A program made the translations under genes and the position numbers. DNA of 45,912 nt from Calorimonas adulescens. GTDB taxonomy: Bacteria > Bacillota > Thermoanaerobacteria > Thermoanaerobacterales > UBA4877. Below are positions 1 to 45,912 of the stretch, piece by piece; position 1 is the stretch's first letter, and each line of letters begins with the position of its first letter. The DNA lies in NCBI RefSeq assembly GCF_008274215.1, contig NZ_VTPS01000021.1, positions 1 to 45,912 on the forward strand, given 5' to 3'. The notes beneath the pieces are model-generated. The model did no database searches and had not been told where the DNA came from. It was given only the letters and a program-made list of their open reading frames with translations.

Positions 1-213
1 TTAAAGAGTTTTTACAGGCGTTAAATAGAAATCAAATATCTTTTCGGCTGCTTCCCGAGCAGGTACATCGTTGGGTAGCTGCACCAGCGGTATGCCACGC
101 CACTTACGTCTTTTAAAGCTTCCATGACCGCTTCCGGCAGGGTTGGGTGCAAATGAATTGTCCATCATGAATTCATCCACAGCAATTCTTCCGTTTTCTA
201 AAAGTAATTTCAA
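1..213 (-). CDS. Unrecognised 70-residue reading frame behind cooC
   Basis: I do not recognise this product. It would start at a TTG with no convincing ribosome binding site and ends at the first base of the window. The reading frame is open further upstream, right to the base after the cooC stop codon, and lies in the same frame as cooC, so 79 codons follow that stop with no other stop. The peptide is basic in the middle (motif FKRRKWRG) and ends with a helix-like AREAAEKIFDFY stretch; it has no signal peptide or membrane segment. It could be a decayed gene fragment brought next to cooC by rearrangement, since a transposase remnant lies nearby, or a short real gene translated by coupling to cooC. 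I favour a fragment. Confidence 0.3.
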   Translation of the reverse strand: MKLLLENGRIAVDEFMMDNSFAPNPAGSGHGSFKRRKWRGIPLVQLPNDVPAREAAEKIFDFYLTPVKTL

Positions 214-240
214 TGCCGTTTTCAGTAGTTCATAAATTTT

Positions 241-1026
241 TTATAAGGTTGACTTCAGTCTTGATTCCAATCCCTCCTTTATCATCTTTACCTCGTGAAC
301 ATTTTTATTGCTCTGCTCATAAGGTGAAACTCCTAATCTATCAGCATATATGAAGTTCTCGTCATAAGACAAGAATCCAATCACCGGTATATCGTCACAT
401 GAATCTATAATAAAAGCTTTTTCGTCAGAGCTTTTTATTTTATTTCCCACCGCAAATATGTTTTTGATGCCGATATCCCGGGCAAGCTTTTTTATAGACT
501 TCAGCGTCTGAATGCTCCTTTTCCCTGGCTCCACAACCACCAAAAAAGCATCTACAGATTTGGCAGTGGCTCTGCCCAGGTGCTCTATACCTGCTTCCAT
601 ATCCAGTATTAATACCTCATTTGCCTTGAGTATGAGATGACTCATAAGTGCCTTCAAAAATGCATGTTCAGGGCAGGTGCATCCACTGCCTCCTTCTTTC
701 ACTGTACCCATTACCAAAAGCTTCACATTATTGTGGGTTACGCAGTATTTTTCCGGTATGTCGTCAACTCTTGGATTTAACCTGAACATCTGGCCAACCA
801 TTCCTGGTATTGCTTCAGTCCTTTGGGCTATCAAATCCCTCATCTGGGAAAGCGGGACGATTTTCTCCACTATCTCATCAGGGAATCCTAGAGCTGACGC
901 CAGATTAGGATCAGGATCCGCATCTACAGCCAGCACTTTGTATCCGTCATCAGCATATGTCCTGGCCAAGACTCCTGCCAGTGTGGTCTTCCCCACCCCA
1001 CCCTTACCGGTAACAGCAATCCTCAT
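241..1026 (-). CDS. cooC: CO dehydrogenase nickel-insertion ATPase CooC
   Basis: CooC is a MinD/SIMIBI-type ATPase that dimerises and helps load nickel into the C-cluster of CO dehydrogenase. The 261-residue protein opens with the deviant Walker A motif KGGVGKTT (residues 8-15), followed by DADPDPNLASALG (about 36-48). A CTCP motif near residue 115 supplies the paired cysteines that bind metal at the dimer interface in this family. Length is normal. The ATG is preceded by GAGGTGG at suitable spacing. The gene lies downstream of cooF and cooS on the same strand, separated from cooS by about 300 bp holding a transposase remnant, so its cotranscription with cooS is uncertain. MinD-like proteins for other tasks are alternatives, but the CXC motif and neighbours make CooC very likely. 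Confidence 0.93.
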   Translation of the reverse strand: MRIAVTGKGGVGKTTLAGVLARTYADDGYKVLAVDADPDPNLASALGFPDEIVEKIVPLSQMRDLIAQRTEAIPGMVGQMFRLNPRVDDIPEKYCVTHNNVKLLVMGTVKEGGSGCTCPEHAFLKALMSHLILKANEVLILDMEAGIEHLGRATAKSVDAFLVVVEPGKRSIQTLKSIKKLARDIGIKNIFAVGNKIKSSDEKAFIIDSCDDIPVIGFLSYDENFIYADRLGVSPYEQSNKNVHEVKMIKEGLESRLKSTL

Positions 1027-1099
1027 GGAATCACCACCTCAATAATCATCCTAGTCGTGTGCATAACTCAAACTCATTGAAATAACTGACTTTAATCTC

Positions 1100-1320
1100 A
1101 TACCCATTCACAAAACTACTGCTTCACCTAATGTTCTTGACGATAAAGCCGCAGTCCCCTTACTCAAAGACACTCATTCCTGGCTTCCCCTTGGCTGAAC
1201 CCTCTTCACTGCTGACAAAGGCTATGATATCAGAGATATTTATAACTTCGTCCGCAATGTGCTTCATGGTCACTGTTTCATATTTGTTTCAAGGCTTTTT
1301 CTCCTTAAAATCTTTAATTA
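1100..1320 (+). pseudogene. Decayed DDE transposase fragment
   Basis: One plus-strand frame reads DKAAVPLLKDTHSWLPLG, a TGA stop at 1196-1198, then TADKGYDIRDIYNFVRN and LHGHCFI. The ADKGYD...IYNFV block is typical of the second catalytic-aspartate region of IS4/IS5-superfamily DDE transposases. There is no start codon, no N-terminal or C-terminal catalytic part, and an internal stop, so this is a relic of an insertion sequence. It occupies the whole gap between cooS and cooC. No clear terminal inverted repeats were found around it. The exact IS family cannot be fixed from so short a piece. Confidence 0.7.
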
Positions 1321-1332
1321 TGCTCATGTCTA

Positions 1333-3225
1333 TTATATATCCAGTTGTTTCCTTTTAACCTCTATATGGTCCAATATCTTGTGGGCGGCTTTTATCGGAT
1401 CGGACTCTATCTCAAATCTTCCTCCATAAATATTTTCCATGTCGGAGGTCAGATATTTCGTGAGATTTTCGGAACCAGTAATTTGCGGTGTCACTCCCAG
1501 CACCACATATATTCCGGACGCCACGGCGTAAGTGCCGATAGACAGCGCCTTTTCCGACATCCACTCGGGAGCTGCAGCTGCCACAGGAAGGTCTTTTATA
1601 TCCACATTCATGTATTTTGATATTATTGCAAGTAGCTGTAGAATCCTGCTTATGTCTACACAGGAGCCCATATGAAGCACAGGCGGCACTTTTAAAAGTT
1701 CGCAGCAGGTGGCAAGGCCCTTCCCGCATAATTTTACAGCGTCCTCGCTCATGAGTCCTGCTTTAATACACGCATGGGCACCACATCCTGTGGTGACAAC
1801 AAGGACATCGTTTTTTATAAGCTCTTTAGCAAGCAATACATGACTTTGGTCAGCAGGTACCCTGTGGTTGTTGCAGCCAACTATGGCTGCCACTCCACGC
1901 AGTACACCGGACTTTACGGCGTCAACCAGAGGTTTTACAGTACCCGACTGGTGGGCAAAAGTGTTAGTAATACCATCAAGAGCTCTGATTATAGACTCTA
2001 CACTGTAACCTATTCTGCCTGTAACCTTTTCCTCCGGCACAAGCACATTGTCTGTTCTATTCTTAAAGTTCATTACAGCTTCCAACACTATTTTTCTAGC
2101 ACATTCTACAGAATTTTTTTCGTCGAACTCCATATGAACGGCACCAGGTATCTTGGCTTTACGAGATGTGGTAATAAGCTTGGTATGATAGCATTTTGCT
2201 ACCTGAGGAAGTGACGGCATAATGCACTGCACATCTACCACCATCGCTTCCACAACACCTGTTACAACTGCCAGTTCCTGTTGAAAGAAATTGCCAGCCA
2301 TCGGGATTCCGTGCCTCATTGCCACTTCATTCCCGGTGCAGCACATTCCTACCAGGTTTATCCCTTGCGCTCCCTCTTGTTTTGCCGCTTCAATCAGATC
2401 AGGGTCATTTACCGCCAAAACCAAGGCTTCAGACAAAGTCGGTTCATGACCGTGCACTACTATATTCACACAGTCCTTTTTCAATACTCCCAAATTTGCT
2501 TCCACTTCATGAGGAACTGGAGTCCCAAACAATATGTCCGAAAGTTCGGTACCGATCATCGAACCTCCCCAGCCATCGCTCAACGCTGCCCTGACAGCAG
2601 CCGTTATAATGTTCCTGTAATCCGCATCGCACCCCATATGCGTGGAATGAAGTACCTCCACTATGTCCCTGTCGATGGCCCTGGGCGTGACATCCATGCT
2701 TTCCCATATTTCCTTACGCTTTTGGGGAGCTCTTTCAACAAATTGTAGGTGACCAAACGGTTTTCCAAATTCATTCAGAGCTTTTTCAGCGACTTTTGAT
2801 GCTAAATCTTCAACGCTTCGGCCTTCGGTTTGAATTCCCCATTCTTCCGCCAGCGCCCGCAACTTTTTTTCATCCTTTATCGGCCGTTTTTGCTCTGCTG
2901 CATAATGAAGCGCCTCCGCGATATCCCTTCCATGGTCGGAATGTGCGGCAGAGCCTGCTGCCACAGATCTTGCAAAATTTCTCGAAGCTATGGTGTCTTC
3001 GGTAGCACCACATATTCCCTTTTTAGGGCCGTCCGGCGATATTTTCACTATGCGGCAAGGCCCCATTGAGCAATTGGTACAACAAACTCCCATCTCACCG
3101 AAGCCACACTGAGGCTGCATGGCAAGAGCCCTGTCCCACACAGTTTCTATCTTGTCATCTTTTGCCTTTTTTAAAAGAGATGGTATAGCTGTCTCATCTT
3201 TGACATATGATAATTCATCCTGCAT
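1333..3225 (-). CDS. cooS: Ni-containing carbon monoxide dehydrogenase catalytic subunit CooS
   Basis: CooS catalyses CO + H2O = CO2 + 2e- + 2H+ as a cytoplasmic homodimer carrying Ni-Fe C-clusters, B-clusters and a shared D-cluster. The protein of about 630 residues has the N-terminal cysteine block CGFGEMGVCCTNCSMGPCR (about 40-60) for the D and B clusters. The C-cluster region is represented by GMCCTGNEVAMRHG, VGCNNHR, TTGCGAHACIKAG and MGSCVD. Length is normal for a monofunctional CODH. A GTG nine bases further upstream (3234) lies inside the GGAGTG ribosome binding site, so I place the start at the ATG at 3225. The cooF gene is immediately upstream. No acetyl-CoA synthase, hydrogenase or cooA gene is in the window, so whether it feeds NAD(P)H, H2 or acetyl-CoA formation is open. 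Confidence 0.96.
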   Translation of the reverse strand: MQDELSYVKDETAIPSLLKKAKDDKIETVWDRALAMQPQCGFGEMGVCCTNCSMGPCRIVKISPDGPKKGICGATEDTIASRNFARSVAAGSAAHSDHGRDIAEALHYAAEQKRPIKDEKKLRALAEEWGIQTEGRSVEDLASKVAEKALNEFGKPFGHLQFVERAPQKRKEIWESMDVTPRAIDRDIVEVLHSTHMGCDADYRNIITAAVRAALSDGWGGSMIGTELSDILFGTPVPHEVEANLGVLKKDCVNIVVHGHEPTLSEALVLAVNDPDLIEAAKQEGAQGINLVGMCCTGNEVAMRHGIPMAGNFFQQELAVVTGVVEAMVVDVQCIMPSLPQVAKCYHTKLITTSRKAKIPGAVHMEFDEKNSVECARKIVLEAVMNFKNRTDNVLVPEEKVTGRIGYSVESIIRALDGITNTFAHQSGTVKPLVDAVKSGVLRGVAAIVGCNNHRVPADQSHVLLAKELIKNDVLVVTTGCGAHACIKAGLMSEDAVKLCGKGLATCCELLKVPPVLHMGSCVDISRILQLLAIISKYMNVDIKDLPVAAAAPEWMSEKALSIGTYAVASGIYVVLGVTPQITGSENLTKYLTSDMENIYGGRFEIESDPIKAAHKILDHIEVKRKQLDI

Positions 3226-3247
3226 AAAAATCACTCCTTATGATACA

Positions 3248-3664
3248 TTATACTGCCTTTACCTTCAAAGCTTTGGTGGGGCAGGCTTTTGCACATAGAG
3301 GCCCATCGGATTCAGCACATCTATCACACAATGTAGGAAAAGGACCCAGGATTATGGCTCCAAACGGGCACGCTTCCTCGCACAGTCCGCATCTCGTACA
3401 TGTGAAATAATTTACTTTTATCGTACCATTCTTATCTTTCGTAAGGGAATTTGTTGGACATCTGGCAATACACCTTGGATTTTTACATAACTTGCACTGC
3501 TCCAGTTTGATTTTCCCACTAACCTTTCTTATTCTTATTCGTGCAATCCTGTTTTCCTTTATGGCACCAGCAAGGTCCTTGGTTTTCGAATGGGCTATAG
3601 CACATGCCAACTCACAGGTTTTGCATCCAAGACATAAATCCTTATCAAAAGAAATATTTACCAT
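3248..3664 (-). CDS. cooF: CooF-type polyferredoxin, electron carrier for CODH
   Basis: This 138-residue iron-sulfur protein should carry electrons from CooS to a partner. Cysteine sets typical of 4Fe-4S ferredoxins are visible: CLGCKTCELAC (residues 11-21), CKLCKNPRCIARC (57-69), CTRCGLCEEACP near residue 90, and CDRC...CAKACP near the C-terminus, giving about four clusters as in CooF and HycB-like subunits. No signal peptide is present, so it is cytoplasmic. The ATG is preceded by GAGGGGG. It is the first gene of the coo run, with the cooS start about 22 bases after its stop. A candidate Rex-type operator and a TATAAT -10 box lie upstream. HycB/DmsB-like subunits are the main alternatives; the cooS neighbour decides for CooF. 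Confidence 0.92.
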   Translation of the reverse strand: MVNISFDKDLCLGCKTCELACAIAHSKTKDLAGAIKENRIARIRIRKVSGKIKLEQCKLCKNPRCIARCPTNSLTKDKNGTIKVNYFTCTRCGLCEEACPFGAIILGPFPTLCDRCAESDGPLCAKACPTKALKVKAV

Positions 3665-3687
3665 AGATACCCCCTCTTCATAATTAA

Positions 3688-3705
3688 CTGTTATTATTTT
3701 AACAA
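3688..3705 (-). promoter_or_regulatory. Candidate Rex-type redox operator upstream of cooF
   Basis: The minus strand reads TTGTTAAAATAATAACAG, which matches the clostridial Rex pattern TTGTTAA-N4-TTAACAA except at two positions in the right half. It lies about 24 bases before the cooF ATG and downstream of the candidate -10 box, where bound repressor would block transcription. Rex senses the NADH/NAD ratio and controls fermentative and CO/CO2 metabolism in related bacteria. The site is inferred from pattern only; no rex gene is in the window. Confidence 0.45.
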
Positions 3706-3738
3706 TATTGCTTCTTACAATACCTTCCCTATTATTTT

Positions 3739-3759
3739 GTTGATTATAATAAAATCAAC
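3739..3759 (-). promoter_or_regulatory. Candidate cooF promoter -10 box within a perfect inverted repeat
   Basis: A perfect inverted repeat GTTGATT-N7-AATCAAC contains TATAAT on the minus strand (3743-3748), a plausible -10 box for the coo genes. The -35 region is poor. The TTGAT/ATCAA arms resemble half sites of FNR/CRP-family factors but the nine-base gap between them is wider than the usual four. It could be an operator for an unidentified regulator or simply an AT-rich palindrome. Confidence 0.4.
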
Positions 3760-3764
3760 TCTCT

Positions 3765-4391
3765 TTGAAACTGCTATTCTAATGTAGAAAACGTGCCTTT
3801 GATACAGCTTTAATTTGTCAAATATGCTATGTGCAGCACTAAATGAAAAACTATCTGCCATTTGATGTATTGATAAATTTCTTACACATAAATTTGATAG
3901 TTAATTATCTAACTTATTTTTAAGAAACTTAAATCCGCAGAAATATTTTTTGCATCGTATATGTATGTTTATAATTGTCAGCAACCTTCCCCACCTTCCT
4001 ATATATATACATGTATATACATCTTGTTTCTACATATATATTATAACTCATTTATCAAAAAAAATCCACTAGAATTTTTTCAATTGATCGTGTTAGTTTG
4101 TGTCAAGTAGTTTTAAGTTTTTGAAAACCTTACCACCACTCTGCAAGATATTAGCAACAAAGTCAGCCTCTTCCAGCAACAATCGAATCTATTCTTGAAA
4201 TAGGTTATCAACGGAAGTATGTCATCCCTGCGTTCCCTGAGAGGTGGAATATGTCTCCCAATTGTGCCATTATAAACATTATAAACCAGTTCAAAAAGGC
4301 TGGGTACAAAGCAAAATCATATTTGTTTACATATAAAGACCTCTGAACCGAGCCTCTGAAAAAATGCACAGCATATTGAAATATCATATCT
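3765..4391. other. AT-rich gap with one short coding-like stretch
   Basis: Between the coo promoter and the 3' end of the Na/phosphate symporter there is no intact gene. Positions 4155-4348 (plus) read as about 60 codons (PLPATIESILEIGYQRKYVI ... KAGYKAKSYLFTYKDL, then TGA) with a stop just before and no start codon; this looks like the C-terminal end of a decayed gene that I cannot name. A 16-base perfect palindrome built from TATATA around CATG lies at 4004-4019. A 7-base direct repeat CCTCTGA occurs twice near 4342-4362. The rest is AT-rich and featureless to me. Confidence 0.4.
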
Positions 4392-5990
4392 TTATTCGTA
4401 GGCCATATGAACTATATTTGCAGAATGGTCACCGATCCTCTCTAAATTGCTCAACAAGTCAAGATAGACAACCCCAGAAGATGGTTCACATTCGCCTTTA
4501 TTTAGCCTTATTATGTGATTATCCCGGAGCACCTTTTCCATCCTGTCTATCTCTTTTTCCAGCTCAAGTACGTTTTTGTAAAAATCTTCTCTGGGGTTTT
4601 TCATTACACTAATTGCTTCTTCTACAGCCTCATAAGCTATGTTGGTCATGCCTCTGAGTTCTGATATGGCAGCATTAGAATATTTTAACCTATTTTCTAT
4701 GCTGTATTGAGCCAACTCAGCAATATTATCAGCGTGATCTCCTATCCTCTCAATATCGTTTACTATGTGAAACATTGATGTTATTTTCTTTGACTGTTCT
4801 GGCGAAAGGGATGCATTGGCAATCTCAACTAAATATTTAGTTATTTCTGACTCAAGCTGGTTTATGTACCTTTCACGCTCAAAGACCTCTAAGCACTTTT
4901 TTGAATCATTCTCAAAAAACGCTTCCATCGAGGTCTTTAGGTTTTGCAGGGATATATATCCCATCCTTATGACTTCTTTGTATGCCTGCACTACAGCTAT
5001 GGAGGGTGTCTCCAGTATCCTTTCGTCTAAATACTTCAAGCCCTTTTCTTCCACAATCACATCTCCAGGGATGAGATATTTGACAAGCTTTACAAGATAA
5101 TTAGAAAACGGTAACTGAATTACGGTATTTGTAACATTAAAAAGTGTATGGGCATTGGCAATCTGACGTGCTACATCTGCGGATGTAGTCTTCACAATAG
5201 CTGTTACCGGACCCAGTATAATCATGAAAATTATAGTTCCTATTATATTGAAAAATGTATGTACCAAGGCTGCCCTTCTTGCTGTTTTATTTGCACCTAT
5301 GCTCGAAAGCAAAGCAGTAACTGTAGTACCTATATTATCACCAAAAAGTACAGGTAGAGCAACTTCTATAGGTACAAGACCCTGAAAGGCAAGTGCCTGT
5401 AATATACCTATCGTAACGCTGGAGCTCTGGACTACCGACGTCATCAATAGTCCAACCAGAACACCCAAAAACTTGTTGTGGCCAAGTATCAATATCAGGT
5501 TAGTAAATTCCGGGACATCTTTAAGGGGCTTAACTGAGCTGCTCATGAGCTCCATCCCCATAAACAAAATGCCAAATCCGATTATTACTTCACCAACCTG
5601 TTGCTGCGACTTTTTAGGACTAAAAAACCAAATTGCTACACCTATAGCCACAGCAAGCGGGGCGATATCTGAAAGTTTAAATGCAATTAGCTGTGCAGTA
5701 ACTGTTGTACCTATATTAGCACCCATTATCACTCCTACCGCCTGCTCCAATGTCATAAGGCCGGCATTTACAAAACCAACTACCATAACAGTGGTAGCAG
5801 AACTGCTCTGTATGATACCTGTTACAACAATACCAACAAAGACACCCATCACCTTGTTGGTAGTCAGGATTTCAATAAAATGCTTCATCCTATCTCCAGC
5901 GGCCTTCTGAAGACTATCCCCCATCAAACGCATACCATAAAGGAAGAGGGCCAGGCCGCCCAAAAGTCCCGTAATCATTCCTATCCCCAT
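4392..5990 (-). CDS. Na+/phosphate cotransporter family protein with PhoU-like tail
   Basis: NptA/YjbB-type membrane protein of about 532 residues, likely a sodium-coupled phosphate (or other anion) transporter. The membrane part carries the duplicated family signature: GIIQSSSATT and GANIGTTVTA in the first half, SVVQSSSVTIG and GDNIGTTVTA in the second. The last 190 or so residues form a soluble PhoU-like helical domain (for example HIVNDIERIGDHADNI and LLSNLERIGDHSANI). I start it at the ATG at 5990, which has GGAGG six bases upstream; an in-frame ATG at 6008 overlaps the stop of the preceding gene but has no ribosome binding site. It is the third gene of a run with a HAD phosphatase and a DUF362 protein. 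The transported ion cannot be proven from sequence. Confidence 0.9.
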   Translation of the reverse strand: MGIGMITGLLGGLALFLYGMRLMGDSLQKAAGDRMKHFIEILTTNKVMGVFVGIVVTGIIQSSSATTVMVVGFVNAGLMTLEQAVGVIMGANIGTTVTAQLIAFKLSDIAPLAVAIGVAIWFFSPKKSQQQVGEVIIGFGILFMGMELMSSSVKPLKDVPEFTNLILILGHNKFLGVLVGLLMTSVVQSSSVTIGILQALAFQGLVPIEVALPVLFGDNIGTTVTALLSSIGANKTARRAALVHTFFNIIGTIIFMIILGPVTAIVKTTSADVARQIANAHTLFNVTNTVIQLPFSNYLVKLVKYLIPGDVIVEEKGLKYLDERILETPSIAVVQAYKEVIRMGYISLQNLKTSMEAFFENDSKKCLEVFERERYINQLESEITKYLVEIANASLSPEQSKKITSMFHIVNDIERIGDHADNIAELAQYSIENRLKYSNAAISELRGMTNIAYEAVEEAISVMKNPREDFYKNVLELEKEIDRMEKVLRDNHIIRLNKGECEPSSGVVYLDLLSNLERIGDHSANIVHMAYE

Positions 5991-6004
5991 AATATACCTC
6001 CAAA

Positions 6005-7147
6005 TCATCTCATAAAAATAAATCTACTGAGCAAAGGTCTTTTTACAGATACAGCTTTATACATACATAGCTCCTGACAGCAAAAACAACTTATGCAGCC
6101 ATTATAATTTACATGGGGTCTGCCATCAATCATTGTGATAACCTTTGCAGGGCAATTAGCAGCACAATCACCACATCCCCTGCATCTGTCAAAATCAAAT
6201 ACAGGTCTTGGTCGGAGATATCTTTTGACAAATGGTTTTATAAAAGCAGGTACGCTATTAGACAACATATCTGTCGACCTTCTGGCGGGGATTATAAAAT
6301 CTGTAGCCTTTAAATCCACTGTGTCATCCCCAATAATCTGGAGCTGGTTCAAGTCATATAAACCCCTCTCTATGGCAACCGCAACAGTTGGTACCTCCCC
6401 TGTTTTCAGGCCAATCAGGCCAATCGCTGCCCCATCAAGATAAAATGGGTCTGATGATGCCAATATACATCCAAGTTTCTTAGGACTGCCGCCAGATGGC
6501 CCTTCGCCCTCCATAGCCTCTACAGCATCCATCACGATTAAATGCGGTTTCACAGACATACATATATCAATCAAGGCATCAGAAAAATCTTTTAAGTCAG
6601 GCATACGGACATGGTATTCTGCCTTGAGGTTTCCTGGTATGCAGCCAAACATCAGCTTGACTGCACCTGTAAATGTCGTCAGTGTATGGGTTTTAAGTTT
6701 CGGTATAGATACGATAACATCAGCATCTGCAACAGGTTTAATCACTGTAATGTTTTTCAATATTTTGCCGTTAGGATTGGGTAACTCCACTACAGACGTG
6801 TCCAGGTTCAGCTCTGCCCCTGTTTTTTCTGCTACCTTATCAATCCCACACACCCTGTATGTGGTCTTTAAAGTTCTTTCATTATATGAACCCCCAGGAC
6901 TATCGCCTATTATAACCCTCCCACCTGCCTGCTGGATTTTCTTGACTACGGCCTCTATAACTGCCGGGTGTGTGGTAACAGCTTCCTCAGGTTTCTTTTT
7001 CATAAGCAGATTTATTTTCAAAAAAACCTTATCCCCTGGTTTTACATATTCTTCTATGCCACCAATGTCTGCTATGGCTGCAGATACGGCATTATCCACT
7101 TCATACTGCTCATAACTACTGCATTTCCTGATAGAAACCTTCCCCAT
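6005..7147 (-). CDS. DUF362 domain protein with C-terminal 2x4Fe-4S ferredoxin
   Basis: The N-terminal 300 residues match DUF362 proteins (KINLLMKKKPEEAVTTHPAV near residue 45, IPKLKTHTLTTFTGAVKLMFG near 150). The last 60 residues are a bacterial ferredoxin with CRGCGDCAANCPAKVI and CISCFCCQELC, binding two 4Fe-4S clusters. The second cluster motif, CxxCxCCxxxC, has an extra cysteine. The molecular role of DUF362 is not established; such proteins are common in anaerobes. The start ATG has GGAGG six bases upstream and lies 32 bases inside the 3' end of the HAD gene, so translation of the two is likely coupled. Its own stop codon is followed 15 bases later by the symporter start. Confidence 0.88.
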   Translation of the reverse strand: MGKVSIRKCSSYEQYEVDNAVSAAIADIGGIEEYVKPGDKVFLKINLLMKKKPEEAVTTHPAVIEAVVKKIQQAGGRVIIGDSPGGSYNERTLKTTYRVCGIDKVAEKTGAELNLDTSVVELPNPNGKILKNITVIKPVADADVIVSIPKLKTHTLTTFTGAVKLMFGCIPGNLKAEYHVRMPDLKDFSDALIDICMSVKPHLIVMDAVEAMEGEGPSGGSPKKLGCILASSDPFYLDGAAIGLIGLKTGEVPTVAVAIERGLYDLNQLQIIGDDTVDLKATDFIIPARRSTDMLSNSVPAFIKPFVKRYLRPRPVFDFDRCRGCGDCAANCPAKVITMIDGRPHVNYNGCISCFCCQELCMYKAVSVKRPLLSRFIFMR

Positions 7148-7967
7148 GCTGATCCTCCAGAATAATTTTGTTTAAAGCTTTCGCAACACCATCCGCATCT
7201 TCAGAAACAGTGATATAGTCTGCCATTGCTTTGACATCATCTCTTGCATTTCCCATGGCTATGCTAAAACCCGCTATCTTTAACATTGGTATATCATTTT
7301 CACTATCCCCTACCGCTATTGTCTCAGCCATATCAACCCCGATAAAATCGGCCAGTTCTTTAAGCCCTCTGCCTTTGTTTACATCCTGTGCAGTGACCTC
7401 TATATTAATTGATAATGAACTGCTCACCTCTAAATTCAACCTGCAAAGTTCATCCCTTACCTTCATTAGCTTGTCATTATTATCATCAATAATGACAAAT
7501 TTCAACATATCAATATTCCCTCTTTTTATAAGTGCTTTTAAATCACTGCAAATTACAAACTCAGTCCTATCCTCCTCTGGAAAGAGTTCATTGCCCTTTA
7601 AATACACCGATTGTCTATATACTTTCTTTTCCGAGTATATCTTGGTTTTATCAAAAAAATAATAGTATACATCAAACTTCCTGCATACATCGACGAGCTT
7701 CAGTGCCTCATCAACAGGTATACGATGAATAGCAATTTCATTAAATTTCTCATCCGTTATATATGCACCATTACAGGATATAATAAAGACGTTCCCTCCG
7801 AGTAATTTAGCATACGCCCGTGCAGATAAGAATAACCTGCCAGTACAAAAGGCTATCTTTATCCCCAGGTTTCTTATTCTGTCAAGTACATACATATTTT
7901 TTTCAGAAATAAATTTGTCCGAGTTTAAAAGCGTACCGTCCATATCCATTGCCACCAGTTTGTACAT
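7116..7967 (-). CDS. Cof-type HAD-superfamily phosphatase
   Basis: A 283-residue haloacid dehalogenase hydrolase of the Cof/YidA type, acting on sugar phosphates or nucleotide-type phosphates in the cytoplasm. Motif I is DMDGTLLNS near the N-terminus; motif II is FCTGR near residue 45; the C-terminal KGRGLKELADFIG and VGDSENDIPML carry motif III lysine and motif IV aspartates. I use the ATG at 7967, nine bases after GGGGGT, rather than the upstream in-frame TTG. It starts just after the terminator of the neighbouring aminotransferase gene, so it probably has its own promoter; a 13-base inverted repeat GTATAA-A-TTATAC lies at 8000-8012. Exact substrate unknown. Confidence 0.88.
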   Translation of the reverse strand: MYKLVAMDMDGTLLNSDKFISEKNMYVLDRIRNLGIKIAFCTGRLFLSARAYAKLLGGNVFIISCNGAYITDEKFNEIAIHRIPVDEALKLVDVCRKFDVYYYFFDKTKIYSEKKVYRQSVYLKGNELFPEEDRTEFVICSDLKALIKRGNIDMLKFVIIDDNNDKLMKVRDELCRLNLEVSSSLSINIEVTAQDVNKGRGLKELADFIGVDMAETIAVGDSENDIPMLKIAGFSIAMGNARDDVKAMADYITVSEDADGVAKALNKIILEDQHGEGFYQEMQ

Positions 7968-8028
7968 AAGCTTTACCCCCAAATTATATAAAAACTGCCG
8001 TATAAATTATACTATAAGTAGTCCAATT

Positions 8029-8052
8029 AAAAAAGGCCCGGTTTTTCGGGCC
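8029..8052 (-). terminator. Rho-independent terminator of the class III aminotransferase gene
   Basis: On the minus strand a GGCCCG/CGGGCC stem with a six-base loop is followed by six T residues. It lies about 17 bases after the aminotransferase stop codon and separates that gene from the HAD-DUF362-symporter run. Confidence 0.85.
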
Positions 8053-8068
8053 ATGAAAAATAATTTAT

Positions 8069-9421
8069 TTATTTTACCGCCTGTATGGCTCTTTCCAGTC
8101 TGTTCAAAGCATCTTCTGCTTCATCCATTGTGTAGTTTAATGCAGGCAAAAGCCTTATGGATGATGTGCCCGCACCAAGAATCATAAGCCTTTCTTTATT
8201 TACTGCATTGTAGAGTATCTCATCCCTCTTTTCAGGAGATATCTTCTTGGTCCTCTTATTTTCTACAATCTCTATGCCCATCATCAGCCCTATCCCTCTC
8301 GCATCACCGATTATCTCATATTTATTTTTCATTTCATTTAACCGTGCCAGCATATATGCGCCTACACTCTTTGCATTCTCCATCAAATTGTGCTTCTCAA
8401 TATAATTAATCATAAACAGAGACATGAGGGCCATCCTCGGCTCAGCAGAAAAGGTTTCAGAGTGTCTGGAGCCTTTTGTAAACATCGGACTCCTGCCTAT
8501 GGTAGCACCCATTGGATATCCAGCACCCAGGGCTTTTGCTGTACATATAGTGTCTGGAGCAACATCATAGTTTTCTACTGCCCACCATTTTCCTGTTCGT
8601 CCTATACCTGCCTGTACCTCATCACATATAAGCTCGGCCGCATACTCATCAGCAACCTGCCTCAACCCTTTTACAAATGATGCTGGAGGCACTATTATGC
8701 CGCCTTCTCCGGATATTGGCTCGAACAATATGCCGGCAATGTCTGTCCCTTCCTGTTCTAGAGCCCTTCTTATCTCATTTACGCAGTATGCCTCTTCCTT
8801 ACATTCCTCCGGAGTCATATGGTAAGGACATCTATAGCAGTATGCATAAGGTACCCTGACAATCGGCAGGGCCTGAGGAAAATAGTTTCTCTGCGTAGAT
8901 TTGGAGGCTGTGAAGGAAATAGCATATCCTGTCCTCCCATGGAATGTGGGCCTGAATCCAACAAATCTGAACTTATGAGTCCTGTCTATAACTGATTTAA
9001 TGGCTGTTTCAACAGCCCTGGCTCCACTGGTTGTAAAAAACACCTGCTTATCCCAGTTGCCTGGTGCTATGGAGGCTAATTTTTCTGCCAGCAGGGTCTG
9101 AGGTATGGCATCGAAGTCCTGGCAGGGAAACTCTTCTGCCACATCTTTAATCTTCTCCTCAAAGACAACCATATCAGGGTTTCTAAAGCCTATTGCCCTT
9201 ACTGCAACACCGGATGTTACATCTAAGTATTCATTCCCCTCTATGTCCTTAAGTCTATTTCCCTTTGCTCCTGTGTGGTCAAGGACGGGATAAATGCCTC
9301 TATCCTGAGTGGATATACCTATTATTTTTTTAGCTCTTTCAGCCCAGTACTCTGATGTCATTGGCGCATCCTTTACCCCTGGATAAAGTTCCTCTAAGAT
9401 TTCTAAATCTTTCTTGTCCAT
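8069..9421 (-). CDS. Class III PLP-dependent aminotransferase (GabT/ArgD-like)
   Basis: A 450-residue fold-type I aminotransferase of class III, which move the omega-amino group of substrates such as 4-aminobutyrate, ornithine or lysine to a keto acid. The cofactor-binding lysine is in TAKALGAGYPMGA near residue 292; ICDEVQAGIGRTGKWWA near 255 supplies the aspartate that contacts PLP; FFTTSGARAVETAIKS near 130 is the phosphate-binding region. An insert with clustered cysteines (YCYRCPYHMTPEEC) near residue 195 is typical of a GabT-like subgroup. AGGAGG sits seven bases before the ATG. It is divergent from perR, and the 96-bp gap contains the PerR box. Substrate is not decided by sequence. Confidence 0.9.
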   Translation of the reverse strand: MDKKDLEILEELYPGVKDAPMTSEYWAERAKKIIGISTQDRGIYPVLDHTGAKGNRLKDIEGNEYLDVTSGVAVRAIGFRNPDMVVFEEKIKDVAEEFPCQDFDAIPQTLLAEKLASIAPGNWDKQVFFTTSGARAVETAIKSVIDRTHKFRFVGFRPTFHGRTGYAISFTASKSTQRNYFPQALPIVRVPYAYCYRCPYHMTPEECKEEAYCVNEIRRALEQEGTDIAGILFEPISGEGGIIVPPASFVKGLRQVADEYAAELICDEVQAGIGRTGKWWAVENYDVAPDTICTAKALGAGYPMGATIGRSPMFTKGSRHSETFSAEPRMALMSLFMINYIEKHNLMENAKSVGAYMLARLNEMKNKYEIIGDARGIGLMMGIEIVENKRTKKISPEKRDEILYNAVNKERLMILGAGTSSIRLLPALNYTMDEAEDALNRLERAIQAVK

Positions 9422-9444
9422 CTTTAAACCTCCTAAAATTTAAT

Positions 9445-9481
9445 TTGACTAAAATAGTCAATAGACTTATAATAAATATAA
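9445..9481 (+). promoter_or_regulatory. perR promoter with PerR box and -35 palindrome
   Basis: TTGACT (9445-9450) and TATAAT (9468-9473) are separated by 17 bases, a near-ideal sigma-A promoter for perR. A sequence TTATAATAAATATAA at 9467-9481 differs from the PerR consensus TTATAAT-N-ATTATAA at one base and covers the -10 box, pointing to autorepression. The -35 region itself forms a perfect inverted repeat TTGACT-N5-AGTCAA (9445-9461), a second possible operator that could also affect the divergent aminotransferase gene. Confidence 0.75.
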
Positions 9482-9517
9482 TAATTGTTATCCTCTAATA
9501 AAGGGTGGTGAGAAATT

Positions 9518-9934
9518 ATGGAAGATGCAGCATTACTGCTAAAGAAAAAAGGAATAAAAGTCACGCCACAGAGACTGGCAATATACCATCTGTTAAAAAA
9601 CACAAAGTCTCACCCAAGCGCAGATGTCATCTACAATAGTCTGTCCACTCAATTTCCAACAATGAGCCTGGCCACTGTGTACAAGACCCTTGATCTATTA
9701 AGCCATATTGGACTTATTCAAGAGTTAAATGTCGGTGAGGACAGTTTCAGGTATGATGCCAATGTAGAACCCCATCCACATATAATTTGTCTGAAATGTA
9801 AAAAAGTCGAAGATGTGGAAAACCATTTCACCGAGGAGTTAAAGGAAATCATATCTAAGAAAACAAATTATAAGGTAGTCTCACAACAACTCTATTTTTA
9901 TGGATACTGCCCTGAGTGCAGTAAAGGGGATTAA
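9518..9934 (+). CDS. perR: Fur-family regulator, probably the peroxide sensor PerR
   Basis: A 138-residue Fur-family repressor. The N-terminal winged helix (VTPQRLAIYHLL, then SLATVYKTLDLL as recognition region, about 15-70) is followed by a metal-binding dimerisation domain with HPHIICLKCKKV and a C-terminal YGYCPEC, the paired CxxC motifs of the structural zinc site. PerR is favoured over Fur or Zur because a near-perfect PerR box lies in its own promoter, and an autoregulated PerR is the usual arrangement in anaerobic Firmicutes. GGTGGTGAG precedes the ATG. It is convergent with the following class I/II aminotransferase gene, only 12 bases apart. Confidence 0.87.
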   Translation: MEDAALLLKKKGIKVTPQRLAIYHLLKNTKSHPSADVIYNSLSTQFPTMSLATVYKTLDLLSHIGLIQELNVGEDSFRYDANVEPHPHIICLKCKKVEDVENHFTEELKEIISKKTNYKVVSQQLYFYGYCPECSKGD

Positions 9935-9946
9935 TACATCCTCTTT

Positions 9947-11110
9947 TTATAACTTTTTCAAGAAATCCCTCATTCTCTTTGCAGCTTCTTTGAGATCGTC
10001 CATGGAACTGGCATAGGATAAACGTATAAACCCTTCACCGTTTTTCCCGAAGGCAGTGCCAGGTACAACCGCTACCTTCCCCTCGTATAGGAGCCTGGTA
10101 GCAAACTCGTCAGAGGTAAGGCTTGTATTCTTTATGGATGGGAATATATAGAACGCCCCCCGTGGTTCAAAACAATGAAGTCCCATGTTCCTTACCTCAT
10201 CAAGTAAAAATTTTCTCCTCTTGTCATATTCCTCTACCATATTTTTTATGTCATTATCGCCATTCTTTAATGCCTCTATAGCAGCATACTGTCCCATTGA
10301 AGGGGCACATGTAACTGTATATTGATGTACTTTTACCATTTCTTTTATAAAGCCCTCCGGCGCAGCAATATACCCAAGCCTCCAACCAGTCATGGCATAG
10401 GTTTTGGAAAAACCGTTTACAGTTATTGTTCTATCCCACATATCCGGCAGGCTGGCAAAGGACGTATAGTCCACACCATAAGTGAGCTCACTATATATCT
10501 CATCGGATATGACAATAAGGTCACGCCTCTTTACCACCTCTGCTATGGCAGCCAGTTCGTCTCTTGTCATTATGGCGCCGGTCGGATTATTGGGATAATT
10601 AAGTATCAGGACCTTTGTCCTCTCCGTTATATTGCTCTCCAGTATATCCGGCCTCAATATAAAGTTATCCTCTTCAAAGGTAGGCACAAACTTCGGCACC
10701 GCCCCGGCCATAATGACACACGGCTTATATGTAACAAAGGATGGCTGTGGTATTATGACCTCATCCCCCTCTGATACCAGTGCGCGCAGAGCCGTATCAA
10801 TGGCCTGGCTTACACCTATGGTCACTATGATCTCTGTATCTGGGTTATAGGTTATGCTGTGTCTTCTGGAAAGAAAATGGGAAATCTCCTTCCTCAGTTC
10901 TAAAAGTCCCATGTTGTGGGTATAAAATGTATGTCCTTCATTTAGAGCCTTAACTGCAGCGTCTATTATATGTTTTGGCGTTACAAAGTCTGGCTGGCCA
11001 AGACTCAGAGATATGGCCCCTTTCACCTCTCCCGCCATGTTGAAAAAATGACGTATTTCAGAGGTTTGAATTGATTTTACCCTGTCTGATAAGTACCTTT
11101 CCTGTTCCAT
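9947..11110 (-). CDS. Class I/II aminotransferase (PatA/AspC-like)
   Basis: A 387-residue PLP enzyme of aminotransferase class I/II, probably acting on aspartate, aromatic or N-acetyl-diaminopimelate-type substrates. Motifs seen are LSLGQPDFVTP near residue 37, LNYPNNPTGAIM near 170, SDEIYSELTY near 202 and the Schiff-base lysine in NGFSKTYAMTGWRLGYIA near 233. Length is normal. GAGGTG lies upstream of the ATG. It is the last minus-strand gene after cobC with 60 AT-rich bases between them and no terminator seen, so it may be partly transcribed from the cobalamin operon. Confidence 0.88.
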   Translation of the reverse strand: MEQERYLSDRVKSIQTSEIRHFFNMAGEVKGAISLSLGQPDFVTPKHIIDAAVKALNEGHTFYTHNMGLLELRKEISHFLSRRHSITYNPDTEIIVTIGVSQAIDTALRALVSEGDEVIIPQPSFVTYKPCVIMAGAVPKFVPTFEEDNFILRPDILESNITERTKVLILNYPNNPTGAIMTRDELAAIAEVVKRRDLIVISDEIYSELTYGVDYTSFASLPDMWDRTITVNGFSKTYAMTGWRLGYIAAPEGFIKEMVKVHQYTVTCAPSMGQYAAIEALKNGDNDIKNMVEEYDKRRKFLLDEVRNMGLHCFEPRGAFYIFPSIKNTSLTSDEFATRLLYEGKVAVVPGTAFGKNGEGFIRLSYASSMDDLKEAAKRMRDFLKKL

Positions 11111-11170
11111 TTGTTCACCTCTTTTTCTATAATTATTTTATATATTCTACATATTTTTTAAAAATCCTCT

Positions 11171-11752
11171 TTAATAAAATGGATACGGTTTATAAACCGG
11201 TGCATTCTTTCCATTTAATTGATAAAATGAGGCATAGCTGCAGTCAATGTTAAAAAACTGGCGCACATCATCATACCAGATTTTTGATATCACAGACTTT
11301 ATAAACCCGGCATGGGATACAAAGAGGATATTGCCGGTAAATTCACCAGCATATCGTTCAAAACATGCAGCAGATTTATTTATGTAATTTACTACATTAT
11401 CCCCTTGAGGAAAGGTAAACAAAAGAGGCCTGGCCATATATTCCTCCCACTCCTCCCGATATTCCTTCTCAATTTCGTTGTAACTCAGTGCCTCCCAGAG
11501 TCCAAAGTCAATTTCAGCAAGACATTCCTCTATAATAAGTCGTGTATCCTTCTGCAAAGCTATCTGTTCAGCAACGCCCCTGCACCTTTTAAGTGGACTG
11601 GATATCACCATATCGAGCTTTATATCCTTGAAATATGCTTTTATTCTTTCCGCCTGTTTCAGACCGTTCTCAGAAAGTTCGGCATTTGTCCTGCCTATGT
11701 ATCTTCCCTTTCCCTTTATTTCAGGGTGCCTTAAGAGATAGATGCTTCTCAC
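11171..11752 (-). CDS. cobC: Alpha-ribazole phosphatase / histidine phosphatase family protein
   Basis: A phosphoglycerate-mutase-like histidine phosphatase of about 193 residues; CobC removes the 5'-phosphate from alpha-ribazole phosphate or adenosylcobalamin phosphate at the end of B12 synthesis. The catalytic histidine is in IYLLRHPE near residue 7 (RHP rather than the common RHG) and the second histidine in FVSHAGF. A long in-frame extension upstream overlaps cobS; I reject it because the GTG at 11752 overlaps the cobS stop as GTGA and has GGGGGT upstream. Last gene of the cobalamin run. A general phosphatase is possible, but the operon position supports CobC. Confidence 0.85.
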   Translation of the reverse strand: MRSIYLLRHPEIKGKGRYIGRTNAELSENGLKQAERIKAYFKDIKLDMVISSPLKRCRGVAEQIALQKDTRLIIEECLAEIDFGLWEALSYNEIEKEYREEWEEYMARPLLFTFPQGDNVVNYINKSAACFERYAGEFTGNILFVSHAGFIKSVISKIWYDDVRQFFNIDCSYASFYQLNGKNAPVYKPYPFY

Positions 11753-12477
11753 CACAACACCCCCATTATGTCTCCTGTCAGAAGGAACACTATCTCGGAA
11801 ATCACGAGGGAAGCTCCCAGCACATCCCCGTTGATCCCGCCAAGGCGTGACGACATATTTTTTGCAAACATCAATGAGGCCGCTATGGAGGCTACAGATG
11901 GTACAACAAACCTCATGCCAAGCAGAAAAAAGCCAATTATACATGATATAGATGTTGCTATGGCCAATTCCCTTATGCCAGCACTCTTGCTGAAGAGATA
12001 CCCGAGTCCCTCATTCTTTGCGGGTTTATACAATGATGAAACCACAGTCATTGTCCACCTGCCGGCTATTGGGAAAAAAAACAGAAACCTATAGTCTGCA
12101 GACCTTAAAAGGGTAAAGTAAAAAAGGAGTGCTATAGAGACAGACGCAGCAGCAAAAGTGCCAATTCTGCTATCTTTCATGACATTCATAAGCGCTTCTT
12201 CTTTTTTACCACTGGCCAGGCCATCAAAACAATCAGCCATACCATCCAAATGAAACCCCAGTGTAAGATAGACATACATTGTAAGAGCAAGCAAAGCGGC
12301 AATCTCCCTGCCAAGTGGTTCTGTCAGGTATATTATGCCAGCAACCACACCTCCTGGTATTATGCCAACCAGAGGGAAAAAGGCCGTACACCTGGAAAAG
12401 TCATCATCCTCCGGTTTTAAGTCAATATATACCGGTGTCCTGATAAGAAACATAATAGCCATCAATAAGTGCTTCAT
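11749..12477 (-). CDS. cobS: Adenosylcobinamide-GDP ribazoletransferase (cobalamin synthase)
   Basis: CobS is an integral membrane enzyme that joins adenosylcobinamide-GDP to alpha-ribazole (phosphate), the final coupling in B12 synthesis. The protein of about 242 residues is strongly hydrophobic with several membrane segments and contains the family motif GFHLDGMADCFDGLASG (about 75-92), whose aspartates bind magnesium, and a C-terminal SSRLGGINGDVLGA. I place the start at the ATG at 12477; an in-frame TTG at 12483 has better spacing to the AAGGGG site and cannot be excluded. It follows cobU by a few bases and its stop overlaps the cobC start. Confidence 0.93.
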   Translation of the reverse strand: MKHLLMAIMFLIRTPVYIDLKPEDDDFSRCTAFFPLVGIIPGGVVAGIIYLTEPLGREIAALLALTMYVYLTLGFHLDGMADCFDGLASGKKEEALMNVMKDSRIGTFAAASVSIALLFYFTLLRSADYRFLFFFPIAGRWTMTVVSSLYKPAKNEGLGYLFSKSAGIRELAIATSISCIIGFFLLGMRFVVPSVASIAASLMFAKNMSSRLGGINGDVLGASLVISEIVFLLTGDIMGVLW

Positions 12478-12485
12478 CGTCAAAA

Positions 12486-13040
12486 TTACCCCTTTATCTT
12501 GACAGCTATACCTGATACCATAAGATATACAGTGTCGCTGATCTCTGCAAGTCTCTGGTTTACAAAGCCGGCGATATCGCGAAATGCCCTGCCCAGTGGA
12601 TACTCAGGGACAAGCGACATACCCACCTCATTGGTGACGATGATAAACCTGCCCTCAAAGCACCTTATACCATCTATAAGCTTGCCTATCTCCCCCATTA
12701 CCTCTTTCTCCGCCCTGTCAAAGTCGGACATCGACGCCTTATCCCAGTCTATATTTAAGTCCAGCATTAAATTACTCACCATGACGGTAATGCAGTCTAA
12801 GAGTATTGCCTTTGAGTGGCTGTGTCCAGCTATCACCCTGTCCAGATCCCTGTATTTTTCCACAGTAATCCAACTGTCGGGCCTTCTCTGCCTGTGCTTA
12901 TCTATCCTGTGCCTCATCTCAACATCCACAGGAATGGATGTGGCTATATAGGTAACCGCATCAAAACCTGATGCCAGTTGTTCCGCCATGCGGCTCTTGC
13001 CCGACCTTGCCCCTCCGGTAACCAGTATTGTTTCAGCCAT
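12486..13040 (-). CDS. cobU: Adenosylcobinamide kinase / adenosylcobinamide-phosphate guanylyltransferase
   Basis: CobU phosphorylates adenosylcobinamide and then attaches GMP from GTP. The 184-residue protein opens with VTGGARSGKS (about 7-16), the P-loop of the family, has YIATSIPVDVEMRHRI near residue 32 and the C-terminal signature EVGMSLVPEYPLGRAFRD. Length is normal. GGAGGAG precedes the ATG, and the start overlaps the end of cobD by eight bases, a sign of translational coupling in the operon. Confidence 0.95.
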   Translation of the reverse strand: MAETILVTGGARSGKSRMAEQLASGFDAVTYIATSIPVDVEMRHRIDKHRQRRPDSWITVEKYRDLDRVIAGHSHSKAILLDCITVMVSNLMLDLNIDWDKASMSDFDRAEKEVMGEIGKLIDGIRCFEGRFIIVTNEVGMSLVPEYPLGRAFRDIAGFVNQRLAEISDTVYLMVSGIAVKIKG

Positions 13041-14067
13041 TTAACGTCTCCTCCAGTGCAATTAATAATTGTTCATTGAGCCCCCTGTCCTTAACAGCTA
13101 TCCTTATAAACCTCGTATCAAGGCCAGGTATGTTGGAAAGGTCTCTTATTAGAAATCCTTTTTCTATCATCCTTGCCTTGAGTTCCGTTGAGGTAATAGA
13201 ATCCAATCTTATCATAAAAAAGTTGGCACAGGATGGATAGGTATATATCTTTTTTATCCTCTTTAGACGCCATGCCATGTATGGTCTTTCTTCATTTATC
13301 CATTCCCTTGTCCTGTTAATATAATTGGTATCGAAAAAAATGGGTCCGATCCTTGAGGCAAAGGCATTTAATGGCCATGATGGCTGCACTCTTTTAAGTT
13401 TTGATATGACTTCCTCCGAAGAAAAGGCGTACCCCAGCCTCAGCCCAGGCATTCCAAAAAACTTAGTGGCGGCCCTCAGAACAATGAGACCAGTATATTC
13501 CGATATGTATTCGGCCATCGTGTAGCCCCTCTCAAAGCAAAACTCCATGAAGGCTTCATCTACTATAACATAGGCATTTTCCCCTCTGGCCTGGCCAATA
13601 AGGTCCAAAATTACTTCCCTATCATACAGGACACCAGTGGGGTTATTGGGATTACATATAAATACCGCATCATAGTCTAAGCCATTCAGGTCTACTTTGT
13701 CTGGCTCAAAATCGTGCTCCTCCTTGAGATAATAGACTGTGGGCGAGGCCCCATGGGCCAGAGAGGCCAACCTGTATTCGTCAAAGGTAGGGCCAATTAT
13801 TATAGGCCTCTTTATACCAAGCCCTGCTATTATAATGTGTATAACCTCGGAAAGGCCGTTCCCAACCATGACATTTTCACATTTAACCCCCATATATTCT
13901 GAAATATTCCTTGTTATATCCCTGTTCTCCTCATCAGGATAGCATGTAAGCAAATCAATATTCTTTAAAACCGGTATCGCAGAATCAGGGATCCCCAGTG
14001 GATTAATGTTCGATGAAAAGTCTACAATGCCTTCCCTTCCATAAATATCACCACCATGCACCTGCAT
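13033..14067 (-). CDS. cobD: L-threonine-O-3-phosphate decarboxylase CobD
   Basis: A PLP enzyme of aminotransferase fold that makes (R)-1-amino-2-propanol phosphate, the linker for the nucleotide loop of B12. Of 344 residues, HGGDIYGREGIVDFSSNINPLG at the N-terminus is characteristic of CobD as opposed to histidinol-phosphate aminotransferase. CNPNNPTG (138-145) and the PLP lysine K202 in RAATKFFGMPGLRLGY are present. GGTGAGG lies seven bases before the ATG, inside the last codons of cbiB (20-base overlap). It works with the CbiB product encoded just upstream. Confidence 0.93.
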   Translation of the reverse strand: MQVHGGDIYGREGIVDFSSNINPLGIPDSAIPVLKNIDLLTCYPDEENRDITRNISEYMGVKCENVMVGNGLSEVIHIIIAGLGIKRPIIIGPTFDEYRLASLAHGASPTVYYLKEEHDFEPDKVDLNGLDYDAVFICNPNNPTGVLYDREVILDLIGQARGENAYVIVDEAFMEFCFERGYTMAEYISEYTGLIVLRAATKFFGMPGLRLGYAFSSEEVISKLKRVQPSWPLNAFASRIGPIFFDTNYINRTREWINEERPYMAWRLKRIKKIYTYPSCANFFMIRLDSITSTELKARMIEKGFLIRDLSNIPGLDTRFIRIAVKDRGLNEQLLIALEETLNG

Positions 14068-14992
14068 ATAAATACCTCACCCCGCAAAATATTATCATGG
14101 TAACAAATCCTGTGGCATAAGCTAAATGCACTGCATTCCTTATATCTTCCCGCTCAAGCTCCTGTCTCTTGCCTCCGATAATTGGCTTCTTCGATGGCAC
14201 GCCATTGTAATAGTTGAGGCCGCCAAGCTTTATACCCATAGCACCAGCAAAGCACGCCTCACCATGCCCGCTGTTGGGTGAGGGATTTTTAAGCCTGTCA
14301 CGCATGCCCACGCTGAGAGACTTATTAAAATCCATACCGATGAACAGCGCCGCCGTGGGTATAAGGAAAAGGGACAGCCTTGCAGGCAGAAAGTTCAAAA
14401 GGTCGTCGGTCCTGGCAGATGCCCAGCCAAAATCCATGTACCTCTCATTTTTGTATCCCACCATAGAATCTAAGGTGCTCACAGCCTTAAAGGCCAGGCC
14501 GGCTGGAGCTCCAAAAAGGATAATATAGAAAAGCGGGGATATAAAACCATCCACTATATTTTCTGCCACCGTCTCCACCGCAGCCCTTATTATCTCATTC
14601 TCATTCAAGCAGTCCGTGTCCCTGCCCACTATCATTGAAAGATTTTTCCTGGCCATAACCACATCATTGTCCATGAGGCTATGGTAGACTCTCATGGCCT
14701 CATTGCCAAGGTCTCTCAGAGATAAACAAAAAAATATCATTAAAATATCCACAATATGGTACAACAGCCGGTACGGGGACAGTACTTTTAATATACTATA
14801 TGGTATTATCCATGCAGTAAATGCAGTCACGGCAAGAAGCACAAGACCAGTAAGGCGTTTGGGCAGTTTGACAGGGTAGAGGACACCCTCCACAACATTT
14901 ATAAGCCTCCCTATAAGCCTTACAGGATGTAATAAAAATGCAGGGTCTCCAAGAATAAAGTCAAGGACAAATGCTATTACAACATCAACCAT
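14048..14992 (-). CDS. cbiB: Adenosylcobinamide-phosphate synthase CbiB
   Basis: CbiB is a membrane protein that attaches aminopropanol (phosphate) to adenosylcobyric acid. The 314-residue protein has the family opening FVLDFILGDPAFLLHPVRLIGRLIN (about 7-30) split around GDP and HPVR, then SMIVGRDTDCLNE and the conserved NSGHGEACFAGAMGIKLGG near 255. Several hydrophobic helices are visible. Its start overlaps the cobQ stop by eight bases and its end overlaps the cobD start. Called cobD in aerobic-pathway nomenclature. Confidence 0.94.
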   Translation of the reverse strand: MVDVVIAFVLDFILGDPAFLLHPVRLIGRLINVVEGVLYPVKLPKRLTGLVLLAVTAFTAWIIPYSILKVLSPYRLLYHIVDILMIFFCLSLRDLGNEAMRVYHSLMDNDVVMARKNLSMIVGRDTDCLNENEIIRAAVETVAENIVDGFISPLFYIILFGAPAGLAFKAVSTLDSMVGYKNERYMDFGWASARTDDLLNFLPARLSLFLIPTAALFIGMDFNKSLSVGMRDRLKNPSPNSGHGEACFAGAMGIKLGGLNYYNGVPSKKPIIGGKRQELEREDIRNAVHLAYATGFVTMIIFCGVRYLYAGAWW

Positions 14993-16454
14993 TCAACAGG
15001 TCATATACCGTATTCATATCAATGGAGGCCCTGACCATTTCTGCAAGCCTGTTGTACTCTTCCTCTTTTTTTGCAATGTAATCCACCTCAACATCTACCG
15101 GCTTGAGTCCCTTGTATCTCCTGATGTTGTTTATAACCCCAAGCGTAAACCTGTGGTTTTCAAATATCCCATGTAGATATGTCCCCAAGGCCCTTCCAGA
15201 AAAATCTACTGCTATCAAGCCATTTTGGGATACAGTATATTCATCCTTTGGGGGCGTCCTGCCCATGTGTATCTCATATCCGGTCACCTCTACACCATTT
15301 AGCCCTGCTGTAAGTCCCCTTTCCTCCGTTATATAGTCCCTTGAATTGATGGTTAACTTTCCAGGCTCAAATATGGTCTCCAAACCAAATATGCCAAGTC
15401 CCTCAGCATCTTCACCACTTTCCAATCCCAGCGGGTCACTTATCCTTCTTCCCATCATCTGATATCCCCCGCATATGCCTATTACACAGGCACCTTCATT
15501 ATAAAGCTCAACTATCCTCTCTGCTATACCACTATTCTTAAGCGCATTTAAGTCCCCTATGGTGTTCTTTGAGCCCGGTATTACCACAAGGTCAGGCCTG
15601 CCAAGCTCCTCTACGCTTTTTACATACCTGAGGTTGACACCGGGATAGTACAGGAGTGGGTCAAAGTCAGTAAAGTTCGATATATGGGGCAGATATATGA
15701 CGGCTATATCCACATCGCCGCCCCTCGATATATTGTGCTCTGAGGGTGTATCCTCCTCATCAATCCTCAAATTCATATAGGGTACCACACCTATTGTGGG
15801 CAGGCCTGTAATATCTCTCAACATGTCCAGGCCAGGCCTCAGTATCTCATAGTCCCCTCTAAACTTATTTATAATAAACCCCTTTATTCTTTCCCTGTCT
15901 TTCGCGGGCAAAAGCTCCAGTGTCCCCACAAAAGATGCAAAAACGCCACCCCTGTCTATGTCACCCACCAGGAGCACGGGACAGTCTATAAGCCTCGCCA
16001 TTCCCATATTCACAATATCATTCTCCATGAGATTTATCTCAGCAGGACTGCCCGCTCCCTCCAGTATTACATAGTCATATTCACTCTTAAGTTCGATAAA
16101 TGTCTCATACAGCAGCTCCCTTACCCTTGTCTTATACCCCTCATACCTCTTGGCATCCATATCGCTCATGACCTTTCCCATAACTATCACCTGAGACCCG
16201 GAGTCAGAGGTCGGCTTCAGCAGGATAGGGTTCATCCTTACATCAGGCCTTACACCTGCAGCCTCAGCCTGCATAGCCTGAGCCCTTCCCATCTCCAGGC
16301 CGTCATAGGTAACATAGGAGTTCAAGGCCATATTCTGAGCCTTAAACGGTGCCACCTTAAAGCCATCCTGTTTCAATATCCTCAACAGTGCTGCAGTCAT
16401 TATACTCTTACCTACATGGGAAGAGGTACCCTGTATCATTAAACACCCTTTCAT
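14985..16454 (-). CDS. cobQ: Cobyric acid synthase (CobQ/CbiP)
   Basis: CobQ uses glutamine and ATP to amidate four side chains of adenosylcobyrinic acid a,c-diamide, giving adenosylcobyric acid. The 489-residue protein has an N-terminal dethiobiotin-synthetase-like ATPase domain (MIQGTSSHVGKS, residues 6-17; LEGAGSPAEINL near 130) and a C-terminal class I glutaminase domain with the cysteine in VIGICGGYQMMGRR near 330 and the histidine in GTYLHGIFEN near 433. AGGAGG precedes the ATG. Its presence shows the cell handles cobyrinate-level intermediates and not only salvaged cobinamide; corrin-ring genes must lie elsewhere or be absent. Confidence 0.96.
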   Translation of the reverse strand: MKGCLMIQGTSSHVGKSIMTAALLRILKQDGFKVAPFKAQNMALNSYVTYDGLEMGRAQAMQAEAAGVRPDVRMNPILLKPTSDSGSQVIVMGKVMSDMDAKRYEGYKTRVRELLYETFIELKSEYDYVILEGAGSPAEINLMENDIVNMGMARLIDCPVLLVGDIDRGGVFASFVGTLELLPAKDRERIKGFIINKFRGDYEILRPGLDMLRDITGLPTIGVVPYMNLRIDEEDTPSEHNISRGGDVDIAVIYLPHISNFTDFDPLLYYPGVNLRYVKSVEELGRPDLVVIPGSKNTIGDLNALKNSGIAERIVELYNEGACVIGICGGYQMMGRRISDPLGLESGEDAEGLGIFGLETIFEPGKLTINSRDYITEERGLTAGLNGVEVTGYEIHMGRTPPKDEYTVSQNGLIAVDFSGRALGTYLHGIFENHRFTLGVINNIRRYKGLKPVDVEVDYIAKKEEEYNRLAEMVRASIDMNTVYDLLNG

Positions 16455-16471
16455 ACTGTCTACCTCCTGTG

Positions 16472-17245
16472 CTAAACCATCTCTAATTCAGGAATCACAA
16501 CAGAATAGTCTCCTGCCTCTATCTTTGCTTTAACACCGTATGTCTCATATATGTTTTCACTGCTGACAACCTTTTCTATCTCTCCTTCGGCTATTACCGT
16601 CCCATTTTTTATAAGTACGGCCCTGTCGCAAAAATTAAGCGCAATATTAAGGTCATGCACTATGGATACCACTGTCATCCCTCTGTGCGAAAGTTCCCTG
16701 ACAAGCCCCATTATATCAAGCTGGTATTTTATATCCAGGTGTGACACAGGCTCGTCCAGCAGCATTATTTCTGGCTGTTGCGCAAGCGCTCTGGCTATCA
16801 AGACTCTCTGGGCCTCACCACCGCTTATCTCATCCATCCTTCTGTCCTTTAGCTCATACACACCACAGATCTTAAGGCACTCCTCAACAACCCTCCTATC
16901 CTCCTCCTTTTCATTGCCGAAAAAATCCATATAGGGGCTCCTGCCCATCATAACCATCTCATACACAGAGAACCCAAGAGAATTCACAGCATCCTGAGGC
17001 ACAAGACCTATTATCCTTGCCCTTTCTCTGGGCTTTAACTTTACTATATCCACACCATTTATAAAGACAGTACCGGCATCAGGCTTGTAATAGCCTGAAA
17101 GATGCCTTAAAAGCGTAGTCTTCCCGGCCCCATTGGGACCCAGCATTCCGGTAACCGTTCCCTGTGGCACACTGAAGGTAATTCCATTCAATATAGGCTT
17201 CTCATCAATGCTAAAATTAAGGCCTTTTACATCAATAACATTCAA
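16472..17245 (-). CDS. btuD: ABC transporter ATP-binding protein, vitamin B12/cobinamide uptake
   Basis: A 257-residue FecE/BtuD-type ATPase that powers corrinoid import. Walker A is GPNGAGKTTLLRHLSG (about 38-53), the Q-loop is VPQDAVNSLG, the signature is ISGGEAQRVLIARALAQ and Walker B is IMLLDEPVSHLDI near 165, followed by SIVHDLN. The start codon is TTG, with AAGGGGA upstream overlapping the end of btuC, which is only one base away. Specificity for cobalamin comes from the riboswitch and the cob neighbours; siderophore transporters share the same fold. Confidence 0.9.
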   Translation of the reverse strand: MNVIDVKGLNFSIDEKPILNGITFSVPQGTVTGMLGPNGAGKTTLLRHLSGYYKPDAGTVFINGVDIVKLKPRERARIIGLVPQDAVNSLGFSVYEMVMMGRSPYMDFFGNEKEEDRRVVEECLKICGVYELKDRRMDEISGGEAQRVLIARALAQQPEIMLLDEPVSHLDIKYQLDIMGLVRELSHRGMTVVSIVHDLNIALNFCDRAVLIKNGTVIAEGEIEKVVSSENIYETYGVKAKIEAGDYSVVIPELEMV

Positions 17246-17246
17246 A

Positions 17247-18266
17247 TCAATTCATCCCCTTGTTTCTCTTTAAAAGATAAATAAAGAACGGTCCCCCCAG
17301 CAGGGCAGTAATGATACCAACAGGAATTTCAACCGGTCTTAAAATGTACCTTGCTATCGTATCGGTAAAAACCATAAATCCTGCCCCAACTATTAAAGTG
17401 AGGAAGAACAACCTGCGATTGTCCGGACCTGCGATTATCCTCAATATATGCGGAATTACAAGCCCCACAAAGCCTATTATCCCGCTTACAGACACGCAGG
17501 CTGCAGTCACCAGGGATGATATGATAATTATCCTTACCTTGGTCCTCTCCACGTCTACCCCCAGGCTGGAGGCGGTCTCATCCCCGAGGAGCATTAAGTT
17601 GAGCTCTTTCATATAAAATACAAGGAAAAGTACGCCGATAGAGACAAAAACCAGACTAAATTTTACCTTGTCCCATGAGGACGACACAAAACTGCCCATG
17701 GTCCAATATACAATTTCCTCCATATCATCATGATCCAGAAACATGATGAGCGACATCCCTGCAGTAAGAAGATTTCCAAGGGCAACACCCGATAGCAGAA
17801 GCGTGGTTGGGGGTATCCTGCCATTCACCCTTGATATCGTAAGAGCAGTAAAGCTGACCAGCAGTGCCCCTACAAACGCAAACAGATTTATCATACCTAT
17901 GCCCCAGTAACCACCGTCTAAATGCAGTGCAATAGCCACAGATGCACCAAAAGCTGCTCCGGAAGATACGCCTATAATATAAGGGTCTGCAAGCGGATTT
18001 TTAAAGACTGACTGATATGTTAATCCAACAACGGAAAGCCCCAGCCCAACTATAAGCGCCAGAATTGTCCTTGGGAGCCTCAGATTCATTATAATGTTTA
18101 TATGTGACTGAGGCACGTCAAGCAAGGATCCGGAAACCCTAGAGAAAAGTATCCTTACTGCCTCCACTGGGGTAATGCTGGCACTCCCTATAATCAGGCT
18201 TGCCACAATGCATATCATTAAAAAAACTATTGAAACGCTCAACAAGAAATAAAATCTGCCCTTCAT
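17247..18266 (-). CDS. btuC: FecCD/BtuC-type permease, vitamin B12/cobinamide uptake
   Basis: A 339-residue polytopic permease with about ten membrane helices. Conserved family stretches are LRLPRTILALIVGLGLSVVG near residue 65, NPLADPYIIGVSSGAAFGA near 92 and GFVGLVIPHILRII near 265, the last near the coupling helix that contacts the ATPase. The ATG has AGAAGG seven bases upstream. It lies between btuF and btuD in one transcription unit behind the B12 riboswitch. Confidence 0.92.
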   Translation of the reverse strand: MKGRFYFLLSVSIVFLMICIVASLIIGSASITPVEAVRILFSRVSGSLLDVPQSHINIIMNLRLPRTILALIVGLGLSVVGLTYQSVFKNPLADPYIIGVSSGAAFGASVAIALHLDGGYWGIGMINLFAFVGALLVSFTALTISRVNGRIPPTTLLLSGVALGNLLTAGMSLIMFLDHDDMEEIVYWTMGSFVSSSWDKVKFSLVFVSIGVLFLVFYMKELNLMLLGDETASSLGVDVERTKVRIIIISSLVTAACVSVSGIIGFVGLVIPHILRIIAGPDNRRLFFLTLIVGAGFMVFTDTIARYILRPVEIPVGIITALLGGPFFIYLLKRNKGMN

Positions 18267-18277
18267 ATCTTTACCTT

Positions 18278-19207
18278 CTATTTGAAGACTTCAGGGTGAA
18301 TTATCTTTGCCAACTCGTTTATCCCCTCAAGTATCCTCTCTGTTGGCCTGGTGATAATGTTCTCATCTATTACAAATATCTTCCCATTTTTAGCTGCGTT
18401 TGTCTCCTTATAACCCGGTTTTTCATTGAGTTTGTCCACATCGCCGGCATGGTTTGTGGCTATAATGATATCAGGGTTATGTTCCACCAGCTTCTCAAGG
18501 CTGTAATCCTGCCATCCTTCAACATCAGAGGCTACATTTTCACCACCCGCTATGTTTATAGCAGCATCGATAAAGGTACCCTTGCCGGCAGTATAATTGC
18601 TCTGGCCCACGGAAACCGCAAAATATACCTTGGGCCTATCCCTGTCCTTCACCTTTTCCTGTATGCTGGATATACCATCCTTGATTTTTTTAATAATTTC
18701 TTCGGCTTTGTCCTGTGTTCCAGTGATTTTACCGATCATTTCATAAGATGTGTATATATCATCAAATGAATCAGGAACTGTTATAATGACCGGTATGCCC
18801 ATCTCCTCTAATTTCTCCGCATTCTCTTTACCAAAGGTGCCATCATCCACAAGCACTACATCTGGTTCCGCCCCAGCAATAGCCTCTATATTTGGTGTCG
18901 AAAATCCACCCATCTTGGGTTTTTGACTTACCTCAGGTGGATAGTCATCATAGTCCGACACGCCAACGATTTTATCGGCCAGGCCCAGCTCATACAGGAT
19001 CTCAGTATTGCTTGGTGCCATTGAGACAATCCTTTGAGGCTCCTTCTCTATAGTAAATTCCCTGCCCATAAAATCCTTTATGGTGACGGGAAATGCCGAA
19101 TTGCTCTGTGCCTGCTGCGATCCTGTCTGTCCTGTGCTGTTTGAGCCGCAGCCTGCAACTGACAGCACCAAGAAAGCAATAAGCATAAGTATACCTATCT
19201 TTTTCAT
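18278..19207 (-). CDS. btuF: Corrinoid-binding lipoprotein BtuF
   Basis: Substrate-binding lipoprotein of the importer, anchored outside the membrane. The start at the ATG at 19207 gives a signal peptide MKKIGILMLIAFLVLSVAG followed by a lipobox cysteine (LSVAGC) and a serine/glutamine-rich linker. The body matches the PF01497 periplasmic-binding family (RIVSMAPSNTEILYELGLADKIVGVSDYDD split across residues 65-95; AEPDVVLVDDG). An in-frame ATG at 19225 lacks a ribosome binding site, while GGATGGGTGG precedes the chosen one. First gene of the cobalamin operon, 70 bases after the riboswitch terminator. Confidence 0.9.
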   Translation of the reverse strand: MKKIGILMLIAFLVLSVAGCGSNSTGQTGSQQAQSNSAFPVTIKDFMGREFTIEKEPQRIVSMAPSNTEILYELGLADKIVGVSDYDDYPPEVSQKPKMGGFSTPNIEAIAGAEPDVVLVDDGTFGKENAEKLEEMGIPVIITVPDSFDDIYTSYEMIGKITGTQDKAEEIIKKIKDGISSIQEKVKDRDRPKVYFAVSVGQSNYTAGKGTFIDAAINIAGGENVASDVEGWQDYSLEKLVEHNPDIIIATNHAGDVDKLNEKPGYKETNAAKNGKIFVIDENIITRPTERILEGINELAKIIHPEVFK

Positions 19208-19277
19208 ACCCACCCATCCTTTCATTAATCAATTAATCAAATAAGAAATCGATTGCCTCTTCTATTTTTACAGTCAT

Positions 19278-19307
19278 AAAAAAACTACCTACCCCTCCGG
19301 GGTAGGT
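19278..19307 (-). terminator. Riboswitch-controlled intrinsic terminator
   Basis: On the minus strand ACCTACCCC and GGGGTAGGT form a nine-pair stem with a three-base loop, followed by a run of seven T. It lies between the B12 aptamer and btuF. An upstream GGGGAGGT (19331-19338) can pair with the left arm ACCT(A)CCCC leaving one bulged A, and would act as antiterminator when cobalamin is scarce. Confidence 0.85.
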
Positions 19308-19340
19308 CTTATCTTCTTCACCATTACCTTACCTCCCCTC

Positions 19341-19537
19341 CGAAGGTGTACTTCTGGCAGTGGCAGGTCTCCTGACTTGCACTTCATCTTACTCCCCAGA
19401 CCTTCCCCGAAATACGGGTGGTGTCACCAGGGTTTCATCCATGCTCACAGTAGCGGGGGCTGTAGTGGATTTTAACCACTTTCCCTTAACCACTTGCCAT
19501 ATTCAATTTGATGCTGCTGTAAAATCAGCAATCGTTC
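19341..19537 (-). ncRNA. Cobalamin (adenosylcobalamin) riboswitch
   Basis: The minus-strand leader holds the conserved B12 box GTCAGGAGACCTGCC within 19362-19380, followed by CACTG. Further 5' are GGTTAAGGGAAAGTGGTTAA and AATCCACTACAGCCCCCGCTACTGTGA, the G-rich and CTGTGA core elements of the class. It controls the nine-gene btu-cob operon, turning it off by transcription termination when cobalamin is bound. Aptamer ends are approximate. Confidence 0.95.
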
Positions 19538-19544
19538 CATCTTG

Positions 19545-19573
19545 ATTATAGCACCGTATAGAGATACTTGCAA
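19545..19573 (-). promoter_or_regulatory. Promoter of the btu-cob operon
   Basis: On the minus strand TTGCAA (19568-19573) and TATAAT (19545-19550) are separated by exactly 17 bases, just inside the gap after ogt. Transcription would begin near 19538, at the 5' edge of the riboswitch. Confidence 0.75.
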
Positions 19574-19580
19574 TGAATGT

Positions 19581-20069
19581 TTACACAGATTCAAGCTCAA
19601 GCAGAAATCTTTTCACATCCAGTCCCAGCCCAAAACCAACCAGGCTGCCGTCTTTACCAATAACCCTGTGACAGGGTATGACAAAGGGGATGGGATTGGA
19701 ACCCACCGCCCTCCCCACCGCCCTTACTGCTTTTGGCCTTTCAATCCTTTCTGCAATCTCTCCATAACTCACTGTGCTGCCATATGGGATTCTGGTAAGC
19801 TCCTGCCACACCTGCCTGCAAAACTCAGTCCCCTCAAGATACACAGGTAGGTCAAACTCAATTAATTTCCTGTTAAAATAAAGGTCTAACTGTCTCGCTG
19901 TCTCATCCAAAACCCCATTATGTCGTTCAAAAACACTATCATGCTTTTTTTCAAGGTCATTCAAAAATCTATCGTAATCTGTATCTATTCGTATAAGCAT
20001 GTCAGCATATGAAGCAATATATACTGTGCCAACCGGCGTATTGGTATTAAATGCGATGAACTCTATCAT
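19581..20069 (-). CDS. ogt: Methylated-DNA--protein-cysteine methyltransferase
   Basis: Suicide repair protein that takes the methyl group from O6-methylguanine onto its own cysteine. The C-terminal domain has the HTH region RIPYGSTVSYGEIA and the active-site motif NPIPFVIPCHRVIGKDGSLVGFG near residue 130. The N-terminal part is the usual ribonuclease-like domain. I start it at the ATG at 20069 (162 residues) with AGAGGTG upstream; a longer frame reaching into the VanW gene adds 21 residues unlike the family. It lies directly upstream of the B12 leader but is unrelated to it in function. Confidence 0.9.
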   Translation of the reverse strand: MIEFIAFNTNTPVGTVYIASYADMLIRIDTDYDRFLNDLEKKHDSVFERHNGVLDETARQLDLYFNRKLIEFDLPVYLEGTEFCRQVWQELTRIPYGSTVSYGEIAERIERPKAVRAVGRAVGSNPIPFVIPCHRVIGKDGSLVGFGLGLDVKRFLLELESV

Positions 20070-20085
20070 AACACTATAACACCTC

Positions 20086-21486
20086 TTATAATTGACTATC
20101 AGTTTGCGGAACTGACGCATTTCCTGAGCCACTGCCGCCAGAATTGCGTCTGATTATAGCATTCACAGGCTTATAAGTGTCTGTATACATGAGCTTTTTT
20201 TCGATTAACCTGTTATTTTTATCATATACCATCTTGTACACCTTTACCCTATAGCCCTTATGCGCCTCCCTTTCCACGACCTCTGTGCCAGGTGGAAGGG
20301 TTTTATCTTCTTTATACTCTGTCACGGGTTCTATAACTTCAAGTACCTCGGTGCTCAGGCTTACCTTTTGACCTGGAGACATGTTCTTCCCATAGATGTC
20401 CACAAAAAACCTGTTGGAATTTACGTAAGCCCTTATATACACAGGATATTTGGAGGTATTTTTGAACCTAAAGTCCAGGACGTCTCCTGATATGGTTGCA
20501 TCCTGGCCCACCGGCACATAGGCCACGGGAAATGAATGATGGTGCCTCTCTGTGACTGACAAATTGGCCCTGACAACTGCATTAAATACAGTGGTTGCTA
20601 TCTGGCATACCCCACCGCCATAATCGGGTATCAGTTTACCATTTATTATGACCGGTGCCTCAAGATATCCGTTTTCCTTTATTCTTGGGCCCAGTACCTT
20701 ATTTAAAGAGAATTCCTCTCCGGGGAGCAACAGTTGTCCGTTTATTGCACTGGCTGCAGTCTTCAGGTTTAACGTCCTGTTCACATCAGCAGGGTTAAAC
20801 ACAGTGGAGTACTGGCTTATAATATCTTTTACCGAACTCAGCATATCCTCTGTGATTCTGGGTTTTATCTCTTTAACCGGGAGGGTCAGCTGCCCATAGG
20901 TCATCTTCCTCTTTAGCATCTCTAAAGAACCCTCTATATCCAGTTCATAGCCAACCTGATGGGGTATCACCTCGATAATATTGTCCCCTTTAAAGGCAAT
21001 TCTTGCGTTTACAGCAGGCTTGTCTATGTCTTTTGCTATTTTTTGCAAGGTTTCCCTTGCCTTATCGTCGTCGATTACTGGTTTGACTTCATAATTTACA
21101 TATACTTTTCCCATCCTTGCCCCGGCAATGTTTTTCAGGTTGATAAGCATGTTCCCCTGCCGTCCAAATGCATATGCCTCTTCTGCAGCCCTTTCATAAT
21201 CATAGTGGCCTATATCCCTCAACGTGATGTTATACTTCTTATTCAGCACATCCAGCACTATCTCCTGATTTGTGCTGGCATATGACTGTTCTAGAAAGCT
21301 CTTCAGCCTGTCTAATGTCATGCCGCCAACATCGACCCCATCCACCCTCACGCCTTCATAAACCACCGGCCTGCTCAGGTATATAATAATATAAGTGAGA
21401 ATAAATACAGATACAGCTAACACAACTAGCAAAAGCACAAAACCCACCCTGCTTCTGCCGCCGTTGGTTACATTGTTGGACACCAT
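20086..21486 (-). CDS. VanW family protein with peptidoglycan-binding-4 and G5 domains
   Basis: A 466-residue envelope protein. After a short cytoplasmic start there is one membrane helix (VGFVLLLVVLAVSVFILTYI, about 14-33), then a pair of PG_binding_4-like repeats (GVDVGGMTLDRLKSFL, later HQVGYELDIEGSLEMLK), the VanW core (GEEFSLNKVLGPR, then GGGVCQIATTVFNAVVRANL near 300) and a C-terminal G5-type domain (EVIEPVTEYKEDKTLPPG). It probably acts in the cell wall outside the membrane; VanW's exact role is unknown despite its name, and it does not itself indicate vancomycin resistance. GGGGTGAGG precedes the ATG. Confidence 0.9.
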   Translation of the reverse strand: MVSNNVTNGGRSRVGFVLLLVVLAVSVFILTYIIIYLSRPVVYEGVRVDGVDVGGMTLDRLKSFLEQSYASTNQEIVLDVLNKKYNITLRDIGHYDYERAAEEAYAFGRQGNMLINLKNIAGARMGKVYVNYEVKPVIDDDKARETLQKIAKDIDKPAVNARIAFKGDNIIEVIPHQVGYELDIEGSLEMLKRKMTYGQLTLPVKEIKPRITEDMLSSVKDIISQYSTVFNPADVNRTLNLKTAASAINGQLLLPGEEFSLNKVLGPRIKENGYLEAPVIINGKLIPDYGGGVCQIATTVFNAVVRANLSVTERHHHSFPVAYVPVGQDATISGDVLDFRFKNTSKYPVYIRAYVNSNRFFVDIYGKNMSPGQKVSLSTEVLEVIEPVTEYKEDKTLPPGTEVVEREAHKGYRVKVYKMVYDKNNRLIEKKLMYTDTYKPVNAIIRRNSGGSGSGNASVPQTDSQL

Positions 21487-21517
21487 CTATGCCTCACCCC
21501 AATAAAATCATCATGTA

Positions 21518-22288
21518 TTAACTGATATTCTTTAATAGTTCATTTAAAGCATTGGAAACGGACCCTGATGCCTCTTCCTGTCTGTTTGATATCTCTTTCA
21601 GTTCATTTATCTCATTACTCATTGACACAAGTTGTGATTTTATATTATCTATGGTATCAATGATATTGCCGTAAGAGCGGTCCGTGTCCCTTGTAAGGTT
21701 TTGAATCTCGTTGGCGACTACTCCAAACCCTCGGCCATACTCGCCCGCCCTGGCCGCCTCGATTGAGGCATTGATCCCAAGTATCTTTGTCTCTTTCGTT
21801 ATTCTTTTTATTGATTCTACCAGTGAGTCTATCTTTTCAACATTTTTACCCGTCATCTCCATACATTCAAATATAGCGTTGGTCACGGTGTTTATTCTTT
21901 CAATCTCCTGAAAAAGTGACCTGATATTAGAAGCAATGACCTCGCCTTGGGTTTTCAGGTTTTCCACCTGCATATCTAATTTCTCTATAACGCTCATCAT
22001 GATTCTTGCCATTGCAGAATCCATTACCCTTATATTGCCAGCCAGTGCCCTCAGTCTTTCCAACACATCCTCATTCCCAGTCACCTCTATGATAAGGTCG
22101 GGGTTAAACTCCAAAACCGACCCAATGTCATTGCTGGTATTTATACCTATCTCTTTAGCAAATTTCATACCTGGTGCGTCATCATTGACATCAATCACAC
22201 TTATCACAGACATAACCTCTGAGTCTTTAAAATGCTTGAGTATATTATATCCTCCCTTGCCTCCTCCAACCAGAACGCTTCTTATCAT
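21518..22288 (-). CDS. Soluble chemoreceptor-like protein: Rossmann-type domain fused to MCP signalling domain
   Basis: The first 100 or so of 256 residues look like a nucleotide-binding Rossmann fold: SVLVGGGKGGYNILKHF with the glycine loop at 8-13, acidic VIDVNDDAPG at the end of the second strand, then PDLIIEVTGNEDVLERL, as in NAD-binding dehydrogenases. The rest is a coiled coil with the conserved tip of methyl-accepting chemotaxis proteins (ETKILGINASIEAARAGEYG, then RGFGVVANEIQNL near residue 195). There is no membrane helix, HAMP or periplasmic domain. It could be a cytoplasmic redox or nucleotide sensor feeding CheA, or an MCP-like scaffold used elsewhere. GAGGGGGG precedes the ATG. 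Cofactor binding is inferred. No che genes are nearby. Confidence 0.8.
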   Translation of the reverse strand: MIRSVLVGGGKGGYNILKHFKDSEVMSVISVIDVNDDAPGMKFAKEIGINTSNDIGSVLEFNPDLIIEVTGNEDVLERLRALAGNIRVMDSAMARIMMSVIEKLDMQVENLKTQGEVIASNIRSLFQEIERINTVTNAIFECMEMTGKNVEKIDSLVESIKRITKETKILGINASIEAARAGEYGRGFGVVANEIQNLTRDTDRSYGNIIDTIDNIKSQLVSMSNEINELKEISNRQEEASGSVSNALNELLKNIS

Positions 22289-22334
22289 AGTACCCCCCTC
22301 TTAAGAGTATAACATATTTTTATAAAGTAAATAT

Positions 22335-22967
22335 TTAAGAAATGGTTAAAAAATACCTGCAGAGGCTGTTTACAGGACATCTATCGCACTGGGGTTTTCT
22401 TGAATGACAAATGTTTCTTCCGTGATAAATTAAAAGATGATGAGATAGAGACCACATCTCCACTGGCAACAGAGCCATCAGGTCTTCCTCAACACGCTCA
22501 GGGGTTTTACCGTCTGACAGACCCAGCCTGTGCGAAACACGAAACACATGGGTGTCCACACCTATAGCCGGTATTCCAAAAGCGTTGCTCATAACCACAT
22601 TGGCTGTCTTCCTGCCAACGCCCGGGAGCTTCATAAGGTCATCTATATTGGATGGCACCTTCCCTCCAAACTCTTTCACTAAAATTCTGCATGTTTCCAA
22701 TATGTTTTTTGCCTTATTGTGATAAAAGCCGCAGGACCTTATCTGTTTTTCCAGTTCTTCCTGACCGAGTTTGAGGTAGTCCTCAGGTGTCCTGTACCAT
22801 TTAAATAATTCCCTGGTAACCTCATTTACCCTCTTATCTGTGCACTGAGCGGATAATATCGTCGCTATCAAGAGCTCAAAAGGATTGGAAAAATTCAGTG
22901 CGGTCCTGGCGTCAGGATATGTCTTTTTAAGAATATCAAATATCTTCATTGCCCTTTCTTTATCCAA
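22335..22967 (-). CDS. nth: Endonuclease III (DNA glycosylase/AP lyase)
   Basis: Base-excision repair enzyme for oxidised pyrimidines. The 210-residue protein has the helix-hairpin-helix LPGVGRKTANVV with its catalytic lysine near residue 119, the catalytic aspartate in GVDTHVFRVSHRLGL near 137, and a C-terminal 4Fe-4S loop with spacing C-x6-C-x2-C-x5-C. The start is probably TTG at 22967 with GAGGAGG seven bases upstream, overlapping queG by 22 bases; an in-frame ATG at 22949 with AAAGG is the alternative. Confidence 0.94.
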   Translation of the reverse strand: MDKERAMKIFDILKKTYPDARTALNFSNPFELLIATILSAQCTDKRVNEVTRELFKWYRTPEDYLKLGQEELEKQIRSCGFYHNKAKNILETCRILVKEFGGKVPSNIDDLMKLPGVGRKTANVVMSNAFGIPAIGVDTHVFRVSHRLGLSDGKTPERVEEDLMALLPVEMWSLSHHLLIYHGRNICHSRKPQCDRCPVNSLCRYFLTIS

Positions 22968-24049
22968 GAGATTGCCTCCTCAATTTCCCTTCTCACTTCG
23001 GAATCTTTTTCTATTTTAGAGGCCTCATACAAAATTCCAAGGGCCTCTTTTCCCATTATCCTTGAGATTGCCCATGCTGCTGTGCCCCTTATAACAGGTC
23101 TTTCATCTGATAGAAGTCTTATTATGTTTTCGGCCTGGCCCTTGAGCCTCATATTTCCCGCTGCAATAAGCCCATTTCTCTGAATCACTGTCCTCCCTCT
23201 CCACCCGGCCGATGTGTTCTTAAAGCTCTCCTTAAACTGCTTACTATCCATAGACAGGATAAACCCTATGTCCTCCATATCATACGGTATATCCTGTGCC
23301 AGACAGGAATTAACCGGCAGGTCTACCCTGTTATAGGGACACGCTTCCTGACACGTATCGCATCCATATATCCTGTTTTGAAGTCTTTCTCTAAACTCGG
23401 AGGGAACAAACCCCTTCATCACTGTAACATACGAAAGGCACCTCTTTGCATTCAGCACATAAGGGGCTGCGATAGCCCCTGTTGGACAGGCCTTTATACA
23501 TCTGTCACAGTCTCCACAGGCATGCATAAGGGGCACGTCTGGCAAGATATCCAGATCAGTCAATATCTCTCCGAGGAAAATCCACGAGCCCATAAAGGGG
23601 TTTATAATTGAGCAGTTCTTACCAAAAAAACCAACCCCTGCCCTCCTGGCTATCTCCCTATCCACAAGCGGGTCGTTGTCTGCCAAACACACCGCCTCCG
23701 CATTGTACTCGCATTTCAGATAATCTACCAGCTCACCCATCATCTTATCAAGGATAAGATGATAGTCTCTGCCCCGTCCCGACTGCGATATCATTCCCTT
23801 GTTCTTCTCAGACCTTTTCGTCCCACCATAATATATCCCTACAGAAATTATAGACCTTGCCTCAGGTAGGACCTTTCTCGGGTCTATCCGTTCCTCTATC
23901 CCGCCTTTTTCAAGCCCTGACAGATACCCCTTTTCTCCCCTTTCCTTTAGAACGTCTGCTATATCAAACACATCGGCACCAGTAAACCCCACCACGTCAA
24001 AGCCTATGGACAGTGCATATTCTCTTATCTCATCCTTCACACATATCAT
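22946..24049 (-). CDS. queG: Epoxyqueuosine reductase QueG
   Basis: QueG reduces epoxyqueuosine in tRNA to queuosine, using cobalamin and two 4Fe-4S clusters. The 367-residue protein has the DUF1730-type N-terminal corrinoid-binding part, two clusters of cysteines (CGDCDRCIKACPTGAI near 180 and CDTCQEACPYN near 230) and a C-terminal HEAT-like region (SDERPVIRGTAAWAISRIMG). Its ATG overlaps the stop of the upstream ATPase gene as ATGA, and its end overlaps nth. The need for cobalamin gives a functional link to the B12 operon a few kilobases downstream. Length is typical for the HEAT-containing form. Confidence 0.93.
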   Translation of the reverse strand: MICVKDEIREYALSIGFDVVGFTGADVFDIADVLKERGEKGYLSGLEKGGIEERIDPRKVLPEARSIISVGIYYGGTKRSEKNKGMISQSGRGRDYHLILDKMMGELVDYLKCEYNAEAVCLADNDPLVDREIARRAGVGFFGKNCSIINPFMGSWIFLGEILTDLDILPDVPLMHACGDCDRCIKACPTGAIAAPYVLNAKRCLSYVTVMKGFVPSEFRERLQNRIYGCDTCQEACPYNRVDLPVNSCLAQDIPYDMEDIGFILSMDSKQFKESFKNTSAGWRGRTVIQRNGLIAAGNMRLKGQAENIIRLLSDERPVIRGTAAWAISRIMGKEALGILYEASKIEKDSEVRREIEEAISWIKKGQ

Positions 24050-25740
24050 CTCACCGTCTTAAAGCCCCTGTACCTGTTAAAAGCTGCTGCGATCTCATAT
24101 CTCCTTGGCCTGGCCATGTTACCCGGGTGCCCCTTAAATGGAGAAATGCATGAAAGGCTGTTCTCGTCAATGTCCGTCAGGACCCTGTCAATCACCTCTC
24201 TTAGAGTAGCCCTGTCATCTATGTACCGGTCCCTGGCATACCGAATTATGTTTGCTATGGCCGCAGTCTGACTGTCATCAGCTATCTGTTCCACCATGCT
24301 CAGGTCCACCGTCTCATATCCCATCCTGATATTTTCAAGGCCCTTTGACTGTATCTTATCCTTATAGCCAGCATTAAGGCTTCTTTTCATGGGTACCCTC
24401 TCCTTAATACAGGTAAAGTCCGGCGCCTTATCACGCTCTCTGAACGACCTTATTTCCTCAGCTATCTCCTTGGCTCTAACAGTGACATCATGCGGCACAA
24501 AACCATCCATCATTATAACCCTGTCGCATACATCAAAGTAATCACCAGCACCACCAAGCACCAGCACAGTTGAGACCCCTTTATTTTCATAAAGCGCCCT
24601 CACACTGTCTAAAAATGGTGTAATTGGCTCCTTCTCTGCGGAGACCAGCCTCTGCATTCTGGCGTCCCTTATCATAAAGTTTGTAGCACATGTATCCTCA
24701 TCCATAAGCAGTAACGAAGTGCCAATCTCCAGGGCCTCAATGATATTTGCTGCCTGGGATGTGCTGCCGCTGGCATTCAATGTGGAAAAAAATCTCGTAT
24801 CCTCCCCGGTCGGTATATTGTTAATGAAAGGCGATATGTCCACATTTTCAATGTATCTTCCATCCTCAGCCCTTATCTTTACTGCATCGTCCACGGTGAT
24901 GACATACTCCCTGCCGTCACCAGGAATATGGTTGTATACACATTTTTCGAGAGCCTTAAGCAGGGTACTCTTGCCGTGGTATCCTCCGCCTACAACGAGT
25001 GTCACCCCTTCGGGTATACCCATACCTGTAATTGTCCCCCTGTGCGGCAACATTATGGATACCCTCATAGTATCCGGAGACCTAAACGGTACAGCATTTT
25101 TAAGCGGCCTCTCACTTATTCCACTCTCCCTCGGAAGTACAGCTCCATCAGCCACAAAGGCTACCAGTCCCATATTACGAAGAACCCTCCTTATATACTG
25201 CTGGTCCTGATACAGATCTATAAAATCCACAGCCTCCTTCCAGTCTATACTCCCAAAGAAAAGTGAATTTTTTACTATACTGGGAATTGTCTCTGTAAAT
25301 ATCTTAACTGCTTCCCTTCCAAGGATTCTACGTCCGGCAGCGGGCAGCCCTACCTCAAACCTTGCCTCTACATACTCCTGTGCAATGTGCATCGATGTCC
25401 TCTCCAGTATCTCCTGCCGGCCACAGTCAATGGATATCAAAAAGCTCCTTCCTGTGCCCCTTCCCCTGGTGTTATATTTATTTATACTTTTTGAAAACTG
25501 CCTTGTGAGATAATCGCTCAAGGCCACCACACTATCCCTGTCAGCTGTATAATCGGGTGGGAACGTCTGAGCCACCCTTACCCTCAACCTTGAAGGCGGT
25601 GCAAAGGGGTCACTCTGTACATGGTCAATATAGAGCAAAAAGCCACCCATGTCGTATTCTCCCTCTATATCCTTATAGGCCTTATAGCCCTTACCATCTA
25701 CTCTATCGAGTGTTTCAACCAGTTCTTCTCTTGTTTTCAT
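24046..25740 (-). CDS. Predicted ATPase of the ABC class (function unknown)
   Basis: A 564-residue soluble protein of the ABC-ATPase family PF09818/COG3044, whose cellular job is not established. GGGYHGKSTLLKALEKCVYN near residue 258 is Walker A; TSLLLMDEDTCATNFMIRDARM near 330 gives Walker B and the following D-rich segment; VSTVLVLGGAGDYFDVCDRVIMMDG lies after it. It has no membrane segments or DNA-binding motif I can name. The ATG at 25740 has GGAGG eight bases before; a GTG five codons upstream has none. It ends overlapping queG, so the two are coupled. Confidence 0.85.
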   Translation of the reverse strand: MKTREELVETLDRVDGKGYKAYKDIEGEYDMGGFLLYIDHVQSDPFAPPSRLRVRVAQTFPPDYTADRDSVVALSDYLTRQFSKSINKYNTRGRGTGRSFLISIDCGRQEILERTSMHIAQEYVEARFEVGLPAAGRRILGREAVKIFTETIPSIVKNSLFFGSIDWKEAVDFIDLYQDQQYIRRVLRNMGLVAFVADGAVLPRESGISERPLKNAVPFRSPDTMRVSIMLPHRGTITGMGIPEGVTLVVGGGYHGKSTLLKALEKCVYNHIPGDGREYVITVDDAVKIRAEDGRYIENVDISPFINNIPTGEDTRFFSTLNASGSTSQAANIIEALEIGTSLLLMDEDTCATNFMIRDARMQRLVSAEKEPITPFLDSVRALYENKGVSTVLVLGGAGDYFDVCDRVIMMDGFVPHDVTVRAKEIAEEIRSFRERDKAPDFTCIKERVPMKRSLNAGYKDKIQSKGLENIRMGYETVDLSMVEQIADDSQTAAIANIIRYARDRYIDDRATLREVIDRVLTDIDENSLSCISPFKGHPGNMARPRRYEIAAAFNRYRGFKTVR

Positions 25741-25779
25741 GTCAAACACCTCCACTTATATAATATTAGAATAAAATAC

Positions 25780-25811
25780 AAAAAAAAGGAAGGATAAGTT
25801 TTATTCCTTCC
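25780..25811 (-). terminator. Rho-independent terminator overlapping the lonB stop codon
   Basis: On the minus strand GGAAGGA and TCCTTCC pair around a ten-base loop that includes the TAA stop of the protease gene, followed by eight T. The stem begins within the last codons of the gene. Confidence 0.8.
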
Positions 25812-28200
25812 TCTCAATACCTCTCACGCTCTCTGCAAACTGTTCCAGCCTTTGCTTTACCAGATAGTTCACCGTACCCACAGGGTAGTTATTATTCTCG
25901 TCTGGCTCCCCTGCAGGCACTCCGGTAAGTATCTCAATCCCCTCGTCTATGGTATGTACGGCATATATATGAAATTCACCCTTTTTCACCGACTCAATCA
26001 CGTCATCGTTAAGACACAGGTTAGCTATATTCTGATATGGTATTATCACGCCTTGACTACCTGTAAAGCCCCTTGCTTTGCAGAGTTTATAAAACCCCTC
26101 TATCTTATAAGTGGCACCGCCAATAGGCTGTATCTCACCCTTTTGATTTACAGACCCTGTTACAGCTATATCCTGCCGTACAGGTAATCCAGAAAGACTG
26201 GACAGTATAGCATAAAGCTCCGTGCTGGATGCAGAATCTCCCTCAATGCCTCCATATGACTGTTCAAAACATATACGTGCCGAAAGGGTCAATGGCTTGT
26301 TTTGTGCAAACTTTGAACCAAGATATCCTGTTATTATCATTACTCCCTTGTCGTGGATGCTGCCGCTCAGTCTGCTTTCTCTCTCAATGTTAACTACGCC
26401 TTCCTTACCAGCATAGGTAGATGCAGTAACCCTTGTAGGTCTTCCAAATGTATAATCACCCAGATCAATTACTGTAAGGGCATTTACCTGACCCACAACC
26501 TTTCCATCTACATCAATCATCAATGTCCCATCAAGTGTGGCCTCTAAAAGCCTCTCCTCATATCTATTAAACCTCTTCTCTTTTTCTCTTATGGCTTTTT
26601 TCACATGTTCTTCTCTCACCACATCACTCCCGCTGTCCGATGCCCACAGGTCTGATTCATGCAACACCTCGGCTATTGCATTGAACCTTGTTGAGAGCTT
26701 CTTCTGGCTTTCCGAGACCCTTGTCGAGAACTCCAGCACGGCAGCTACCCCCGATTTATCAAATGGCCTCAGCCCATGGCTTTCTGTATAACTACCGATA
26801 AATCCAATCATTCTTTTAATATTATCATCATTTAATGGCATGGTATCGTCAAAATCCACAAGTACTTTAAAGTACTTTTCAAAGTCCTCATCACTGCTGT
26901 ACAAAATAGAGTATATAGTCGGGCTTCCTATCATAATTATCTTTACATTTACAGGTATTGGCTCGGGCTTTAATGAACTCATGGAGACAAATCCCAGTCT
27001 GTCCTGCGGCAGTTCAATACGCAGCTCACCCGTTTTCAAAACCCTCTTTATCCCATCCCATACATACGGGTAGGATAACACATCATGGGCCTGAAGGATT
27101 AAATAACCACCATTGGCCCTGTGAAAAGCCCCCGGCTTTATCCTTGTAAAATCAGTGGTTGCTACCCCAAACTCATTAACATACTCCAAACTTCCAAATA
27201 AGTTGCTGTATGTCGGATTATGTTCTATAACAACCGGAGCTCCTTCACTGTTCTCATGATTTATCAGGAGATTGACGCTAAACCTTGTAAAGTAGTCATC
27301 CCTTCTTCCCCTCATTATCATCGCAAACGGGTTATCGCCTTCCTGAACTTCCTGTTCAGGATTTATGAATTCATTCAGGTTGTCCAATATGTCCTCCTGC
27401 ATATTCTCAAAATATTCTTCTACCTTTTTGTTGTCACCATACTTTCGCTTCATATCTTCAATATATTGACCCACTGCAAATAATCCTACTCTTTTGTCCA
27501 GCTGGTTCAGTTCATCCTTCATCTGCTTTTCTAATGCCTGCGACCTTTTGAAGGCATCGGATATCTTTAACTGTAGTTTGTTAAGCCTATCCTCAATCTC
27601 TCTCCTCTCATTCCCACCTAAAGCCTCAAATTCTTCCTGGCTCATCTTTCTTCCATCCACAATCGGGATTGTAACAAAACCCGTCGGGCCTGTCTGAAGG
27701 GCAAAGCCATAATCCTTCGCCGTATCCTTAAGCTCTTCAAGGATCTCCACCCTGGCGTCCTGATACTTTTTAATTATGTTGTTCCTCTGTGATTGATAGT
27801 CTTCACTTTCAAACACCCTTGGTATCTGCGATTTTAATACGGCTGCAAAGTCTTCCATATCTTTTTTAAATCGTATACCCTCGCCAGGCCTAAAGCTCAA
27901 CGCTATCGGCTGGGTGGGTTCTTTAAAATTAAAAACATAGCACCAGTCTTCCGGGACTTTTTCTTTAATAGCCGTCTCTTTAACTATGTGGCGGGCATAA
28001 CTGTTTTTCCCTGTGCCAGTAATCCCTGACATATAGATGTTATAGCCTTTATTTTTCATCCTAAGCCCAAACTGCATGGCTTCCACAGCTCTCTCCTGAC
28101 CTATAATTCCATAGTCCTTGCCAAGCTTTGCTGTGGTCTCAAAGTCAAGGTCTTCAAGGCTGATTCTCTTCTTTAAATCCTCATGGCTCAATTCTTTCAC
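25801..28200 (-). CDS. LonB-type ATP-dependent protease
   Basis: A 799-residue AAA+ protease with AAA_32 and Lon C-terminal domains (COG1067). GLRMKNKGYNIYMSGITGTGKNS near residues 47-69 contains Walker A; a long helical insert with coiled-coil character follows (about 130-290); the LonB AAA part has FHRANGGYLILQAHDVL near 355. The protease domain has catalytic serine in EGDSASSTELYAILS near 660 and lysine in GGATYKIEGFYKLC near 703. No membrane anchor is visible, unlike archaeal LonB. It starts at GTG with GGGGTG upstream. In spore formers related proteases act during sporulation, but that role is only suggested by the spore-protein neighbour. Confidence 0.92.
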   Translation of the reverse strand: MKELSHEDLKKRISLEDLDFETTAKLGKDYGIIGQERAVEAMQFGLRMKNKGYNIYMSGITGTGKNSYARHIVKETAIKEKVPEDWCYVFNFKEPTQPIALSFRPGEGIRFKKDMEDFAAVLKSQIPRVFESEDYQSQRNNIIKKYQDARVEILEELKDTAKDYGFALQTGPTGFVTIPIVDGRKMSQEEFEALGGNERREIEDRLNKLQLKISDAFKRSQALEKQMKDELNQLDKRVGLFAVGQYIEDMKRKYGDNKKVEEYFENMQEDILDNLNEFINPEQEVQEGDNPFAMIMRGRRDDYFTRFSVNLLINHENSEGAPVVIEHNPTYSNLFGSLEYVNEFGVATTDFTRIKPGAFHRANGGYLILQAHDVLSYPYVWDGIKRVLKTGELRIELPQDRLGFVSMSSLKPEPIPVNVKIIMIGSPTIYSILYSSDEDFEKYFKVLVDFDDTMPLNDDNIKRMIGFIGSYTESHGLRPFDKSGVAAVLEFSTRVSESQKKLSTRFNAIAEVLHESDLWASDSGSDVVREEHVKKAIREKEKRFNRYEERLLEATLDGTLMIDVDGKVVGQVNALTVIDLGDYTFGRPTRVTASTYAGKEGVVNIERESRLSGSIHDKGVMIITGYLGSKFAQNKPLTLSARICFEQSYGGIEGDSASSTELYAILSSLSGLPVRQDIAVTGSVNQKGEIQPIGGATYKIEGFYKLCKARGFTGSQGVIIPYQNIANLCLNDDVIESVKKGEFHIYAVHTIDEGIEILTGVPAGEPDENNNYPVGTVNYLVKQRLEQFAESVRGIERKE

Positions 28201-28265
28201 GATATCACCCCATTGTAAATTTGATGATAGTTTATAATATTCGATATTACTCCGAAATTTCCTTT

Positions 28266-28297
28266 AAAAAATATAGGCCGGGTTAATCACCCGGCCT
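28266..28297 (-). terminator. Rho-independent terminator of the spore protein gene
   Basis: A nine-pair stem AGGCCGGGT/ACCCGGCCT with a five-base loop is followed on the minus strand by TATATTTTTT. It separates the small spore protein gene from the LonB gene. Confidence 0.85.
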
Positions 28298-28398
28298 GCC
28301 GTCCTTTGGACCTTTTTCATTACTATCACATCCCTTAATTCATTAATCCTGTTTAAATCTTTCCGACCTGTATCGTCCACCGAATAGCTGATTCACGT

Positions 28399-28656
28399 TC
28401 AAATTTCATTTTTATTCTTTTTTTCACTGTCTTGATTGCCGTCTGTTATATTACTTTTTCTATCCATCTGCTTTTCCGCATACCGTATCATCTTCTTAAC
28501 CATGTGGCCGCCAATTTTGCCGACCTCTCTTGTGGTCATGTTCTCCCAACCTCTCTCCTCAATGTCATCATCCAGGTCCAGCTCTTCTGCTACTTCGTCC
28601 CTAAGATCATCCAGCTCGTCCTCTGATTTTGGATATATCTTTCTCCAGTTAGACAT
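28399..28656 (-). CDS. Alpha/beta-type small acid-soluble spore protein
   Basis: An 85-residue protein that should coat spore DNA. After a very acidic region (EDELDDLRDEVAEELDLDDD), the segment MTTREVGKIGGHMVKKMIRY (about 40-60) matches the conserved C-terminal signature of alpha/beta SASPs. The N-terminal half shows KSEDELDDLRDEVAEEL where these proteins carry the other conserved helix. A charged tail of lysine and asparagine follows. AAAGGAGG precedes the ATG. No convincing sigma-G promoter could be recognised. Its presence is the best evidence that the organism sporulates. Confidence 0.85.
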   Translation of the reverse strand: MSNWRKIYPKSEDELDDLRDEVAEELDLDDDIEERGWENMTTREVGKIGGHMVKKMIRYAEKQMDRKSNITDGNQDSEKKNKNEI

Positions 28657-28852
28657 ATCTCTCCCTCCTTTCTACAAATATTTTCTCCCTTTACCGCAAG
28701 CAATATTAAGGAATTTGATAAAACAGTTGTACCGCACTCCAAAAAACACAGAGGGCACGCTAGGTAAAAACGCCGAAAGCCGCTCAGCATACCCGTGGAT
28801 TTCAAGACCCGATTCATCATTTACTGGCAAAAATATAAAGGGTAAATGCCTT

Positions 28853-29779
28853 TTATAATAATCCCCTTGACTTTAGAAACTCCTTTGCCACATCTGCTGC
28901 ATTCTTTCCTTCACCATCAATCTGATAGTTTAATTTCTGCATGTCTTCATCGGTTATTGAATTGGCCAGCTTATTCAGTACATCAGCTATTTCAGGATGC
29001 TTTTCCAGTACATCGCCTCTTACCAGCGGTGCGGCATAATACGGTGGGAAGAAATGCTTATCATCCTCCAGTATCTTAAGATTGTGAGATACAAGAAGCC
29101 CGTCTGTAGCAAAGGCATCTATTACCTGAACCTCATCATTATCAATAGCAGGATATCTTACACCTGTATCCATGGATTTTACATTTTTAAACTCAAAACC
29201 ATACTTTTCTTTTAATCCAGGATAACCATCTGGCCTCTCTACAAATTCCATAGAGCACCCCAGTACCAACTGGTCAGCTATCTTACCCAGGTCAGAAAAT
29301 GTCTCAATATTGCTTTTATTTGCAAAATCCTCTTTTACGGCTAATGTATATGTGTTATTAAACCCCCATGGTTCAAGCCATACAAGATTCCATTTATCCT
29401 TGTACTCCTTTTTCACTGTTCCATATGCTTCATCCGGGTCTGTAGTGGGTTCCATCTGCAATATATCAACAAGACCCGTGCCTGTATAGTCCATATAGAT
29501 ATCTATCCCATTGTTTGAACTACCTTTTTTAATGCCTTCAAAGCATACATTTGTACCGCCAAGATTTAGTTGTCTCACTACCTTCAGGTCTGTATGCGTT
29601 TCTATCAGGTCTGCCATCATGTGACCAACAATTATCTGCTCTGTAAAGTTTTTGGAGCCAACTACAATAGTATCGCCTGCCGCCGACTGACTGGCGCCAC
29701 CGCCAGATGTACCGCACCCTGCCACTATTGCAGTTAAAAGCAACAAACTACATAGTATCATTATCCTCCCTATACTCAT
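28853..29779 (-). CDS. Glycine betaine/osmoprotectant-binding lipoprotein, second copy
   Basis: A 308-residue substrate-binding protein of the OpuC/OsmF family. Signal peptide ends in TAIVAGC, a lipobox. The mature part begins with [21 protein letters not shown] (split at the NFTEQ motif) and includes the paired elements [21 protein letters not shown] and [16 protein letters not shown]. It is clearly related along its whole length to the protein encoded just upstream, and its ATG overlaps that gene's stop as ATGA. Last gene of the transporter run. The ligand could be glycine betaine, choline or carnitine. Confidence 0.88.
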
Positions 29780-30690
29780 ATTAATCCCTCCGTCTGTAAA
29801 AATTCTTTTGCCACCTCATGAGGGTCCATGCCGTCTATATCAACCTTGGCATTGAGCTCAGCCATTTTAGCATCATCAATTTTACCTGCCAGTTTATTTA
29901 TCAAATCCTCAAGACCTGGTATCTCGGATAGTGTATCCTCCCTTACCATTGGTACTGCATAATATGGCGGGAAGAAACGTCTGTCATCTTCTAATATTAC
30001 CAGATCAAATGCAGGTATACGTCCATCGGTTGAAAAGGCAGAAATTACATCAACCTCATCATTCTTTATTGAGCTATACATTAAACCGGGATCCATAGGC
30101 ATAACCTCTTTGAACTTAATCCCGTACTCTTTGCTCCAGCCCGGATATCCATCTGGCCTTTCGCTGAATTCCATAGAACAGCCAAGAACGGCATCAGGAG
30201 CAACTTTGATTAAATCTGAAGCCTTCTCTAAGCCATTAGCATCAGCATAATCTTTCTTTACAGCCATAGCGTACGTATTGTTGAATCCCAGAGGCTCAAG
30301 CCATTTTATTCCCCAGTTTTTGTGGTAATTCTCTTTAACAACGCTGTATGCCTCATCAGGGTCAGTAATGAGATCCTTGTGCAGTATCTGCATCAGACCT
30401 GAGCCTGTATATTCTACAGCAGCATCTATATCACCGTTAGTTATAGCACTGTGTACCACCATCGTACCATTTAGCCCAAGCTTTCTCACCACTTTCACAT
30501 CGGGCATATTCTCTTCCACAAGAGTAGCCAAAAGTTCTCCCATTATAAACCGCTCCGTATAGCTGGCTGAACCAACAATAAACTCCTTTTTGCCAGCAGC
30601 AACATTGTCTGCATTCGTGCCACATCCTGCTAAAACCCCCAATATCAGAACAAGTAAAACAATTACGGATATAAATCCTTTCTTTCTCAA
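29776..30690 (-). CDS. opuCC: Glycine betaine/osmoprotectant-binding lipoprotein, first copy
   Basis: A 304-residue lipoprotein with signal peptide ending LGVLAGC. Family motifs are [41 protein letters not shown] and [16 protein letters not shown]. The start codon is TTG with GAGGGGGAG at good spacing. It is a tandem paralogue of the next gene; the duplicates differ in several residues of the NFTEQ/SYTER segment, which lines the binding cleft in this family, so they may take different solutes. Confidence 0.88.
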
Positions 30691-30703
30691 ATCTACTCCC
30701 CCT

Positions 30704-31360
30704 CTATTTTTTTAATCCCTTCGGTGTTACACTCCTCTCCATTATGCTCAATATAAAGTCAACAAGCAATGCCAATACCATAGCTGGTATTGCCCCAGAA
30801 ATGATCATTTTGTTGTTAACCATTGATATTCCTCTGTATATCAACTGTCCGAGCCCTCCAGCGCCTATAAGGGCAGCAAGGGTAGTAAGACCAACTGCAG
30901 TTACTGCTGATATTCTTATACCAGCCATTATTACCGGAAGTGCAAGGGGAAGTTGAACCATTCTCATTAGCTGAGCATCTGTCATCCCCATGCCTCTGCC
31001 GGCCTCTATCATAGCCCTATCCACATTGGCCAGGCCGGTATAGGTATTTTTTATTATAGGTAATAGAGAATATAAAAATATCATCACAATCGATGGTATT
31101 GAACCAATACCAAGAAATGGTATTAAAAAACCTAACAGCGCCAAGCTTGGTATTGCCTGTACAGCATTAGCTATTCCTATAACCAATCCAGATATACTAT
31201 CAACCCTTGTTATGAGAATACCAAGAGGGACACCAATCAATATTGCAATTGCCACAGCAATCAATGTAAGATATATATGCTGACCGGTTAAAGTAAATAT
31301 CTGATCTATTCTATCTGACATAAACGTCAGGTATTCATTTATCGTTGCCAATTTTCTCAC
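30704..31360 (-). CDS. opuCB: Osmoprotectant ABC transporter permease
   Basis: A 218-residue inner-membrane permease with about six helices and the binding-protein-dependent signature (EAGRGMGMTDAQLMRMVQLPLALPVIMAG, about 120-148, read in two halves). It is preceded by opuCA with only a few bases between; the start is GTG at 31360 (stop of opuCA overlaps its ribosome binding site) or possibly TTG four codons later. Bacillus OpuC has two different permeases; here only one is present in the run, so the complex would be a permease homodimer. Confidence 0.9.
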   Translation of the reverse strand: MRKLATINEYLTFMSDRIDQIFTLTGQHIYLTLIAVAIAILIGVPLGILITRVDSISGLVIGIANAVQAIPSLALLGFLIPFLGIGSIPSIVMIFLYSLLPIIKNTYTGLANVDRAMIEAGRGMGMTDAQLMRMVQLPLALPVIMAGIRISAVTAVGLTTLAALIGAGGLGQLIYRGISMVNNKMIISGAIPAMVLALLVDFILSIMERSVTPKGLKK

Positions 31361-31363
31361 CCC

Positions 31364-32476
31364 TCACCCAACATATTTCTCTCCAAGGACCTTAACAAGG
31401 CTACTGCGTGTTATAAGACCTTTTAGAATACCGCTTACATCAACTACAGGTACATAACCAATATTATTTTGCGACATCAGCTTTAAGACCTCCACAATTG
31501 AGTCATCCGGATGCACGCTTAAAACATTTCGCGTATATATTTCCTCTAACCTCTTTGCTGTGTCCCATTTTGACCTTATATCATTGGCTGTTGCAATTCC
31601 CAGAAGCTGATTTCTTTCATTTACTATAAGAATACTGTCTACCCCGCTATCATTCATTATCTCCAGGGATTGAGTTAATGTCCTGGATGGCAATGCTTTT
31701 ACAGGATTGTTTATCATTATATCCTCCACTTTAACATACTCAGGCTGCTGCCACATACGTTTCTTCCCTATAAATTCCTCTACAAAGCCATGAGCTGGAT
31801 GCCTGAGTAAATTCTCCGGGGTATCAAACTGCAGCACCTGTCCATCTTTTATTATGCAGATCCTGTCACCAAGCTTTAATGCCTCATCCATATCGTGGGT
31901 TACAAACACGATGGTCTTGTGCAGCTCCTGCTGTAAATTGAATAACTCATCCTGCAACTGAGCCCTTGTAATAGGGTCCAAGGCACTGAAAGGCTCATCC
32001 ATAAGGATCACATCAGGATTTGTAGCCAAAGCCCTGGCGACACCAATCCTCTGTTGTTGGCCACCCGATAGCTCACTTGGGTATCTATCTATATACTCAT
32101 CAGGAGGCATACCGACAAGATCCAAAAGCTCTCTCGCCCTTTCTCTCCTTTTAGACTTGGGCCAGTTCTTAAGGAGAGGGACCAACTCAACATTTTCGCC
32201 AACAGTCATGTGCGGGAATAGTCCTATCTGCTGTATGACATAACCGATATTTCTCCTGAGTTCTATCACATCCATTTTTAATATATCATTATCGTTAATA
32301 TAAATAGTGCCAGATGTGGGTTCTATCAATCTGTTTATCATCTTAAGGCTTGTGGTTTTACCGCATCCACTGGGGCCTATTAGTACAACCAGTTCATTAT
32401 CGTTGATCTCAAGGTTTATACCTTTTATAACCTCTGTATCTCCATAGCTTTTTGCAACATTTTCAAACCGTATCAT
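31364..32476 (-). CDS. opuCA: Osmoprotectant ABC transporter ATPase with CBS domains
   Basis: A 370-residue ATPase with Walker A GPSGCGKTTSLKM near residue 37, signature LSGGQQQRIGVARALA near 135, and Walker B ILMDEPFSALDP near 157. The last 120 residues are two CBS domains (VEDIMINNPVKALPSRT; then NVLSVHPDDSIVEVLKLM), which in relatives bind cyclic-di-AMP or respond to ionic strength. AAGGAG eight bases before the ATG at 32476 fixes the start; the frame extends nine codons further without a site. First gene of the transporter operon, under a promoter with a probable operator. Confidence 0.92.
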   Translation of the reverse strand: MIRFENVAKSYGDTEVIKGINLEINDNELVVLIGPSGCGKTTSLKMINRLIEPTSGTIYINDNDILKMDVIELRRNIGYVIQQIGLFPHMTVGENVELVPLLKNWPKSKRRERARELLDLVGMPPDEYIDRYPSELSGGQQQRIGVARALATNPDVILMDEPFSALDPITRAQLQDELFNLQQELHKTIVFVTHDMDEALKLGDRICIIKDGQVLQFDTPENLLRHPAHGFVEEFIGKKRMWQQPEYVKVEDIMINNPVKALPSRTLTQSLEIMNDSGVDSILIVNERNQLLGIATANDIRSKWDTAKRLEEIYTRNVLSVHPDDSIVEVLKLMSQNNIGYVPVVDVSGILKGLITRSSLVKVLGEKYVG

Positions 32477-32494
32477 AACCTGGTCTCCTTTCTT

Positions 32495-32531
32495 ACAACT
32501 CAATTATATTATAAGAGTTGTCAGTTGTCAA
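32495..32531 (-). promoter_or_regulatory. opuC promoter with inverted-repeat operator, likely BusR target
   Basis: On the minus strand TTGACA (32526-32531) and TATAAT (32503-32508) are 17 bases apart, a near-consensus promoter. The -10 box sits inside a perfect inverted repeat ACAACTC-N13-GAGTTGT (32495-32521), and the left arm is preceded by a second GACAACT copy in direct orientation that overlaps the -35 box. This is where a repressor would bind. The neighbouring BusR-like gene is the natural candidate. Confidence 0.72.
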
Positions 32532-32540
32532 ATTAATACA

Positions 32541-32559
32541 GGCTCCTTCAGTAGGAGCC
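32541..32559 (-). terminator. Possible terminator hairpin at the end of the BusR-like gene
   Basis: GGCTCCT and AGGAGCC pair around a five-base loop and overlap the last codons and stop of the regulator gene. The following minus-strand sequence TGTATTAATTTG is only weakly T-rich, so termination may be partial and the transcript could run into the opuC promoter region. Confidence 0.45.
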
Positions 32560-33171
32560 ATATAAAAACTTCATTGTGTTTTTCAATATGTCCTCATCTC
32601 CAACAAGCACCAGTACATCGCCCTCATTTATCTCATTATATGGCCCTGGAGACAGTATAATGTCATTCCCTCTCCTTATGGCGATAATCGTAGCACCTGT
32701 ATTCTGCCAGAATTTAAGCTCTGTTATACTTTTACCTATAACATGGCTGCCCTTTTTAATCTCAATCTCCACTGGATTGTAAGGGTTGATGTTTTTAAGC
32801 CTGTTTGCATAGTCACTTATCTTCATGATTATCACTTCAAACCGTTCATCCAGTTCTCTTTTTGTTTGCAACAACCTGGAAAGTTCATTCCTTAGCGAAT
32901 CCAGCGTATCCCTCTCATTAAACCTATCTATATATTTATAGGCAGCCTCTTTAGACTTAACAATTATCCCGCTGCCCTGCTCCGATGACACCACTTCCAT
33001 GTCCTCAAGCAGGGATACAGCTCTTCTTATTGTCTCAGGGGATACGTTATAAAGACCGGCAAGATTTGAACGGCCATGGAGCCTTTCCCCTTCTAAAAAT
33101 TCACCCTTAACAATCCTCCGTGCTATATCAAGGGCTATCTGCTGGTATTTAGGCCTTACTATTTCTGTCAT
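32548..33171 (-). CDS. GntR-family regulator with RCK_C (TrkA-C) domain, BusR-like
   Basis: A 207-residue regulator. The N-terminal winged helix (PKYQQIALDIARRIVKGEF, then SNLAGLYNVSPETIRRAVSLL) is of the GntR/YhcF type; a helical linker with coiled-coil character follows (about 85-120); the C-terminal 80 residues are an RCK_C domain (EIKKGSHVIGKSITELKFW ... NEGDVLVLVGDEDIL). This architecture is that of BusR, the cyclic-di-AMP-activated repressor of the BusA betaine transporter in lactic streptococci. Position next to an osmoprotectant transporter supports the same role. The ATG at 33171 has AAGAAGG upstream; an upstream GTG would add 11 residues. Confidence 0.88.
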   Translation of the reverse strand: MTEIVRPKYQQIALDIARRIVKGEFLEGERLHGRSNLAGLYNVSPETIRRAVSLLEDMEVVSSEQGSGIIVKSKEAAYKYIDRFNERDTLDSLRNELSRLLQTKRELDERFEVIIMKISDYANRLKNINPYNPVEIEIKKGSHVIGKSITELKFWQNTGATIIAIRRGNDIILSPGPYNEINEGDVLVLVGDEDILKNTMKFLYGSY

Positions 33172-33221
33172 TTGCATCCTTCTTTCATTATTCCATCTTT
33201 TCACTAATAATTATACTATAT

Positions 33222-33244
33222 AAAAAGAGGACTTAACAGTCCCC
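33222..33244 (-). terminator. Rho-independent terminator of the small unknown gene
   Basis: GGGGACT and AGTCCTC pair (one G-T) around a four-base loop and are followed on the minus strand by five T. The stem starts at the stop codon of the small gene and ends before the BusR-like gene, which therefore has its own promoter (a TATAAT is visible just after the T-run). Confidence 0.75.
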
Positions 33245-33444
33245 TATTTGACTATGTAGTAAAGTGAATCAATTTCGTCTTCACTGGCATTAAAGAGTGC
33301 ATTTTTTAATTCCTCCAATCGTTCATTGGATGTAAGTGTACCATCACCCAGCATACGCCTTCCAACAATCTGGCTAGCCATCGATTCCCTGTGGTCATTT
33401 ACGAAATTGATTATTTCCTGGATTTTCTTTTCCTTGTCGTACAC
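33244..33444 (-). CDS. Small conserved-looking protein of unknown function
   Basis: I do not recognise this 66-residue protein. It is mostly helical and charged (KEKKIQEIINFVNDHRES near the N-terminus; ERLEELKNALFNASEDEIDSL near the C-terminus) with no signal or membrane segment. A strong AGAGGAGG site lies eight bases before a GTG at 33444, and a good terminator follows directly, so it is a real short transcription unit. The opposite-strand B3/B4 gene is divergent. It may be a small regulatory or spore-related protein, but nothing in the sequence says which. Confidence 0.72.
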   Translation of the reverse strand: MYDKEKKIQEIINFVNDHRESMASQIVGRRMLGDGTLTSNERLEELKNALFNASEDEIDSLYYIVK

Positions 33445-33486
33445 ATAAAACACCTCCTCTCTTTATAATGTCCCTGAGAATAATTT

Positions 33487-33514
33487 TTGATACAGGCGAA
33501 TTTTATGCTAATAT
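33487..33514 (+). promoter_or_regulatory. Possible promoter of the B3/B4-domain gene
   Basis: TTGATA and TAATAT are separated by 16 bases, 19 bases before a GGAGGG ribosome binding site. Match to consensus is moderate. Confidence 0.4.
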
Positions 33515-33532
33515 CATAGTGGAGGGATTATT

Positions 33533-34237
33533 GTGAAATATGTCATATCAGAGGAAATTTTTAAAAACAACCCCGGCTATATAAGAGGTATAATATACCT
33601 GAGAGATGCAAATAACTATGGGACTGATGAAGAATTAAATGATGCATTAAAAGCGCAGGAGGACAGGGCCAGAAGTATATTCACAATAGAGCGTTTAAGG
33701 GAAGAGTCATACATCGCCAGCTGGAGGGAGGCTTTTCAAAAGTTTGGCAGCAATCCCAACAAGTATCCCCCTTCCATAGAAAACCTTATAAAGAGGATAT
33801 TGAAAGGCCATACACTGCCATACATAAATAAACTTGTGACCATATTTAACTATATCTCACTGAAATATGTCCTCCCCTGTGGAGGTGACGACCTGGACAG
33901 AGTGGAGGGAGACCTGCTGCTAACCTATGCAAAGGGAGATGAGCTGTATATCCCATTGAATGAGTCAGAGCCTCAGCCTGTGGTAACGGGCGAGGTTATA
34001 TACAAGGATGACAGGAAGGTGTTGTGCCGCAAATGGACATGGCGCCAGGGCGACGCTACAAAGATCCTCCCTGAAAGTAAAGATGTCATAATAAATGTGG
34101 ACGGTATGCCGCCGGCAGGAGAAGATGATGTAAAGGCTGCCATGTCAGAGATGGCCGCCCTTATAAAAAAATACTGTGGTGGAGATATCGTAATGGACAT
34201 TATTTCTGAGCGCAAAAACACCTATGAGCTTTTATGA
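33533..34237 (+). CDS. Stand-alone B3/B4 tRNA-binding domain protein
   Basis: A 234-residue protein with the B3/B4 domain otherwise found in the beta subunit of phenylalanyl-tRNA synthetase (COG3382). Key stretches are SWREAFQKFGSNPNKYPPSIE near 63 and LPYINKLVTIFNYISLKYVLPCGGDDLDR near 95-120, then GDATKILPESKDVIINVDGMPP near 175. In PheRS this domain edits mischarged tRNA; solitary versions may hydrolyse mis-acylated tRNA or bind amino-acid ligands, but the role is not proven. GTG start with GGAGGG six bases upstream. Its 3' end overlaps the convergent RluA gene by 16 bases. Confidence 0.87.
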   Translation: MKYVISEEIFKNNPGYIRGIIYLRDANNYGTDEELNDALKAQEDRARSIFTIERLREESYIASWREAFQKFGSNPNKYPPSIENLIKRILKGHTLPYINKLVTIFNYISLKYVLPCGGDDLDRVEGDLLLTYAKGDELYIPLNESEPQPVVTGEVIYKDDRKVLCRKWTWRQGDATKILPESKDVIINVDGMPPAGEDDVKAAMSEMAALIKKYCGGDIVMDIISERKNTYELL

Positions 34238-35103
34238 TTCCTGAGGGCATCTATCAACCGCTCCATATCCTCTGGCAGAGGTGCTTCACATTCTATAAGC
34301 CCATCATTTACAGGCTGTCTCAGCCTTATCTTCCATGCATGGAGGGCCTGACGGTCCATTATGTCAGGCCTCCCGTACAGGGTGTCCCCATATATGGGAT
34401 GTCCAGTATAGCTCAGATGGACCCTTATCTGATGAGTCCTGCCGGTGACCGGTTTTACAAGCAATATTGTCGAATCGCCGGCATATCCTATGGGCTCATA
34501 ATAGGTAACAGCTTTTTTCCCATTTTCCCCTACCCTCCTCTTTATTATGCTGCCCTCTTCCCTTTCAATGGGAAGGTCTATATAAGACGGCCCCTCTATT
34601 ATGCCGTGGACCACCGCAATGTACTGCTTTTCAAACCCATGCTGCTGAAGAAAATAATGGGTATACTGATTCTTTGCAAAAATTACTACGCCTGATGTTT
34701 CCTTATCCAGCCTGTTTACAGGCCTTACCATAGGGTTCTCATTTTTATTAATCAGATAGTAGGCAATGCCATTGGCCAGAGCTCCGCCTTCTCTTCTGGA
34801 TGATGGATGGACGTTGATTCCTGCCTCTTTGTCTACTATAAGGAGGTCGCTATCTTCATACAGTACATGGACAGGTACATCCTCCGGTTCTATGTTTTCG
34901 ACATACTCATCCGGAAAGATGACCTCCAGCCTGTCTCCTTTAGAAGGATACGACTTTATATACACCGGGAGACCATTTAAGAGGATAAGCCTCATGTTCT
35001 TGAGTTTCCTTATCTGCCGTTTTGACATGAAAAGCTTTTTTATCAGGATGTCTTCTATCTTCATACATGCTGTTTCTTCATCAACCAATACCTCAAACCT
35101 CAT
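34222..35103 (-). CDS. RluA-family 23S rRNA/tRNA pseudouridine synthase
   Basis: A 293-residue enzyme converting uridine to pseudouridine in structured RNA. The N-terminal 80 residues hold an S4 RNA-binding domain (SKRQIRKLKNMRLILLNG), followed by the catalytic core with the aspartate in RPVNRLDKETSGVVIFAK near 135 and VKPVTGRTHQIRVHLSYTGHPIYGD near 230. RluD is the closest general type but target sites are not decided by sequence. GAGGGGA precedes the ATG, which overlaps the end of the MFS gene by 11 bases, so the two are coupled. Confidence 0.9.
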   Translation of the reverse strand: MRFEVLVDEETACMKIEDILIKKLFMSKRQIRKLKNMRLILLNGLPVYIKSYPSKGDRLEVIFPDEYVENIEPEDVPVHVLYEDSDLLIVDKEAGINVHPSSRREGGALANGIAYYLINKNENPMVRPVNRLDKETSGVVIFAKNQYTHYFLQQHGFEKQYIAVVHGIIEGPSYIDLPIEREEGSIIKRRVGENGKKAVTYYEPIGYAGDSTILLVKPVTGRTHQIRVHLSYTGHPIYGDTLYGRPDIMDRQALHAWKIRLRQPVNDGLIECEAPLPEDMERLIDALRNHKSS

Positions 35104-36247
35104 TAAATCCCCTCACATTTTCACTATTATCTTTTACAAAAAGTATAAATACAATAAGGGATATCAAAATAACCATACTGAATGATAGATACATCGCCCT
35201 GATACCCACCTTATCCATTATGGTCCCACCCAGGATGTTGCCAACCATTCCTCCAAGCCCGGTTGAAACCATGGTGTATACTGTCTGTCCGCTGGTCTTT
35301 AGTGAATCGGGGGTATGCCTGCTTACAAAGTTTATGGCTGCGGCAGAAAAGGTAGCATAGTCCAGGCCGCTAATACCATGTACCACAATTACCATAAGAG
35401 GCGTGGTGGATAGGCCGTAAAGCAGCACCCTTAAAAACACCAGTATTAATGCCAATATTATTATTTTCCTTAGATTATACCTTTTTATCAATTTGCCTGT
35501 AAAGTAAAAGACAGGTATTTCAGAGAGCGCAGCCAGCATCCAGGCCAGGCCGACCATACTGCTTGAACCCTTCAGATAGTCTATATATACACCAAGAAAG
35601 TTCTCCGAAACTACCATTGAGGCCTGAGACATAAACGCCACTATTAAAAATATGGAAAAATTCCTGTTTTTAAATAATGACCCCGGGCTGCTTCTGACAA
35701 TCCCGCTGTCATCCGCGTATTTTTCTGGAAGTTTGAATGATATAACCCCTGTAATCGCCATGCTCACAGCATAAGCGATAAATATAATTTCCAGCGTCAG
35801 CCTGTCAGCCAAAGAACCAATAGCTATAGAGGTAACAGCATAACCTAAGGAGCCAAACAATCTGAATGTACCGTACTCCTCTCCCCTTCCCTTTAATTCT
35901 ATCATGACACTGGAATCCAATACAGGCACCAGAGCACACTGAAACAGAGATAGGATTCCCATAATAACAAATACATGGCCAAAATCCTTGTAACGCATGT
36001 TGGCAAGGATTATAAGGCTGCAGGTAAAGGCTGAAACCATAAAGATATGCCTTCTCTTCCTGTATCTGTCACTTATCATTCCCCATACTGGCTGCATCAA
36101 TACGGATACCATAAGTTCGCCGGATGCTATAATACCTATCTCTGTACCACTGAAACCAATTCTACTGAAATACAGGTTTAGCAAAGGGCTGAGTGAACCA
36201 AAGGCCATAAATAAAAATAGATAGATTAAACGTACAGTGCCATGCAT
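35093..36247 (-). CDS. MFS transporter (MFS_1-like, LacY/nucleoside-symporter type)
   Basis: A 384-residue membrane protein with about twelve hydrophobic helices and the MFS loop motif between helices 2 and 3 (WGMISDRYRKRRHIF near residue 57). It resembles the PF12832 group (PhpX/HsrA/YwbF-like: LYFSRIGFSGTEIGIIASGELM near 25). The C-terminal half has the matching ISGLDYATFSAAAINFVSRHTP segment. Substrate unknown, possibly a sugar, nucleoside or phosphonate. AAGGAG six bases before the ATG. It is divergent from pckA, sharing a 76-bp regulatory gap. Confidence 0.85.
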   Translation of the reverse strand: MHGTVRLIYLFLFMAFGSLSPLLNLYFSRIGFSGTEIGIIASGELMVSVLMQPVWGMISDRYRKRRHIFMVSAFTCSLIILANMRYKDFGHVFVIMGILSLFQCALVPVLDSSVMIELKGRGEEYGTFRLFGSLGYAVTSIAIGSLADRLTLEIIFIAYAVSMAITGVISFKLPEKYADDSGIVRSSPGSLFKNRNFSIFLIVAFMSQASMVVSENFLGVYIDYLKGSSSMVGLAWMLAALSEIPVFYFTGKLIKRYNLRKIIILALILVFLRVLLYGLSTTPLMVIVVHGISGLDYATFSAAAINFVSRHTPDSLKTSGQTVYTMVSTGLGGMVGNILGGTIMDKVGIRAMYLSFSMVILISLIVFILFVKDNSENVRGFNEV

Positions 36248-36257
36248 ATTTTTCTCC

Positions 36258-36286
36258 TTGGATATACAAAGTATTTGTAATATAAT
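36258..36286 (+). promoter_or_regulatory. pckA promoter with palindromic operator in the spacer
   Basis: TTGGAT (36258-36263) and TATAAT (36281-36286) are 17 bases apart. The spacer holds the perfect inverted repeat TACAAA-GTA-TTTGTA (36265-36279), which could be the binding site of a repressor of gluconeogenic genes. The divergent MFS ribosome binding site overlaps the -35 region. Confidence 0.65.
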
Positions 36287-36323
36287 TATAACTGTATATA
36301 AAAAGTAAAAGAGGTGTGCATAA

Positions 36324-37889
36324 ATGCAGGAGTTAAAAATCCAAGGCCTTACAAACCCCGGTAATATCTATTATAACATGTCGGTTCCAGTTTTGGTTGA
36401 AGAATCTATAAAAAGGAAGGAAGGATTCCTGGCCAGCAATGGAGCACTGAACGTGCGCACCGGCAAGTACACCGGAAGGTCGCCCAGTGACAAATTCATA
36501 GTAGATGAACCAGAGGTCCATAATAAGATATGGTGGGATAATAACAAAGCCATGTCACCTGATATTTTTGATAGATTATATAAACGCTTGCTTGCGTATC
36601 TGCAAAAAAGAGACCTTTTCGTATTTGATGGGTTTGTTGGAGCTGACCCCGCTTACAGACTACCCATAAGAGTGGTCAACGAATATGCATATCAGAACCT
36701 GTTTGCCCACCAGCTATTCCTAAGGCCAACGCCAGAAGAACTTGAGGGGCATATCCCCGAGTTTACTATAATAAGTGCACCTGGCTTCAATGCCATACCT
36801 GACATTGACGGCACAAATTCCGAAGCCTTTATAGTAATTAATTTCACAAAAAAATTAATCATCATCGGCGGTACCATGTATGCAGGAGAGATAAAGAAGT
36901 CGGTCTTTTCCGTAATGAATTATCTTTTGCCTATGAAAGGTGTTCTCCCCATGCACTGTTCAGCCAACCTGGGAAGCGATGGCAGTACTGCCTTGTTCTT
37001 CGGGCTTTCCGGCACCGGCAAGACAACACTCTCTGCTGACCCAAACCGCAGACTGATAGGTGATGATGAGCATGGCTGGTCTGATAAAGGCATATTCAAT
37101 TTTGAGGGTGGATGCTATGCCAAGTGCATAAACCTGTCTGTTGAAAAAGAACCGCAAATTTACAATGCTATAAAGTTTGGCACGGTCCTTGAGAATGTGG
37201 TCCTGGATGAAAATACCCGAATACCGGACTATGACAGTGACAGTGTAACCGAAAACACAAGAGCTGCATACCCTGTAGATTATATACCTGGTGCAGTGAT
37301 ACCAGGCACAGGAGGCCACCCTAAAGCTGTAATATTCCTGACTGCCGATGCTTTTGGCGTGCTTCCGCCTGTAGCCAAACTAACCAAAGAACAGGCAATG
37401 TATCACTTCATTTCTGGATACACCAGCAAGCTTGCCGGCACAGAGCGCGGCATAACAGAGCCTCAGGCAACCTTCTCCACATGCTTTGCCGCACCATTTT
37501 TACCGTTAAGTCCGATGAACTATGCAAAACTCCTGGGTGAAAAGATAGAAAAGTATAATGTACCGGTGTATCTGGTAAACACCGGCTGGACAGGCGGGCC
37601 CTACGGCATTGGCAAGAGGATGCATCTACCCTATACAAGGGCGATGGTCAGTGCAGCTGTAAGCGGAGAACTGGAGAATGTCAGTTATACCCAGCACCCG
37701 ATTTTTAATATACTGGTGCCGGATTCCTGTCCCGGCGTGCCATCTGAAATATTAAACCCAAGAAATACATGGCAGGATAAGTATGCATACGATGAGACAG
37801 CTAAAAAATTAGCCGGCAACTTTATTAAGAACTTTGAGAAATATACCGACGTTTCTGAAGAAATAAAAGCAGCAGGCCCCATTTTATAA
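36324..37889 (+). CDS. pckA: ATP-dependent phosphoenolpyruvate carboxykinase
   Basis: PckA interconverts oxaloacetate plus ATP with phosphoenolpyruvate, CO2 and ADP; it feeds gluconeogenesis or, in anaerobes, fixes CO2. The 521-residue protein has [14 protein letters not shown] (about 45-58), MHCSANLG, the kinase-1 P-loop [16 protein letters not shown] near 230 with adjacent GDDEHGW for metal binding, and [12 protein letters not shown]. Length is typical of the ATP form, not the GTP form. GAGGTG precedes the ATG. It has its own promoter with a palindrome and is convergent with murJ. Confidence 0.97.
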
Positions 37890-37893
37890 TCTG

Positions 37894-37924
37894 AAAGCCC
37901 CTTGCCGTTATGGTAAGGAGCTTT
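37894..37924. terminator. Bidirectional hairpin between pckA and murJ
   Basis: AAAGC-C-CCTTGCC and GGTAAGG-A-GCTTT form an imperfect stem with one internal mismatch and a G-T pair around a five-base loop. GTTTAT follows on the plus strand and the stem base is T-rich on the minus strand, so it can end both convergent transcripts weakly. Confidence 0.55.
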
Positions 37925-37926
37925 GT

Positions 37927-39492
37927 TTATACATTATTAATGTGAAGTCTTCTGTAAAGAAAAGAAAACAGTCTGGTTACTTCTCTAACCTTGAAGATAA
38001 TCGTGCAAATCCCATATACTATAGCACCAACAAATACAGTCAAAGCAAGGTTAATAATCTGGGCAGTCAAAGATACCCCCGGAATATATGAATAGATGAA
38101 ATTCTTAAAGAAATAGACCGCCACAGCCATCACAGCGGTGGATATGGCAATCTTTATGCCCTCTTTCAGTATCAGCCGCCCGTTTATCCCACCTATTTTA
38201 TTCCTCAGCCTCCACCCCAGGGTAAATGAGGTGAATATGACCGATATTGAAGTGGCAAGGGCCAGGCCGGCCAGGCCCATAAACCTCACCAGTACAATGT
38301 TCAGTATTATATTCAAGGCCACCGCATACATGCCATTATACATTGGGGTCCTGGTATCCTTCAAAGAGTAAAAGGCCCTTGAGAGTATCTCCCTTGCCGC
38401 AGCCCCGGCCATGCCTATGGAATAAAATAGCAGAGCAACTGAGGTCATACCAGTAGCTCTGGCGTCAAAGGCACCACGCTCAAACAGTAGGCGTACCGCC
38501 TCTGTCCTGAGTAGAATTGTCCCGGCAGTGACAGGCAGGACTATCAGAAATATCATGTTCAGGGATGTTGCCACAGAGTCTTTAAAACTCTCCATCTCCT
38601 CTTTTGCCCCCAGGTTTGAAAGACTGGGGTATACAACGGTCGCCACAGAGGTTACAAATGTCCCAAGTACAAAGCCGTTGAGCCTGTTGGCATAATTGAG
38701 GGCTGAGACGCTGCCTTCGGGTAATCCTGACGCCAGCATACGGTCCACAAAGGTATTTAGCTGATTGACAGCGACACCCATAAGGACCGGGACAATCATA
38801 AGTCCAAGCCGTTTTATCCCGGGATGTGAAAAGTCCATAGAGTACCTGTGATGATATCCCAATCTCCTCATGGAGGGGACCTGTATGTAATATTGAGATA
38901 CTGTAGCCAGAACTGATGCAATGGCCAGGCCGTATATACCTATCCTGTCAGCCAAAATAATGGTGAGCGCTATAATTATAATGTTGTAGGGTATGCCTAC
39001 AAGGGCCGGCGCAGTAAAAGACTCATTGGACTGAAGAATCCCTGTGGCAACATTGGCCAGGCCGACAAAGATAATAAGCGGGAACAAAGTCCTTGACAGC
39101 CCAACAGTAAGACTTAACTTCTCTCCTGTAAACCCGGGCGCTATTATCCTGACAAGCAGTGGTGAAAACAGTACACCTGCCACTGTCAAAACAACGCTCA
39201 CTATCAGCACAAGATTCATTATCTGATTGGCAAACCTGTCTGCGTCTTCTCTGCCATTTTTAGATTTATATTCAGTATACAGTGGTATAAAGGTGGTAGC
39301 CAGTGCAGACCCTATACTGGTAAAAAACAGCATAGGGATGCTCTGGGCCATAAAATATGCATCAGAACCCAATCCTGCCCCAAACTCTCTTGCTATGACC
39401 ATCTCACGTAAAAAACCAAGGAATTTGCTGATTATATTTGCTGCCATGATTAAGGTGGCAGCCTTAGCAGCTCTCCGTACATTAGATGCCAT
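37927..39492 (-). CDS. murJ: Lipid II flippase MurJ
   Basis: MurJ moves the peptidoglycan precursor lipid II across the membrane. The 521-residue protein has about fourteen membrane helices and family motifs NIISKFLGFLREMVIAREFG (residues 19-38), FMAQSIPMLFFTSIGSALATTFIPLY near 55 and SRAFYSLKDTRTPM near 370. It starts with an ATG behind AAGGATGG, 15 bases after the galU stop. Four GLA tripeptides in it are all written GGC-CTG-GCC. An exopolysaccharide flippase of the same superfamily is less likely, given the MviN motifs. Confidence 0.92.
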   Translation of the reverse strand: MASNVRRAAKAATLIMAANIISKFLGFLREMVIAREFGAGLGSDAYFMAQSIPMLFFTSIGSALATTFIPLYTEYKSKNGREDADRFANQIMNLVLIVSVVLTVAGVLFSPLLVRIIAPGFTGEKLSLTVGLSRTLFPLIIFVGLANVATGILQSNESFTAPALVGIPYNIIIIALTIILADRIGIYGLAIASVLATVSQYYIQVPSMRRLGYHHRYSMDFSHPGIKRLGLMIVPVLMGVAVNQLNTFVDRMLASGLPEGSVSALNYANRLNGFVLGTFVTSVATVVYPSLSNLGAKEEMESFKDSVATSLNMIFLIVLPVTAGTILLRTEAVRLLFERGAFDARATGMTSVALLFYSIGMAGAAAREILSRAFYSLKDTRTPMYNGMYAVALNIILNIVLVRFMGLAGLALATSISVIFTSFTLGWRLRNKIGGINGRLILKEGIKIAISTAVMAVAVYFFKNFIYSYIPGVSLTAQIINLALTVFVGAIVYGICTIIFKVREVTRLFSFLYRRLHINNV

Positions 39493-39507
39493 TATCCTAT
39501 ACCATCC

Positions 39508-40419
39508 TTATAAATCGTTTGATATGGCAGCCTCTGTGAGTACATCATCCGGCAGATTTGTTACCAGACTCTTCAAATACCTGCCAAACTCTTCCCTCAG
39601 ATCATCCCTTTTCAGTGCAAACTCCACGGTAGCCATGAGATAGCCCATTTTATCGCCTACATCGTATCTTCTACCCTCAAAATTGTAGGCATAAACAGCC
39701 TCATATCTCAAAAGTTCCTTTAAGGCATCAGTGAGCTGTATCTCTCCTCCTGCCCCCGGCTTAGTATGCTCCAGTATCTCAAATATCCTTGGGGAAATTA
39801 TGTATCTGCCAAGTATACCAACCCTTGACGGCGCCTCACTCTTTTTGGGCTTTTCAATGAGATTATTGACCTTATAGATCCTATCCTCTATCTCCGAGCA
39901 GCCCACTATACCATACTTGCTCACATCATCCTCCGGCACCTCCTGCACACCCAGGATGGTACAGTTATATTTCTCATACACATCAATCATCTGCCTTAAG
40001 ACTGGCACCCTGCTGTCAACTATATCATCGCCCAGAAGGACGGCAAAAGGCTCATTGCCCACAAAAGCCCTGGCACAGTATATGGCATGTCCGAGGCCTC
40101 TGGGCTCTTTCTGCCTTATGTAGTGGATGTCCACCATATTGGTTATATCCTCTACAAGGTTTAGAAGGTTTTCTTTCCCCTTATTCTTGAGTTCCAGTTC
40201 AAGCTCTACTGACTTGTCGAAATGGTCCTCAATGGCCCTCTTGTTCCGGCCGGTAATAATAAGTATATCCTCTATACCGGAGTTAACAGCTTCCTCCACA
40301 ATATACTGTATTGTGGGCTTGTCTACAATCGGAAGCATCTCTTTTGGCTGTGCCTTTGTGGCCGGTAGAAACCTTGTCCCCAATCCAGCCGCTGGTATTA
40401 TCGCTTTTCTTATCTTCAT
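39508..40419 (-). CDS. galU: UTP--glucose-1-phosphate uridylyltransferase
   Basis: GalU makes UDP-glucose for cell-envelope polysaccharides. The 303-residue protein has the nucleotidyltransferase signature [22 protein letters not shown] (read as residues 9-31), [26 protein letters not shown] for metal binding near 130 and [19 protein letters not shown] near 190. GAGGG precedes the ATG. It lies directly upstream of murJ on the same strand, so both envelope genes are probably transcribed together. Confidence 0.95.
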
Positions 40420-40531
40420 GCTATCCCTCTTTTGAACAATAGTTTATTTTTATTTTAGCACACCATAAGGCTCAATTCTACCTTATTAAAACAGGCCAGT
40501 GTAATTTTTCACAATATGTCGTTTTTTATGA

Positions 40532-42094
40532 TTATCGTCTTGCGTTTGATACCTCTACCCTTATCCTTTTGCCGCCCATGATCTTACCTGAAGAGCGTTT
40601 TAATATGGCCCTTGCTGTATTTTCTGCTACATCTATAAAGGTAAACCTATCATATATCTCAATATCATCTACATCGCGCCTATCTATGTCTGCCGTATCG
40701 CTTAGGAACTTAAGCAACTGCCTGCTGCTTATTTTGTCTCTACGTCCAACTGAAATAAACAGCCTCACCCTTTTCGATTCTATGCCTATGCTGTTCTCCT
40801 TATAGTCATAGCTTAACTCCTTATTATAAACCATGCTCATCAATGCCGCTGCCACATCTACAAGGTTAAACTCCTCATCAAGTTCCACCACCAGCGGCAC
40901 AAATCTCTTGTACTCCTCCTGTATCAGCACCTCTTTAACCCTCTTGAGTATATTGTTATACTTGGCCTGGAATATATCATCAATTGTGGGAATTTCCTTC
41001 CTCCTGATCTTACACTTTATAGCACGCTCAATCTGCTTTAAGGCCATGTACTCCCTCGCAGTAACAAGGGTATATGCTGTCCCTTTTCTATTAACCCTTG
41101 CCGTCCTCCCGACCCTATGCACGTATGATTCAACGTCCTGAGGCATATCATAATTTATTACATGGGTAACATTTTCAACATCTATGCCCCTGGCCGCAAC
41201 ATCGGTCGCAACCAAAAAATCCAGGTTGCCACCTCTAAACTTTTTCAAGGTGTTGAGCCTCTGACTTTGATTCATATCACCATGCATTCCCTCAACATTA
41301 TAGCCCCTTTCTTGCAGGGCCTCCGTCAGTTCATCAACCCCTTTTTTTGTCTTGCAGAAAATTATGGCGCTGGACGGTTCATCTACATCAAGTATTCTGC
41401 ACAGTGATTCAAACCGGTTTTCATGCTTGATTTCGTAATAATACTGGTCCACAGTGGATACTGTCATCGTGTTTTTCACAATCGAAATAAATCTTGCTTC
41501 TGGTTTCATGTATTTTTTTGTCAGTCTTCTTATTGCATCAGGCATTGTAGCAGAAAACATCATTGTCTGCCTGTCATCGTTGCACTGTCTTATTATCTCT
41601 TCTATATCATCGATAAACCCCATATCAAGCATTTCATCCGCTTCATCAACGACAAGATAACAAACACCCTTCAGGCTTATGATATTCCTTCTAAGCAGGT
41701 CAAGTACTCTGCCCGGCGTGCCGACAATGACATCGATGCCCTTCTTCAGTGCTTTTATCTGCCTGTCTACAGGCGTACCGCCGTAGACCGGCAACAGCTT
41801 TATATCAGTGTACTTAGCAATTCGTGCCAGTTCATCATTCACCTGTATGGCCAGTTCCCTGGTAGGCGCCAGTATAACGCTGTATATCTCATTATCAGAC
41901 CCTGTAAACCTGTCTATGATAGGAGCTCCAAATGCAAGCGTCTTACCCGTGCCCGTCTGGGCCTGGCCGATGACATCAAAACCATCTAAAATAACGGGAA
42001 TAGCCTCTGCCTGAATTTTAGACGGCTCCTCAAAGCCCATATCATCTATAGCCTTGAGTACTTTTTCTTTTAATCCTAATTCTTTAAATCCCAT
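40532..42094 (-). CDS. DEAD-box RNA helicase with DbpA RNA-binding domain
   Basis: A 520-residue helicase with Q motif (FEEPSKIQAEAIP), motif I AQTGTGKT near residue 46, PTRELAIQ, DEAD in VVDEADEMLDMGF, SAT, and the C-terminal RecA motif VGRTARVNRKG. The last 80 residues are a DbpA-type RNA-binding domain (RVRLFISVGRRDKISSRQLL ... KIMGGKRIRVEVSNAR), which in DbpA recognises 23S rRNA hairpin 92. It therefore resembles DbpA/DeaD enzymes in ribosome assembly or cold response. GGAGGTAACC lies 12 bases before the ATG, a little far. Confidence 0.93.
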   Translation of the reverse strand: MGFKELGLKEKVLKAIDDMGFEEPSKIQAEAIPVILDGFDVIGQAQTGTGKTLAFGAPIIDRFTGSDNEIYSVILAPTRELAIQVNDELARIAKYTDIKLLPVYGGTPVDRQIKALKKGIDVIVGTPGRVLDLLRRNIISLKGVCYLVVDEADEMLDMGFIDDIEEIIRQCNDDRQTMMFSATMPDAIRRLTKKYMKPEARFISIVKNTMTVSTVDQYYYEIKHENRFESLCRILDVDEPSSAIIFCKTKKGVDELTEALQERGYNVEGMHGDMNQSQRLNTLKKFRGGNLDFLVATDVAARGIDVENVTHVINYDMPQDVESYVHRVGRTARVNRKGTAYTLVTAREYMALKQIERAIKCKIRRKEIPTIDDIFQAKYNNILKRVKEVLIQEEYKRFVPLVVELDEEFNLVDVAAALMSMVYNKELSYDYKENSIGIESKRVRLFISVGRRDKISSRQLLKFLSDTADIDRRDVDDIEIYDRFTFIDVAENTARAILKRSSGKIMGGKRIRVEVSNARR

Positions 42095-42155
42095 AAAATA
42101 TGGTTACCTCCATTTACTTTAAAATCTTATCTTTCACTGGCATTTCAATTATAAC

Positions 42156-44234
42156 TTAGTTGGGATCCCCTTTCTTTTTTAATGCCTCTTTAAGCAATAC
42201 CTCCAAACTTATACCAACAGACTCCCTGTCACTGTATCTTGCAATGAGCTTTTGATTGGCATAATGCTCATTTCTGCTGCGTTTAAAGATATTTGCATTA
42301 TCCTGTCTTTCAGGCTGACGGTACCCGCATGACCTTTCCGGGCATACAAGCATACGTCCTTTTCTGCTGTTCACCAGGAGCATATACCTGCCGCACATTG
42401 GACATTTTGTCCTGGTAATGTTATCAGGCCTGTATGCTTTGACATCCTGTTCAACTATTTTATTCACCAGTTCAACAGTAGTGTTTCTTATACCCTCCAT
42501 AAAATCCTTATGGCTGTCCTTGCCCGTGGCGATGTTTGACAGGCGCAGTTCCCATTGGGCTGTAAGCTCGGGCTTTCTAAGCTCCTGCGGCACAAGCTCA
42601 ATAAGCTGAATGCCCTTGGTTGTCGGGACCAGCTCCTTGCCGCGGCGTTCCACATAGTTGTTGTATAAAAGTTTTTCTATGATTTCAGCCCTGGTCGCAG
42701 GGGTACCCAGACCACCCTGCTTTATAGCCTCACGCAGTTCCTCATCTTCAACAAATTTACCGGCGCCCTCCATGGCCGTCAGGAGCGTTGCCTCTGTATA
42801 GCGGGCAGGCGGCTTTGTCTTCGATTTGTTTACCTTGCAGCCCTTAACCTGTTTTTTGTCGCCCCTGTGCTGGCAATTCAAAACCTGCTCTACGGGTGCC
42901 CCATCATCCGAATCTTCTTTCTCCGATGAATATGTTGCCACGGCTCTCCAGCCCTTATCCTTTTCTATCCTTCCCGTAGAATAAAAGATCTCACCATTGA
43001 CTTCCGTAATGATGGTAGTCTGTTCATATAAATATGGCGGGTACAGGACTGCTATAAAACGCCGTACTATTAAATCATAAAGCTTGTACTCATCAGAGTT
43101 CAGCAGAGACAGGTTTAACGGTTGGTCTGTAGGTATGATGGCATGGTGATCAGTAACCCTGCTGTTGTCGACCAAGCGCCTGGTGGTCTTAATGGGCTTT
43201 TGCAGCAGTGGCTTTACAAATTCCGCATACGGCGCTACTGCTATGCTCCTTAGCCTGCCCGGCAATGTAGGCACTATGTCAGTGCTTATATAGCGGGAGT
43301 CTGTCCTTGGATAGGTAACCAGCTTATGGTGTTCATAAAGGCTCTGGAGCAATGATAGGGTTTTTTGTGCTGAAAAGCTATACCTCCTATTGGCATCCCT
43401 CTGCAGTTCAGTAAGGTCATATGCCAGCGGTGCCGGTTCATTCTTCTCTGATACATTTACACTGGTTATAACACCGGTATGCCCCTCAATCTTAGAGATT
43501 AAATCTTCTGCTTTATGCTGCTCAAATATTCTCCCCTGACCATTTTTATCACGCCAATCGCCAAAATACTCTCCAAAGTCAACCCGTACGGTCCAGAAAT
43601 CCCTTGGTATGAAATTTTTTATCTCATTTTCCCTGTCAACTATCATGGCAAGGGTTGGGGTCTGTACCCTTCCCGCCGTGAGCTGTGCATTAAATTTACA
43701 GGCCAGGCCACGTGTAACATTGAGGCCTATCAGCCAGTCAGCCTCGGCACGACACTGTGCTGCATAGTATAGGTTGTCGTAGGAGTGGCCAGGCCTTAAA
43801 TTTTTAAACCCTTCTTTTATAGCGCTGTCTGTCTGCGATGATATCCACAGGCGTTTGAAAGGCTTCTTCCAGCCAGCCTTCATCATTATCCATCGGGCCA
43901 CAAGCTCACCTTCACGTCCGGCATCCGTAGCAATGACAAGCTCACCTATATCACGGCGCCTCATCAGGCCCTTCACAACCTTAAACTGATGTGACGTCTC
44001 CCGTATCACCTGAAGGTCCATACTCGATGGCAGCATAGGAAGATCCTCCAGCCGCCACTCCTTGTATTTCGGGTCGTAGTCCTCAGGCTCAGCCAAAGTC
44101 ACCAGATGTCCCAGTGCCCACGTGACGACATACTCAGGCCCTTCAAAATAACCCTTATTCTTATTATTGCACTTTAAAACCCTGGCTATTTCCTTGGCCA
44201 CACTGGGTTTTTCAGCCAAAACCAATGATTTCAT
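42156..44234 (-). CDS. topB: DNA topoisomerase III
   Basis: A type IA topoisomerase of 692 residues that removes negative supercoils and separates linked DNA through a tyrosine-DNA bond. The Toprim domain opens with KSLVLAEKPSVAKEIARVLK; ATDAGREGELVARWI near 100 carries the acidic Toprim residues; the active-site tyrosine is in KLVTYPRTDSRYIS near 310. A C-terminal zinc-ribbon-like pair (CPMCGRYML and CPERSCGYR) binds DNA. The Bacillus TopB has the same layout. GAGGA lies 11 bases before the ATG. The DEAD-box gene follows after 61 bases. Confidence 0.94.
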   Translation of the reverse strand: MKSLVLAEKPSVAKEIARVLKCNNKNKGYFEGPEYVVTWALGHLVTLAEPEDYDPKYKEWRLEDLPMLPSSMDLQVIRETSHQFKVVKGLMRRRDIGELVIATDAGREGELVARWIMMKAGWKKPFKRLWISSQTDSAIKEGFKNLRPGHSYDNLYYAAQCRAEADWLIGLNVTRGLACKFNAQLTAGRVQTPTLAMIVDRENEIKNFIPRDFWTVRVDFGEYFGDWRDKNGQGRIFEQHKAEDLISKIEGHTGVITSVNVSEKNEPAPLAYDLTELQRDANRRYSFSAQKTLSLLQSLYEHHKLVTYPRTDSRYISTDIVPTLPGRLRSIAVAPYAEFVKPLLQKPIKTTRRLVDNSRVTDHHAIIPTDQPLNLSLLNSDEYKLYDLIVRRFIAVLYPPYLYEQTTIITEVNGEIFYSTGRIEKDKGWRAVATYSSEKEDSDDGAPVEQVLNCQHRGDKKQVKGCKVNKSKTKPPARYTEATLLTAMEGAGKFVEDEELREAIKQGGLGTPATRAEIIEKLLYNNYVERRGKELVPTTKGIQLIELVPQELRKPELTAQWELRLSNIATGKDSHKDFMEGIRNTTVELVNKIVEQDVKAYRPDNITRTKCPMCGRYMLLVNSRKGRMLVCPERSCGYRQPERQDNANIFKRSRNEHYANQKLIARYSDRESVGISLEVLLKEALKKKGDPN

Positions 44235-44359
44235 TTATATCACTGTCCTCATATCCCTATAATTTAATACAGTTCAGTATAACACACATATATAAAATTG
44301 TCCAATTCTCAATTTTTCTGAGTTAATAATTCCAATAAATATATGACACCTATAGAGCA

Positions 44360-44396
44360 CTCCTCTGGTTTTTACCAGTGGTTATTTTTTATGATA
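44360..44396 (+). other. Hairpin with T-run in the leader of the ykvI-like gene
   Basis: On the plus strand CC-T-CTGGT and ACCAG-T-GG pair around a four-base loop with one mismatch and are followed by TTATTTTTTATG. It looks like a weak terminator but no plus-strand gene lies upstream, so it could be an attenuator of the transporter gene. No T-box or known riboswitch element was recognised around it. Confidence 0.3.
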
Positions 44397-44458
44397 AAGA
44401 TCTATAAAACTATATAGTGGGGGACAAAATAATAAAAAAAGACAGGGTGGTGGATTGT

Positions 44459-45514
44459 TTGAAAAGAGAGCTTTCTGTATTTAGCATAGCTGCTACATAC
44501 ATAGGCACGGTAGTAGGAGCAGGGTTTGCATCGGGCCAGGAGGTGCTGCAGTATTTTGGCTATCACGGCAGAGCCGGATATACAGGCATTATAGTTGCTA
44601 CAGCAATATTTGTAGTCTACGGTTACGTGATCCTTGTTTTGGGGAACAAGCTGAGCGCTGATTCTTATCATAACGTTGTAATATTTTCTACAGGGGCTTA
44701 TTTGGGTAGGGCTGTAGACTGGGTTATAACATTTTTTCTGTTCGTTGCTTTTACAGCGATGATAGCTGGCACAGGGGCAATATTTAAGGAGCAGCTTGGA
44801 CTGCCGCTTATAGTGGGCAATATCTTCATGGCTATTATTACCCTTTTGACCACACTAACCGGAATAGCAGGCATAATCAACGCCATAAGCGCTGTGGTAC
44901 CTGTCCTCATTTTAGGAGTTTTTGCTACCGGGACATATACGCTTCTTACAAACCCTGGTAGTCCATTTGCAGGAAATGTAGCGCTCAATACCACTCCTAT
45001 ACTGCCAAATCCACTGCTTTCTGGTATTGTATACGCTTCCTACAACCTGGTTATGGCCATCGCTATCCTGGTACCTCTAGGTAAAGAGATAAATAACAAA
45101 AGCAATCTTTTCAAAGGGGCTTTGTTAGGAGGTATTGGACTAGGGACATGTGCTTTGATAATTCAAACGACACTTCTTTTAAACATGCCGGAAGTATCGA
45201 GATATGAGATTCCGATGCTTTTTGTCACAAACAAAATATCACCTGTTTTTACCATTGTATACAGCCTGATACTAATATCTGAGATTTACTCAACAGCTCT
45301 TGGCGGACTATATGGGTTTGTCGCACGCTTTACAAATGCCAAAAGTACAAAGTATGTAACATATTCAGTTATCACAACTGCAGCAGCACTGGTATGCAGC
45401 CAGCTTGGATTTTCTAATATGGTCAGGTACCTTTACTCAGTGGTAGGAATAGCAGGTCTAATCCTCTTGGGAGGGCTTACATACTCTGTGCTTTCAGGAA
45501 AGCTCTCAACATAA
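44459..45514 (+). CDS. YkvI-like membrane transporter (COG3949)
   Basis: A protein of about 351 residues with ten or so membrane helices related to YkvI and the amino-acid/polyamine/organocation superfamily. The N-terminal signature SVFSIAATYIGTVVGAGFASGQEVLQYFG contains the unwound-helix glycines (GAGFASGQ) that bind substrate in such transporters. I prefer a TTG start at 44459, eight bases after AGGGTGG, since the family begins near here; a GTG at 44417 would add 14 lysine-rich residues without a good site. Substrate unknown. Its end overlaps the decayed helicase frame on the other strand. Confidence 0.85.
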   Translation: MKRELSVFSIAATYIGTVVGAGFASGQEVLQYFGYHGRAGYTGIIVATAIFVVYGYVILVLGNKLSADSYHNVVIFSTGAYLGRAVDWVITFFLFVAFTAMIAGTGAIFKEQLGLPLIVGNIFMAIITLLTTLTGIAGIINAISAVVPVLILGVFATGTYTLLTNPGSPFAGNVALNTTPILPNPLLSGIVYASYNLVMAIAILVPLGKEINNKSNLFKGALLGGIGLGTCALIIQTTLLLNMPEVSRYEIPMLFVTNKISPVFTIVYSLILISEIYSTALGGLYGFVARFTNAKSTKYVTYSVITTAAALVCSQLGFSNMVRYLYSVVGIAGLILLGGLTYSVLSGKLST

Positions 45515-45827
45515 GGGTTTTTATTACAAGATTTCTTAATTTAATATTAAACAACAAAAGGAAAATAAGAATATTTAATTCTTTTGCTAATTTTTCTGCA
45601 AATTTCTCATAAAATACATCTGGTACTGTAACAATAGGTTCTATTTGCATAGGGTCCCCAATAACAATGGCTTTACTTGTCCTCCATATCGCTCCTAAAG
45701 CAGATTGAGGAGTGGCCTGGCCAGCTTCATCGATAACCAGTATACCAAGTTCTTCCTTACCTATATACTTTAAAAACGTAGATACTGATGCAAATGTAGT
45801 GGAAACTACAGGCATGTACTGGCCCCC
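45477..45827 (-). pseudogene. Decayed superfamily I helicase/ATPase fragment
   Basis: MPVVSTTFASVSTFLKYIG, then GILVIDEAGQATPQSALG and AIVIGDPMQIEPIVTVP are motifs II and III of Dna2/UPF1-like SF1 helicases, from a much larger protein. A stop (TAA, 45840-45842) interrupts the same frame just upstream, and beyond about 45575 the sequence becomes low-complexity and unlike the family, pointing to a frameshift or deletion. No ribosome binding site is seen. It overlaps the 3' end of the ykvI-like gene antisense. Confidence 0.65.
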
Positions 45828-45839
45828 GATTATTTGGAC

Positions 45840-45911
45840 TTAAACGACTAACACTCCTCGACTCACATTATTTCTTAAAATTTCTTCATAAAATTTGCTT
45901 GGCGTCATATA
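45840..45911 (-). other. Partial reading frame at the right edge of the window
   Basis: About 23 codons (TPSKFYEEILRNNVSRGVLVV, then TAA) enter from the right edge in the same frame as the helicase fragment. I cannot name it. It may be the end of an adjacent gene or another piece of the broken helicase locus. Confidence 0.25.
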
Positions 45912-45912
45912 G

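Follow-up and report, generated by a model that had tools for sequence, protein, structure and literature searches.

This locus raises the question of why a Rossmann-type domain of the kind found in dehydrogenases should be joined, in a single protein, to the signalling tip of a chemoreceptor. The gene lies on the minus strand at positions 21518-22288 of the window (by which we mean the whole analysed stretch of Calorimonas adulescens DNA, 45,912 nucleotides). Its frame has 771 bases and encodes 256 amino acids plus a stop, and a Shine-Dalgarno-like AGGGGGG can be read in the sequence of the same strand at 22293-22299. The open frame, the Pfam MCPsignal match and the AlphaFold2 model together describe a Rossmann domain followed in the same chain by a short chemoreceptor hairpin. 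The first-pass annotation had already noted two sequence types in one frame; the same fusion in one frame is present in 95 of 158 distinct family proteins, and it is therefore not a sequencing error. What is computed comprises the two domains with their predicted folds, the conservation of motifs of cofactor type, the existence of the family and the chemotaxis genes of the host. With a slight preference over the contrary, we presume that the protein is a cytoplasmic chemoreceptor that detects NAD(H) or a related nucleotide on behalf of CheA, with the ligand, the dimerisation, the coupling to CheA and the behaviour all presumptive.

The receptor half is identified by the Pfam model MCPsignal (PF00015), which matches residues 138-251 with an E-value of 5.9e-20 and 72.2 bits against a cut-off of 34.6. 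This is far beyond chance and is the single Pfam domain above cut-off in the 256-residue protein, MCPsignal matches being the only ones at E<=1e-5. The match is limited to profile positions 20-130 of 172 and the arms are short; methylation sites are not evident at a level below that of a systematic scan. The helical hairpin of the signalling domain occupies residues 91-255 (21524-22018, minus strand), with arms of about 82 and 79 residues according to the model and the structural alignments. The predicted hairpin superposes on that of the crystal structure 1qu7_B (165 residues, rmsd 1.9), and it is because of this alignment that residues 91-255 are read as a hairpin, though the secondary-structure line is unbroken. 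The tip, which in chemoreceptors is the CheA/CheW contact region, comprises residues 166-198 (21695-21793, minus strand), as located by invariant columns and by alignment to the Tm14 chains of the crystal structures 3ur1 and 4jpb, which we take to be Tm14 tip structures containing CheA and CheW. Residues N173, A174, I176, E177, A178, A179, G182, G185, F188, V191 and A192 are invariant in the 30 aligned rows, so the tip reported in the first pass is present and intact.

The same hairpin and tip occur in Tm14, a soluble receptor of Thermotoga maritima (3g67, 3g6b); phmmer gives an E-value of 3.1e-16 to 3g6b, and 3g67 ranks first in Foldseek. Tm14, however, is a chain of 213 residues in which no Rossmann domain was matched. 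The protein from the window is likewise without a membrane helix, as had been stated earlier: its highest mean Kyte-Doolittle hydropathy over 19 residues is 0.89, while about 1.6 is usually required. YfmS is a soluble receptor of Bacillus subtilis (PMC7542364, as far as the part covered describes it). The hairpin of YfmS (286 aa, model 9a72) superposes on ours over 159 residues with an rmsd of 1.1 and Z 13.5; the first 114 residues of YfmS are outside the alignment, and the likeness is confined to the hairpin of the model. Among the 20 loci found with the N-domain profile in ten Bacillaceae-type genomes there is no Rossmann-receptor fusion (one frame in L206 has a tip-like motif, on a strand stretch of its own).

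Counted on either side of the tip glutamate, most relatives have arms of 96/92 residues, several of 89/77-89, and the window protein of 82/79; shorter arms are found in L139 (68/60) and in six Desulfuromonadales-type members (59/54). The losses are near-equal on both sides, 14 and 13 residues in our protein (about two heptads each) and 37 and 38 in the shortest, and the lengths covary over the 30 rows except in L080 (95/67) and L122 (96/126), both of which have altered C-terminal ends. Paired shortening of both arms is as expected of a hairpin that folds and works. The six Desulfuromonadales-type receptors (L123, L130, L132, L135, L136 and L137), with arms of 59 and 54 and about 16 heptads in all, are of unusual shortness among chemoreceptors.

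The remark that typical MCPs are larger fits the genome of the window, in which the seven other receptor frames have 489-687 aa. The C-terminal arm has 79 residues versus 160-172 in five of these seven and 288 and 408 in the remaining two, and a hairpin of about half the length of most host receptors may not fit their array. The tip also differs from those of the other host receptors at several positions (KETKILGI versus QTNLLSL).

Residues 1-95 (22004-22288, minus strand) are assigned to a Rossmann-like input domain of five strands and four helices by the predicted model, VIA and a profile match. In the AlphaFold2 model of the whole protein (30 alignment rows; mean pLDDT 90.5, pTM 0.53) the strands lie at residues 2-7, 26-32, 50-52, 65-68 and 87-89, and pLDDT in this domain is about 90 or more. 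The first-pass annotation, which had described dehydrogenase-like strands here and proposed structure prediction as the check, is upheld in this respect: the predicted fold is Rossmann-like, and a non-Rossmann fold was not seen. The best structural matches are acylating acetaldehyde dehydrogenase (95 residues aligned to 4lrs_B, rmsd 1.8, VIA Z 12.7) and Gfo/Idh/MocA enzymes; the list also includes formyltransferases and MurC, and the fold alone therefore names no ligand. At the sequence level, a profile of 29 diverse N-domains retrieves 11 distinct PDB sequences at E<=0.001, all of them dehydrogenases or related oxidoreductases, with acylating acetaldehyde dehydrogenases first (E 1.1e-7); the NAD-binding domains of these enzymes are the nearest solved sequence relatives. 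NCBIfam gives a weak partial match to PRK08300 (acetaldehyde dehydrogenase) at residues 4-54 (E 9.9e-5, 21.8 bits of 166). Among the Pfam matches listed, no model above cut-off covers residues 1-95, and GFO_IDH_MocA (PF01408) is not among the best 25 of the 35 matches of this protein with E up to 10.

In fold and motifs the domain resembles the NAD-binding domain of acylating acetaldehyde dehydrogenases (1nvm, 4lrs, 7z3s) and the Gfo/Idh/MocA oxidoreductases, at an identity of about 15-26% in structural alignments. Unlike our protein, these dehydrogenases have a catalytic second domain; residues 96-256 are here the receptor hairpin, and it is the absence of the catalytic domain that leads us to read the N-domain as a sensor. 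The domain is five-stranded and stops where the hairpin begins, so that the classical dinucleotide site may be incomplete or draw on a dimer partner for a part of it.

The architecture is not confined to this genome. Searches with the N-domain match 8 of 61 genomes (the window's own and its relatives), and at E<=1e-6 a profile of eight such sequences has matches in 124 of 398 phylum genomes; the matches in other genomes are beyond chance, with E-values down to 1.3e-38. Scanning named genomes yielded 71 loci, in Syntrophomonas, Moorella, Thermosediminibacter, Thermoanaerobacter, Desulfosporosinus and many Bacillaceae and, scattered, in Desulfuromonadales, Kapabacteria, Omnitrophota, Azospirillum and others. 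In the 72 proteins formed by these and the one in the window, Pfam at E<=1e-5 finds MCPsignal in 35, Sigma54_activat in 27, HisKA in 4 and GFO_IDH_MocA (PF01408) in 9. Motif-based sorting of 158 distinct proteins gives 95 receptors, 39 sigma-54 activators and 24 others. A set of 60 further phylum frames was chosen mostly for a length near 300 aa and does not represent the outputs fairly. Receptors account for 49 of these 60 frames (41 by the tip motif and 8 by eye: L170, L174-L177, L182, L183 and L186); the remaining 11 consist of eight proteins of the Rossmann-PAS-HTH type, two domains that stand alone and one frame truncated at the end of its contig. The possibility that the fusion is unique to the window is rejected by the 95 proteins of the 158 that carry a receptor tip. 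A search for the same architecture, suggested in the first pass, thus yields a recurrent family rather than an oddity, and one whose N-domain is also borne by sigma-54 activators, including those of the Bacillus BkdR type.

Several further members deserve separate mention. Eight proteins of 303-321 aa (L188, L190, L192, L193, L195, L196, L197 and L198) combine, by eye, the Rossmann domain with a PAS-like region and an HTH of Fis-like type at the C-terminus and are without the sigma-54 ATPase; they are motorless look-alikes of activators, perhaps competing with the full-length ones. A frame of 780 aa at L063:4030-6369 joins the N-domain to PAS/GAF-like parts and, by eye, an HD-GYP-like domain. 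A copy in Thermoanaerobacter thermocopriae (L080:2622-3365) has no glycine loop and an altered C-terminus, and looks like decay or an assembly flaw.

A tree of the N-domains, built by a quick method from 155 of the 158 rows and 104 columns with 68 of 152 inner branches left open, clusters the outputs: there are 3 changes among the receptor and sigma-54 rows, and 10 over four output groups versus 62.5 in shuffles. The row of our protein is placed only by its pairing with the copy in a sister genome, G001.

The BkdR-type activators of Bacillaceae, located upstream of ptb-bcd-buk, have the same N-domain, and one of them is the best match in 10 of 10 genomes, the BkdR identity being taken from the neighbours. 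In these activators the N-domain is followed by PAS and the sigma-54 ATPase domain, in our protein by the receptor hairpin. A BkdR-type activator would have a sigma-54 AAA+ domain and an HTH; Pfam finds neither in the window protein. In the part of the source covered, BkdR is described with PAS/PAC domains only (PMC4428206). The portions of the open-access literature covered (including PMC6615313, PMC4428206, PMC5137498, PMC7542364 and PMC3964821) describe neither a Rossmann-domain chemoreceptor nor the N-domain on BkdR, a weak negative since most subscription papers lie outside this set. Soluble receptors and Rossmann sensors are each known; of their combination we found no description in the open-access literature and consider it a variant.

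The residues conserved in the domain are those of a cofactor site, and it is for this reason that NAD(H) is put first as the ligand. The loop GGGKGG (residues 8-13; 22250-22267, minus strand) has the GxGxxG pattern, whose glycines are present in 91, 92 and 92 of 92 receptor-type relatives; the loop seen in the first pass is therefore where it was reported, and its loss in all orthologues, which had been named as grounds for giving up the reading, is not seen. Such a loop may also bind NADP, FAD, SAM or nothing. Strand 2 ends with the acid D33 (22190-22192), which is D in 41/41 rows and in 92/93 receptor-type relatives; an acid at this point as a rule accompanies a preference for NAD(H) over NADP(H). 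After strand 2 follows the A-P-G motif at residues 38-40 (22169-22177; A 37/41, P 41/41, G 38/41), and after strand 4 E-V-T-G at residues 68-71 (22076-22087; in receptor-type relatives E 87/94, T 94/94, G 93/94), all on the minus strand. The sigma-54 members keep the same residues, that is, the three glycines, the acid, T and G, in 37/37, 37/37, 36/37, 37/37, 36/37 and 37/37.

It is rather unlikely, but worth weighing, that the same soluble receptor reads acyl-CoA, a keto acid, a dicarboxylate, NADP or SAM and not NAD(H). Such a ligand would agree with the nearest relatives, acylating acetaldehyde dehydrogenases, which act on acyl-CoA and aldehydes, and with the A-P-G motif, which is typical of this domain family; the conserved residues, however, are those of the cofactor site, including the near-invariant acid, and the dehydrogenase substrate domain is absent. 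The gene neighbourhoods bear on the same point. By Pfam, fumarase is a neighbour of the sigma-54 relatives at L088, L091 and L103, together with fumarate reductase, malic enzyme and a succinyl-CoA-ligase-like gene, respectively, and the relative at L114 adjoins ptb-bcd-buk, which marks it as BkdR. Of seven more such loci examined by eye, L062, L099, L121, L126 and L127 look like bkd, and L060 and L061 are without such genes. We read these neighbours, from their sequence assignments, as genes of apparently NAD-linked catabolism. That BkdR-type and fumarase-linked activators adjoin genes of keto acids and C4 acids could also mean that pathway intermediates are sensed; the NADH/NAD+ ratio is one candidate for a signal shared by branched-chain keto-acid oxidation, C4-acid metabolism and swimming, an acyl-CoA or an acid being others.

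The receptor loci are less informative, as no widely recurrent partner gene was found at the 33 loci and the window: the largest neighbour cluster covers 6 of 34 and consists, by eye, of ABC-transporter ATPases. An uptake system of the BtuF/FecCD/ATPase type lies downstream of the receptor gene at 16472-19225 of the window. A BtuF/BtuC-like pair near the receptor gene is found only in the window, L074 and L077 among these loci, possibly by chance.

Returning to the nucleotide-sensing receptor, we would propose an intracellular nucleotide cofactor as the ligand of the Rossmann domain, with NAD+ or NADH the likeliest; once bound, the cofactor would report how the cell stands in redox or catabolic terms. 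The domain leads directly into the short hairpin, about 23 heptads in all; hairpins should pair into a four-helix bundle, whose tip would join CheA and CheW and change kinase activity, so that swimming may be steered by the metabolic state as energy or redox taxis. The logic would be shared with Rex, an NADH-sensing repressor whose Rossmann domain reports NADH/NAD+ with DNA binding as the output, although no Rex entry is among the matches listed.

A domain that no longer binds a ligand but serves for dimerisation or for docking another protein, e.g., a dehydrogenase, seems to us distinctly improbable. It has a precedent in the sigma-54 activator RtcR, whose Rossmann-type CARF domain binds the RtcA/RtcB proteins (PMC9650030, in the part covered). 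Stand-alone Rossmann domains of about 125-136 aa occur in Aneurinibacillus, Skermanella, Azospirillum and two further genomes (L106, L116, L119, L199 and L200), and these could dock to partners. Docking, however, would not need the loop glycines, the acid and T-G, all of which are kept across receptors and activators.

Whether the tip serves chemotaxis can be judged from the hosts, whose CheA and CheW the first pass had suggested looking for. The genome of the window encodes CheW twice, along with a CheA whose end is of the CheW type; beside them, the translations read as CheB, CheC, CheD, SigD, FlhF and FlhG, and FlhA is also present in this genome. The CheA domain H-kinase_dim was found in 65 of 66 genomes searched, and all 65 with the receptor fusion are positive (G023 by a partial H-kinase_dim only; this host lies outside the phylum sample). 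The same domain occurs in 329 of 398 genomes of the phylum sample anyway, so that the co-occurrence is only a modest sign. After removal of 64 fusion hosts the count is 265 of 334, among which other fusion hosts may remain, and the genomes are related, which makes the association not independent of kinship.

The sister genome G001 offers a natural deletion. It keeps the Rossmann half as a frame of 91 residues (L069:4121-4405, L012, L129), with the receptor half missing and the loop changed to GGDKGG, in the gene order nth - N-domain - VanW - ogt-like - BtuF-like that it has in common with the window. At least six other receptors and CheW are retained in G001, and the protein is therefore dispensable there; this is no argument against its function in the genome of the window. 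Loss of CheA, G001 being the one of 66 genomes without it, was considered as the cause and rejected: on contig C66 a short frame with a partial CheW-type domain lies beside the CheW gene, and the CheA of G001 is thus probably cut by an assembly gap.

The deletion with its GGD loop, together with the L080 copy that has lost the glycine loop, would suit a tip used outside chemotaxis or a gene that is a decaying remnant, which we regard as very improbable. The copy in the window is intact, with the family motifs and tip residues preserved and a gene order shared with G001, and CheA is found in 65 of 65 fusion hosts searched. In addition, the hairpin scores up to 91.7 bits to family receptors versus 55.5-68.6 to the seven other receptors of the host, a difference that points to joint inheritance of the two halves. 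The reuse of the tip for another complex, offered in the first pass beside the nucleotide-reading receptor, has little in its favour.

We therefore retain the cytoplasmic receptor for NAD(H) or a related nucleotide as the preferred reading. It is tempting to extend it to one undescribed cytosolic NADH/NAD+ sensor module placed on several outputs, namely, receptors, histidine kinases, one HD-GYP-like protein and sigma-54 activators, BkdR among them, by which swimming and catabolic expression in many anaerobic Bacillota would share a redox signal; we hold this possibility tentatively and rate it somewhat below even.

If the reading is true, this is a chemoreceptor family with a direct pyridine-nucleotide sensor. 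Many soluble receptors are without a known input, and the present family offers an input domain with a readable cofactor signature in a protein small enough to be purified whole. The matched shortening of the arms, down to about 16 heptads, presents a natural series on the minimal length of a receptor. Considering that the N-domain is common to BkdR, for which the target operon is known, a single answer about its ligand could explain the inputs of two signalling families and directly test redox or energy taxis in strict anaerobes.
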